51,617 nucleotides of DNA from Methylocystis sp. (GTDB lineage: Bacteria > Pseudomonadota > Alphaproteobacteria > Rhizobiales > Beijerinckiaceae): contig JAMBEQ010000022.1 of NCBI GenBank assembly GCA_024506175.1, positions 1 through 51,617 of the forward strand, given 5' to 3'. Of the stretch, positions 1 through 51,617 are shown piece by piece. The position numbers were made by a program, and so were the translations under genes. The first letter of the stretch is position 1. Each line of letters begins with the position of its first letter. A model generated the notes under the pieces. That model was not told the origin of the DNA. It saw nothing but the letters and a program-made list of their open reading frames with translations, and did not search any database.

Positions 1-307
1 CGAGCACGACTCGCGGGCGCTGCGTCGCCTGAAGCGTTTGCGAGAGGATCACATAGTCGAAGCTGTCCTCGGGATAATCGGCGAGGTCCGTGTCGGCGTC
101 GCCCTGGATGACCGACAATCCCTTGGAGACGCATTCATTGACGCCGCGCTGGGAGAGCTCGACGCCGCGTCCGTCGACATTCTTGTTTTGCGAAAGAAGC
201 TGCAGAAGCGCGCCGTCGCCACAGCCCACGTCGAGCACGCGCGCGCCCGGGTCGACCATCTCGGCGATGAGCAGATGATCGAGGCGGGGACTCTGGACGA
301 GCGTCAT
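1..307 (-). CDS. metW: Methionine biosynthesis protein MetW (C-terminus cut off by window edge)
   Basis: Minus-strand translation starts [56 protein letters not shown], a SAM-binding methyltransferase motif typical of MetW; ATGA overlap with metX. Confidence 0.88.
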
Positions 308-1551
308 ACGCGCGCCCTCAGCCCGCGCGCGCTGGCGGCGGATTCTAAAAAGCCGCGCGTCGTCGCGATGAACATCGGCTCGTGCAACAGAAAGGCGTCG
401 TGGCCCTTGTCGGACTCGATCTCGACGAAGGAGACCGAGGCGCCGCCGGCGTTGAGCGCATGGACGATCGCGCGCGAGTCGGACGTCGGATACAGCCAGT
501 CGGAGGTGAAGGCGACGACGCAGAAGCGCGTTTTCGTGTCCTTGAAGGCCTGCGCGAGCGAGCCGCCGTAATCCGCCGCAAGGTCGAAATAGTCGCAGGC
601 GCGCGTCACGAAGAGATAGGAGTTGGCGTCGAAGCGTTCGACGAAAGTCACGCCCTGGTAACGCAGATAGCTCTCGACCTGGAAATCGGCGTCGAAGGAG
701 AAGGTCGGCGCCGAGCGGGCCTGCAGCTTGCGGCCGAATTTGCGCTGGAGCGCGGTCTCGGAGAGATAAGTGATATGCGCCGACATGCGCGCGACCGCCA
801 GTCCCTTTTCAGGACGCACGCCCTGTTCCAGATAGCGGCCGCCGCGCCAGTCGGGATCGGCCATCACGGCCTGCCGGCCCACTTCATTAAAGCCGATGTT
901 CTGCGCGGAGTGCTTGGCGGCCGTCGCGACCGGCATGGCGGAAAACACGCGCTCCGGATAGCTTGCCGCCCATTGCAGCACCTGCATGCCGCCCATCGAT
1001 CCGCCCGCGACGCAAAACAAAGTGTCGATCCCCAGATGATCGATGAGCATCGCCTGCGCGCGCACCATGTCGCGGATGGTTACGACGGGAAAATCGAGGC
1101 CGTAAGGCTTGCCCGTCGCGGGATTGATCGTGGACGGGCCCGTGGTGCCCATGCAGCCGCCGACAACATTGGAGCAGATGATGAAATAGCGCTCGGTGTC
1201 GAAGGGCTTGCCGGGGCCGACCATCGCGTCCCACCAGCCGGGCTTGCCGGTTACAGGATGAACGCCGGCCGCATACTGGTCGCCGGTGAGGGCGTGGCAA
1301 AGCAGGATGGCGTTGCTGTGGTCGGCGTTTAATTCGCCATAAGTCTCGTAGCCAATCGCCAGCGGCGCAATGCGGCCGCCGCCATCGGCGACAAGCGCTT
1401 TGTCGGCCGGAAAAACGACGCTTTTTCCGTGCGGCCTGCCATTTGCGCCGCCCGCCGCGTAAGGCGGCGCGCCGTCGTCGCGCCGCGCCTGCTCCAATTG
1501 GTTCAACACGATCCTCGCGTTCGATATGCCGAACGAATTGTTCGGGAACAT
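304..1551 (-). CDS. metX: Homoserine O-acetyltransferase MetX (ORF extends to 1656; likely start at MFPNNSF)
   Basis: Alpha/beta hydrolase with [14 protein letters not shown] nucleophile elbow, [10 protein letters not shown] and GHDAFLLH motifs; adjacent to metW. Confidence 0.93.
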
Positions 1552-1709
1552 CGAGGCGCGCGGCGGGACTGTCAAGGCCTGAAATGGCGGCTGGCCCTCG
1601 CTTACCGGCGAAACAGCCCGGGACTGCGCTGTTCGCCCAGAGCGTAGGCGTCGCAATTGCTGGCGGCTTTCTGACGAGGCCGGTCGCTAGCCCGAGACTT
1701 TATCCGGGA

Positions 1710-2540
1710 TCAGGAAAAAAGGTCCTTCTCGCCAGACGCCGGCGCGCTCATCAGCTCGACGACCGCGCCGAGCTGCGTAAGGTCCTGCGGCCGCGACAGA
1801 CGATGGTCGCCGTCGGCGACGAAGGTGAGCGTCACCGGGTCGGCCGAGAGGTGTTCGACAAGCTTCATTGCGTGACGCCAGGGCACGTCCGGGTCGGCCA
1901 TGCCCTGCAAAATATGAACGGGCGCGTGCGTGCGAATGAGCCCTCCGAACAAGAGGCGCTTGCGACCGTCTTCTATCAGGCGGCGCGTGATGGGCTTCGG
2001 GTCGGGCGCGTATTGGGAGGGACGACGCCATTCGCCCTTTTCCATGATCTCGCAGCGCGACGCTTCGTCGAGATTCTCCCACACGAGCTCCTCGGTGAAA
2101 TCGACGGCCGGCGCAATCAAGATCAGTCCCGCAAGCCGACGTTCTTCGCTTCTCTCGGCAAGACGGCGTGCGAGGAGCAACGCCAGCCAGCCGCCCATGG
2201 AGCTGCCGACAACGATTTGCGGCCCTTCCGTCGATTGAAGGAAGAGAGCTGAGGTCTGCTCCAGCCAATCGCCTATGCAGCCGTCCGCGAAGCGCCCGCT
2301 TGATTCTCCATGGCCAGAATAATCGAAGCGCAGAAAGGCCCGGCCTCTCTCGCGCGCCCATGCGTCGAGGTAGCTCGCCTTGGTGGAGAGCATGTCCGAA
2401 GCGAAACCGCCGAGCCAAACAATTCCCGGCGCCCTGGCCCCGGCGCTGGTCGCCTTGCGCAATCGCCTTGCGATCCGCCAAGGCGCGCCGCCGGCAGGAT
2501 TGGAGACGTCGATGAAGTCCAAAGCGATTTCGGGGGCCAT
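1710..2540 (-). CDS. Alpha/beta hydrolase
   Basis: GSSMGGW nucleophile elbow, FDYSGHGESSG, C-terminal DGDHRLS catalytic His context. Confidence 0.85.
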   Translation of the reverse strand: MAPEIALDFIDVSNPAGGAPWRIARRLRKATSAGARAPGIVWLGGFASDMLSTKASYLDAWARERGRAFLRFDYSGHGESSGRFADGCIGDWLEQTSALFLQSTEGPQIVVGSSMGGWLALLLARRLAERSEERRLAGLILIAPAVDFTEELVWENLDEASRCEIMEKGEWRRPSQYAPDPKPITRRLIEDGRKRLLFGGLIRTHAPVHILQGMADPDVPWRHAMKLVEHLSADPVTLTFVADGDHRLSRPQDLTQLGAVVELMSAPASGEKDLFS

Positions 2541-2643
2541 AGCGCGATAACCTTGTTTTGCCGCCTTTCACTCACAGTTGGTAAATAATCTCGCCCGAGA
2601 ATGCGAGCGTTCCGCTTCGCAGACGGCCGCTCGCTAGCCCTCG

Positions 2644-3849
2644 ATGCCACAGACGCTTCTTTCTTCGGTAGCCGCCGCCGACCAGTCGCTGGTCGGGAGG
2701 ACCGTGCTGCAGATTGTGCCCGATCTCAGATCGGGCGGGGCGGAGCGCGCCACCATCGATATAGCCGAAGCGCTCTCCCAGGCGGGGGGGCGCAGTCTCG
2801 TCGTCTCGCGCGGCGGGCGCATGGTCAGCGAGCTGCAATCCAAGGGCGGCGTCTGGATTCCTTTTCCCGCGGCGACAAAGAACCCCATCGCCATGGCGCT
2901 CAATTCGGTGCAGCTTGCGCGCATCATGCGCGACGAGCGCGTCGACATCGTCCATGCGCGGTCTCGCGCGCCTGCATGGGTCGCCTATTACGCCACCCGC
3001 CAGGCCGGCGCGAAATTCGTCACGACCTATCACAGCGCCTACAACAGCGGCTCGCCTGTGAAGCTGCGCTACAACGCGATCATGGCGTCGGGCGACGCCG
3101 TCATCGCCATCTCGGAATTCGCAGCGCAACGCATCCGCGAGCTGCATCCGGAAGCGGCGGGACGCGTGGCGGTTATCCCTCGAGGCGTCGATCTGCGGGC
3201 CTTTTCGCCGGACGCCGTATCGCCGTCGCGGGTTCATAGGCTCCGCGCGCAATGGGGCGTCGCCGCGCACGAACGAATCGTGCTGCTGCCCGCGCGTCTC
3301 TCGGCGCGCAAGGGTCACGCGCTGATGATCGAGGCAGCTAAGCGCCTCGCGGCGGAAGGGATGGGCGATATTCGGATCGTGTTCGTCGGCGAACCCCACA
3401 GCGACAGTTTTCGACGAACAATCGAGACGCAGATCGTCCGCGCGGGCGTTTCGGATTTTATCCGCAGCGCCGGCCATTGTGACGACATGCCGGCCGCCTA
3501 TCTCGCCGCCGCCGCGATCGTCGCGCCCGCGACCGAGCCCGAGGCCTTCGGCCGCGTGGCGATCGAGGCTCAGGCGATGGGCGCGCCCGTCATCGTCTCG
3601 GACATCGGCGCCTCTACGGAAATCGTTCGCGCGCCCCCGCAGACGCCGCGCCATCAGGCGACAGGCTGGCGTGTGCCGCCGGGGGACCCGGTCGCTCTCG
3701 CGCGGGCGGTAAGCGAGGCCCTGGCGATAACGGCTTCGGCGCGCGACGAACTTGCATTGCGCGCCCGAGCCAATGCGCAGTCGCGCTTTTCCGTCGAGCA
3801 GATGCAGCGCGGGACGCTTGAAGTCTACAAGCGCCTGCTCGGGCGGTAG
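2644..3849 (+). CDS. Glycosyltransferase family 4 protein
   Basis: Two Rossmann-like domains; VLQIVPDLRSGGAERATIDIA and VAPATEPEAFGRVAIEAQAMGAPVIVSDIGASTEIV (GT4 E-x7-E motif). Confidence 0.9.
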   Translation: MPQTLLSSVAAADQSLVGRTVLQIVPDLRSGGAERATIDIAEALSQAGGRSLVVSRGGRMVSELQSKGGVWIPFPAATKNPIAMALNSVQLARIMRDERVDIVHARSRAPAWVAYYATRQAGAKFVTTYHSAYNSGSPVKLRYNAIMASGDAVIAISEFAAQRIRELHPEAAGRVAVIPRGVDLRAFSPDAVSPSRVHRLRAQWGVAAHERIVLLPARLSARKGHALMIEAAKRLAAEGMGDIRIVFVGEPHSDSFRRTIETQIVRAGVSDFIRSAGHCDDMPAAYLAAAAIVAPATEPEAFGRVAIEAQAMGAPVIVSDIGASTEIVRAPPQTPRHQATGWRVPPGDPVALARAVSEALAITASARDELALRARANAQSRFSVEQMQRGTLEVYKRLLGR

Positions 3850-3939
3850 GAAGGCCTGCGGCGCCTCATTGAGGTCGAACATTCGCCCATTTGAAGCGCG
3901 ACGCTTCATGATCGCCACCACGAGTAAGGAGCGATCGTT

Positions 3940-4422
3940 ATGAAGCGTATCAGTGTTCTCGATCTCTTCGCGCGTTCTTGCATCATCTGCGCAAGCCTAA
4001 GTTTTCTGGCCGCGCCGGCGCAAGCAGCCGCTTCCAGCGACCCTTATGATCCACATGGGATCTGGCTCCGCCCCGAGGGCGGCGAGCAGTTCAGCTTCTA
4101 TGATTGCGGCGCGCAGCTCTGCGCCAAGCTTGTCGCCGTGACGAAGCCGGAGGATCAAAAATCAGTCGGGACGGTGATCTTGCGCGGCGCGTCCAAGAGC
4201 GGCCCCAACGAGTGGAAGGGCAAGCTCTACAATGCGGCGGACGGCAAAACCTACGACGGCTCTATCACGGTCAAATCCGCGAGCGAGCTCCGGCTGAAGG
4301 GCTGCCTCTGGGGCATCCTTTGCAGCGGCGAGACCTGGACCCGAGTCAGCGCCGCGCCCGCTAAGCCCCAGGCTGCGCTGGAGCTGCGCGACAAAACAGC
4401 CAAGGCCGCGAACGCTGATTAG
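3940..4422 (+). CDS. DUF2147-type secreted protein
   Basis: Signal peptide, then DPHGIWLRPEGGEQFSFYDCGAQLCAKLV ... GKLYNAADGKTYDGSITVKSASELRLKGCLWGILCSGETWTRV. Confidence 0.85.
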   Translation: MKRISVLDLFARSCIICASLSFLAAPAQAAASSDPYDPHGIWLRPEGGEQFSFYDCGAQLCAKLVAVTKPEDQKSVGTVILRGASKSGPNEWKGKLYNAADGKTYDGSITVKSASELRLKGCLWGILCSGETWTRVSAAPAKPQAALELRDKTAKAANAD

Positions 4423-4526
4423 AGCGCATTCCGCAAAAGTTGACAGACTTTTGCGGTAAGAATGCGCTCAGCGATTTGGTTTTGCTTGTCGCTTGTGTGA
4501 TTCCAGGCGAGCAGGAAAGCGCGCTA
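4422..4526. repeat. Dispersed palindromic intergenic repeat, copy A
   Basis: gagcgcattc..cgcaaaagt..acttttgcg..gaatgcgctc then gattcca.gcgagc.ggaaagcgcgcta; shares order and sequence blocks with 19846-19944. Confidence 0.75.
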
Positions 4527-4554
4527 AGTCCCGAAATTACTTGCCAGCAACCGG

Positions 4555-4582
4555 GCGCCGCCTTTTCAGGCGGCGCTTTTTT
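4555..4582 (+). terminator. Rho-independent terminator downstream of the DUF2147 gene
   Basis: GCGCCGCC-ttttca-GGCGGCGC followed by TTTTTT. Confidence 0.85.
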
Positions 4583-4681
4583 GTGCGGCTTACCTGCGAC
4601 GTTTCGGCTAGATCCGGCTCGCCAAACCCCTCTGCGCCGTTACATTCGCTTCATCGAATCATCGGGGGGCTGCGAGGCTTC

Positions 4682-6544
4682 GTGGGCGAAAATCCTTTAC
4701 ACCTCGAATCTTACCGAGAAGCGCTCGTCTTTCTCGCAACGGCGGGCGTTGTCGTGCCCTTGTTCCATCGGCTGCGTATCAGCCCGGTGCTGGGCTTTCT
4801 TCTGGCAGGCGCTGCGCTCGGGCCGCATGGGCTCGGCCGCCTGGCTGAAGATCACGACTGGCTGCGCTCTTTCACCATCGCGGATGTGCAAGGGGTCTCG
4901 CAGCTTGCTGAATTCGGGCTTGTTTTCCTGCTCTTTATGATCGGTCTGGAGCTGTCTTGGGAGCGCCTGTCGCGTCTGAGGCGGCTCGTTTTCGGCCTCG
5001 GACTCGCGCAGGTGGCCGCCTGCACGACCGTGCTCGCCCTCGTTGGTCGCTATTGGTTCGGCGTCGAAGCGGCGCCCTCGATTCTCATGGGCGCGGCGCT
5101 CGCCATGTCCTCGACGGCGGTGGTCTTGCCGGTGCTCTCGGAGGGCCGGCGCATCAATAAATCGCCGGGGCGAGTCGCCTTCTCGGTCCTGCTGCTGCAA
5201 GATCTCATGGTGGCGCCGGCGCTGTTCTTCGTCTCGGCGCTCGCCCAGGCCCAGAACGGGTTCAACGCCCTCCAGGCCGTTTCCGCCTTTCTGCCCGGCT
5301 TCGCCGCGCTCGCGGGGTTGATCGTCGTTGGACGCTTGCTCTTGCGCCCGCTGTTTCGGCTCGTCGCCTCGGCGCAGCTGACCGAGCTTTTCGTCGCCGC
5401 GTGCCTGCTTGTTGTCGTGGGTGAAGCGCTGGTGACGGCGGCGGCTGGGCTCTCCATGGGCCTTGGCGCCTTTATCGCCGGGCTGCTGCTGGCGGAGACG
5501 GAGTTCCGGCGCGAAATCGAGGTGACGATCGAGCCGTTCAAGGGCTTGTTGCTTGGCCTTTTCTTCGTCTCCGTGGGCGCGGGGCTGGACGTCGGCGCGG
5601 TGGTCGCCGACCCTGCGCCGACATTCATCCATGCGCTAGGCTATATCGCCGTAAAGGCGGCGATCATCTTCGCGCTCGCGCTTTTGTTTCGCCTTGATTG
5701 GCGAACCTCGGCGGAGGCTGCGCTGCTGCTCGCGCCGGGCGGCGAGTTCGCTTTCGCGCTCCTCACCTCCGCGATGCTCGCGGGCGTTCTGCCGGGTCAC
5801 TTCGGCGATGACGCCATGGTGGTTGTGACGTTGAGCATTTTCTTCATCCCGGCGCTGGGGAGGCTGGGCGCGCGGCTCTCGCAGCGCGCTGAACGCGCCT
5901 ACGATGAAGCGCAATACACCCATCTCAAGCCGGAGAGCGCTGTCGCAGAAGGCCGCGTCATGATTGTCGGCTATGGGCGGATCGGCAGCCTCGTCGGCGA
6001 CATGCTTTCGCGGCACGATGTGCCTTTCGTGGCGGTCGAGAGCCTGGTCTCGATTGTGACGGAGGAGCGAGCGAAGGGAGTGGAGATCTATTGGGGCAAC
6101 GCCACGCGGCGGGAGTTTCTCCTTCGCTGCGGCCTGGAGCACGCGCGGGCGCTGGTTGTGACCATCGAGAACGCCCCGGCGGCGGAAGAGATCGTGCGTC
6201 TCGCTCATGAAATACGCGGCGATCTGGTGATCGTCGCCCGCGCCCGCGACGCGCGCCATGCGACCGCGCTTTATTCGCTGGGCGCGAGCGACGCCATTCC
6301 CGAGACGATCGAGGCGAGCCTGCAGCTCGCTGAAACCGTGCTCGTCGATGTCGGCGTGCCCATGGGCTACGTCATCGCCTCCATCCACGAGAAGCGCGAC
6401 GAGTTCCGCAAGATCCTCCAGCCCACCGGCCAAGAGGCGCGCGCCCGCTACATCGAGCGACGCAAGGAGTTCAAGCGCGAGCAGGCGCGCCGCCGCATCG
6501 CGGGACGGCCTGGGAAGGAGGCCGGTGAGGAGGCAAAGAGCTAA
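4682..6544 (+). CDS. Kef-type monovalent cation:proton antiporter with RCK/TrkA-N domain (GTG start proposed; ORF opens at 4493)
   Basis: CPA2 membrane domain (SSTAVVLPVL, LLLQDLMVAP, GLGAFIAGLLLAETEFR) then VMIVGYGRIGSLVGDML RCK_N. Confidence 0.9.
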   Translation: MGENPLHLESYREALVFLATAGVVVPLFHRLRISPVLGFLLAGAALGPHGLGRLAEDHDWLRSFTIADVQGVSQLAEFGLVFLLFMIGLELSWERLSRLRRLVFGLGLAQVAACTTVLALVGRYWFGVEAAPSILMGAALAMSSTAVVLPVLSEGRRINKSPGRVAFSVLLLQDLMVAPALFFVSALAQAQNGFNALQAVSAFLPGFAALAGLIVVGRLLLRPLFRLVASAQLTELFVAACLLVVVGEALVTAAAGLSMGLGAFIAGLLLAETEFRREIEVTIEPFKGLLLGLFFVSVGAGLDVGAVVADPAPTFIHALGYIAVKAAIIFALALLFRLDWRTSAEAALLLAPGGEFAFALLTSAMLAGVLPGHFGDDAMVVVTLSIFFIPALGRLGARLSQRAERAYDEAQYTHLKPESAVAEGRVMIVGYGRIGSLVGDMLSRHDVPFVAVESLVSIVTEERAKGVEIYWGNATRREFLLRCGLEHARALVVTIENAPAAEEIVRLAHEIRGDLVIVARARDARHATALYSLGASDAIPETIEASLQLAETVLVDVGVPMGYVIASIHEKRDEFRKILQPTGQEARARYIERRKEFKREQARRRIAGRPGKEAGEEAKS

Positions 6545-6606
6545 AGCCGCTCTGGTGTCCAATTTTTCGCGCTTCCTTGCGCCGAACCGGCGCCCACGGA
6601 TGCGCT

Positions 6607-7110
6607 TTAATCCTCGCTCCAGAAATAGTGCCAAACGCCGTCCGAGGCGATGCCGATCCGCATCGGACGCGGCTTGCCTTCAGCGTTAGAACGCGCAAGA
6701 TCGGCAAAGCGCACGCAGGACCAGCGCGCGCGGGCGTCATCCTCATCGGCGGGCGTCGACGGACGACTGGCGAAGGCCGGCCATTCGTAAAGCGTTGTCG
6801 GCCCGCGTGTGATCTTGACATAGGGCTGCGCGAAAACCGCGCGCGCGATGACGATCGTCTCGCGTCCTTTCCTGTCAAAGGAAAGAGTCTTCAAGATCTC
6901 GATCGGGTCCGTCCCTGCCTTGAAGGTTCCGCTCTTGGCGAAGAGCGGGCGAACCTCATTCCAGTCGATGGGTATTCGCAGCGCCTCCACGTCGTTCTTA
7001 TCGAGAGCCGCGATGATCTTGTCGCGCATCATCATCACCAGCGGCGGCAATGCTGCGAGGTCGCTCGTGGGGAGCGAGACGGCGTCCAACGTTTCTTTTT
7101 TTCTGGTCAT
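6607..7110 (-). CDS. Conserved hypothetical protein
   Basis: Intact ORF MTRKKETLDAVSLPTSDLAALPPLVMMMRDKIIAALDKNDVEALRIPIDW...GVWHYFWSED; fills the space between two genes and is divergent from the next. Confidence 0.7.
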   Translation of the reverse strand: MTRKKETLDAVSLPTSDLAALPPLVMMMRDKIIAALDKNDVEALRIPIDWNEVRPLFAKSGTFKAGTDPIEILKTLSFDRKGRETIVIARAVFAQPYVKITRGPTTLYEWPAFASRPSTPADEDDARARWSCVRFADLARSNAEGKPRPMRIGIASDGVWHYFWSED

Positions 7111-7236
7111 GGCGCATGTTACGCGGGCCGCCCCGCAAAAGGCCAATTCTTGCTCTTCTGCTTCGCCTTCGGGGCGCAGGGATTATATACTCGGGCTGCA
7201 ACCGCCATCTCTGCCGAGATGCTCGCCGGAGCGCGA

Positions 7237-9696
7237 ATGGACGTTTCCTCAAAGAATGAAAACAACGCGTCCAAAGGCTTGGACGTGCTGGAACAGGCGT
7301 TGCGCCGCTCGGCGCTCGCGATCCTCTCCGAGCGTCTGCTGAGGCTCGGCGCGGCGCTTGTCACGCTGGCGCTGTTTTTCGTCGCGCTGTCCTGGCTCGG
7401 GCTGTGGCGGGCTATTCCGGTCGAAGCGCGCATGGCGGGCGTCGCGCTCTTCGGCTTTCTCGCGCTTTACCTGATCGCGCGCGAGATCGCGCGCGGTCTG
7501 CCCCGACGCAAGGCCGCCGCCGCCCGCCTGGACGCCGCCGCCGATGGCCCGATGAAGCCCGCCGCCTCGCTCGACGACACGCTCGCGCGGCAAGGCGCCG
7601 ATCCCGCCACCGCCGCCCTCTGGGCCTTGCACCGCAAACGGCTCGAAGCCGCGCTGGCCGCCACGCCCGTCACACGGCCGCGTCCGCGCCTGCCGGAGCG
7701 CGACCCCTATGCCTTGCGCGCCCTGGCGCTCGTCGCCGCCATCGCCGCCGGCTTCGTCGCGGGCGACGAGAAGGGCGCCCGGCTCGCCGCCGCCTTCGAT
7801 TGGCGGGCTGTCCATTTCCTTGGCCCTGCGCAGCGCATCGACGCCTGGTTCGATCCGCCGGCCTATACAGGGCGTCCGCCGATCGTCCTGGCGCAAGAGA
7901 GCGGCGCGGTCGAAGCGCCGGTGCATTCGACGCTGCGGCTGCGGCCGGCAGAGGCCAATGTTTCCGTCGATGGCGGGCTTGCGCCGATCCAGACGCCAGA
8001 CAAGAAGGAACGCGAATTCACGCTCGCCGGACCCGCGCAGCTCTATCTGCCGGACGGCCGCACTTTCCAGGTCGCCGCAGTTCCGGACCGCCCGCCGGCG
8101 ATCGCGCTCACGGGCAAGCCGCGCAACAATGCGCGGGGCAGCATGACGCTCTCCTATCGCGCCGAGGACGACTATGGGGTCGTCAGCGCCGAGGCCGTGT
8201 TCACCAAGCCAGGGGGCGGCCGCGCGCTTTACGAGCCGCCACGCCTGCCGCTCGCTCTGCCGGCGGGGGCCGGCGGCCTTGGCGCGGGCCAGGCGACTCT
8301 CGATCTCGCCGACAGCCCCTACGCGGGCGCCAAAGCGACCATGCGGCTCGAGGCGAAAGACGCCGCCGGCAACGAAGGGGCCTCCGACGCAATCGAGGCA
8401 ATCCTCCCGCAGCGCCGGTTTACAAAGCCGCTCGCAAGGGCCCTTGTCGAGCAGCGGCGCATTCTCGCGCTCGATCCCGAGCAACGCGCCAATGTGCGCG
8501 CGGCGCTCGAGGCGCTGTCGATCGCGCCCGAGGTTTTCGAAACGCCGTCTTCGATCTACCTCGGCTTGCGCGCCGCGCGCCGAAGCCTCGAAGGCGGACG
8601 CACCGACGATGAATTGCGGGGCGTCGCCGATATGCTCTGGGCGATGGCGCTTTCCCTCGAAGACGGCGACACGTCGCAGGCCGAACGCGATCTGCGCGCC
8701 GCCGAACAGGCGCTGCGCGAGGCCATGGCGCGCGGCGTGAGCGAGGAGGAAATCGCCAAGCGCTCGCAGGAGCTGCGCGCCGCGCTCGACAAATTCCTCG
8801 AACAGCTCGGCGCGCGCGCGCATGCGCCCGGCGAGCCCCGCGAAAGCGCTGGAAACCCCGACAGCCTTACGGCCGACGATCTGCAATCCATGCTCGACGA
8901 CATCGAAAAGGCGATGAGATCCGGCGACATGGCGGAAGCGCAACGACTCCTCGACGAATTGCAGGACGTTATGGAAAACGCCCAGACCGCCGAGGAAGGC
9001 GGGCCGCAGAACGCCGCCCGCCAGAAGCGCCAGCGCGAGATGCAGCGGGCGCTGGGCGAACTCGACCAGCTTGCCCGCGAAGAGCAGCGTCTGCGCGACG
9101 ACACTTTCCAGGGAATGAAGAACCCGTCCGACGACGACGCGGGCAAGCCGCAGCAGCGCGGCGGCAAGAAGGGTCAACCGCAGGCCGCTGACGATGCGAG
9201 CCAGGAACGCCAGCGCCAGCAGGCCTTGCGCGACAAGCTGGAACGCCAGCAAGACGCGCTCAAGGGCGATGCGGGCGAGGCCGGCCAAGAGCTCGACGAC
9301 GCCCGCAAGGCGATGAAGGAAGCGGAGGAGGCCCTTAAGTCCGGCGGAGAAGGCCGCGGCAAGGCCGTGGACGCGCAGGGCCGCGCGGTCGAAGCGCTGC
9401 GCAAGGGCGCCGACAAGCTCGCCGAGCAGATGCGCGGCGAGGGACAGGAAGGCGAAGAGGGGCAGGAGGGTCAGGGCAAGGGCCACGGCCGGGCGCGCGG
9501 GCGTTACGGGCAGGGGCGCGATCCGCTCGGACGTTCCTCCGGCGGCCAACGCGCTTCCCGCGAGAAATATGATCCGCTCGGCCTTCCGCCGGCGCAGCGC
9601 GCGCATCGCGTGCAGGAAGAGCTGCGCCGCCGCCTCGGCCAGCCCGAGCGCCCCGCGGAGGAGCTCGATTATCTACAGAGGTTGCTGCAACGGTGA
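7237..9696 (+). CDS. TIGR02302/DUF4175-type large membrane protein
   Basis: N-terminal TM helices, then RPRPRLPERDPYALRALALVA ... PAYTGRPPIVL ... PDRPPAIALTGKPR ... YRAEDDYGVVSAEAVF, with a charged Q/G/E-rich C-terminus. Confidence 0.8.
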   Translation: MDVSSKNENNASKGLDVLEQALRRSALAILSERLLRLGAALVTLALFFVALSWLGLWRAIPVEARMAGVALFGFLALYLIAREIARGLPRRKAAAARLDAAADGPMKPAASLDDTLARQGADPATAALWALHRKRLEAALAATPVTRPRPRLPERDPYALRALALVAAIAAGFVAGDEKGARLAAAFDWRAVHFLGPAQRIDAWFDPPAYTGRPPIVLAQESGAVEAPVHSTLRLRPAEANVSVDGGLAPIQTPDKKEREFTLAGPAQLYLPDGRTFQVAAVPDRPPAIALTGKPRNNARGSMTLSYRAEDDYGVVSAEAVFTKPGGGRALYEPPRLPLALPAGAGGLGAGQATLDLADSPYAGAKATMRLEAKDAAGNEGASDAIEAILPQRRFTKPLARALVEQRRILALDPEQRANVRAALEALSIAPEVFETPSSIYLGLRAARRSLEGGRTDDELRGVADMLWAMALSLEDGDTSQAERDLRAAEQALREAMARGVSEEEIAKRSQELRAALDKFLEQLGARAHAPGEPRESAGNPDSLTADDLQSMLDDIEKAMRSGDMAEAQRLLDELQDVMENAQTAEEGGPQNAARQKRQREMQRALGELDQLAREEQRLRDDTFQGMKNPSDDDAGKPQQRGGKKGQPQAADDASQERQRQQALRDKLERQQDALKGDAGEAGQELDDARKAMKEAEEALKSGGEGRGKAVDAQGRAVEALRKGADKLAEQMRGEGQEGEEGQEGQGKGHGRARGRYGQGRDPLGRSSGGQRASREKYDPLGLPPAQRAHRVQEELRRRLGQPERPAEELDYLQRLLQR

Positions 9697-9725
9697 AAAC
9701 GAGGCGGAGGCTGATCGTGAGCAAT

Positions 9726-9775
9726 CCCTCCCCTTTACGGGGAGGGTGGCGCAGCGAAGCTGCGTCGGGTGGGGT
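9726..9775 (+). repeat. Palindromic CCTCCCC-tttac-GGGGAGG intergenic element, left copy
   Basis: Internal 7-bp stem plus gggtggggt tail; second copy in inverted orientation at 9805-9853. Confidence 0.75.
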
Positions 9776-9804
9776 CCAATCCGCATCACTATCTTTGGCG
9801 CGAG

Positions 9805-9853
9805 AACCCCACCCGGCTGCCTATGGCCGCCGACCTCCCCGTAAAGGGGAGGT
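9805..9853 (-). repeat. Palindromic CCTCCCC-tttac-GGGGAGG intergenic element, right copy (inverted)
   Basis: Reverse complement cctcccctttacggggaggtcggcggccataggcagccgggtggggtt aligns to 9726-9775. Confidence 0.75.
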
Positions 9854-9962
9854 ATTTGTGGCCGTCCGCGCCAGATTGATCTTCGCCCGATCATCCTTGC
9901 TCTACGCGCCTTGCCCTTTCGCAGGCGTTTCTCTACTTCCACACGCTTAACTTGCCGGGGAG

Positions 9963-10160
9963 TTGATCGCCTTGTCGAATATTCTGGTCCTCGTCGCCGC
10001 GGTGGCGGTTTTTCTCGTGCTCATCGCGGGCTTCATCAATATGTTTCGCGGCGGCGCCGGGGCCATGCAGCGCTCACAGACCCTGATGCGCTGGCGCGTC
10101 GGGCTGCAGTTCCTCGCGCTCATCATCGCGCTCGCCGCACTCTACTTCAAGGGGCGCTGA
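9963..10160 (+). CDS. HIG1-domain / twin-transmembrane small protein
   Basis: 65 aa, two TM helices with FINMFRGGAGAMQRSQTLMRWRVGLQFLALIIALAALYFKG. Confidence 0.8.
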   Translation: MIALSNILVLVAAVAVFLVLIAGFINMFRGGAGAMQRSQTLMRWRVGLQFLALIIALAALYFKGR

Positions 10161-10165
10161 CCAAC

Positions 10166-10750
10166 ATGGTCAAGCTGGACCGGATTTACACCCGAGGCGG
10201 CGACAAGGGCGCGACCTCGCTCGCCACCGGCGCGCGCCGCCGCAAGGACGATATTCGCGTCGAGGCCTACGGCGCCGTCGACGAGACCAACGCCGCGATC
10301 GGCGTGGCGCGGCTCGCTATCGAAGCGCGCGACGCTACGCTCGACGCCATGCTGGCGCGCATTCAGAACGATCTCTTCGATCTCGGCGCCGAGCTTGCGA
10401 CGCCGCACGATCCGGCGAAACCCATCGACCCGGCGATGCGGCTGGTGATCCTTCCCTCGCAGGTGGAGCGGCTTGAAAAGGAGATCGACGAACTCAACGC
10501 CGATCTCGCGCCCTTGCGCTCCTTCGTGCTGCCGGGCGGCGCGCCGGCGGCCGCGCATCTGCACATGGCCCGAACGATCTGCCGCCGCGCCGAGCGCGTG
10601 ATGGTGACGCTCATGGAGACTCAAGGCGAGGAGCTGTCGCCCACGGCGCTCGCTTATGTGAATCGCCTCTCCGACTTCCTCTTCGTCGCGTCGCGCTTCG
10701 TGAACCGCGAGAGGGGCGACGTGTTGTGGAAGCCGGGCGCGACACGGTAG
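10166..10750 (+). CDS. Cob(I)yrinic acid a,c-diamide adenosyltransferase, PduO type
   Basis: MVKLDRIYTRGGDKGATSLATGARRRKDDIRVEAYGAVDETNAAIG ... CRRAERVMVTL ... YVNRLSDFLFVASRFVN. Confidence 0.93.
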   Translation: MVKLDRIYTRGGDKGATSLATGARRRKDDIRVEAYGAVDETNAAIGVARLAIEARDATLDAMLARIQNDLFDLGAELATPHDPAKPIDPAMRLVILPSQVERLEKEIDELNADLAPLRSFVLPGGAPAAAHLHMARTICRRAERVMVTLMETQGEELSPTALAYVNRLSDFLFVASRFVNRERGDVLWKPGATR

Positions 10751-10756
10751 GCGCCT

Positions 10757-12544
10757 ATGCCCGTCCGCCGCCTCGACCCCATTCTCGTCGATCGCATCGC
10801 CGCCGGCGAAGTCGTCGAGCGGCCGGCCTCGGCCGTAAAGGAATTGGTCGAGAACGCGCTCGACGCCGGTGCGAGCCGCATCGACGTCGCCATAGAAGAA
10901 GGCGGCCGCAAGCTCATCCGCGTCATCGACGATGGCTGCGGCATGGACGAACACGATCTCGCGCTTGCGGTCGAACGTCACGCGACCTCGAAAATTCCGG
11001 ATGGCGATCTCACCCATATCGCGACGCTCGGCTTTCGCGGAGAGGCGCTTCCTTCCATCGCCGCCGTCGCGGATCTCACCATCGATACGCGCGCGAAAAA
11101 CGCGCCGCATGGTTTTTCCATTCGCGTGGAAGCGGGCGAAAAGCGGGGGCTTGTAGCGTCGAGCTGGCCGCGCGGCACGCGCATCGAAGCCCGTGCGCTG
11201 TTCGCCGCAACGCCGGCGCGGCTGAAATTTTTAAAAGCCGAGCGCACAGAGACGGCGGCCGTCGTCGATGTGGTCAAGCGCCTCGCCATGGCGCATCCCA
11301 CCGTGCGCTTCGCACTCTCCACGGACGGCGGCGCGCTTTTCGACTATCCCGCCTGCGGCGAGGACAACGCAAGGCGCATCGCGCAGGTTTTGGGCGAGGA
11401 ATTTCGCGCCAATGCTTTTGCGCTTCAAGCCGAGCGCGAAGGCGTGCGGCTCACGGGGCTCGCGAGCTTACCCACTTACAATCGCGGCAATGCGCAGGCG
11501 CAATATGTCTATATCAATGGGCGGCCGGTGCGGGACAAGCTCTTTGCCGGCGCCATTCGCGCTGCTTACCTTGATTTTCTCGCGCATGATCGCCACCCGG
11601 TCGTGGCGCTTTTTATCGACTGCAATCCCCGCATCGTCGATGTGAACGTCCATCCCGCGAAGGCGGAAGTGCGCTTCGCCGATCCCGGCCTTGTGCGCGG
11701 CCTCGTTGTCGGCGCCTTGAAGCAGGCGCTCGTGGAAAAGAGCCACCGCAGCGCCAATACGAACGCGCGCGCTGCGATCGACATGCTCGCGCGCTACAGC
11801 GGTCCGCACGACGTCTCGCCGCGCCACGCGCCGCCGCCCGCCAACTGGAGCGTTGCGCAATCTCCTTATGCGCCAAGCAATTTCACGGAGGCGCCGCAAT
11901 CGGCCTTCCACACCGGCGCGCCCATGGCCCGCCCGCATGAGGCGTCGACAGAAGTGTTGGACAACGCCCCGCTCGGAGCCGCGTGCGCGCAGCTGCATGA
12001 GACCTATATCATCGCGCAGACGCATGACGGCCTCGTCATCGTCGACCAGCACGCCGCGCACGAACGGCTCGTCTATGAGAAGCTCAAGAAGCAGCGGGAA
12101 GAAACGGGCGTCGCGCGGCAGATGCTGCTTATCCCCGTCGTGGTGGATCTCGACGAAACGCGGATGAATGCGCTTTCGAGCGCCTTCGAGGAGCTCGCCG
12201 CGCTTGGCCTCGTGGTCGAACCCTTTGGCCCAGGCGCGTTGCTGGTGCGCGAGGCGCCGGCGATTCTCGGCGAGGTGAATCACAAGCGTCTCGTCGAGGA
12301 CATTGCCGATCTCCTGGCAGAAGAAGGAGACTCTAGGGGCCTCTCGCGACGCCTCGACCATGTGCTCGCGACCTGCGCCTGCCACCATTCCGTGCGCGCG
12401 GGCCGGCGGTTGAGTCCCGCCGAAATGAATGCGTTGCTGCGCGAGATGGAGACCACGCCCGGCGCGGCGCAGTGCAATCATGGACGGCCGACCTATGTGG
12501 AGCTGAAGCTCGCGGACATTGAGAAGCTTTTCGGGAGGAAGTGA
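10757..12544 (+). CDS. mutL: DNA mismatch repair endonuclease MutL
   Basis: IAAGEVVERPASAVKELVENALDAGA, DDGCGMDEHDL, TLGFRGEALPSIAAV; C-terminal CACHHSVRAGRRLSPAEM and CNHGRPTYVEL. Confidence 0.96.
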   Translation: MPVRRLDPILVDRIAAGEVVERPASAVKELVENALDAGASRIDVAIEEGGRKLIRVIDDGCGMDEHDLALAVERHATSKIPDGDLTHIATLGFRGEALPSIAAVADLTIDTRAKNAPHGFSIRVEAGEKRGLVASSWPRGTRIEARALFAATPARLKFLKAERTETAAVVDVVKRLAMAHPTVRFALSTDGGALFDYPACGEDNARRIAQVLGEEFRANAFALQAEREGVRLTGLASLPTYNRGNAQAQYVYINGRPVRDKLFAGAIRAAYLDFLAHDRHPVVALFIDCNPRIVDVNVHPAKAEVRFADPGLVRGLVVGALKQALVEKSHRSANTNARAAIDMLARYSGPHDVSPRHAPPPANWSVAQSPYAPSNFTEAPQSAFHTGAPMARPHEASTEVLDNAPLGAACAQLHETYIIAQTHDGLVIVDQHAAHERLVYEKLKKQREETGVARQMLLIPVVVDLDETRMNALSSAFEELAALGLVVEPFGPGALLVREAPAILGEVNHKRLVEDIADLLAEEGDSRGLSRRLDHVLATCACHHSVRAGRRLSPAEMNALLREMETTPGAAQCNHGRPTYVELKLADIEKLFGRK

Positions 12545-12694
12545 GCCTACCGCCATCGAGAGTTCTCGGCCCCAAGATTGTTTGTGTGTAAGAGCCACGC
12601 CACGACCAGCTTGCTTGTTAGGCTGGCGGGCCCACATTCGCCTGGGCGGTCGTGCCGGTAGATAACGGCGGGCGGGGCGCTATTTGAGGCCGCG

Positions 12695-13297
12695 ATGCGG
12701 GCCAGCATCGACTATCGAGCACGGAGCGTTAGCCAGATCGTGAAATTTCTTGCCGGCTTTATTGCAGCGTTCGTGGTCGTCGCGCTCGCCGCAACCGTGG
12801 TGATCTTGAGCGGCGTTTACGACGTCGCAGCGACCGTGCCGCATACGGCGCTGGAGGAGCTGATCCTGAGCTCGACGATGCGCTATTCGGTCGAAGCCCA
12901 CGCTGGCAACGAGTCCCGCGAGACCTGGAGCGAGGAGCAGGTGAGAGAGGGTTTCAAGCAGTACGATGAGATGTGCATCATCTGCCACGCGGCTCCGGGG
13001 AAGGAGCGGACCGATATCAGCAAGGGCCTGCGGCCGAACCCACCCAAGCTGGCGGAGTGGGCGAAACGGTGGAACAACGCCGAGCTGTTCTGGATCATCA
13101 AGAACGGCGTCAAAATGACCGGCATGCCCGCGTTCGGGCCCACGCACCGGGATGAGCTGATCTGGGACGTCGTGGGATTCGTTCGGCGTTTGCCGAACCT
13201 GTCGGCCGAAGAATTCGCGACAATGGAAAAGCAATTCGGCAAATCGGCTGGGCTTGAGCAGGGTCAGCATCAGGAACAAGGTCACCATCACGAATGA
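12695..13297 (+). CDS. Membrane-anchored mono-heme cytochrome c with His/Gln-rich tail
   Basis: N-terminal TM helix, CIICH heme motif, GMPAFGPTHRDELIWDVVGFVRRLP, tail QGQHQEQGHHHE. Confidence 0.85.
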   Translation: MRASIDYRARSVSQIVKFLAGFIAAFVVVALAATVVILSGVYDVAATVPHTALEELILSSTMRYSVEAHAGNESRETWSEEQVREGFKQYDEMCIICHAAPGKERTDISKGLRPNPPKLAEWAKRWNNAELFWIIKNGVKMTGMPAFGPTHRDELIWDVVGFVRRLPNLSAEEFATMEKQFGKSAGLEQGQHQEQGHHHE

Positions 13298-13396
13298 GAG
13301 GCGCCCGCGAGCTGCCAAGCGGGGAACCGCGGGCGGACCAGATCATCCACCCGCTTCGGCAGATCGGCGGCGTCCATGAGGTCGCCGCCCGTTGCT

Positions 13397-15196
13397 CTAC
13401 CCCGGCAGCACCTCGGCCGCGAAGGCCTTCAGCGATTTCGAAACGAGGCTGATCTCGTCCGGGTCGCCCTTGATCAAGGTGGTCGCAAAGTTCTTCGCCT
13501 GCTCGAAGCTGATGTGAGGCGGCAGGGGCGGGATGTTGGGATCGGTGATCGCCTCCAGGACGACCGGTTTGTCGCACTTTAGCGCTTCGTCCCAGGCGTT
13601 CGCGAGTTGATCGGGATGATCGACGAAGATTCCCTCGAGCCCGATGAGCTTCGCATACTCGGAATAGCGAACATCCGGAACCTCCTGCGAAGCCTCGAAT
13701 CTGGGATTGCCAGACATGACGCGCATCTCCCAGGTCACCTGGTTGAGATCGCGATTGTTCAGCACGAGCACGATCAATCGCGGATCCGACCATTGCCGCC
13801 AATATTTGCCGATCGTGATCAGACCGTTCATTCCGTTCATCTGCATCGCGCCGTCTCCGACAAGCGCGATAACCGGGCGGTGGGGATGAGCGAACTTCGC
13901 CGCGATGGCGTAAGGAACCCCCGGGCCCATCGTCGCGAGGCCGCCCGACAGCGAAGCGCTCATTCCACGACGAAGCTTCAAGTCTCTCGCGAACCAATTG
14001 GTGGCCGATCCGGAGTCGCCCGTCAGGATGCACTCATCGGGCAATTTCGGCGACAATTCCCAGAACACGCGCTGCGGGTTTATCGGATTTCCCGATTGCA
14101 TGGCTTGTCGCTCGAGCACCTCCCACCATCTGGCGACGCTATCCTCTATCTGTTGACGCCAGGACTGATCCGTCTTTTGCTCGAGGAGAGGCAATAGGGC
14201 GCGCAGCGTTTCGGCGCTGTCGCCGACGAGGCTCACCTCCATCGGATAACGGATGTTGATCATCTTCGGGTCGATGTCGATCTGCACGCCTCTGGCTTGT
14301 CCCTCTTCCGGCAGCCACTCGGAATAAGGGAAGGCGGAGCCGACCATCAAAAGTGTGTCGCAGCCCGCCATGAGCTCATAGCTGGGTCGGGTTCCGAGCA
14401 GGCCGATCGCCCCCGTGACGTAAGGGAGCGTATCCGGAATAGCGGCGCGGCCGAGCAACGCCTTGGCGACGCCCGCGCCGAGGCGTTCGGCTGTCTCGAT
14501 CACCTCGTCGATGGCGTTCAAAGCGCCGGCTCCGATGAGCATGGCCACCTTCTCGCCTGCGTTGAGCGCGTCCGCGGCCCTTTGCAAATCCTTCTGCGAA
14601 GGACGGATGATCGGCGCGCTGAAGCCCGCGCCGGAATGCACCGTTCCATGCTTACGCGGCGGCGGGTCGACGGCGTCGGCGTCCTGAACGTCTTTCGGCA
14701 TGATGATGCAGGTTACGGTTCGCTCCGCCTTTGCGATGCGCACGGCTCGATCGATCAGATGCCGGACCTGTGCGGGAACCGTCGCCATGTGGACGAAATC
14801 GCCCGCGACATCCTTGAACAGCGAGATCAGGTCGACTTCCTGCTGGTAGTGCCCGCCAAGGGCCGTGCGCGCCTGCTGGCCGACGATCGCGACAACCGGC
14901 TGGTGATCGAGACGCGCGTCATACAATCCGTTGAGGAGATGGATAGCGCCTGGCCCGGAGGTGGCGAGGCAAACGCCGACTTCGCCTGTGAATTTTGCAT
15001 GCGCGCAGGCCATGAAGGCGGAGAGCTCTTCGTGCCTTGTCTGTATGAACTCGAACCTGTCTCCGGCCCGATCGAGCGCGCCGAGGAGCCCATTGATGCC
15101 GTCGCCAGGATAGCCATAGATCCGGCGTATGCCCCATTCGGACATGCGACTCCAGAAGAAATCCGCCACGGTCTGGGCCATCTCGAAACTCCGCAT
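13397..15196 (-). CDS. Thiamine pyrophosphate-requiring enzyme, pyruvate dehydrogenase (quinone)/PoxB-like
   Basis: GIRRIYGYPGDGINGLLGAL, HEELSAFMA, CLATSGPGAIHLLNGLYDA, GDGAMQMNGMNGLITIGKYW...LNNRDLNQVTWE ThDP-binding motif. Confidence 0.87.
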   Translation of the reverse strand: MRSFEMAQTVADFFWSRMSEWGIRRIYGYPGDGINGLLGALDRAGDRFEFIQTRHEELSAFMACAHAKFTGEVGVCLATSGPGAIHLLNGLYDARLDHQPVVAIVGQQARTALGGHYQQEVDLISLFKDVAGDFVHMATVPAQVRHLIDRAVRIAKAERTVTCIIMPKDVQDADAVDPPPRKHGTVHSGAGFSAPIIRPSQKDLQRAADALNAGEKVAMLIGAGALNAIDEVIETAERLGAGVAKALLGRAAIPDTLPYVTGAIGLLGTRPSYELMAGCDTLLMVGSAFPYSEWLPEEGQARGVQIDIDPKMINIRYPMEVSLVGDSAETLRALLPLLEQKTDQSWRQQIEDSVARWWEVLERQAMQSGNPINPQRVFWELSPKLPDECILTGDSGSATNWFARDLKLRRGMSASLSGGLATMGPGVPYAIAAKFAHPHRPVIALVGDGAMQMNGMNGLITIGKYWRQWSDPRLIVLVLNNRDLNQVTWEMRVMSGNPRFEASQEVPDVRYSEYAKLIGLEGIFVDHPDQLANAWDEALKCDKPVVLEAITDPNIPPLPPHISFEQAKNFATTLIKGDPDEISLVSKSLKAFAAEVLPG

Positions 15197-15363
15197 CGGT
15201 CGCGCCGCGCGCGGCGAGATCCACGCCCCCGACCATGAAACGGCACAACCATCTCATCGTTCCGGCGCAAGTGTGCGTGCCGGCGCAACAACCGGCCGTC
15301 GAGAAGCGCCTGACGCACGCTTGGCGATGTGTGAGCAAAGCAGCCGGCGCGCCGCCGATTGCG

Positions 15364-16260
15364 TTATCGGTATTCCCGCGTCTGCAGCAGGCGGTTGACG
15401 CAGCTATCCAAAGATTGGCGCCACGGAGGGAGAGTGACCCCATAGCGCGCTGTCAGCTTCTTGTTATCCAGGCGAGAATTGGCGGGCCGGCGCGCCGGGG
15501 TGGGATAATCGGCCGTCGTGATGCGCGTCACGCGAACAGGCTTGTAGCCGGACGCTAAGCTCGTCTCAAAGGCCGCCTCAGCGACATCGGCCCAACTTGC
15601 ATCGCCGCAGCCGGTCAGATGAAACACCCCGCGGAGCGAAGGAGAAGCATCCGAGACGAGACGCCGCGCGATGAGGAGAAGCGCGTCGGCGATGTCTATG
15701 GCGCTGGTCGGATTGCCGATCTGATCCGCAACGACGCGGACTTCGTCCCGCGTTTCGCCGAGCCTCAACATGGTTTTGACGAAATTGCTTCCAAATGGGC
15801 TGTAGACCCAAGCGGTCCGTAAAATGGCGTGGTTGCCATGAGTCGCAGCGATCTTTTCTTCGCCTGCAAGCTTGGAGCGCCCATAGGCTCCAGCGGGCCC
15901 CGTCGGATCGTCTTCACGATAGGGACGATCGAGAAGGCCATCGAACACATAATCTGTCGAAAGATGCAGCAGGGGCGCGCCGAGCTCGGCAGCCGCCTCG
16001 GCCACGTGACCCGCGCCCTCGCCATTGATGCGCATGGCGACGTCGGGCTCGCTCTCCGCCTTATCGACAGCCGTATAGGCGGCCGCGTTGATAATCGCGT
16101 CGCAGCGCGCGTGACGAAGGCCCGCGAGCACGGCTCCGCGCAATTCGAGATCCAGCTGGGGGCGGCCGAGCGCAATGACTTCTACGTCCTTTGGGGACCG
16201 CTCGATCAAAGCGCTGACAACCTGGCCTTTGAGGCCCGTCACGGCAAGACGAAGCGTCAC
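15364..16260 (-). CDS. rfbD: dTDP-4-dehydrorhamnose reductase-like protein (GTG start proposed)
   Basis: LRLAVTGLKGQVVSALIE, DAIINAAAYTAVDKAESEPDVAMRIN, LLHLSTDYVFDGLLDRPYREDDPTGPAGAYGRSKLAGE. Confidence 0.88.
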   Translation of the reverse strand: MTLRLAVTGLKGQVVSALIERSPKDVEVIALGRPQLDLELRGAVLAGLRHARCDAIINAAAYTAVDKAESEPDVAMRINGEGAGHVAEAAAELGAPLLHLSTDYVFDGLLDRPYREDDPTGPAGAYGRSKLAGEEKIAATHGNHAILRTAWVYSPFGSNFVKTMLRLGETRDEVRVVADQIGNPTSAIDIADALLLIARRLVSDASPSLRGVFHLTGCGDASWADVAEAAFETSLASGYKPVRVTRITTADYPTPARRPANSRLDNKKLTARYGVTLPPWRQSLDSCVNRLLQTREYR

Positions 16261-16516
16261 GATCGCTCCTCCCCTAAAATTTTCTCTGCTCGAGCGGCAA
16301 GCGGCGCTCATCCTAGCGCTGCGCGGCGGCGCGCGGCAAGAAGGCGGGCTGCCGCGCTAGCTATTTGATCGCGCGTGGATTTTTATGCGCGCCCAGGGCC
16401 AAGAAGTCAGGGACGCAGGCTTGGTGCTCTCTTTTGAGAGCGTCCGAATCGAAAGCTCCACGCAAGTTTGGTTAATTAATGGTTAACGCGCTGGGACATC
16501 GAGAAGGAAGACTGAG

Positions 16517-16711
16517 ATGAAAAGCACAAGAAAGACCCAGGCGCTCCGCGCGGCTCGGAATGGGAGCGATGTGATTCGATCCAGCGCGCCGCTGGATCGA
16601 AAGCAAGCGGCTATCCTCGTTCTTTTTGAGGCGGTGGATCTGATCGATGACCCTGCAGCGTCGGAGCTGGTTCGTTTCGCCTTGGCCAGGCTTGCTCGCG
16701 ACAGCGAATAG
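16517..16711 (+). CDS. Small hypothetical protein
   Basis: 64-aa ORF MKSTRKTQALRAARNGSDVIRSSAPLDRKQAAILVLFEAVDLIDDPAASELVRFALARLARDSE, preceded by gagaaggaagactgag (possible RBS). Confidence 0.5.
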   Translation: MKSTRKTQALRAARNGSDVIRSSAPLDRKQAAILVLFEAVDLIDDPAASELVRFALARLARDSE

Positions 16712-16717
16712 CTTTGT

Positions 16718-17134
16718 TCACGCGCCTCGATGCGGGCCCAGACTTCTCGCGATCTGATCCGCGATAAGGTGCGCGCTCAAGCGATCGGGAACGAGCAACG
16801 CCGTAGCTTGCGCCATTTGCCGCAAGCCTGCCGCGGCTTCCGGCAAGCGGGCGCGAAGGGCGGACATATTGATCCTGCAAAGGGTCCGGAAATCCCGACG
16901 GGCTCTTGCCTGCGCTTCATTTTGCGGTTCCCCGAAGCCAGTTGCGATTTTGCCGAGCGCGCGCACCCACTGAACCTGCTCGAATCTTCCCGACGGCGCG
17001 CGAGTTTCAAAGATTTCCAGACTGGCGTTCCAGCGCTCGGCGAAATAACCCGCGCGCTCGCGGTTCTCGGCCGCGCGCTGCCTTTCGACATTTTGCCGGA
17101 TCTGGCCAAAAGACGGCATGCCTTTACCCCTCAA
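16718..17134 (-). CDS. Hypothetical protein, helical and Ala/Arg-rich (possible later start MPSFGQIRQ)
   Basis: 138-aa ORF on the minus strand, convergent with the preceding small ORF. Confidence 0.5.
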   Translation of the reverse strand: MRGKGMPSFGQIRQNVERQRAAENRERAGYFAERWNASLEIFETRAPSGRFEQVQWVRALGKIATGFGEPQNEAQARARRDFRTLCRINMSALRARLPEAAAGLRQMAQATALLVPDRLSAHLIADQIARSLGPHRGA

Positions 17135-17250
17135 CTCGCGGCTGGAAACTAACCCCTGAAAATCTATGGGGGGTTAAAGCGCATAAGGAGTCAGCTTCGC
17201 GCGAGGACGCGCCGGTATCTTGCGGCTGAAATTCCAAGAGGGATCTTCAG

Positions 17251-17493
17251 ATGAATACGATCTCCCAGTTGAAGCAGATGCGGCAAGAGATGTACGAAGA
17301 GCTCAGCAAGCTGCCTGAGTACCGCGCCGCGCAGGCGATGAAAAAATTCATCGACGAGATGAACGAGATTTACGGTCGAAGCGGCGACAGCGGCGCGCTG
17401 GAGCATGCGGCGTCAAGGACAATCGAAAAACGCATTGCCGAAGGCCCGGTCACTGACGGGGTGTCGCAACGCATTCGCGCCTATTCCCCTTAA
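17251..17493 (+). CDS. Small conserved protein, paralog of 41502-41771
   Basis: MNTISQLKQMRQEMYEELSKLPEYRAAQAMKKFIDEMNEIY aligns over 41 residues with MQTIAQLKAMHDQMMSDLANLPQYRALKATERFITEMNQIY. Confidence 0.8.
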   Translation: MNTISQLKQMRQEMYEELSKLPEYRAAQAMKKFIDEMNEIYGRSGDSGALEHAASRTIEKRIAEGPVTDGVSQRIRAYSP

Positions 17494-17712
17494 CCGGATC
17501 AGCTGCCAGACGCCCTCGAACGCTCCTTACCCAATAGGAGGAGAGATCGGAGTGGGCGCGACAGGAAGCGCGTTGCAGGACGCATTTGAACCCCGACGAT
17601 CGCGGCGATGAAGATCGCGCGCAACGCGCGCGCGAGAAGCGCCCGGCTGCGTCCGTTTCAGATATAGCCGGCGCCTTCGTCTCTGGAGACCTCCCAAAGA
17701 GGAATAGCCCCG

Positions 17713-19668
17713 ATGGCCTCAACGCTTCGCGATTGGTTCGCCGGAAACCTTTCCCGAGCCGCTATCTCGCTTTTCGTCACCCTGGCGCTGATCGACCTTT
17801 CGTTTTCGGCATACGCGCTTCTGGCGGTCCGCCAGGAGGCCGAGGCGTCAGCCGCCCAGGAGCAAAAATCGACAAAGGCGGACCGCTTTTTTTCGCAGCT
17901 CGTGGAGATGCGGCAAGCGGCAAGATACGACATCGCGCAGGCTCGACTATCGCTGTTCGATTTCCTGGCGTCTCACGACCAGCAAGGGCTGGAAAACGCC
18001 TTCCACGATTTTGGGTGGCATTCCAAGAATTTCTCTCTTCATCTGAAAGCGGCGCTAGAAGCGGCGAAGGCCCTCGAGAGCCCGGATCTTGTCCGCTCGC
18101 TGACCCAGGCCGAAAAAAGCATTGTCGCTCTTGCTGCTAAAGCGGTGGAAAGCGCCAAAACAAGCAATGCCGGCGGTCCCGCCGATGGAAAGCTCAAATT
18201 CGATCAGCTCGCGCTCTCCGCCCAGACGGCGCTCGACAATACGAAGGCTGAGGTCGACGCGCTTCGCAAGCGGATCGAAAGCAGCAAGGCGGCGGCGGCG
18301 CTGACGCTCGATGGCCTGCGCTCGCGTGCGCAACTTGCCGCGCTCCTGGCGGTGGCGATCGTCGCAGCGACCATTGGATTTGCCTACTGGCTGACGAGGC
18401 GCTGGGTCGCGCAGCCTTTGGATTGGATCACATTCACCTTTTCGCGCCTCGTAGAGGGAGACCTGAACTACGATGTATACGAGGCGGGGCGAACCGATGA
18501 ACTCGGCCGCCTAGGAGTGACCTACCGGAAGTTCCGCCTGATCGCGAAAGAAAGGCAGCAAGCGCAGAGCAAGGCCGCCGAGCAGCAGGCGTTTATCGAA
18601 GCGGAACGCATGCGCAGCGACTCCGAACGAGCGGCGGTCGCGGCAGAGCAAGAGTCTTTCATCGAGGCGCTGGGGGCTGGACTTGCGCGGATCGCCGACT
18701 GCGATCTCTCGTTCCGGTTGACCCAAGGCGTTCCCGCCGCCTATCGGCGTTTGCAAGACGATTTCAACGCCGCCCTCGAAAAGCTGGAAGCAGCGCTGAC
18801 GAAGGTGCGGGACGGCGCGGGCCTTATCTCTTCGTCGAGCGCGGAAATCGCTTCGGCGGCAGACGATCTGTCGCGACGCACGGAGCAGCAGGCGGCGAGC
18901 CTCGAGCAAGCCGCAGCCGCCTTGCAAGAGATTATGACGGCCGTCAACAGAAACGCCGACTCCGCCAAACGCGCGCAGGGCATGGTCGAGATAACAAGGT
19001 CGGAGGCGCAAAGCAGCGGCGCGATCGTCCAGAGAGCGACCGGGGCAATGGCGCGCATCGAGAAGTCCTCGAACGACATTGCGAGCATCATCGGTCTCAT
19101 CGACGAGATCTCCTTCCAGACGAATCTATTGGCGCTCAATGCTGGCGTCGAGGCGGCGCGCGCAGGAGAGGCCGGCAGAGGATTCGCCGTCGTCGCCTCC
19201 GAGGTGCGCGCGCTCGCGCAGCGATCGGCGGAAGCCGCAAAGGAAATCAAGACTCTGATCTGGTCCTCGAAAGTCGAGGTCGCCGACGGCGTGAAACTGG
19301 TGAATTCAACCGGCGAAGCGCTGGAGCGAATCGCTTCCGAGGTCATGTCGATCAGCTCGATGGTCTCCGAAATCGCCGCGAGCGCCGGCGAAGAAGCCGC
19401 CGCCATCAGACAGATCAATATTGCTGTCGGGCAGATGGACCAGGATACGCAAAAGAACGCCGCCATGGTCGAGGAAACGACGGCTGCAAGCCATAGCCTT
19501 CGTCAGGAAGCCAAGGAGCTTGCGCGCTCTGTTGGAAGTTTCAATCTTCGCAAGCAAGAGGGCGCAGTTGTCATCCGGGATAAGTTTCGGCGTGAATACG
19601 TCGCCGGCGCCGCTGCGCCGAAGCTCGACGTTCAGGAGGCCGAAGAGTTCGACTGGGAAGAGTTTTGA
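17713..19668 (+). CDS. Transmembrane methyl-accepting chemotaxis protein
   Basis: N-terminal TM, periplasmic helical region, second [56 protein letters not shown] signalling hairpin; C-terminal DWEEF. Confidence 0.95.
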   Translation: MASTLRDWFAGNLSRAAISLFVTLALIDLSFSAYALLAVRQEAEASAAQEQKSTKADRFFSQLVEMRQAARYDIAQARLSLFDFLASHDQQGLENAFHDFGWHSKNFSLHLKAALEAAKALESPDLVRSLTQAEKSIVALAAKAVESAKTSNAGGPADGKLKFDQLALSAQTALDNTKAEVDALRKRIESSKAAAALTLDGLRSRAQLAALLAVAIVAATIGFAYWLTRRWVAQPLDWITFTFSRLVEGDLNYDVYEAGRTDELGRLGVTYRKFRLIAKERQQAQSKAAEQQAFIEAERMRSDSERAAVAAEQESFIEALGAGLARIADCDLSFRLTQGVPAAYRRLQDDFNAALEKLEAALTKVRDGAGLISSSSAEIASAADDLSRRTEQQAASLEQAAAALQEIMTAVNRNADSAKRAQGMVEITRSEAQSSGAIVQRATGAMARIEKSSNDIASIIGLIDEISFQTNLLALNAGVEAARAGEAGRGFAVVASEVRALAQRSAEAAKEIKTLIWSSKVEVADGVKLVNSTGEALERIASEVMSISSMVSEIAASAGEEAAAIRQINIAVGQMDQDTQKNAAMVEETTAASHSLRQEAKELARSVGSFNLRKQEGAVVIRDKFRREYVAGAAAPKLDVQEAEEFDWEEF

Positions 19669-19672
19669 GATT

Positions 19673-19697
19673 TCCGCTTTGAGCGGAGCTTTGTTTT
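19673..19697 (+). terminator. Hairpin-T terminator downstream of the first chemoreceptor
   Basis: TCCGCT-ttg-AGCGGA followed by gctttgtttt. Confidence 0.6.
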
Positions 19698-19845
19698 GCA
19701 AGCGATGTCGAAACCCGTTTGAACAACGCGCAAACATCAACCGGCTATCGTCATAGGGAAGGCAGGCAAGCAACGGCGCACCGAAGTTGGCGCGCCGATG
19801 TTGGACTGGCTCCTAAATCGTTCTGGCATAGCTTTCCGTCGATTT

Positions 19846-19944
19846 GAGCGCATTCCACAGAAAAAGATAAGAATGCGCGCAGACTTTTGAGCTTGCGCGG
19901 CTTCCTGTCGCTCGCATGATTCCATGCGAGCGGAAAGCGCGCTA
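19846..19944. repeat. Dispersed palindromic intergenic repeat, copy B
   Basis: gagcgcattcc...aagaatgcgc...gtcGCTCGCATGattcCATGCGAGCggaaagcgcgcta; perfect 9-bp stem; colinear with 4422-4526. Confidence 0.75.
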
Positions 19945-21564
19945 GAACTGTTCCCAGCCATCATCTTCGAGCTTGACATCCCGTGCGGGAAGCGCCGAGC
20001 CGCGGGTCTTGAGAGCGGGCGCCGAAGGCCGGCGCGTCGGCTGGGGCCGGGCGGCGGCGGCGCGCGCCGCCGGCGGCTGCCCGATATCGAATCGTCTGAC
20101 GGCGCTAGCCAGCCGTTCGGTTTCCTGACTCATGTTTTTTGTCGCGGCAGTCGTTTCCTCGACCATCGCGGCGTTATGCTGCGTCATTTGATCCATCTGA
20201 TTGATGGCCTCGGTCACCTGGCTCAGGGCCAAGGCCTGCTCTTTGGTGCCTTCAGCGATGCTTGCAACCACTGTCGCGACTTCGGCCACATGGGAAACGA
20301 TCGCTTTGAGCGATTGGCCGGTCTCGCTGACGAGGCTCGCGCCCTGCGCGACCGCCGAATTGGATGCGGAGATCAGGCCCTTGATCTCCTTGGCTGCGTC
20401 GGCGGAGCGCTGGGCGAGCGCGCGGACTTCGGAAGCGACCACGGCGAAGCCTCTGCCAGCCTCGCCCGCGCGCGCCGCTTCGACGCCAGCGTTGAGCGCG
20501 AGGAGATTCGTTTGGAATGCAATTTCGTCGATCACGCCGATAATCTGGGCGATGTCTTTGGACGCCTTCTCGATCTGCGCCATCGCCTCGATCGCGGCGA
20601 CAATGACTTCCCCGCCCTTTTCCGCATCCGCCTTCGTGGCCGACACGATTTCATTGGCGTTTTGAGTGCTCGCCGCCGTCGCTTTGATCGTGGTGGTCAC
20701 TTCGGCGAGGGCGGCTGAAGATTCTTCCAGACCTGCCGCTTGCGACTCCGTGCGACGGGAAAGGTCGTCGGCCGCGGTCCCGATCTCGTTCGTTGCGGTT
20801 TCGATGACCGAAACGGACGCTGAAACCACGCTGAAAGCCTCGCGCAACTTCTCAACAGTGTCGTTGAACTCGGACTTCAGCTTCTCGAATTCGCTCGAAA
20901 GCTCTGTCTCGATTCTAATTCCTAGATTTCCGTCTGCGAGCTCATCGAGCGCGCGACTCATCGCGGCAAGAGCCTCGGCCCGGTGCTTTTCCTCCGCGGC
21001 GCGAAGCTCTTCTTCCTGCCGGCGCTTGGCTTCGAGCTCCTCAAGATAGACAGAAATCGAGAGGTCCATGTCGAGGAGGGTCGCTTTCACGAGGATCGAT
21101 AGCGCGTTTGCCAATTCGTCGGCTTGATTTTGGCCGCGATAGACGAACCGCGGCCAGCGCTCCTTTACGACTGCATGAATCAGGCGCTCCAGGATGAGAG
21201 CGTAGCCGCCGATGTACCACCGCGGCTCGAGACCCAGCCGGGCATGCGCCTTGCCGATCGCGTGAACGGCCTGTCCATAAGACTCGCTGAATTGCGCATC
21301 GGCGATCAGGCTCCAATGCTGCTGCTGCCGGCCTTTTGCAGCGGACATGTGTTGGTTGTCCCTGAAAAACGGCCTTGTCTCGGGCGTTGCCCGAACCTTC
21401 TCGTAAAAGGCGGTCAGAGCCGGGTCGAGCGCGACGTCCAAGATAGGCTTCAGCTCCCGCAATCGCGCCTTCGAACGCTCGTCGACGCCAATGAAAGCCA
21501 AGCGTTCGTCCATCGCGAACGCAAATGACGCGCCGGTCGTATTTTGTGCAGGAGACTGGGCCAT
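19942..21564 (-). CDS. Globin-coupled methyl-accepting chemotaxis protein (HemAT-like)
   Basis: N-terminal protoglobin-like domain ([21 protein letters not shown] ... [27 protein letters not shown]), no TM, standard MCP hairpin, C-terminal GWEQF. Confidence 0.92.
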
Positions 21565-21828
21565 GAACCGCCTCGTGTGAGTTGAAGGACCGATTGCAAC
21601 CAGATTTGCAACCGGGGCCGATCACATTCGGCGCGGGAGACAGGCGTGATGCCTAATTAGGCAGTGAAAACATCCATTTGGTATCAATTAGGTAAACATG
21701 TCAGAAAATTGTCAAGCTTGTAGAAGCGACAGGCTGGCGCCCATAAAGGCAGCTGTAACTTAACTGTTTGAAAGGCCCGGAGCTTAGCTATTCTTGCCTA
21801 TTTTGTCGCAGGGCTCGCGAGCCTGCGT

Positions 21829-22479
21829 TCAATTTTCCCTGGGGGCTTCCAGAAGCCGACCGTGCGGCGTGATGACCGCCCAGCGGTCGCCCTCTCTACG
21901 AATGTCCTCGATCCTGCCGAGGCCCGTCACCAACTGTCCTTTCGTGACGCGCGTCTGCCACCCCCGAGTATCTTTTATGAGCGCCCAGCCCTGATCCGCC
22001 TCGATGACCGTGTAATCGAGCAAGTCCTTCCGCGCGGGCGCGGCTTGCCTGTTCCCGAGGCCGCCGACGGGGTTGTAGTCGATGCCATTCTTGTTTGCGG
22101 CGACCAACGCGGGATTATCCGGGTTGCGGCGCGCGGCGATGAGCGTAGCCGGCCGGGCGAATATCATCAGGTGTTCCGAACCGGCGAAGGTGGGGACGCG
22201 ATTCGAATCGCTGATCATTTGCGCAGCGAAAGCGGTTGCCCCGACGGCGAGTCCTATTGTCGCGACATGCAAGGCCCGCTCTGCGACGGGCGTCTGCCGT
22301 TCGCCGCCTGTCGTCGAGGAAGCGATTCCCTTATTGGAAACAGTCGGGGTCTTGTCGGAAGGCGCGGGCTTTCGCATGGCGGCTCTCACGGTCTTGGGTT
22401 CAAGACAGAGAATCAGATTGCCGTTCATTCCTATCGCACTGGCGGCGCATATTGAACGCGTCTGAGCGCCTCGTGGCAA
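21829..22479 (-). CDS. Hypothetical protein with one predicted TM segment, divergent from flgK
   Basis: TM-like HVATIGLAVGATAFAAQMI; C-terminal beta-rich DLLDYTVIEADQGWALIKDTRGWQTRVTKGQLVTGLGRIEDIRREGDRWAVITPHGRLL. Confidence 0.65.
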   Translation of the reverse strand: MPRGAQTRSICAASAIGMNGNLILCLEPKTVRAAMRKPAPSDKTPTVSNKGIASSTTGGERQTPVAERALHVATIGLAVGATAFAAQMISDSNRVPTFAGSEHLMIFARPATLIAARRNPDNPALVAANKNGIDYNPVGGLGNRQAAPARKDLLDYTVIEADQGWALIKDTRGWQTRVTKGQLVTGLGRIEDIRREGDRWAVITPHGRLLEAPREN

Positions 22480-22784
22480 GGCGCCGTAAGCTTCGGGAAA
22501 GCCGGGCGAAAAACAGCAATCTCATTCCATGTTAAACAGACTGTTAAGAGGTCGCGGCCTAGATAGGCGAGCGGAGATCGAGACCAAGTAAGCAGTCCCT
22601 TCGGTCCTGATCCGGGCGGCCGCCATGAAGGCGGCGTTCGTCGCGTTTCCAGCACGGGTGGCCTCGGCTGGCGCCGACGAAGATAACGCGCCGCAATTCT
22701 CTCCCCAGTCGAATCACTTCTTGCGCCTCACTCGGCTCAGGAGCCTTCGAGCCTCGCTCCGCTGTTCAAGCGAATGGGAACGCC

Positions 22785-24269
22785 ATGACTCTTTCGATCG
22801 CGGGAATGATAGCGAATACCTCGCTTGGAACGATCTCTAAAGAGATCGGCATCCTCTCGCGTAACGTCTCGAACGCCAACACGCCCGGCTATTCTGCGCG
22901 CATCGCGCAGACGAGCACGGGCTCCGTCGGCTCCGCTGAAGTGGACAGCGTCACGCGCGCAACGAACCCGGCGCTTTTCAGGAGCCAGCTCGAGGCGACC
23001 TCCGGCGGAGCGCAGTCGTCCGTTGTCAACGACGGCCTCGCCCGCATTGCCCAACTGCTGAATACAGACGGCAATGGCGCCGGCTCGTCGCCATCTTCTT
23101 TTATAGGCAAGCTCTCGTCCGCCCTGCAGCTTTATGATGCTTCGCCGGCAGATACGACGACCGCGACCGGCGTCGTTACCGCAGCCAAGGACCTGGCCAA
23201 CTCGCTGAACAGCGCCACAACTCTGGTGCAAGGGGTGCGCCAGGATGCAGATCAAAAGATTGCGGGCTCGGTTGCAAATATAAATTCGATTCTCAGCAAG
23301 TTCGAGGACGTTAACAATCAGATCGTTTCGGGCACTGGTCAGAAAGCGGATGTTACCGATTTGCTCGATCAGAGAGACACGCTTCTGACTCAGCTCTCTT
23401 CCGAGATCGGGATCAGGACTGTCGTCCGCCCCAATAACGATATGATGATCTATACCGACAGCGGCGTGACGCTTTTCGAAACCACGCCGCGCTCGGTGAC
23501 CTTCCAGGCTAACCCTGCTCTTTCGGCCGGCGCCGCCGGAAACGCCGTCTATGTCGACGGCGTGCAAGTCACCGGCAAGAGCGATTTCGCGACCAGCATA
23601 CATTCCGGAAACCTCGCGGGGCTGACCCAGTTGAGGGACAATATTGCCCCGGCCTATCAAAGCCAGCTGGACGAGATCGCGCGGGGCCTCGTCTCGGCGT
23701 TTTCGGAGAGCGATCAGACCGGCGCCGGCGCGCCGCCTCTTCCGGGGCTATTCACATATCCAGGCGCCACGGGCGTGCCTGGCGCTACCGTTATCCCTGG
23801 CCTGGCTGGGCAGATCCAGGTGAACGCCAATGTGGATCCCAGCCAGGGCGGCGATCCGACGCGCATACGCGATGGCGGAATCTCGAATCCGGGAAATCCC
23901 GCCTATAATTACAACAGCTCGGGCGGGACGCTCTTTACGGGGCGCATCCAGCAGTTGATCGCGTCTCTCTCAACCGCGCAATCTTTCGATCCGAACGCGG
24001 GCCTGAGCGCAAATGCGTCGTTAACCGATTTTGCGACCCTGTCGGATGGTTGGCTAGCCGCGCAAAAACAACAGGCGAACAGCGCCAACACTTATCAGCA
24101 GGCGATGCTCAGCCAGAGCACGGAGGCGTTGTCCAACGCGGTTGGCGTGAACCTCGACAGCCAAATGGCGAAAATGCTGGATCTGGAAAACTCATATCAG
24201 GCGACGGCCAAACTGCTGGCGACGATAAATTCGCTCTACACGTCCCTATTCAGCGCCATCAGACCATGA
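22785..24269 (+). CDS. flgK: Flagellar hook-associated protein FlgK
   Basis: N-terminal rod/hook motif LSRNVSNANTPGYSAR; C-terminal LDSQMAKMLDLENSYQATAKLLATINSLYTSL. Confidence 0.94.
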   Translation: MTLSIAGMIANTSLGTISKEIGILSRNVSNANTPGYSARIAQTSTGSVGSAEVDSVTRATNPALFRSQLEATSGGAQSSVVNDGLARIAQLLNTDGNGAGSSPSSFIGKLSSALQLYDASPADTTTATGVVTAAKDLANSLNSATTLVQGVRQDADQKIAGSVANINSILSKFEDVNNQIVSGTGQKADVTDLLDQRDTLLTQLSSEIGIRTVVRPNNDMMIYTDSGVTLFETTPRSVTFQANPALSAGAAGNAVYVDGVQVTGKSDFATSIHSGNLAGLTQLRDNIAPAYQSQLDEIARGLVSAFSESDQTGAGAPPLPGLFTYPGATGVPGATVIPGLAGQIQVNANVDPSQGGDPTRIRDGGISNPGNPAYNYNSSGGTLFTGRIQQLIASLSTAQSFDPNAGLSANASLTDFATLSDGWLAAQKQQANSANTYQQAMLSQSTEALSNAVGVNLDSQMAKMLDLENSYQATAKLLATINSLYTSLFSAIRP

Positions 24270-24279
24270 GGAATGATCG

Positions 24280-25326
24280 ATGATCTCAGGAGTTTCCACG
24301 GCGTCAATGTCGAATGCCCTAACGAGCTCGATCGTCGGTTTGCAGAAGCGCCTCTCGGTCGCTCAAAAGGAGGTGACGACGGGCCAGCATGCCGATCTGG
24401 TTGGGGACCTCGGCTCCCAATTCACCAGAGACTCGTCCATGCATCTGAGCATGTCCGACATAGACGCCGTCACCACGAGCAACAACGTCGTTTCGTCGCG
24501 CCTCGCGGTCACGCAAACCTCTCTGCAGAAGCTTTCAACCGACGCACAGGACATGCTGAAGGCGCTGGTCCCGGCCCAAGGCGGGATCGTGGACGCCGCA
24601 GGATTTACCCAGCAGGCGAAAAGCTCGCTAGGGGATATGATATCAACGTTGAATGTCTCGGACGGCGGCGTTCCGGTATTCGGCGGCGTTAATGGCGACA
24701 AGCCGCCGATCGCCGATTATTTCGGGAACCCGACGAGCGCTGCAAAATCTGCGCTTGAAGGGGCTTTTACCAGCGCCTTCGGTTTTCCTCCCTCGGACCC
24801 CCGCGTCTCCACGATAACAGGGGCGCAAATGAGCGCCTTTCTGTCCGGACCGATGGCAAATTTGTTCTCGGCGGCGAACTGGACGGCCAATTGGTCATCC
24901 GCCTCGGACCAGCCGCTTCAAAACCGCATTTCGCTCACCCGGACGAGCGACACGTCTGTGACGGCCAACGAGTCGGCGATGCAGAAGCTCGCGGCGGGCT
25001 ATTCCATGCTGTCCGACCTCAATCTGCAGAATCTGAGCACAGACGCGCTCCAGGCCGTCGTTTCCACCGCGACGAACTATTTTAGTCAGGGCGCTTCAGG
25101 TCTTACGAATTTGCAGCAGAGAGTCGGCGTCATGCAAAGCGACGTGCATGGCGCCCAGGACAATTTGGCCACAACGAAGGATCTGTTGAGCACGCAGATC
25201 GGAACGCTGGAGAACGTCGATCCGACCCAGGCCAGCGTCACCGTCAATAATCTGATGACGCAAATCGAAACGTCCTACGCGTTGACCGCGCGGATTCAGC
25301 AGCTGAGCCTTGCAAAGTATTTGTGA
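24280..25326 (+). CDS. flgL: Flagellar hook-associated protein FlgL (HAP3)
   Basis: Flagellin-like N- and C-termini (VGLQKRLSVAQKEVTTGQHADL ... MTQIETSYALTARIQQLSLAKYL), directly downstream of flgK. Confidence 0.88.
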   Translation: MISGVSTASMSNALTSSIVGLQKRLSVAQKEVTTGQHADLVGDLGSQFTRDSSMHLSMSDIDAVTTSNNVVSSRLAVTQTSLQKLSTDAQDMLKALVPAQGGIVDAAGFTQQAKSSLGDMISTLNVSDGGVPVFGGVNGDKPPIADYFGNPTSAAKSALEGAFTSAFGFPPSDPRVSTITGAQMSAFLSGPMANLFSAANWTANWSSASDQPLQNRISLTRTSDTSVTANESAMQKLAAGYSMLSDLNLQNLSTDALQAVVSTATNYFSQGASGLTNLQQRVGVMQSDVHGAQDNLATTKDLLSTQIGTLENVDPTQASVTVNNLMTQIETSYALTARIQQLSLAKYL

Positions 25327-25450
25327 GGCGGTCGACCATCGGGCCGTTAGGCGCGCGAGGGCAAATGGCGCTCCGCGCTCGCCTCTCCTCGTCGACGTCG
25401 CCAGCCAGGAGGACGCGAAACCCGCGCCTTCCTGCTGGGGTTAGAGACGC

Positions 25451-26140
25451 TTATCTTTCGGCGGTTCCGGCCTGCGAGATCAGGAGATATCCAAGGAACC
25501 GCTGGGAATCGATCGGATCGTACCCCAGCTTCTTGCGCAGCTTCTTACGCAGCTTGCTGATGTGGCTTTCGATCACCGTCTCTTCGACTTCTTCATCGAA
25601 CAGCCCATAGACTGCGTTGAAAACCTGCGTCTTCGTCAGGCGGCGGCGCTTGTTCAGGACAAGGAGTTCGAGGACGCGCCTCTCACGGCGGGGCAGGGGA
25701 AAGGGCTCGCCGTCGATCACGGGGTCGCGGCCATCGAAAAAGACCTGGATGCGGTCGAAGGTGGCGTAATCTTGCCGGGCGTCGGCGCGCCGACGGATCG
25801 CATGAACGCGCGCAAGTATTTCCCGCACATGAATCGGCTTGCGCACGACATCGTCCACGCCGGCGCTGAACAGGCCGAGCGTTTGCTCCAGCGACAGCGC
25901 ATCATTCATCGCGATAACAGGCGCCTGCGAGTGCCGGCGGATGAGCCGCGGGAGTTCTTCCCTGTCGGGACAGTCGCCGATCAAAAACGCTTCGATTGCC
26001 TGCAAGTCTTTTTCGCGGGCCGAGTCGACCCAGTCCACGAACTGCTCAAAACCAAAACCCGTCGAGTACACGCCCTCTTGACTAAACCGACTTGTATACG
26101 CGCTCGTCACTGTTTCCCTTTCATCGACGATAATTAACAT
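25451..26140 (-). CDS. ftcR: Response regulator of the FtcR flagellar regulator family
   Basis: [71 protein letters not shown] and winged-helix [42 protein letters not shown]. Confidence 0.85.
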
Positions 26141-26356
26141 TCGGCGTCTCCCGGCGGATGGACCTGCATGTGCGCGTCGCGCGAATCAGCTCCTATACTG
26201 GGTTTAGTCGTAATCCCGCGGGCCCGCAACGTAACCTTAAGTAAGCGCGGGGATTAAACGGCGGTCCCGGGACGCTATATGCAACGCAGTTTCGCGCAAG
26301 GCCGGCCTCTTACCATGAGGTCGTCAATCTGCTCGAAACCAGGACAAGAATCGCGA

Positions 26357-27079
26357 ATGCTGTCGTCGTACTATGTGTCCTTGTCGTCTCAGCTCGCTCT
26401 CGACAAGCGCATGTCCACGATCGCGACGAACGTCGCGAATTCGAGCACGATCGGTTTTCGCGCGAGTGGCGTTTCTTTCGAAACCACGCTGTCGAAGGTC
26501 GGTCCAACGCCCACCGCCTATGCTTCGGCCGGCAAGGATTTTATCTCCACGGCGCAAGGCCCGTTGACAAAGACCGATAACCCTTTCGATGTGGCGGTGC
26601 AGGGCGATGGCTGGCTTGCGATACGGACGCCCGGCGGGGTCGCCTACACACGCGATGGCCGCCTCAAGATGCTCGAGACCGGCGAAATCCAGACCATAGA
26701 AGGCTATCCCGTCCTGGACGCCGGCAATTCGCCGATCACCCTGGACCCGACGGCGGGCCCGCCCTCGATTTTCCGCGATGGTATGATCAACCAACGCGAT
26801 GCTCAGGTTGGGGCTCTCGGCCTATTCTCGATAGACCCCGGAGCCGCCTTGACCAGAGGGCCGAACTCCAGCGTCATTCCCTCGACTCCCGCAACGCCCA
26901 TCCTCGATTTCTCGGTCAATGGGCTGGCGCAAGGATTCATCGAGGGCGCCAATATCAATCCGGTGACGGAACTGACGAAGCTTATCGCAGCCTCGCGTTC
27001 TTTCGAAAGCGTGAGTTCGATGAACGAAACGCTCGACTCCGCCCAGAAGGACGCCATCAGAACGCTCGGCGGGGCTTGA
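26357..27079 (+). CDS. flgF: Flagellar basal-body rod protein FlgF
   Basis: MSTIATNVANSSTIGFRASGVSFE, FDVAVQGDGWLAIRTPGGVAYTRDG, C-terminal NPVTELTKLIAASRSFESV. Confidence 0.92.
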   Translation: MLSSYYVSLSSQLALDKRMSTIATNVANSSTIGFRASGVSFETTLSKVGPTPTAYASAGKDFISTAQGPLTKTDNPFDVAVQGDGWLAIRTPGGVAYTRDGRLKMLETGEIQTIEGYPVLDAGNSPITLDPTAGPPSIFRDGMINQRDAQVGALGLFSIDPGAALTRGPNSSVIPSTPATPILDFSVNGLAQGFIEGANINPVTELTKLIAASRSFESVSSMNETLDSAQKDAIRTLGGA

Positions 27080-27111
27080 AGACGGCTCGCCCTGGCGCCA
27101 GGTGAACGAGG

Positions 27112-28431
27112 ATGCCTGAGTTCGAACAGCTACTGAGTTCGGCTGAAATGTTCGGCCGCAGCGAACGCCATGTGACAATTTCCGGGGAAGTCGTGGAGGT
27201 GACGCCAACCTTCCTCAGGACTGCCGGGCTTTCGAAGTTCGTCAAGCTCGGAGATTGCGTCGCGACCGAGACCATGCGTGGCGAGATGCTGGCTCAGGTC
27301 GTGCGAATTGACCAGCATGGCGTCATCATCAAAGCGTTCGAGAACAACTGCGCTGCCGGCCTCGGTTCGAAGGTGCGTCTCGTCGGCGCGATCGAACTGT
27401 CGCCGCATGACTCCTGGCGGGGAAGGGTGCTCGACGCATTTGGCCGACCGGTCGATGGAAGAGGGCCGGTCAGAGGCGGCGAAAAACGGTATTTCCTCGA
27501 CTCACCCCCGCCCTCGGCGATGCGAAGAACGCCGATTTCCAAACCTTTGCGCACCGGCGTGCGCGTGATCGACGCATTCACGCCGCTCTGCGAGGGCCAG
27601 CGAGTCGGGGTTTTCGCGGGTTCTGGCGTCGGCAAATCGACCTTGCTCGAAATGCTGTCGCGATCGGGAGGTTTTTCCGTCGCGGTGATTTGTCTCGTCG
27701 GCGAACGAGGCCGCGAGGTGCGCGATTTCGTGGAAGCGGTGGCCTCTTTCAACCCGGGCGGCGCCGTCACCGTCGTGGCAACGGCTGACGAAAGCCCAAT
27801 GATGCGACGCATGGCGCCCCTGACGGCCACTGCGATAGCCGAGTTTTTCCGCGACGCCGGCGCGTCTGTCATCCTGATCGTCGACTCCGTGACCCGCTAT
27901 GCGCATGCGGTGCGTGAAGTGGCCTTGGCGTCAGGCGAGCCGCCGGTCGCCAATGGCTATACGCCGAGCGTCTTCGCCGATTTGCCGCGTCTTCTCGAGC
28001 GCGCAGGACCCGGCGAGGAGGGCGCGGGCGCGGTCACGGGCATCTATTCGGTTCTCGTCGACGGAGACAACCACAACGACCCGATCGCGGACTGCATTCG
28101 CGGCACGCTGGATGGGCATATCGTGCTAGAGAGAGAGATTGCCGAACAGGGACGATATCCGGCGATCAACCTGCTCAAGTCAATTTCCCGGCTAGCGGAT
28201 CGGGTGTGGTCGCCCGACGAGCGGCAGATGGTCATGGGTCTGCGCTCCATGCTATCGAAATTTGAAGAAACCCGGGATCTGCGCATGCTCGGCGGATACA
28301 ACGCGGGGTCAGACCCCGAGCTTGATCGCGCCGTCGCCGTCACGCCGCTCATCTACAACGCCTTGCGCCAAACCCCGCAGGACCCGCCGAGCGTCGCCGC
28401 GCTCGAGGAGTTGGCGCAGCGCCTAAGATAG
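27112..28431 (+). CDS. fliI: Flagellum-specific ATP synthase FliI
   Basis: Walker A GSGVGKSTLLEML, CLVGERGREVRDF, ILIVDSVTRYAHAVREVALASGEPP. Confidence 0.97.
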   Translation: MPEFEQLLSSAEMFGRSERHVTISGEVVEVTPTFLRTAGLSKFVKLGDCVATETMRGEMLAQVVRIDQHGVIIKAFENNCAAGLGSKVRLVGAIELSPHDSWRGRVLDAFGRPVDGRGPVRGGEKRYFLDSPPPSAMRRTPISKPLRTGVRVIDAFTPLCEGQRVGVFAGSGVGKSTLLEMLSRSGGFSVAVICLVGERGREVRDFVEAVASFNPGGAVTVVATADESPMMRRMAPLTATAIAEFFRDAGASVILIVDSVTRYAHAVREVALASGEPPVANGYTPSVFADLPRLLERAGPGEEGAGAVTGIYSVLVDGDNHNDPIADCIRGTLDGHIVLEREIAEQGRYPAINLLKSISRLADRVWSPDERQMVMGLRSMLSKFEETRDLRMLGGYNAGSDPELDRAVAVTPLIYNALRQTPQDPPSVAALEELAQRLR

Positions 28432-28622
28432 CCGGGCGTAGGTCGCTTTCCATTTCACGCAGCGCATCAAGCGCGCGTCCGCGTTCGAGCTCCTCGGCGC
28501 CGGCTTGCGATTCCAGGCGATTTGAAACGAATGACACACACGCCGTAAACGCGCCGTTATCCAAAGGAAAAGCTGATGATTGCGGTGTCGAGCAGGTGCG
28601 CGTACAACCTCAACATCCGCTG

Positions 28623-28762
28623 CGGACGGGAACTTAATCCCGCGGCATGACGCTGTTTCCGTTGGCCCGGTGCAACGCCGGGATGTCTCGAATGCGCAAC
28701 CGGTTTCGCCATTGTCGCGAGGCCCGCGCGTCACAGACGACAACAGTGAAAGGCGTAAGATC
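28623..28762 (+). promoter_or_regulatory. Conserved flagellin 5' leader, copy 1
   Basis: About 140 nt aligned with 29895-30033; hairpins CGGGA/TCCCG (28627-28642) and CCCGG/CCGGG (28666-28682) retained in both copies. Confidence 0.6.
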
Positions 28763-29650
28763 ATGTCGAGCATCAACACAAACCTTGCCTCGCTGACCGC
28801 TCTCCAGGCTCTCCGCAACACGCAGGCGAACCTGTCCACCGCACAGAGCCAAGTCGCCACCGGCCTCAAGGTCGGCAGCGCCCAGGACAACGCGTCGACG
28901 TGGTCGATCGCCGAGACGATGAAGTCCGACAACGCGGTTCTGACGACCGTCAGCGACTCGTTGAATGTCGGCAACCAGGCGCTCTCGGTGGCCTCGTCCG
29001 CGGTCAATCAGGCGATCACCGTGATGAACTCCATCAAGCAGGCGGTCTCGCAAGCCACCGATCCGAACGCCGACCAAACCAAGATTCTGACGAGCCTGCA
29101 GGCGCTCGGCGGGCAGCTGAAGAACATCGTCACCTCGGCGAATATGAACGGCGTCAATCTGACCGACGGTTCGCAGACGACCTTCAACCTGATCGCCTCC
29201 TACACGGACGGCAAGGGCGCGGCGGCCTCCTCGATCGGAACGATCAACCTCGGCCTGCAGACCCTCTATAAGACTGGCAGCACCACGTCGATCCTCCAGG
29301 GCGCCAAGGCCACGGGCTCCGCCTCCGCGACCGACTTCACCGCCCTCGCGGCCGGCGATCTCGCCGCCGCGACGATCGGCGTCACTTTGTCGAACGCGGA
29401 CAAGGCGATCGCCGATCTCACGACCTATGCGTCGAACATCGGCGCGACGCAGTCGACCGTTACGGGGCAGACCACCTTCCTGAAGTCGCTGCAGTCCTCG
29501 CTCACCGCCGGCGTCAGCGCCCTCGTGGACGCGGACATGAACGAGGTGTCGACCCGCCTGCAGGCTCTGCAGACGCAGCAGCAGCTCGCCGTCCAGTCGC
29601 TGTCGATCGCCAACCAGAACAGCCAGATGATCCTGAAGTTGTTCCAGTAA
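28763..29650 (+). CDS. Flagellin, copy 1
   Basis: MSSINTNLASLTALQALRNTQANLSTAQSQVATGLKV ... VQSLSIANQNSQMILKLFQ. Confidence 0.96.
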   Translation: MSSINTNLASLTALQALRNTQANLSTAQSQVATGLKVGSAQDNASTWSIAETMKSDNAVLTTVSDSLNVGNQALSVASSAVNQAITVMNSIKQAVSQATDPNADQTKILTSLQALGGQLKNIVTSANMNGVNLTDGSQTTFNLIASYTDGKGAAASSIGTINLGLQTLYKTGSTTSILQGAKATGSASATDFTALAAGDLAAATIGVTLSNADKAIADLTTYASNIGATQSTVTGQTTFLKSLQSSLTAGVSALVDADMNEVSTRLQALQTQQQLAVQSLSIANQNSQMILKLFQ

Positions 29651-29695
29651 GACCGGAATACAGGCGACGCCCCGCGCGATCGCCAACTGTTTCGA

Positions 29696-29733
29696 AAGGG
29701 TCGCGCCTTCCCGGGCGCGGCCCTTCTGGTTTT
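29696..29733 (+). terminator. Terminator downstream of flagellin copy 1
   Basis: AAGGGTCGCGCC-ttcccg-GGCGCGGCCCTT (one G-U pair) followed by ctggtttt. Confidence 0.75.
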
Positions 29734-29894
29734 GGAGAGGCAGCCTCGGTCGCATATGCCGAGCCGTAAAAATGCGAAGCGATATGCATCCTAATCGAAT
29801 TGGGTTCAGGTGGGTGCGTCCCGTAAACCCCCTGTTAATACAAACACGGTTAATTACGAAACAGTCGGCTTAACGATAAAGCTCGATTTCGCTT

Positions 29895-30033
29895 CGGACG
29901 GGATTTCAGACCCGCGGCATGAAGCCGTTTCCGTTGGCCCGGTCAACGCCGGGATGTCTCGAATGCGCAACCGGTTTCGCCGTCGTCACGAGACCTGCGC
30001 GTCACAGACAACAACAGTGAAAGACTTAAAATC
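29895..30033 (+). promoter_or_regulatory. Conserved flagellin 5' leader, copy 2
   Basis: Aligned with 28623-28762; hairpins CGGG/CCCG (29899-29914) and CCCGG/CCGGG (29938-29953). Confidence 0.6.
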
Positions 30034-30921
30034 ATGTCGAGCATCAACACAAACCTTGCCTCGCTGACCGCTCTCCAGGCTCTCCGCAACACGCAGGCGA
30101 ACCTGTCCACTGCGCAGAGCCAAGTCGCCACCGGCCTCAAGGTCGGCGCCGCACAGGACAATCCGTCGACGTGGTCGATTGCCGAGACGATGAAGTCCGA
30201 CAACTCGGTCCTGACGACCATCAGCGACTCTTTGAACGTCGGCAACCAGGTGCTCTCGGTGACCTCGAACGCGGTCAATCAGGCAATCACCGTGATGAAC
30301 GCCATCAAGCAGGCGGTCTCGCAAGCCACCGATCCGAACGCCGACCAAGCCAAGGTCCTGACGAGCCTGCAGGCGCTCGGCGGGCAGCTGAAGAACATTG
30401 TCACGTCGGCAAACATGAACGGCGTCAACCTGACCGACGGTTCGCAGGCATCCTTCAACCTGATCGCCTCCTACACGGACGGCAAGGGCGCGGCGGCCTC
30501 TTCGATCGGAACGATCAACCTCAGCCTGCAGACTCTCTATAAGACTGGCAGCACCACATCGATTCTCCAGGGCGCCAAGGCCACGGGCTCAGCCTCCGCG
30601 ACCGACTTCACCAACCTCGCGGCCGGCGATCTCGCCGCCGCGACGATCGGCGTCACTTTGTCGAACGCGGACAAGGCCATCGCGGATCTCACGACCTATG
30701 CGTCGAACATCGGCGCGATGCAGTCGACCGTGACGGGGCAGACCGCCTTTTTGAAGTCGCTGCAGTCCTCGCTCACCGCCGGCGTCAGCGCCCTCGTGGA
30801 CGCGGACATGAACGAGGTCTCGACTCGCCTGCAGGCTCTGCAGACGCAACAGCAGCTCGGCGTCCAGTCGCTGTCGATCGCCAACCAGAACAGCCAGATG
30901 ATCCTGAAGCTGTTCCAGTAA
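30034..30921 (+). CDS. Flagellin, copy 2
   Basis: 295 aa, same length as copy 1, with a small number of scattered substitutions. Confidence 0.96.
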   Translation: MSSINTNLASLTALQALRNTQANLSTAQSQVATGLKVGAAQDNPSTWSIAETMKSDNSVLTTISDSLNVGNQVLSVTSNAVNQAITVMNAIKQAVSQATDPNADQAKVLTSLQALGGQLKNIVTSANMNGVNLTDGSQASFNLIASYTDGKGAAASSIGTINLSLQTLYKTGSTTSILQGAKATGSASATDFTNLAAGDLAAATIGVTLSNADKAIADLTTYASNIGAMQSTVTGQTAFLKSLQSSLTAGVSALVDADMNEVSTRLQALQTQQQLGVQSLSIANQNSQMILKLFQ

Positions 30922-30943
30922 CACTCGGCATGTAAGGAACAAA

Positions 30944-30975
30944 GGCGGCCGCACGATTTTTTGTGCGGCCGTTTT
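30944..30975 (+). terminator. Rho-independent terminator downstream of flagellin copy 2
   Basis: CGGCCGCAC-gatttttt-GTGCGGCCG followed by TTTT. Confidence 0.9.
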
Positions 30976-31123
30976 ACTTTGTGAATTACTAAATTATTAA
31001 TTGCAAATTAACTATTACTTTCAACTGGGCAGGTTCGCGCAAGCATAGACATGAATGATCCGGCTACTGGGCCGGGGAAGCATCTGCGTCGCTCGAGCCC
31101 CGAGAGAGACTCAGAAAGCAGTC

Positions 31124-31356
31124 ATGTTGAGCATCCTGACCAATGCGTCGTTGACGGCGCCGAAAGCGCTGCGCGCGAACCGGCTATCCCTGACCGATGC
31201 GCAGCGCGAGGCCTGCACGGGAATGAAGATTTCGGACCCCTCGGATGATTCCTGCTCGACTGGCTCCAGGCGCTTCAAACGCGCCAGCGGCGCGGCGTTC
31301 GAGCGATCTGGATCGCCAATCAAAACAGCCAACCGATCATGAAGCGCTTCCAGTAA
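31124..31356 (+). pseudogene. Degenerate third flagellin: N-terminal D0 segment joined, out of frame, to the C-terminal D0 segment
   Basis: MLSILTNASLTAPKALRANRLSLTDAQREACTGMKISDPSDDS matches MSSINTNLASLTALQALRNTQANLSTAQSQVATGLKV; in another frame from 31261 WLQALQTRQRRGVRAIWIANQNSQPIMKRFQ* matches RLQALQTQQQLAVQSLSIANQNSQMILKLFQ*. Confidence 0.88.
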
Positions 31357-31401
31357 TTGAATCGAAGGCAATCCGCGGCGGGAAAATAGAAGATCGTTTC
31401 A

Positions 31402-33054
31402 ATGGACCACGTTACGCTCGTCTTGGACAATCTGAAGGGCCTGGGAAGCAAGAAGCTTACGGCTCTCGCTCTGGTGTTCGGGCTGATCGTAACCGTCGTT
31501 CTGGCAGGGACCTATTATCTGTCTCGCCCGAACGAGGAGACGCTTTATGCGGGTCTCGAGCGAGACGACCTGACGCGAATTGGTTCAGTCCTGAAAGAGT
31601 CGGGCATCGCCTTCGACGTCAACCCCGAAGGCAATGCGATTCTGGTCCCTTATGGGCAGACGGCGCGGGCCCGGATGCTTTTGGCGGAACGTGGCCTGCC
31701 TCAGAGCGCCAACACCGGCTACGAGCTCTTTGATAAGGTCGGCGCCCTTGGTTTGACCTCCTTCATGCAGGAGGTCACTCGCGTCCGGGCGATCGAAGGC
31801 GAACTTGCGCGCACCATTCAGTTGATGCGCGGCGTCAAAGCCGCCCGCGTCCATATCGTCATGCCCGACGAAGGTTCGTTCCGTCGTCCAAAACAACCAT
31901 CCTCCGCGTCGGTGGTTATTCGCACTGAGGGGCCGGACGATTCGAGCGCCGCGCAAGCTATCCGGCATCTCGTCGCCTCGGCGATGCCGGGGATGACCAT
32001 CGATCAGGTCACCGTGCTCAACACCGACGGCATGATCCTCTCGGCAACCGACGGCGATCCTTCCGAAGCCGTCCCCGGCAAGACGCTGGCGCTCGAGAAG
32101 AGCGTCGCAAAGGACATACAGGACAATATTCGGCGAACCCTCACGCCATATCTGCGTCTTCCAAATTTTCAGGTGAGCGTGCGCGCCCGGGTGAATACCG
32201 ATAGAAGGCAAATCAACGAGACGATCTACGATCCTGAGTCGAAAGTAGAACGTTCCACGCGCACGGTTAAGGAAACGGCTCAGTCGCAGAACGCGAGCAA
32301 CTCCTCGCCAACGACGGTCCAGACCAACGTCCCTCAGCAAAATCCGCAAAGCAGCGATGGAAAGCAATCCAACGACGAAAGCAGGAAAAGCGAGGAGCTG
32401 ACGAACTTCGAGGTCTCGACGAAGACAGTCACGACGGTCAGCGGCGGTTACACGATCGAGAATATCGCGATCGCGGTCTTGATCAATCGCGCAGCCCTCG
32501 CCGAGGCAGGCCGGCCGGCCCCGAGTTCGGAGATCGTCGAGCGCCAGGTGAAGGAAATCGAGCAGATCGTCGCATCGGCGGCTGGAATCAAGAGAGACCG
32601 GGGGGACGTCCTGAAGGTTTCCGCCGTCGATTTCAGCTTCAACGAACACGAGATGAGCCCGGTTGAATCACCCGGATTCCTTGAGACGTTGAGCCATTAC
32701 TTGGGCACAGTGATCAATGCGGCGACGGTGCTCGTTATCACTGCGCTTCTCGTCTTCTTCGGGCTTATGCCGGCGACTCGCGCTCTGCTTGTCGAAGCTC
32801 CTCAAGCGACCGTTGGCGTAGAAGCCCCGCCGTTATTGGGAATCGACAGCGAGCCCTCGTCAGACGGGGAAGGCTTCATACCTCAAATGAACGCGCCAAC
32901 GCTGGCGTTGAACTCGGACCTCGACGCCTTCCCGGGGATGATGGGCCTCGGGCGTGTGTCAGCGCGCCAGAAACTGGAGCAGTTGATAGAAGTAGATGAA
33001 ATGCAGGCGGCCTCCGTGCTCAAGCGGTGGATGCGATCGGATGAAGCGCAATGA
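31402..33054 (+). CDS. fliF: Flagellar M-ring protein FliF
   Basis: LYAGLERDDLTRIGSVLKESGIAFDVNPEGNAILVP, ELARTIQLMRGVKAARVHIVMPDEGSF, two TM segments. Confidence 0.96.
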   Translation: MDHVTLVLDNLKGLGSKKLTALALVFGLIVTVVLAGTYYLSRPNEETLYAGLERDDLTRIGSVLKESGIAFDVNPEGNAILVPYGQTARARMLLAERGLPQSANTGYELFDKVGALGLTSFMQEVTRVRAIEGELARTIQLMRGVKAARVHIVMPDEGSFRRPKQPSSASVVIRTEGPDDSSAAQAIRHLVASAMPGMTIDQVTVLNTDGMILSATDGDPSEAVPGKTLALEKSVAKDIQDNIRRTLTPYLRLPNFQVSVRARVNTDRRQINETIYDPESKVERSTRTVKETAQSQNASNSSPTTVQTNVPQQNPQSSDGKQSNDESRKSEELTNFEVSTKTVTTVSGGYTIENIAIAVLINRAALAEAGRPAPSSEIVERQVKEIEQIVASAAGIKRDRGDVLKVSAVDFSFNEHEMSPVESPGFLETLSHYLGTVINAATVLVITALLVFFGLMPATRALLVEAPQATVGVEAPPLLGIDSEPSSDGEGFIPQMNAPTLALNSDLDAFPGMMGLGRVSARQKLEQLIEVDEMQAASVLKRWMRSDEAQ

Positions 33055-33707
33055 AGCAGCTTCGCCCGATTACGTCCTATCTCATGAAATTCGACGAAGA
33101 GCCGCGCGTGATGGAGGAGAGTCTCTCTCCGCCGGCGTTTGAGCTTTCCCCTCTGACACCCGAGATCGTCGACGTAATGCCCGATACGGACTTCCTCGTT
33201 GAAGAGCGCGAGAGGGTAAGGGAGGAAATCAGGGGTGAGCTCGAACTCGAATGGGAGGCGAAGCTCGAGGACGAAAGAGAAGCGTTCCAGAAAGAGCGTG
33301 AAGCCTTTGACCAGAAGCTCGAGGCGGCGCGCGCCGCGTGGCTCGAGCAGCAGGGCGCCCAAGTCGCGGATGCCATCCATCGGGACATTCAGGCAGGCGT
33401 CGGAAATCTGCGAGACGCGCTTTCCCGCTTGCTGAAGCCATTCGTCACCCATCGCGTCTTGAAGCAGTCACTCGACGACTTCGTGGAGACCGTAGGTTCT
33501 GCTGTCGCTGATAAGGCGAATCCCCTAGTGGAGCTGCAGGGTCCGTCCGATTTGCTCGAAGTGGTCAGTGAAAGGCTGTTCCACGACGGCGTCGCGATTC
33601 GCGCGACGGAGAACGGCGGCGGTGATCTTGTCGCAAGAATAAACAGCACCCGGATCGAAACACGCATGGACGAATGGGTTCGGCGTCTGCGCGACGGAGC
33701 ACAATGA
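33051..33707 (+). CDS. FliH-like flagellar export stator protein
   Basis: Directly after fliF with ATGA overlap; long charged coiled coil then FliH-like C-terminal domain, size and context fit. Confidence 0.6.
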   Translation: MKQLRPITSYLMKFDEEPRVMEESLSPPAFELSPLTPEIVDVMPDTDFLVEERERVREEIRGELELEWEAKLEDEREAFQKEREAFDQKLEAARAAWLEQQGAQVADAIHRDIQAGVGNLRDALSRLLKPFVTHRVLKQSLDDFVETVGSAVADKANPLVELQGPSDLLEVVSERLFHDGVAIRATENGGGDLVARINSTRIETRMDEWVRRLRDGAQ

Positions 33708-33710
33708 GTC

Positions 33711-34769
33711 ATGAGCAGGAACGACGCCAACGAAATCATCATCGTCAAGAGGCGGAGCAGCGAGGGCGACGAAGACCATCACGGCGGCGTGTGGAAGCTC
33801 GCGTTCGCCGATTTCATGACGGCGATGATGGCGTTTTTCCTCGTCATGTGGCTGATCAATTCGACGTCAAAGGAGACCAAGGCGGCCATCGTTCAGTATT
33901 TCAATCCAGTCCAGCTCGTCGACGCGAATGTGGCCAAGAAGGGTTTGCGTGATCCCAAAGATAGTGGTCAGGGCACAAACGTGCATCAAACACCCGAGAA
34001 AAAAGATGGGCGTTCTGGTCTGCCAAGCCCTGACGTGGCGGAGGCCGAAGCCGCCGCTCTTCACAAGGATCCGGTAAAAGCCCTGGATGCGATTGCGAAG
34101 CTCGACGTCCCACCCGCAGTAGCGCCTGGGTCTTCGAGCGATAGCCTCGCCGATCCATTCGAGCGGATTGAGCGACGCGCGGCGCCGGAGGACGAAGAAG
34201 AAGCCAAACCTTCAAAGACCGCGGTTCAAAGGAAGAGCGAGCCGTCGCCGCCCCGTCAGGCGCAACCCCCTCAGCCGTCGCAGGGCGGTTCGTCCAAGAC
34301 CGAGCCAAACTCGACAATCAAAAACGCCCTCGAAGTAGCGGTCCGAGCGGAAAGCCAGGGGGCTCGCGGCGCGCCTGAATTCGATGTCAAACGCGTGGAT
34401 GAAGGCGTGCTCATCAGCTTGACCGACGACGCCAACTTCTCGATGTTCGACGTCGGCTCGATACGCCCTAAGCCACAACTCGTTCGAATTCTGCAGAAGA
34501 TCGGCGGCGTCCTGGCGAAGCTCCCTGGAAATGTGGAGATCGCCGGGCACACCGATGCGCGCGCTTACAAGTCGGGCTCTTACGATAACTGGCGCCTCTC
34601 ATCAGACCGCGCGAACATGGTCCTTTATATGCTGGGGCGCGGGGGCTTGCCTGCGGCGCGGGTGACCCGAATCTCTGGCCATGCGGATCGACGCCTGAAA
34701 ATGCCGGAGGCGCCGCTTTCGCCCGTCAACCGCCGCATTGAAATCCTTGTCCGAGGAGACCGCGGTTGA
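33711..34769 (+). CDS. motB: Flagellar motor protein MotB
   Basis: WKLAFADFMTAMMAFFLVMWLINST TM with plug Asp; OmpA-like VEIAGHTDARAYKSGSYDNWRLSSDRANMV. Confidence 0.94.
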   Translation: MSRNDANEIIIVKRRSSEGDEDHHGGVWKLAFADFMTAMMAFFLVMWLINSTSKETKAAIVQYFNPVQLVDANVAKKGLRDPKDSGQGTNVHQTPEKKDGRSGLPSPDVAEAEAAALHKDPVKALDAIAKLDVPPAVAPGSSSDSLADPFERIERRAAPEDEEEAKPSKTAVQRKSEPSPPRQAQPPQPSQGGSSKTEPNSTIKNALEVAVRAESQGARGAPEFDVKRVDEGVLISLTDDANFSMFDVGSIRPKPQLVRILQKIGGVLAKLPGNVEIAGHTDARAYKSGSYDNWRLSSDRANMVLYMLGRGGLPAARVTRISGHADRRLKMPEAPLSPVNRRIEILVRGDRG

Positions 34770-35911
34770 CCCATCGCGCGCTTCTCTGTTTTTCCCTCGC
34801 GATCGCGATCGCGCTCTGCCTTTCGGCGGAGGCCAGCACCCTGGCTGATGACGTGCGGGAAATGATCGAAGCGCAAGACCGCGCTGTGGACGGGGGGGAT
34901 CCCCAGCAGCAAAAAAAGCTTTTCGCCCGGGTCGAAGAATCGATTTCATCTCTGCCCGCCGCGGATTGGAAAAATCCGAGGTATTATCGGTCGGCCGTCA
35001 TCTACGTGTTGGCGGGGGGATCGCCGGCGCGGCTGCGCCGCCTGTTGAAAGAACATGTAATCGAAGAATCGACCTCGCCATTGCTTACAGCGAGCCTTGC
35101 CTTTGCGGATGGCGACCAGGAGACGGCGACGAAGCTGTTTTCTCCAATCGATGCAAAAACGTTTCCGCCAATGTTGGCGGGGCATGTGGCCCTGATTCGG
35201 GGAAGCCTTTTGGTCGGCGTCGACAACAAGGAAGCTGACAAGTCGCTTTCCTTCGCGCGGCTTATCATGCCAGGGTCGCAGATCGAAGAAGCCGCGTTGC
35301 GCCGTGAGTTGGCGATCGTTGATCCCAAGACCGAGTTTGATCGCTATATTGTGCTCGCAAGACGTTATCAGTCTCGATATCCTCGATCGCCTTTTGCGGA
35401 AAAATACTGGCAAAATCTAACTGTCACGGCCTCTAAGATAGGCTTGGCCTTTGGGCCGGACGCTCTTGCTTCACTAGAAGAATTATTCAAGGCGGCGCCC
35501 GCCAAATTCGGTTTCGAGTTCCATGCGGCGCTTGCGCGCGCCAGCATTTTACTGTCTCGCTCGGATGTCTTGAAGTCGCAAACCCAGGCGGCGGCCGCCC
35601 TTGCGGATCAGGCGCAGGCAAAGGAACGCCTCGAGCTTTACAAGGCGGCGGCCGCCGCCATGGATGGCGATTTCGCGTCGAGCGACTCTGCGGTCAAAAA
35701 CATCGACGCCTCGAAGCTGAACAAAGAAGAAAGCAGGATTCTGAGAGCGATTAGAGGCGTTGGCGTAAGGCTCGGCGACGCGGGCGAACAACAAACCTTG
35801 CCCGCATCGGACGCTCCGGCGGCTGATACGCCACTCGTGCAAAGCTTGCAGCAGACGCTCGTAGATTCCGAAAAGCTCTTACACAGGGCCGGCGGCCATG
35901 ACTCCAACTAA
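34766..35911 (+). CDS. motC: MotC-like periplasmic motility protein (TTG start)
   Basis: Signal peptide, helical periplasmic protein; YRSAVIYVLAGGSPARLRRLL, EEAALRRELAI, YVLARRYQSRYPRSPFA; follows motB. Confidence 0.82.
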   Translation: MTHRALLCFSLAIAIALCLSAEASTLADDVREMIEAQDRAVDGGDPQQQKKLFARVEESISSLPAADWKNPRYYRSAVIYVLAGGSPARLRRLLKEHVIEESTSPLLTASLAFADGDQETATKLFSPIDAKTFPPMLAGHVALIRGSLLVGVDNKEADKSLSFARLIMPGSQIEEAALRRELAIVDPKTEFDRYIVLARRYQSRYPRSPFAEKYWQNLTVTASKIGLAFGPDALASLEELFKAAPAKFGFEFHAALARASILLSRSDVLKSQTQAAAALADQAQAKERLELYKAAAAAMDGDFASSDSAVKNIDASKLNKEESRILRAIRGVGVRLGDAGEQQTLPASDAPAADTPLVQSLQQTLVDSEKLLHRAGGHDSN

Positions 35912-37205
35912 CGCGCAAGGCGCTTCCCCATTCGAAATCGGCGTCCTCACAACAACGAGCCGTCAGGAACGCTCCGACCTGAGCGCAGTGGAGACGGCGG
36001 TTGCTGGCGCCCAGTTCTCAGCAATTTTTGACCAAGCAACCGCGAGCAAGCCGCAAACGCCAGGGCATGATGAAGCGCCCGACGACAAGACGGCCGAGAC
36101 ACAAAGCTCCAGCCTGGTAGGGCCCGGCCTCGTGCTGGGAGGTCTGGTTTTGTTGCATCTGGCCGGTACGCAAGGGGCAAGTTCGAACGGCCAGCCGGCT
36201 CCAACCGAGCAGCCGGAGGCGCCTCAGACGAGATCTCTCGGCGCCGCAGCATCCCCTCAGATCGAGGCGGCGAACGCCTCCGCCATTGCGACGCCCAATA
36301 ACGCCGATGCCCCAAAACGCATGACCCTGGATGCGCTTGGCACAGATTTTCCCGCCGCTCTCGCACAAGCCGTCTCCGACAACATAAGCGTCTCAAAAGA
36401 ACCGGACGTCGAGGCGGCAACGACGAGTGATGCGCCAAAGCGTGTAATGGTTTCGTCTTCTTTGACCACTCATCTTCCGCCTGTGCAGGCCCCCGTCTTA
36501 CCGGCGCAGGGAGCCGCGTCAGGAGACGCGGGCTCGAACAACGAGTCTGGCGGCTCCCTCCCGGCGCAGGCAACGGAAGATCCGAAAGAAAAGGGGGCGG
36601 CCGAAGAGACTTCTTCGCGTCAGTTTGTCGCTGCGGTGGATTTGTCAAACCCCTCGATTGGTGCCTCACCGAGCGCATCGAGCGTCGCGGATAGTTTCTC
36701 TCCCGAGAGCGTCAGAACGGCTGCCTCTTCCGCGCCGCGTGCTCTCACGATCGATCATCCGAAGGATAGTCCGTCCAAAGTGCTGACAATCCAACTAGAG
36801 CCTGAAAGCCTGGGGGCCGTTATCGTCAGAATGCAGCTCTCCAAAACGCGCGTCTCTTTGAAAATGGAAGTCGACTCTCCAACTGTGCAGACGATGCTGT
36901 CGCAGTCGCGCGACCAACTGGCTGAGGCTTTGAGCAGAGCCGGACATTCTGTCGAGGAAATCGCCATCACGGTCAGCCCGACGCCCGCTCCATCGACTAG
37001 TTTCGGCGATACGCGCCAGAATGACTCTCAGGCGCAATACGATCCGAGTCGTGAGGGAGGAGCGCTTAACGGGAATGGCGACACAGGAAGAAATCGAGAG
37101 GATAGATCCTTCTCACAGCCGTCGAAAAAGGGGGAGCGTCCAGGGGATGAACATGTCCCGCTCGGCCGCGCTCGTTCTGCTGGCGCTCCTGGGCTCTATC
37201 TCTAA
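35898..37205 (+). CDS. fliK: Flagellar hook-length control protein FliK-like
   Basis: Low-complexity N-terminal region; FliK C-terminal domain KVLTIQLEPESLGAVIVRMQLSKTRVSLKMEVDSPTVQTMLSQSRDQLAEALSRAG. Confidence 0.88.
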   Translation: MTPTNAQGASPFEIGVLTTTSRQERSDLSAVETAVAGAQFSAIFDQATASKPQTPGHDEAPDDKTAETQSSSLVGPGLVLGGLVLLHLAGTQGASSNGQPAPTEQPEAPQTRSLGAAASPQIEAANASAIATPNNADAPKRMTLDALGTDFPAALAQAVSDNISVSKEPDVEAATTSDAPKRVMVSSSLTTHLPPVQAPVLPAQGAASGDAGSNNESGGSLPAQATEDPKEKGAAEETSSRQFVAAVDLSNPSIGASPSASSVADSFSPESVRTAASSAPRALTIDHPKDSPSKVLTIQLEPESLGAVIVRMQLSKTRVSLKMEVDSPTVQTMLSQSRDQLAEALSRAGHSVEEIAITVSPTPAPSTSFGDTRQNDSQAQYDPSREGGALNGNGDTGRNREDRSFSQPSKKGERPGDEHVPLGRARSAGAPGLYL

Positions 37206-37758
37206 CGCTCGGTCAGACGTTCGGACCGGCGTGCCCAGCAATGTGTGTGAGCGGGAAATGCTACGCGCCGCGCGCGAGCATAATATCCCGGTCGCGGTCC
37301 TCTACGCGGTCGCATTGACAGAGACAGGTCAAAGAGGCGATCTGCACGAATACGCCATGAACGTCGCGGGACGCTCTGTTTTCAACGCATCGCTTTCTGA
37401 CGCTTTAACAGTGTTCCAAACAGCGCGCGCGCGCGGCGTCAAACTGATCGATATCGGCTGCATGCAAGTCAATCATCATTATCACGGCCGCATGTTCCCC
37501 TCGATCGAGGCCATGTTCGACCCGCGGCAGAACGTCGACTACGCAGCCAAGTTCTTGCAAGATTTATATCGCTCGGAAAAGACTTGGACAAACGCTGTGG
37601 CGCGCTACCATGCGGGCCCAGGGAACCCACCAGCTCAAAAGAGCTATGTTTGCGCGGTGATCGGAAACATGATCGCGAGCGGCTTCGGCTCCTGGACAGA
37701 ACAATCGAAAGCCTTTTGCGCGATGGTTCGCAGAGAAATCGCCTCACGACGTCCGTGA
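37147..37758 (+). CDS. Transglycosylase SLT-domain protein, probable flagellar peptidoglycan hydrolase
   Basis: Signal peptide; CEREMLRAAREHNIPVAVLYAVALTETGQRG ... DIGCMQVNHHYHG ... FDPRQNVDYAAKFLQDLY ... AVARYHAGPGNP; overlaps fliK end. Confidence 0.85.
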   Translation: MNMSRSAALVLLALLGSISNARSDVRTGVPSNVCEREMLRAAREHNIPVAVLYAVALTETGQRGDLHEYAMNVAGRSVFNASLSDALTVFQTARARGVKLIDIGCMQVNHHYHGRMFPSIEAMFDPRQNVDYAAKFLQDLYRSEKTWTNAVARYHAGPGNPPAQKSYVCAVIGNMIASGFGSWTEQSKAFCAMVRREIASRRP

Positions 37759-37767
37759 CGTCGTGAG
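37743..37767. terminator. Perfect palindrome at the convergent junction (putative bidirectional terminator)
   Basis: CTCACGACGTC-cgt-GACGTCGTGAG, 11-bp arms, spans the stop codon of the transglycosylase gene. Confidence 0.5.
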
Positions 37768-37778
37768 AATCGGGCGAG

Positions 37779-38918
37779 CTACTGAATCTCCAGATCGGCC
37801 TGCATCGCGCCCGCGTTTTTGATTGCCTGCAAGATAGAGATAATCCCGGTCGGCTTCAGGCCAATCTGATTGAGGCCCTTCACGAGCGTCTTCAGATCGG
37901 GGCCGGCTAATGTCGCCACCTGGCCTGCTGGCTCGGATGCGGTCACCGCTGTTTGCGAGGTTACGACCGTTTGCCCGTTGGAGAAAGGCGCAGGCTGGGA
38001 CACCTGGGGAGCTTCAGTAACACGGAGCGTGAGACTTCCGTGCGTAACCGCCACGGGCGAGATTTGAACGTCAGCGCCAATCACGACAGTCCCTGTGCGT
38101 TCGTCGATGATAACTTTCGCCGGCGTGCTCGGAGAAACGTGGAGATCCCCGATCTCAGCAAGGAAGCGCGTAGCGTGGACGCCTGGTGGAAGCCGCAGCG
38201 AGACGGTGCGACTGTCACGTTCTACAGCCGAAGTGATGTGGTATCGCTTTCGAGCGTAGCCATTGATAGCGTCGGCGATACGGACGCTGGTGACGAAGTC
38301 GGGGTTTCGTAGCTCGAGGGCGAGAGCGCCGTCATTCGATTTGGGTCTTGGCGGCTCCTTTTCCAATGTTGCGCCGTTCGGGATTCGCCCAACCGTGGCG
38401 ACGCCATGCGTCAGAGTTTCACTTTGCCCGGAAGCAGAGAAACCTGACACCGCGATGGGACCCTGCGCGATCGCATAAACGTCTCCATCAACCCCAGTCA
38501 GCGACGTGAGGATCAACGTGCCGCCCATGAGCGAGGTGGCGTCGCCCATCGATGAAACAGTGACGTCCAGGGTCGTTCCCCAGGCGGCGAAGGGCGGCAT
38601 GGAGGCCGTCACCATGACTGCCGCAAGATTTCTGGTGCGCATGGGACTGTTCTGGGGTCCAGGAGCGCCGCCTGGCCCAGGGCCGTTCACAGGAAGATTG
38701 ACGCCCATGCGGCTCAGCATCGATTGGAGGGACTGCTCGGTGAAGGGCGCGTTTCGAAGCGTGTCGCCCGTCCCTTGCAGCCCGACGACAAGCCCGTAAC
38801 CAACCAGCGGATAGTCGCGGACGCCATAGGTCGAGGTGATGTCCTTTATTCTCACCCCGGCGAAGGCCGTCTCGGCGGTGAGGATGAACGCCGTCAGGGC
38901 GATCCAATGCCGCATCAT
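37779..38918 (-). CDS. flgI: Flagellar P-ring protein FlgI
   Basis: RIKDITSTYGVRDYPLVGYGLVVGLQGTGDTLRNAPFTEQSLQSMLSRMGVN ... NLAAVMVTASMPPFAAWGTTLDVTVSSMGDATSL. Confidence 0.97.
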   Translation of the reverse strand: MMRHWIALTAFILTAETAFAGVRIKDITSTYGVRDYPLVGYGLVVGLQGTGDTLRNAPFTEQSLQSMLSRMGVNLPVNGPGPGGAPGPQNSPMRTRNLAAVMVTASMPPFAAWGTTLDVTVSSMGDATSLMGGTLILTSLTGVDGDVYAIAQGPIAVSGFSASGQSETLTHGVATVGRIPNGATLEKEPPRPKSNDGALALELRNPDFVTSVRIADAINGYARKRYHITSAVERDSRTVSLRLPPGVHATRFLAEIGDLHVSPSTPAKVIIDERTGTVVIGADVQISPVAVTHGSLTLRVTEAPQVSQPAPFSNGQTVVTSQTAVTASEPAGQVATLAGPDLKTLVKGLNQIGLKPTGIISILQAIKNAGAMQADLEIQ

Positions 38919-39394
38919 CCCTCGCTGACTCTTATGGTCCCGTCTGGTTGCACGACGCCGATGACCATCAAGCCGCTATCCTGATTACGGACGCGAATGA
39001 GGTCGCCGACGCTTCCGGCCTGCAACGCCATGCCCAGCGCCGTGATAACCAGGCCGTCCTCGGAAAACACGATCTTGACCTGAGCCCCGATTTTGACGAG
39101 CTGTGGATTTTGCACAGCGATCGTCGGAATGGCTTGCCCGGGCAACAAGGTGCGGCGCGCCACTTTTCCAACGATCTCGTTTCTCGATTGCGTCACGCCC
39201 TTTTGCGGCGCTGCGTCAAGCGAAACCTCCACATCCTCGAGCATGCTCTCTTCGATTTTGTCGCCTGGATAAATCGTGACGCGCGCGGTTGGAAGTACTC
39301 GGCTGTCGGCTAAAGACATGCCGGAGAAGAGTGAGGACAAAAAGGAAGCGATTATCGTCGCCGCAAAGCTGCTTCGTCTGTGCGGGGACCGCAT
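38915..39394 (-). CDS. flgA: Flagellar basal body P-ring formation protein FlgA
   Basis: RRTLLPGQAIPTIAVQNPQLVKIGAQVKIVFSEDGLVITALGMALQAGSVGDLIRVRNQDSG. Confidence 0.93.
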   Translation of the reverse strand: MRSPHRRSSFAATIIASFLSSLFSGMSLADSRVLPTARVTIYPGDKIEESMLEDVEVSLDAAPQKGVTQSRNEIVGKVARRTLLPGQAIPTIAVQNPQLVKIGAQVKIVFSEDGLVITALGMALQAGSVGDLIRVRNQDSGLMVIGVVQPDGTIRVSEG

Positions 39395-40182
39395 CAGCGA
39401 ATTCCCTTTGTGATGGTGCCTGCCATGTCGTCCACTGTCTGGATGACCTTCGAATTGAGCTCGAAAGCTCGCTGCGCGGAGATCATGCTGACCAGTTCTT
39501 TTACTGGATCGACGTTCGAGCTTTCGAGGTAACCTTGGGCGATCACGCCGTAGCCGGGGTCGCCAGGAACGCCAGAGTTCGGGGTGCCAGATGCGGCCGT
39601 TTGGCGGAAGAGATTGCCGCTCAGGGCCTCCAGGCCGGCGTCATTGGGGAACGTGGTCAATGTAAGCTGCCCCAATTGCTGAGGGGTAGCTTGGCCGGCG
39701 ATAATGGCGGAGACCACGCCCGACTGCGAAACTGAAACGCTGACCGCGTTGTTGGGGATGGTGATCGTCGGATTGAGCAAATAGCCGTCGACGGTGACAA
39801 GCTGCCCGCTGGCGTTGGGGCTGAACGAGCCCGAACGCGTGTAGAGAACCGAATTGTCGGGGCCGGTGATCTCGAACCACCCTTGGCCGTTGATGCCAAG
39901 ATCGAAGCTATTGCCTGTTTGCGCGAGCGAGCCCTGTATTTCCAAAGGGCGTATCGCGGCCAGCCGCACGCCGAGGCCGATCTGTGAGCCTTGCGGCACG
40001 ATCGCATCGCGTCCGCGGTTTGAAACGCCTTGCAACCTTTCTGTTTGATACAGCAGGTCGGTGAATTCAGCGCGCGATCTCTTGAACGCGGTCGTATTGA
40101 TGTTTGCGATATTGTTCGAAATCACCTCTATGTTTTGTTGCTGCGCGCTCATTCCGGTCGCCGCGATAGCAAGGGCTCGCAT
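39394..40182 (-). CDS. flgG: Flagellar distal rod protein FlgG
   Basis: MRALAIAATGMSAQQQNIEVISNNIANINTTAFKRSRAEFTDLLYQ ... GYLESSNVDPVKELVSMISAQRAFELNSKVI. Confidence 0.97.
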   Translation of the reverse strand: MRALAIAATGMSAQQQNIEVISNNIANINTTAFKRSRAEFTDLLYQTERLQGVSNRGRDAIVPQGSQIGLGVRLAAIRPLEIQGSLAQTGNSFDLGINGQGWFEITGPDNSVLYTRSGSFSPNASGQLVTVDGYLLNPTITIPNNAVSVSVSQSGVVSAIIAGQATPQQLGQLTLTTFPNDAGLEALSGNLFRQTAASGTPNSGVPGDPGYGVIAQGYLESSNVDPVKELVSMISAQRAFELNSKVIQTVDDMAGTITKGIR

Positions 40183-40192
40183 TCAAAACTCC

Positions 40193-40507
40193 TTAGATCG
40201 CCATTTTACTGATTTCCTGGTAGGCGCCCACAAACTTGTCCCGAACGGCGATCATTGTCTGGAGCGAACGCTCGGCAGCCATGACCGCATCAACCACCTG
40301 CACCGTCGAAGCCTTGCCGTGAACGCCGGCGATCGCTGCTGATTCGCCGTCTTTGATTGTAGCTACCGTTTCGTTAGCCAATTGTTGCAGCACGTCCCCA
40401 AAAGACGCCTGTGAGGGCGTGACGCGCGCTTGTTGTTGCGCAAAAGGGGCCGCGCGTTCTACCGGGGTGGTCGCGAAGGACAGGGCGAGGGCTGAAATTT
40501 CGCTCAT
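40193..40507 (-). CDS. fliE: Flagellar hook-basal body protein FliE
   Basis: [69 protein letters not shown]. Confidence 0.94.
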
Positions 40508-40923
40508 GGGGCGCCTTTCAAGAGGTCGATGGTCATGGAGAGAAGATCGCGTGTCTGCTTCATTGTCTGCAGATCGGCCTCATAGGCGCGGTTTGCTTCG
40601 CGCATATCCGCCAGTTCGACGATCGTATTGACGTTCGGCAGCAGAACATTGCCGTTCGCGTCCGCGGCTGGATTTCCTGGATCATGCTCGACGTTGAACG
40701 GCGAAAGATCCGTGCCCACGGGACCAGCGTGGACCAGCGCTGCGCCAGACACACGGTCGAGTTCGCTCGCAAAGGAGATGGTTTTGCGACGGTAAGGGTC
40801 TGCCCCGGCGGTCTTGCCGGTGGACATGGCGTTCGCCAGATTTTCAGAGACGACGCGCAGCCTCGCGGATTGAGCCGCGAGGCCTGAGCCGGCGATTTTC
40901 AGAGATGCGACTAGCGGGTCCAT
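40504..40923 (-). CDS. flgC: Flagellar rod protein FlgC
   Basis: [36 protein letters not shown] ... [12 protein letters not shown] ... [39 protein letters not shown]. Confidence 0.95.
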
Positions 40924-40928
40924 TGCCT

Positions 40929-41312
40929 TTATCCTTTGAGACCCGAGAGCCACATGCCGTGGAAGGTCTTGAGAATATTCGTGTCCATCGAGAAGTTGTT
41001 GCGGATGTCTCCAGCCTTGATCATTTCGGCCTCCAGAGAGACGCTGTTGCCCGAGTGCGTCACCTCCCAGGCGTCTCCGTCTTTCGCGGACACGACTTCG
41101 CCAGTTCTCGGGGTTGACGTCTGATGAGAGGGGCTCGTCGTCTCCATCTGAAGACTCGCGCTTCTATCGAGGACTTTGGCGAAATCAGAGATCTCTTGTG
41201 TCTTGTAGCCGGGCGTGTTCGCGTGGGCGACATTTTGCGAAACGACTGACTGGCGCGCGGAGAGCCACCCTCTTTGGAGGCTCAAAAGATTGAAAAGATG
41301 GACAGGCTCCAT
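40929..41312 (-). CDS. flgB: Flagellar rod protein FlgB
   Basis: [39 protein letters not shown]; upstream of flgC. Confidence 0.93.
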
Positions 41313-41444
41313 TCGGCTCTCTCCTTTCCTAAGGGAAAGTTATCGATTCTCGCTTGCCTCGGACTGGCAGTTGTTTGGAGAGCGTCGGCTAGCAGGTTTC
41401 CGCTCGAGCAAGTTCCAGCGACAATAAATGCGCTCTAAACACAA

Positions 41445-41476
41445 ACGCCCGCCAATCGGTTTCGATCGGCGGGCGT
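41445..41476 (-). terminator. Stem-loop downstream of the 41502-41771 ORF
   Basis: ACGCCCGCCaATCG-gttt-CGATcGGCGGGCGT; weak U tract (tttgtgttt) on the minus strand. Confidence 0.6.
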
Positions 41477-41501
41477 CGAGCGGCTGTGGACTGTCGGGCG
41501 A

Positions 41502-41771
41502 TCAAGCGACCCGGTTGCCGGGGATATATGGCGTAACGCGCATCTGTGAATTCGAACCCAGCTCATTCGCCACGCGGTTCTCGATAACGTTGTTTAGCCT
41601 CTGCTGGAGCGTATCGGGCGCCTTCTCGGGACGCGCCGGCTCGTCGCTGTAGATCTGATTCATTTCCGTGATGAAGCGTTCGGTCGCCTTCAGCGCGCGA
41701 TACTGGGGGAGATTGGCCAAATCGCTCATCATCTGGTCATGCATCGCCTTCAATTGCGCTATCGTCTGCAT
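41502..41771 (-). CDS. Small conserved protein, paralog of 17251-17493
   Basis: MQTIAQLKAMHDQMMSDLANLPQYRALKATERFITEMNQIY; 22 of the first 41 residues identical to the 17251 protein by hand count. Confidence 0.8.
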   Translation of the reverse strand: MQTIAQLKAMHDQMMSDLANLPQYRALKATERFITEMNQIYSDEPARPEKAPDTLQQRLNNVIENRVANELGSNSQMRVTPYIPGNRVA

Positions 41772-41860
41772 CGGGTCGCTCCCTCGGTCGGTAATCGAAT
41801 TATTAATCGACGAAGCTAGCCCCAAGCTGGCTCTACCGTTTTGCTGGCGGTGGCGTCGAG

Positions 41861-42316
41861 TCAGTGCGGAATGTCTTCCTTGGGAACAAAAGTGAGGCTC
41901 TTTACCAAGGTTTCCTTGATCCGTGGAGCGCCCAGGCGCGCATTCACATTCGCGGTGATCTGCTTCGTCAGCGCGTCGATATCCACTTTCTCGAGCTTCG
42001 CAAAATCCACCTTGGTGTCGGAGTAGATAAGTCTAAACGCCTCGTCGATGAGGAACCCCTCGGGGTCGACGCCGTCGCCGCCATGACCCTCGCCAGCCTC
42101 CATGACGAACATGAATTCAACCGAAACATATCCCTTGAGCAAGCCGCCAGAGATGACGGGGACCGAAATGGGTTTAACCTTTTTCACCTCAGCCTTAATA
42201 GGCCGGTCCTCGGTCGTCAGCGCGTTCGCGCGATGCTCTTGCCAGTAAGCGCCGCCATAGGTCGACAAGAGGGCGACGAGGCCGCACCATAGACCGATTA
42301 GCAGAGTTCGAATCAT
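41861..42316 (-). CDS. Membrane-anchored conserved hypothetical protein, possibly FliL-like
   Basis: N-terminal TM then PISVPVISGGLLKGYVSVEFMFVME ... FLIDEAFRLIYSDTKVDFAKLEKVDIDALTKQITANVNARLGAPRIKETLVKSLTFVP; in flagellar operon. Confidence 0.6.
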   Translation of the reverse strand: MIRTLLIGLWCGLVALLSTYGGAYWQEHRANALTTEDRPIKAEVKKVKPISVPVISGGLLKGYVSVEFMFVMEAGEGHGGDGVDPEGFLIDEAFRLIYSDTKVDFAKLEKVDIDALTKQITANVNARLGAPRIKETLVKSLTFVPKEDIPH

Positions 42317-42738
42317 CCGAGCCTCTCATTGGCCCGTAGGGAGGTTCGCCGTGAATAGGTCCCATCTGATTCCTCTTCGCGAATGGCGCTGATGATCAGC
42401 TTGGAAATCTCTGAGGCGGCCTGCAAATTCCGCTTCAGCACTTCGCCGTTATTCGTCAATCGCTCGTTCAGGCGCCGCAGCGCTTCGAGCAAAACGGGCG
42501 ACGCCTCGGCAACGCCTCTCGATAGAATCATGAATTCCAGAAGCGCGTGGTTTTTTTTCGCATTGAAGGCGTCGAAGGCGATTTTTTCCCCGGCCAACAA
42601 TGCTTTTGTTTCCGAATCGACAAGAGCGTCCATCCGGTCGATCCAGCGCATCAAGGCTGCCTCGGCTTCGGAGTTCGGGGAACTTGGGTCCGGCGACTGG
42701 CCATGCCGGGGAGCCGGTTGATTGAGAGGGTCGATCAA
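42313..42738 (-). CDS. FlgN-like export chaperone candidate
   Basis: All-helical acidic N-terminal segment, AFNAKKNHALLEFMILSRG, late N-x-LKRNLQAASEISKLII..DGTYSR; flagellar context. Confidence 0.45.
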   Translation of the reverse strand: MIDPLNQPAPRHGQSPDPSSPNSEAEAALMRWIDRMDALVDSETKALLAGEKIAFDAFNAKKNHALLEFMILSRGVAEASPVLLEALRRLNERLTNNGEVLKRNLQAASEISKLIISAIREEESDGTYSRRTSLRANERLG

Positions 42739-42768
42739 TGGTGGCGCTCTACTTGCTGTGAAAAGGCG

Positions 42769-43269
42769 CTAGGATGTCTTGGTTGGCACCACCGACGCAT
42801 GGGTGGCAGGTGGCGCGATCTTGGGCTCGAGCATTTTTTTCAAACCGATGACCCCGGAGGCGGCGAGCTTATCCGAAAGCTGTTCCGCCATCATTGAGCG
42901 CCACACGTTTCCAGAAGCGCCTGAGCCGAAAGTTTCGGCGTCTTTCGGAAGAAGCGCCTCGAAGAATGTTTGCAAGACCAGCGCTTCGAATTTTTTTGCA
43001 GCCTCGGCGGCGGGATTGGAAGGGGTCGACGCAAAGGTTGTCGCGCTTGATGGAGGCGGATAAGCGGCGCGAAGCCCGACGCCAGCGGCTCGCCAAGTAG
43101 ACGAACTCGGCGCCTGCGCTTTAAGGCCGCTTTCTTGTGTGAGTGACGCGAAACTGACCTCCGGCGCGCTCGCGGCCGCCTCAAGACGACGGAGCGCTAC
43201 CTGTTGGCGCTTGGGATCGGCTGCTTTTGCGACGTCGGCGATAAGATCCGTCGCTGGAAAGATGGACAT
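42769..43269 (-). CDS. Rod-binding protein, FlgJ N-terminal/CheL-like
   Basis: AAEAAKKFEALVLQTFFEALLPKDAETFGSGASGNVWRSMMAEQLSDKLAASGVIGLKKML. Confidence 0.85.
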   Translation of the reverse strand: MSIFPATDLIADVAKAADPKRQQVALRRLEAAASAPEVSFASLTQESGLKAQAPSSSTWRAAGVGLRAAYPPPSSATTFASTPSNPAAEAAKKFEALVLQTFFEALLPKDAETFGSGASGNVWRSMMAEQLSDKLAASGVIGLKKMLEPKIAPPATHASVVPTKTS

Positions 43270-43314
43270 GCCGTTTCTCCGGAGGTTCCGGCGTAGAAAA
43301 GTAATTCGTGGAAC

Positions 43315-43737
43315 TTACTCGGCGCTGACGCTTCGTGGCGCGGAAAAACGTTCGAGGATCGACGCTTTTTCCTTCTCGGCGGCCTGATCTCCTATCTTGG
43401 CGTCAATTCGCTCGGCTGCTCGGTCAATGCGCTTGATCTGCCGCTTCAAAACCAGCGTCGCTTCGAGCTGTCGGGAGAGTTCCAACTCGAGCTCGTGCCG
43501 GCGCAGTGAGGCCAGATGAAGCCGGTCCAAAACAAGCGTCGAAAACGACATAGCCGTTAGGTCGTCGCGATTCAGATACCGCTGGAGATCCTGTATCTGG
43601 GTCGCCACGTCGTCCAGACGCTTCTCGATATTTACGCGCTTAACCGTCTCGGCCAGAAGGCGGCGCTCCTGCATCGATAGCAATTTCGAAATCCGGCGCT
43701 GTTTGTCCCGCAAGCTCTTTATCCTTTCGCCAGCCAA
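43315..43737 (-). CDS. FliJ-like coiled-coil protein
   Basis: About 140 aa almost entirely charged helix (RRISKLLSMQERRLLAETVKRVNIEKRLDDVATQIQDLQRYL...); overlaps fliR end. Confidence 0.5.
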   Translation of the reverse strand: MAGERIKSLRDKQRRISKLLSMQERRLLAETVKRVNIEKRLDDVATQIQDLQRYLNRDDLTAMSFSTLVLDRLHLASLRRHELELELSRQLEATLVLKRQIKRIDRAAERIDAKIGDQAAEKEKASILERFSAPRSVSAE

Positions 43738-44474
43738 GCAGCATATTCCATGATGAGCTCTCCGAGCGTCTCAGAGCTCAACGAGTATAGGAACGCGAGG
43801 CCCCCAAAAATCAACGCGGGCGTTACCGCGAAATAGACAGGCACTTGCGGAGTGAGCTTGTTGAGGAAGGCCACTGCGACGTTGCTGATAAGGCCAAAGA
43901 TAAGGAAAGGGCTGGCGATGCGCAGGACGACGGCATAGGCGTCGCCCATCGACTTCAGCAGCTCCCGCAACATCGCCTCCGACGATTGGGCGCCGAAGGG
44001 CACAATGTGCTCATAAGACGTTGCGATGCCCCGGATCAGCTCCAGATGCAGGTCAAGGGCGAAAATGAGGGCCATGATCCCGACCGTTACAAGAGAGGTG
44101 AGAGCAGGCGTTGGCTCGGATTCATTGATAGGCGCCCCGAGCGAGTTCCCCAGCCCGATAGAAAGCGTAACCGCCGTGAACATGGTTTCAGCGGCGAACA
44201 GAAACATCCTGCATGTCGAGCCGATCAATACGCCGATGATTGTTTCGGAAACAATCGCCGTGACCGCCGCGAGCAGGGGCGCTGAGGAAACCGTTTGGAA
44301 CAGCTTAGGCCAAAGATTCATCGCGACCGGTGCCGATACGGCGACCGCAATATAGAGCCGGACGCGCATGGGCACACGATCGCCGCCCACTCCCGGGAGC
44401 ATCATGATGCACCCCGCGACTCGGCAGAAGACGACGAACCATGCTTCGAGAAGCTGGTCCAGCGGCGCGCTCAC
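43719..44474 (-). CDS. fliR: Flagellar export protein FliR
   Basis: Polytopic; [42 protein letters not shown] ... [12 protein letters not shown]-like [17 protein letters not shown]. Confidence 0.95.
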
Positions 44475-46552
44475 GAGATTGTTCCAAGAGAGCGCAGATG
44501 AACGCCGCAGGCGATTTCCAGATGCGATAGCACCGGCTGGGCAGGATAGAGACGGCCGACAATAAGCCGCACGAACGGTCGCGCGTCTGGGGTCGTGACG
44601 ATCGCAAAAATTTCTCCCTGGTCGGAGAATTTCTGAATTGCGGCGACGGTATCCTGACTGAAGCGCTCTATCTGCGCGGGATCCGCGTCGAGCCCGACGA
44701 TCTCGCCCTTTGCGTCGCGCTTGAGGTGCTCATGGAAGAACAGGTCCCAGCGGCTGCCAAGGCGAAGGACGCTCAAAACGCCGTCGACGGCGAGCTCGCC
44801 GCAGATTTGGGGAGCGATCCGAACGCGAACATGCTCAACGATGGCTTCTGGTCGACGGGCAAAGGGCGCGACTTCCGCGATCGCCTCGAGAATCATCTCG
44901 AGATTGCGAATCGATACTCGCTCGGCGAGTAGAAGTTTGAGCACGCTTTGAAGCGACGAGTTCGATACGAAGTTCGGGACGATTTCATCCAGAAGCTTGC
45001 GATACTCGGGGTCGAGCTTTTCGAGGAGCTGCCGCACGTCCTTGTAGGAAAGGAGTTGCGATAGGTTGTTTCGCAGCACTTCGCCCAGATGCGTCAAGAG
45101 CACGGACATTGGATCAATGGGATTGAAGCGCTGCCTGCGCGCTTCCTCGACAAGCGCATCGGCCACCCACAGCGCTTTGATCCCGAACGCAGGATCTCTC
45201 GCCTCCTCGCCCGGGAGATCGGGCATGCGCCCGTTTCCAACGACGACCATGTGCTGACCGAGGCGGAGCTCGTCTGATACGACCGTGGTGCCGTGAATGC
45301 GGATCTGATACCCTTTGGGCTTCACTTGCAGATCATCGGCCAATCTTATCTCAGGGACAATGAAGCCATAGAGCTTCGCGAAATTCCGGCGCATCTTGCC
45401 GACGCGATTGGTAAGCTCCTCCTGGGAGACCAGAAAACGCGTCCAAAGTTGCTTGCCAAGCAGCAACTCGACATCCGCGGGTCGCAGCGCCTCCTTGAAA
45501 GACGTTTTGTTGTCTTGAAGCGCGCGCTTCTCCTCTTCCGCGTGACGCAGCTGCTTTTCTGCTTCCTTCTTCTTCGTTTCGCCCCTTACTTTTTGCGCAA
45601 CGAAGGCCATTGTTAATCCGAGGACGCCGAATGGCGCCATCGGCAAACCCGGCATCGCGGCGAGCACAAACATAAGGACCGAGGCGACAAGAATCGCATT
45701 GGGATAACCGCCAAGCTGGCGAACGATATTCTGCTCCGCCGAGCCGCGCGTGCCGCCTTTCGAGACCAGAAGGCCGGCGGCCAGCGAGACGATCAACGCC
45801 GGGATCTGAGAGACGAGGCCGTCGCCGACAGAAAGTTTGGTGTAAACATCAGCCGCGTTCGCGAGCGTCATTCCATGCCGCGTGACGCCGATGACAATTC
45901 CACCAAAGATATTCACTGTGAGAATGATCAGGCCTGCAATGGCGTCGCCGCGGACAAATTTGGACGCGCCGTCCATCGAGCCAAAGAATGCACTTTCTTC
46001 CTCGAGCTCCCTGCGACGATCTTGCGCCTGGCGGTCATCGATAAGTCCCGCAGAGAGATCTGCGTCGATCGCCATTTGTTTTCCGGGGATCGCATCCAGC
46101 GTGAATCGCGCGCCGACTTCGGCGATACGGGTTGCGCCTTTGGTGATAACCAAAAAATTTACGATGACGATGATGGCGAAGACGGTTAGACCGATGACAA
46201 AATCGCCGCTCATGACGAGACGTGAAAAGCCACCGATAATATAGCCTGCCGCGCTTGTCCCTTCAGCGCCGTGAGAAAGAATTAGCCGGGTTGTAGCAAT
46301 GTTCAAGGCCAAGCGTAGGATGGTCGCGACCAGCAGAATGGTTGGAAACGAGGAAAACTCCAGCGGCTTTTGAATCCATAGGCTGACCATCAGGATCAAG
46401 ACAGAGAGGCCGATGGAGAACGCCAGGCCGAGATCGATTGCGACCGGCGGCATCGGCAGGAAAAAGACGCACAGGATGAAAATGATCGATATTGCGAAGC
46501 CGACGTCGGTCGGCCGTCGTGACGGCGCGATTGCTTCCGCCATTTTCGTCAT
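44471..46552 (-). CDS. flhA: Flagellar export protein FlhA
   Basis: [75 protein letters not shown]. Confidence 0.98.
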
Positions 46553-46601
46553 GGCCCCTTATCCTGTCTCGTCATGAGCGGATCTACAAAGGCTATTGCG
46601 T

Positions 46602-46868
46602 TCAATAGCCCGTTTCTATGCGCGCGTACAAGGTTTCAGTGAAGGACTTGATTTTTCCGCCGATAAACGGAGAAGCGAGACTAAGGACCGCCAACATCGC
46701 CAGAATTTTTGGCACGAACGTCAGGGTCATTTCCTGAACTTGTGTGAGCGCCTGAATCAAGGAGGCGACGACGCCGACGAGAAGCGCCGCGCCGACCAGA
46801 GGGCCCGTGACGATGAGTACGGTGATGATCGACCGTTGGAGCAGTTCGAGGGCGTCGGCTTCGTTCAT
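46602..46868 (-). CDS. fliQ: Flagellar export protein FliQ
   Basis: 88 aa, two TM; GPLVGAALLVGVVASLIQALTQVQEMTLTFVPKI. Confidence 0.95.
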   Translation of the reverse strand: MNEADALELLQRSIITVLIVTGPLVGAALLVGVVASLIQALTQVQEMTLTFVPKILAMLAVLSLASPFIGGKIKSFTETLYARIETGY

Positions 46869-46870
46869 GG

Positions 46871-47263
46871 TCAGCTGATGGTTACGCCAGGGGCGATCGT
46901 AACTTGATTGCCAGTGTCCAGCGTCGCGACGAGGCCGGAGCTTGTGAGGGAAACGGATTTAACGACTCCTGTCACAGTCCCGTCTGAGCTCGTCAGGCTT
47001 TTTCCGATTGCGTTCGTGGCCTGATCGAGGCGCGATGTATCAAGTAATGAGCTCAGAAGCTTGTTGGCTTGGACAGATTGTTCGACGGAGGAAAAAGTCG
47101 CCAGCTGGGTCACGGTTTGGGTCGGATCCATCGGCTTGGTTGGATCCTGATTTTTTAGCTCGGTGACGAGGAGCTGAAGAAATGTGTTGTAATCACCGAC
47201 GCTGCTCTGGGGCTGCTGCACGTTTGTTTGGCTCTGGGACGAGCCCACGGGATTCACTTGCAT
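46871..47263 (-). CDS. flgD: Flagellar hook assembly protein FlgD
   Basis: DYNTFLQLLVTELKNQDPTKPMDPTQTVTQLATFSSVEQSVQANKLL. Confidence 0.95.
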   Translation of the reverse strand: MQVNPVGSSQSQTNVQQPQSSVGDYNTFLQLLVTELKNQDPTKPMDPTQTVTQLATFSSVEQSVQANKLLSSLLDTSRLDQATNAIGKSLTSSDGTVTGVVKSVSLTSSGLVATLDTGNQVTIAPGVTIS

Positions 47264-47281
47264 TCTTTCACTTCCTTCGTG

Positions 47282-47686
47282 CTAGGCGGCGCAGCTCGCC
47301 TCCGGTACCGGCGTGGCTTCGGCCTCAAGAGGAAAGAGGCCGCGCAGAATTTTCAGAGCGTCGAAGTAACGCTTGCTGTCGATAAGCCTTGCGACCAAAG
47401 ATAATCCCTCAACGACACGCGAGTCGCTTTTCAAGCCTATTGCGCAAGTCGACATCAGGTCTCGTGCAAGATACAGCGCGGCATCCGTGTCGTTCGGGGA
47501 AATGAGCATCAATTGCACGGCGAAATAAAGCTGCTTGAGTGGCGTTGTCGCGTCGGCGGCCTGCATGACGTGGTTTTCGAGTAGAAAGGTCACGTCGTTG
47601 AGCAGCTCTATGCAGACCTTTCGATCCACCCGCAGCACCGCGCCATTTATGTAGATTCTTTCGCCACGCTTGAGAGAGATGTTCAT
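47282..47686 (-). CDS. flbT: Flagellin biosynthesis regulator FlbT
   Basis: LKRGERIYINGAVLRVDRKVCIELLNDVTFLLENHVMQAADATTPLKQLYFAVQLMLI. Confidence 0.93.
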   Translation of the reverse strand: MNISLKRGERIYINGAVLRVDRKVCIELLNDVTFLLENHVMQAADATTPLKQLYFAVQLMLISPNDTDAALYLARDLMSTCAIGLKSDSRVVEGLSLVARLIDSKRYFDALKILRGLFPLEAEATPVPEASCAA

Positions 47687-47693
47687 GCGACCC

Positions 47694-48041
47694 TCATTTC
47701 AGCCCGTCGGCAATCATGCGGTTGATTTCGATCAAGCCATCGAAGTTCGCCGAGTCGCCCGAGTCAATTTTGTCGAGTTCCCGCAACACCCATATGCCGA
47801 TCGATATCAACGAGGCGCGAAGCTCGACCGGAAGGCAGTTCTCGTCATTCCCGAGATCCGATACGAAAACCGCCCAGAGCGAGCGCACAAAGTGAGTCGC
47901 CTCGAAGGACTCCATGGATTTTGCGCCCCGCACGCGGGCCATCGACAGAAGTTTGACGCCCTTTTCGAGCAGATCTTTTTCCCTCTGTCGTGCGACGGAA
48001 TAAGAGTCATTGACGACCTCGTCATAGAGTCTTTGATACAT
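47694..48041 (-). CDS. flaF: Flagellin biosynthesis regulator FlaF
   Basis: REKDLLEKGVKLLSMARVRG ... RSLWAVFVSDLGNDENCLPVELRASLISIGIWVLRELDKI; next to flbT. Confidence 0.9.
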   Translation of the reverse strand: MYQRLYDEVVNDSYSVARQREKDLLEKGVKLLSMARVRGAKSMESFEATHFVRSLWAVFVSDLGNDENCLPVELRASLISIGIWVLRELDKIDSGDSANFDGLIEINRMIADGLK

Positions 48042-48094
48042 TCAGCTTCACCGAGGTTTTGCTGGATTTACGTTCGTATTTGAAGAGAGCCGCG

Positions 48095-49333
48095 CTATTT
48101 CAGGTTGTTGAGAACCTGCATGATATCCGACGCTACCTGGAAGACCTGGCTGTTCGCGGTGTAAGAGCGTTGTGCGATGATCATGGATGAAAGCTCCGAG
48201 GCCAGATCGACAGTCGAGCTTTCCAGTGTCTTGCTTTGGATCGTTCCGAAGCCGCCGCCGCCGGGAGCGCCGATGTAAATCTGACCGGAGTCAGCGCTCG
48301 CCGAATAAACATTGCCACTTCCGGCCAACAGATTGTTCGGGCTTGAGACTTTCCCTAATGGGATCATGTAAGCAGCGACGAACTGCCCATTTTTGAGCTG
48401 ATAGTTCAGCGTGCCGTCATTGCCGATGCTTATGCCGTCAACCGTTGAGGCTTCATAGCCGTTGACCACGCTATCGGTGACAGTGTAGCCGGCGCCGAGC
48501 TGCGTCATTTTTGACAGATCAAGAGACATCGATCGGCCGTTAGGCACGGTGAGCGTGACGCTGCTGGGACTCGATATTGTGCCGTCGGCCGCATTGAAGT
48601 TGAGCGTTTGTGTGGTCACAGCGCCCGATGCGTAAGGAAATCCGCCGGTTGAGCTCGCATCAGCGTGGTTATAGGCGGTCATCTCCCAGGTGTTTGCGCC
48701 CGTTTTTGCGAAATAGAGGTCGAGGACGGTCGCATTTCCGAGGTTATCATAAACCGTCAGGGATGATTTTCCGGCAAACTGCGCGCTGGCTGAATTCGTG
48801 GAAGGAAGGTTGGCTGCGGCGACCACGCCGGAGCTAGCTGGTAAATTCGCGGCAAACGAACCGGAGGTCGTAGGCGCCGAGAACATGGCGTTCTTTTTGA
48901 TGGTCAAAACAGATAAATTCCCCGCCAGGCCCGCGTTCGCGTCGTAGCCCATCAGATAATATCCGGCGGAATTGACCAATCGACCTTGGGCGTCCTGGAC
49001 GAAACCGCCGGCTCTGGTAAGGAATGTCCGGCCGTTGCTGTCGGAAACCAGAAAAAAGCCATCTCCATCGATTGCCAGATCGGTGCCGACCCCCGTGGTC
49101 TGCAAAGCCCCTTGCAAAGTGACTTCATCGCGGGTGACCGTGGAGACGCCGCCACCCGGGATATCGCCGCCTTGTTGTTGGTAGCCGCTGAGCACGGTCA
49201 GAAAATCGGTCCGCTCATTCTTGTATCCCGTGGTGTTGGTATTGGAAATATTGCGGGAAATTGCCGCGAGCCAATCGGACTGCGCCGCCATTCCCATGAC
49301 TGCCGTGTTGAAAATATTGAAGTTCGTGCTCAT
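48095..49333 (-). CDS. flgE: Flagellar hook protein FlgE
   Basis: FNTAVMGMAAQSDWLAAISRNISNTNTTGYKNERTDFLTVLSG ... ESSTVDLASELSSMIIAQRSYTANSQVFQVASDIMQVLNNLK. Confidence 0.95.
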   Translation of the reverse strand: MSTNFNIFNTAVMGMAAQSDWLAAISRNISNTNTTGYKNERTDFLTVLSGYQQQGGDIPGGGVSTVTRDEVTLQGALQTTGVGTDLAIDGDGFFLVSDSNGRTFLTRAGGFVQDAQGRLVNSAGYYLMGYDANAGLAGNLSVLTIKKNAMFSAPTTSGSFAANLPASSGVVAAANLPSTNSASAQFAGKSSLTVYDNLGNATVLDLYFAKTGANTWEMTAYNHADASSTGGFPYASGAVTTQTLNFNAADGTISSPSSVTLTVPNGRSMSLDLSKMTQLGAGYTVTDSVVNGYEASTVDGISIGNDGTLNYQLKNGQFVAAYMIPLGKVSSPNNLLAGSGNVYSASADSGQIYIGAPGGGGFGTIQSKTLESSTVDLASELSSMIIAQRSYTANSQVFQVASDIMQVLNNLK

Positions 49334-49500
49334 AGCGCGTGCTCCGGCGAGGCGCATTGAAGTGTTTCTCCAACATCTTTAGGGCGCGTAGCTTACCCGA
49401 GCCTGCGAGCGCGCCGCGAGTTCGTAGGGCTAGCGAGCAAACTCAATTGATGGCAAATTGACCCGGCTCGGCGTCGGCCGGGTCTTGAAAGTCGGAAGTC

Positions 49501-49935
49501 ATGACGAAAAACGCGGATAATTCAATTCTCGAGGGTCTGAAGCTCGAAAAGAGGCGAGCGGGTCTCAGCGGATTTATGGCATGGCGGAAGGGATTCGCGA
49601 CTTATACGGTGAGGACGCTGCCATCAGACCGCCGAGTCGAAAAGAGGATTGCCGTTCGTTTGCAATCCGGCAAGGTCCTGGACCTCGATGGCCGCTTCCT
49701 TTGTGATTTTCTATTCGTCAATCGTGGAGCCGGCGGCGTCAGAATATCGCTTGGCAAGCGCATGGCGTTGCCCAGGAAAGTCTGGCTGTACGAAGACCTC
49801 ACCCAAACATGCCGAGGGGGCGACGTCATTTGGCAAAACAATAATATTGCAGGCTGTCGCTTTAGAACGCGTGAAGTTGCAATCGATGAACGCTTGCTGA
49901 GGCGTTTCCGAACCAAATACTATGCATTATGGTGA
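49501..49935 (+). CDS. PilZ-like domain protein
   Basis: DRRVEKRIAVRLQSGKVLDLDGRFLCDFLFVNRGAGGVRISLGKRMALPRKVWLYEDLTQTCRGGDVIWQNNNIAGCRF; RxxxR-like start and a degenerate second motif. Confidence 0.6.
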   Translation: MTKNADNSILEGLKLEKRRAGLSGFMAWRKGFATYTVRTLPSDRRVEKRIAVRLQSGKVLDLDGRFLCDFLFVNRGAGGVRISLGKRMALPRKVWLYEDLTQTCRGGDVIWQNNNIAGCRFRTREVAIDERLLRRFRTKYYALW

Positions 49936-49947
49936 GGTGCCTCAATC

Positions 49948-50691
49948 CTAGCCGGGATATGAGCGCACGAGGCTGCCGACGAGCAGATGCCAGCCGTCCA
50001 TGAGGACGAAAAACAATACTTTCAACGGCAGTGAAATCGTCGTCGGCGGCAACATCATCATGCCCATCGACATCGTCACAATCGAAATGATGAGATCGAT
50101 GACCAGAAAAGGCAGCACGATAAGGAAGCCGATCTCGAACCCTCTCCTGAGCTCGGAAATCATAAAGGCGGGGATCAGCACGTGGAGTTCTGGCTCGGCG
50201 GGCGCGGCGCTGGCGGCCGCTTTGCCCGTCGTCAAATCTTCAAACAAGCGGATGTCTTTGTCCCGAACATTCGCCACCATGAAGGATCGAAACGGCTTGA
50301 TCATATGATCCATCGCCTCTTGCTCGGAAATCTTGTTCTCCAGCAGAGGCTTCAGACCCGCATTCCAGGACTCTTCGAAAGTAGGATGCATGACGTAGAA
50401 GGTCATGAAGAGTGCGAGGCTGATCATGACGAGGTTCGCTGGCGTGCTTTGGAGGCCCAATCCAGAACGCAGAAATGAGAGAGCGATGGAGAAGCGTGTG
50501 AAGCTCGTCACGGTGACGAGCAGGCCCGGCGCCACCGACAGGACAGTCAAGGCAGCAATCAACTGAATGATCCGCCCGGAGGCAGAGGCGCTTCCCGCCG
50601 GGATAAGCGTGTTTAGGTCGAAAGTCTGATTGGCTGCCCAGACGGTGGTCGGGATGAGCGCCAGGAAGACTGCGATCGACGCGCGCTTCAT
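49948..50691 (-). CDS. fliP: Flagellar export protein FliP
   Basis: LIAALTVLSVAPGLLVTVTSFTRFSIALSFLRSGLGLQSTPANLVMISLALFMTFYVMHPTF ... FLVIDLIISIVTMSMGMMMLPPTTISLPLKVLFFVLMDGWHLL. Confidence 0.98.
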   Translation of the reverse strand: MKRASIAVFLALIPTTVWAANQTFDLNTLIPAGSASASGRIIQLIAALTVLSVAPGLLVTVTSFTRFSIALSFLRSGLGLQSTPANLVMISLALFMTFYVMHPTFEESWNAGLKPLLENKISEQEAMDHMIKPFRSFMVANVRDKDIRLFEDLTTGKAAASAAPAEPELHVLIPAFMISELRRGFEIGFLIVLPFLVIDLIISIVTMSMGMMMLPPTTISLPLKVLFFVLMDGWHLLVGSLVRSYPG

Positions 50692-51212
50692 TGCACCACC
50701 AAAGATTGTATGATGAGCTCTTGCACGGCTCCCTCCGATCGCACAGAAGCGCGCTCGGAGAGTTCCTCCTTGAGACGACGCAATCCGGCGCTCCCTTCGA
50801 TCGAACGAAGCGATGTGTCGCGGAGATACGCCACGATATCTGCTGTCAGCTCGCTGAGCAGGATGTCAGGGTGCGGGATCGATTCGGGGTCGAAAATGAT
50901 CGCGACTTGCAGTCGGATCCAGCTCGAATTGCTATCTGCGAGGTTCGTCACGATGGGAGAAAGCGCTCTCAGGACAGCCTTTTCCGACTTGTGTGGGATT
51001 TGGTTCGGGGGCGCCTCTGCGCTGTGAGCCGGGACGGAGCCATGGCCTGCATCGGCTTTTGCGGCGGCTGGCGGCGGCTCGTTACTTTTGCTGGGCTCGG
51101 GGGGCCGCGCGAGTTTCATCCCGAGAAAAAAGCCTGCGACAGCGAGCCCCGCCGTCGCCGCGAGGGTGACGGCGACCGTTGGGGCGCCTTTTTTCTCCTC
51201 AAGCTTGCTCAT
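50688..51212 (-). CDS. fliL: Flagellar basal body-associated protein FliL
   Basis: N-terminal TM; WIRLQVAIIFDPESIPHPDILLSELTADIVAYLRDTSLRSIEGSAGLRRLKEELSERA; upstream of fliP. Confidence 0.9.
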   Translation of the reverse strand: MSKLEEKKGAPTVAVTLAATAGLAVAGFFLGMKLARPPEPSKSNEPPPAAAKADAGHGSVPAHSAEAPPNQIPHKSEKAVLRALSPIVTNLADSNSSWIRLQVAIIFDPESIPHPDILLSELTADIVAYLRDTSLRSIEGSAGLRRLKEELSERASVRSEGAVQELIIQSLVVQ

Positions 51213-51236
51213 GGATGTTGGATCCCCGCGCCCTCG

Positions 51237-51617
51237 CTAGAAAGGCCAAGCTAGGTCGTAGATCTGCTGACCAAGCGCGGGTTGTTGAACTTCCATCAAG
51301 CGTCCGCGACCGCCGTAAGAGATGCGCGCCTCGGCGATCTTGTCATAGGAAACCGTATTTTCACGGGAGACATCGCGTGGCCGAACGATGCCCCCGATCG
51401 TGAGCACGCGCATTTCGTAATTCACGCGAAACTCTTGCGAGCCTTGCACAACAAGATTGCCGTTGGGCAGCACCGCGGTTACCACGGCGGCGACGGATAG
51501 CCTTATCTGCTCACGTCTGTTGATCGAGCCCTGCCCCTGCGTCGATGTGCTCGAGTCGATTTCGTTTGAAAAGGTGCCTGAGCCGTTCACGGGGGAGGGG
51601 TTGAACAAACCGGGGAC
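51237..51617 (-). CDS. flgH: Flagellar L-ring protein FlgH (N-terminus beyond window edge)
   Basis: INRREQIRLSVAAVVTAVLPNGNLVVQGSQEFRVNYEMRVLTIGGIVRPRDVSRENTVSYDKIAEARISYGGRG; frame stays open to 51617. Confidence 0.93.
   Translation of the reverse strand, partial: VPGLFNPSPVNGSGTFSNEIDSSTSTQGQGSINRREQIRLSVAAVVTAVLPNGNLVVQGSQEFRVNYEMRVLTIGGIVRPRDVSRENTVSYDKIAEARISYGGRGRLMEVQQPALGQQIYDLAWPF

Follow-up and report, generated by a model that had tools for sequence, protein, structure and literature searches.

CtrA is known to activate fliF in the fla2 system of Rhodobacter sphaeroides (PMC6180460), and a flagellar motif, Motif 3, has been described in Methylosinus sporium 5 (PMC12403871). We infer that this motif is YTCGCRCAAG. 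In these systems, as at the locus described here, fliF is preceded by TTAA-N7-TTAA and by a flagellar promoter element. The present locus differs in having a flagellin or its remnant interposed between that element and fliF. It belongs to a 51,617-nucleotide contig of Methylocystis sp., the whole of which is referred to below as the window. The best overall explanation, which we consider very probable, is that the remnant is a decayed orthologue of a flagellin gene, p, that was separately lost in a related genome (G002), and that it has been kept as the leader of fliF; promoter use and a p–fliF transcription unit are the predicted components of this explanation.

A decayed flagellin gene upstream of fliF

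The features of the locus are listed in Table 1. A first-pass annotation of this DNA had placed a vestigial flagellin at 31124–31356, with about 40 N-terminal codons behind an ATG, a flagellin C-terminus in another frame and more than 200 internal codons missing, and these particulars held up. The codons from the ATG read MLSILTNASLTAPKALRANRLSLTDAQREACTGMKISDPSDDS; those behind the junction, shifted by +2, read LQALQTRQRRGVRAIWIANQNSQPIMKRFQ and run into a stop at 31354–31356. As anticipated by that annotation, alignment to flagellins gave significant similarity at both ends. The fla2 DNA is 76% identical to the 3′ part over 103 bp (E = 8e-16). The N- and C-terminal parts score 78 and 95 against fla2, and 100 and 102 against the orthologue of a relative (G043), all above the maximum of 51 reached in 5000 codon and 5000 base shuffles.

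Table 1. Features of the flagellin–fliF region, in window coordinates
Feature	Position	Strand	Basis or remark
fla1, intact flagellin	28763..29650	+	94% identical to fla2
fla2, intact flagellin	30034..30921	+	Pfam Flagellin_N and Flagellin_C above cut-off
Terminator-like palindromic hairpin after fla2, 9-bp stem	30946..30971	.	on + strand followed by TTTTACTTTG
CtrA-type full site, TTAA-N7-TTAA	30997..31011	+	position relative to flagellin kept in G002, G042, G043
Flagellar promoter-like element, TTCGCGCAAG	31034..31043	+	kept in G002, G042, G043, allowing CTCGCACAAG
Remnant of flagellin 5′ end, 43 codons	31124..31252	+	similarity to flagellins
72-codon frame-shifted open frame from old start	31124..31342	+	length and product unconserved
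Deletion junction, frame changes	31253..31263	+	read from alignment; exact breakpoint ambiguous
Remnant of flagellin 3′ end, 30 codons and stop	31264..31356	+	similarity to flagellins
fliF, MS-ring protein	31402..33054	+	NCBIfam TIGR00206 above cut-off; start 45 nt after remnant

Relative to the intact orthologue, the net loss is 658 nt (891 minus 233), or about 219 codons together with a frameshift, and the N-terminal part also lacks one in-frame codon. The Pfam flagellin match of the N-terminal part falls below the cut-off, the C-terminal part has no Pfam match, and no single frame carries PF00669 and PF00700 above cut-off, as a functional flagellin would. With flagellin similarity at both ends, a large deletion with a frameshift, and an intact orthologue occupying this site in two relatives (G042 and G043), the remnant is a real pseudogene, i.e., a flagellin gene that has lost its middle and changed its frame and is predicted to have lost its product. 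It is ordinary in kind. Among the titles listed, a literature search gave no match for an internally deleted flagellin pseudogene beside fliF. Copies of the sequence TCGAC lie close to either end of the intact gene (in G042 within GCCTCGACATGG and GTTTCGACTCGACTCC), and the junction in the window lies in or beside TCGAC, which makes a slip between these short repeats a plausible, though unproven, origin of the deletion.

The first-pass annotation had further suggested that the remnant may act as a recombination partner, which would mean that it was kept as a donor for fla1 and fla2. Both terminal segments are retained, and the 3′ end has the identity to fla2 given above, but the longest identical run shared with fla1 or fla2 is 9 bp. 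An identity of this length is far under the usual requirement of homologous recombination. Moreover, fla1 and fla2 are better partners for each other, with shared runs of 77 bp, and the donor role is therefore highly implausible. These two genes also have similar leaders, and the flagellin pair of G002 likewise cluster together; we read the likeness in each species as recent duplication or gene conversion.

Orthology with a fliF-proximal flagellin

A search of related genomes revealed flagellins upstream of fliF in motile members of the genus Methylocystis. The intact third flagellin that the first-pass annotation had predicted for relatives is present in G042 and G043, where it ends 45–46 nt before fliF, compared with 45 nt for the remnant. 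This gene, here called p, encodes 296 aa with both Pfam flagellin domains. G042 and G043 are closely related, so intact p has in effect been seen in one lineage.

The p genes share the position, leader, tail and diagnostic residues of the remnant and differ from it in being intact, whereas the window keeps only 73 codons in two frames. They are the best flagellin matches of both ends, with identities of 24/43 (N-terminal) and 22/30 (C-terminal) against 20 and 19–20 for fla1 and fla2. The residues DAQRE, LQALQTRQ and IMK are common to the remnant and the p genes and are missing from fla1 and fla2. In trees, the remnant groups with G042_p and G043_p with support of 98% (ends only) or 97% (full length), and the window and G042 are 62% identical in the leader, 70% in the retained ends and 53% in the tail. 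Given the shared place, best matches, marker residues, tree position, and homologous leader and tail, the comparison identifies the remnant as the orthologue of p, a distinct flagellin directly before fliF. The ends of fla1 and fla2 (PF00669/PF00700) are homologous to those of the remnant, but these genes represent another flagellin lineage. Their leaders have no similarity to that of the remnant, and on this ground a plain tandem copy of fla1 or fla2, leader included, was ruled out.

The first-pass annotation had regarded the remnant as an older array member that decayed. Decay of a flagellin is correct, but the gene did not come from the fla1/fla2 array; its divergence from these two genes is due to separate orthology and faster change after inactivation, not to great age. 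The G042 and G043 p genes look constrained (pN/pS 0.16), and the long branch of the remnant in the ends-only tree (0.47 versus 0.06 for its intact sisters) points to relaxed constraint. Between the remnant and G042_p, however, pN/pS is 0.36, within the 0.21–0.38 of diverged intact pairs, because most of the divergence predates the decay. The first flagellin of G042 and G043 (L072 9881–10792 and L073 10022–10933) groups with p (95%) and not nearest to fla1 and fla2 despite the closeness of the species, which suggests flagellin replacement or conversion in that clade.

Independent decay and the number of losses

The genome of the window is divided into 266 contigs and contains near-identical flagellins, a setting in which two reads or repeats might be misjoined and leave an apparent gap. 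However, the remnant is diverged from fla1 and fla2 and matches the G042/G043 orthologue, and G002, an independent genome of 4 contigs, has a comparable wreck in the same place; an assembly artefact is thus extremely improbable. The G002 copy (L032 8913–9031) is the same gene with both ends kept and the frame disrupted. At 119 nt it is shorter than the remnant in the window, and it carries a 16-nt deletion and a larger one whose breakpoints are unlike those of the window, which marks its decay as independent. The species order (window,(G002,(G042,G043))) is supported at 100% by concatenated flagellar neighbour proteins and at 99% by rpoB. Intact p is therefore nested among dead copies, so that at least two losses are needed unless the gene was restored in G042/G043, and with the separate decay in G002, p appears to have died at least twice.

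A single death in the common ancestor, followed by homologous replacement that gave G042 and G043 an intact copy, would require one decay, and the larger G002 deletion could hide an earlier lesion. Nevertheless, the lesions of the window and G002 differ, and the identity between G002 and G042 is even across the leader (86%), the retained parts (88%) and the tail (89%), as fits vertical descent. We consider such a restoration unlikely.

The two dead copies also bear on whether the ATG at 31124 still begins a short functional protein or a leader peptide. The decayed genomes both retain the ATG, followed by an open frame that ends 59–66 nt before fliF. However, the frames from this ATG comprise 72 codons in the window and 32 in G002, with different shifts and little in common, and an open run as long as that behind the junction arises by chance in 41% of shuffles. 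The same ATG starts the intact flagellin in G042 and G043. A short protein is accordingly improbable, and the conserved small ORF that the first-pass annotation had named as the opposing outcome was not found at this locus.

Where p is dead, in the window and G002, two fla1-type genes are present; G042 and G043 carry a single flagellin besides p. Each genome has thus kept two intact flagellins, although few genomes are involved. In G002 (L032 2564–8715) the pair of flagellins has an inverted orientation with respect to fliI and fliF and lies beside ORFs that by eye resemble an IS66-type element. A C-terminal flagellin stub of 17 codons (8654–8715) is found there in the original orientation, and its nearest relative is the first flagellin of G042 (45/50 nt).

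Promoter-like elements and a probable long fliF leader

A TTAA-N7-TTAA box upstream of the transcription unit, as expected of a CtrA-type fliF promoter, is present before the remnant, and CtrA binding is predicted. Shuffles predict 0.03 perfect boxes per window. Across the genome the box is hardly enriched (18 versus 13 in the control), and YTCGCRCAAG alone was found 3 times against 1.5 expected per window; the case for the two elements as a module rests on conserved position. Throughout the four-genome clade (window, G002, G042 and G043) the pair, TTAA-N7-TTAA plus YTCGCRCAAG, precedes p or what is left of it. Nine other Methylocystis genomes (G022, G009, G003, G010, G020, G041, G044, G046 and G047) have an exact or near-exact pair between the last flagellin and fliF, with the CGCRCAAG core about 48–62 nt from the fliF start codon. 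Among the Methylosinus-like genomes and other members of the family that were examined, a CGCRCAAG-type core alone occurs 58–73 nt before fliF, or 113–174 nt before it in two. No second core was found between the remnant start and fliF in the window. With the module upstream of the remnant, the flagellin or its remains would separate fliF from its probable promoter in the four-genome clade. Read-through from fla2 is made less likely by the terminator-like hairpin, which a scan assigned to the - strand; its + strand tail was read from the sequence.

Other signals were also considered. A sigma-54 reading of the leader was rejected by inspection (GG-N10-GC is present in the window and absent in G042), a sigma-70 scan of the + strand before the remnant gave nothing convincing, and an Rfam search of 28400–31500 returned no family.

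In the favoured scenario, p would have headed the fliF transcription unit in this clade, placed between the fliF promoter and fliF. Once p became redundant, its interior could be lost freely, in one or more deletions that removed about 219 codons and changed the frame, whereas deletions reaching the upstream promoter module or fliF downstream would have been selected against. The internally deleted p would then do no more than give the fliF mRNA a long 5′ leader. The remnant is probably such a leader now, and its flanks probably persist because the wreck sits between the promoter-like elements and fliF. There is a small chance of a more active role, in which a flagellin, as a rule a late product, came to stand first behind the early fliF promoter and its wreck serves as a translated leader with an open frame that sustains transcription into fliF or tunes fliF expression.

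Under the passive leader model, the fliF leader in this group is probably unusually long, which matters for annotation and for the reading of promoter maps. The locus also suggests that when a gene stands between a promoter and an important gene further downstream, this position restricts which parts of its remains can be deleted. Flagellin birth and death can be seen here in stages, as close relatives have copies that are intact, half-gone or nearly gone. The clade-specific placement of a flagellin in the probable fliF leader, and its later repeated loss, are a modest but testable addition.

G156 (L106) has a CGCRCAAG core before its last flagellin, about 1133 nt before fliF, and again 63 nt before fliF, a possible intermediate for a flagellin coming under a fliF-type promoter. 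In the window, TTCGCGCAAG recurs at 26291–26300, 66 nt ahead of ATG 26357, the likely flgF start, which lies 78 nt downstream of the ORF's first ATG; the element precedes flgF in G002 too. The flagellar cluster also encodes an OmpR/PhoB-type response regulator, at 25451–26140 on the - strand and divergent from flgF; it matches no NCBIfam model at cut-off, and judging from its location and type it may be an FtcR/Rem-like regulator of flagella.
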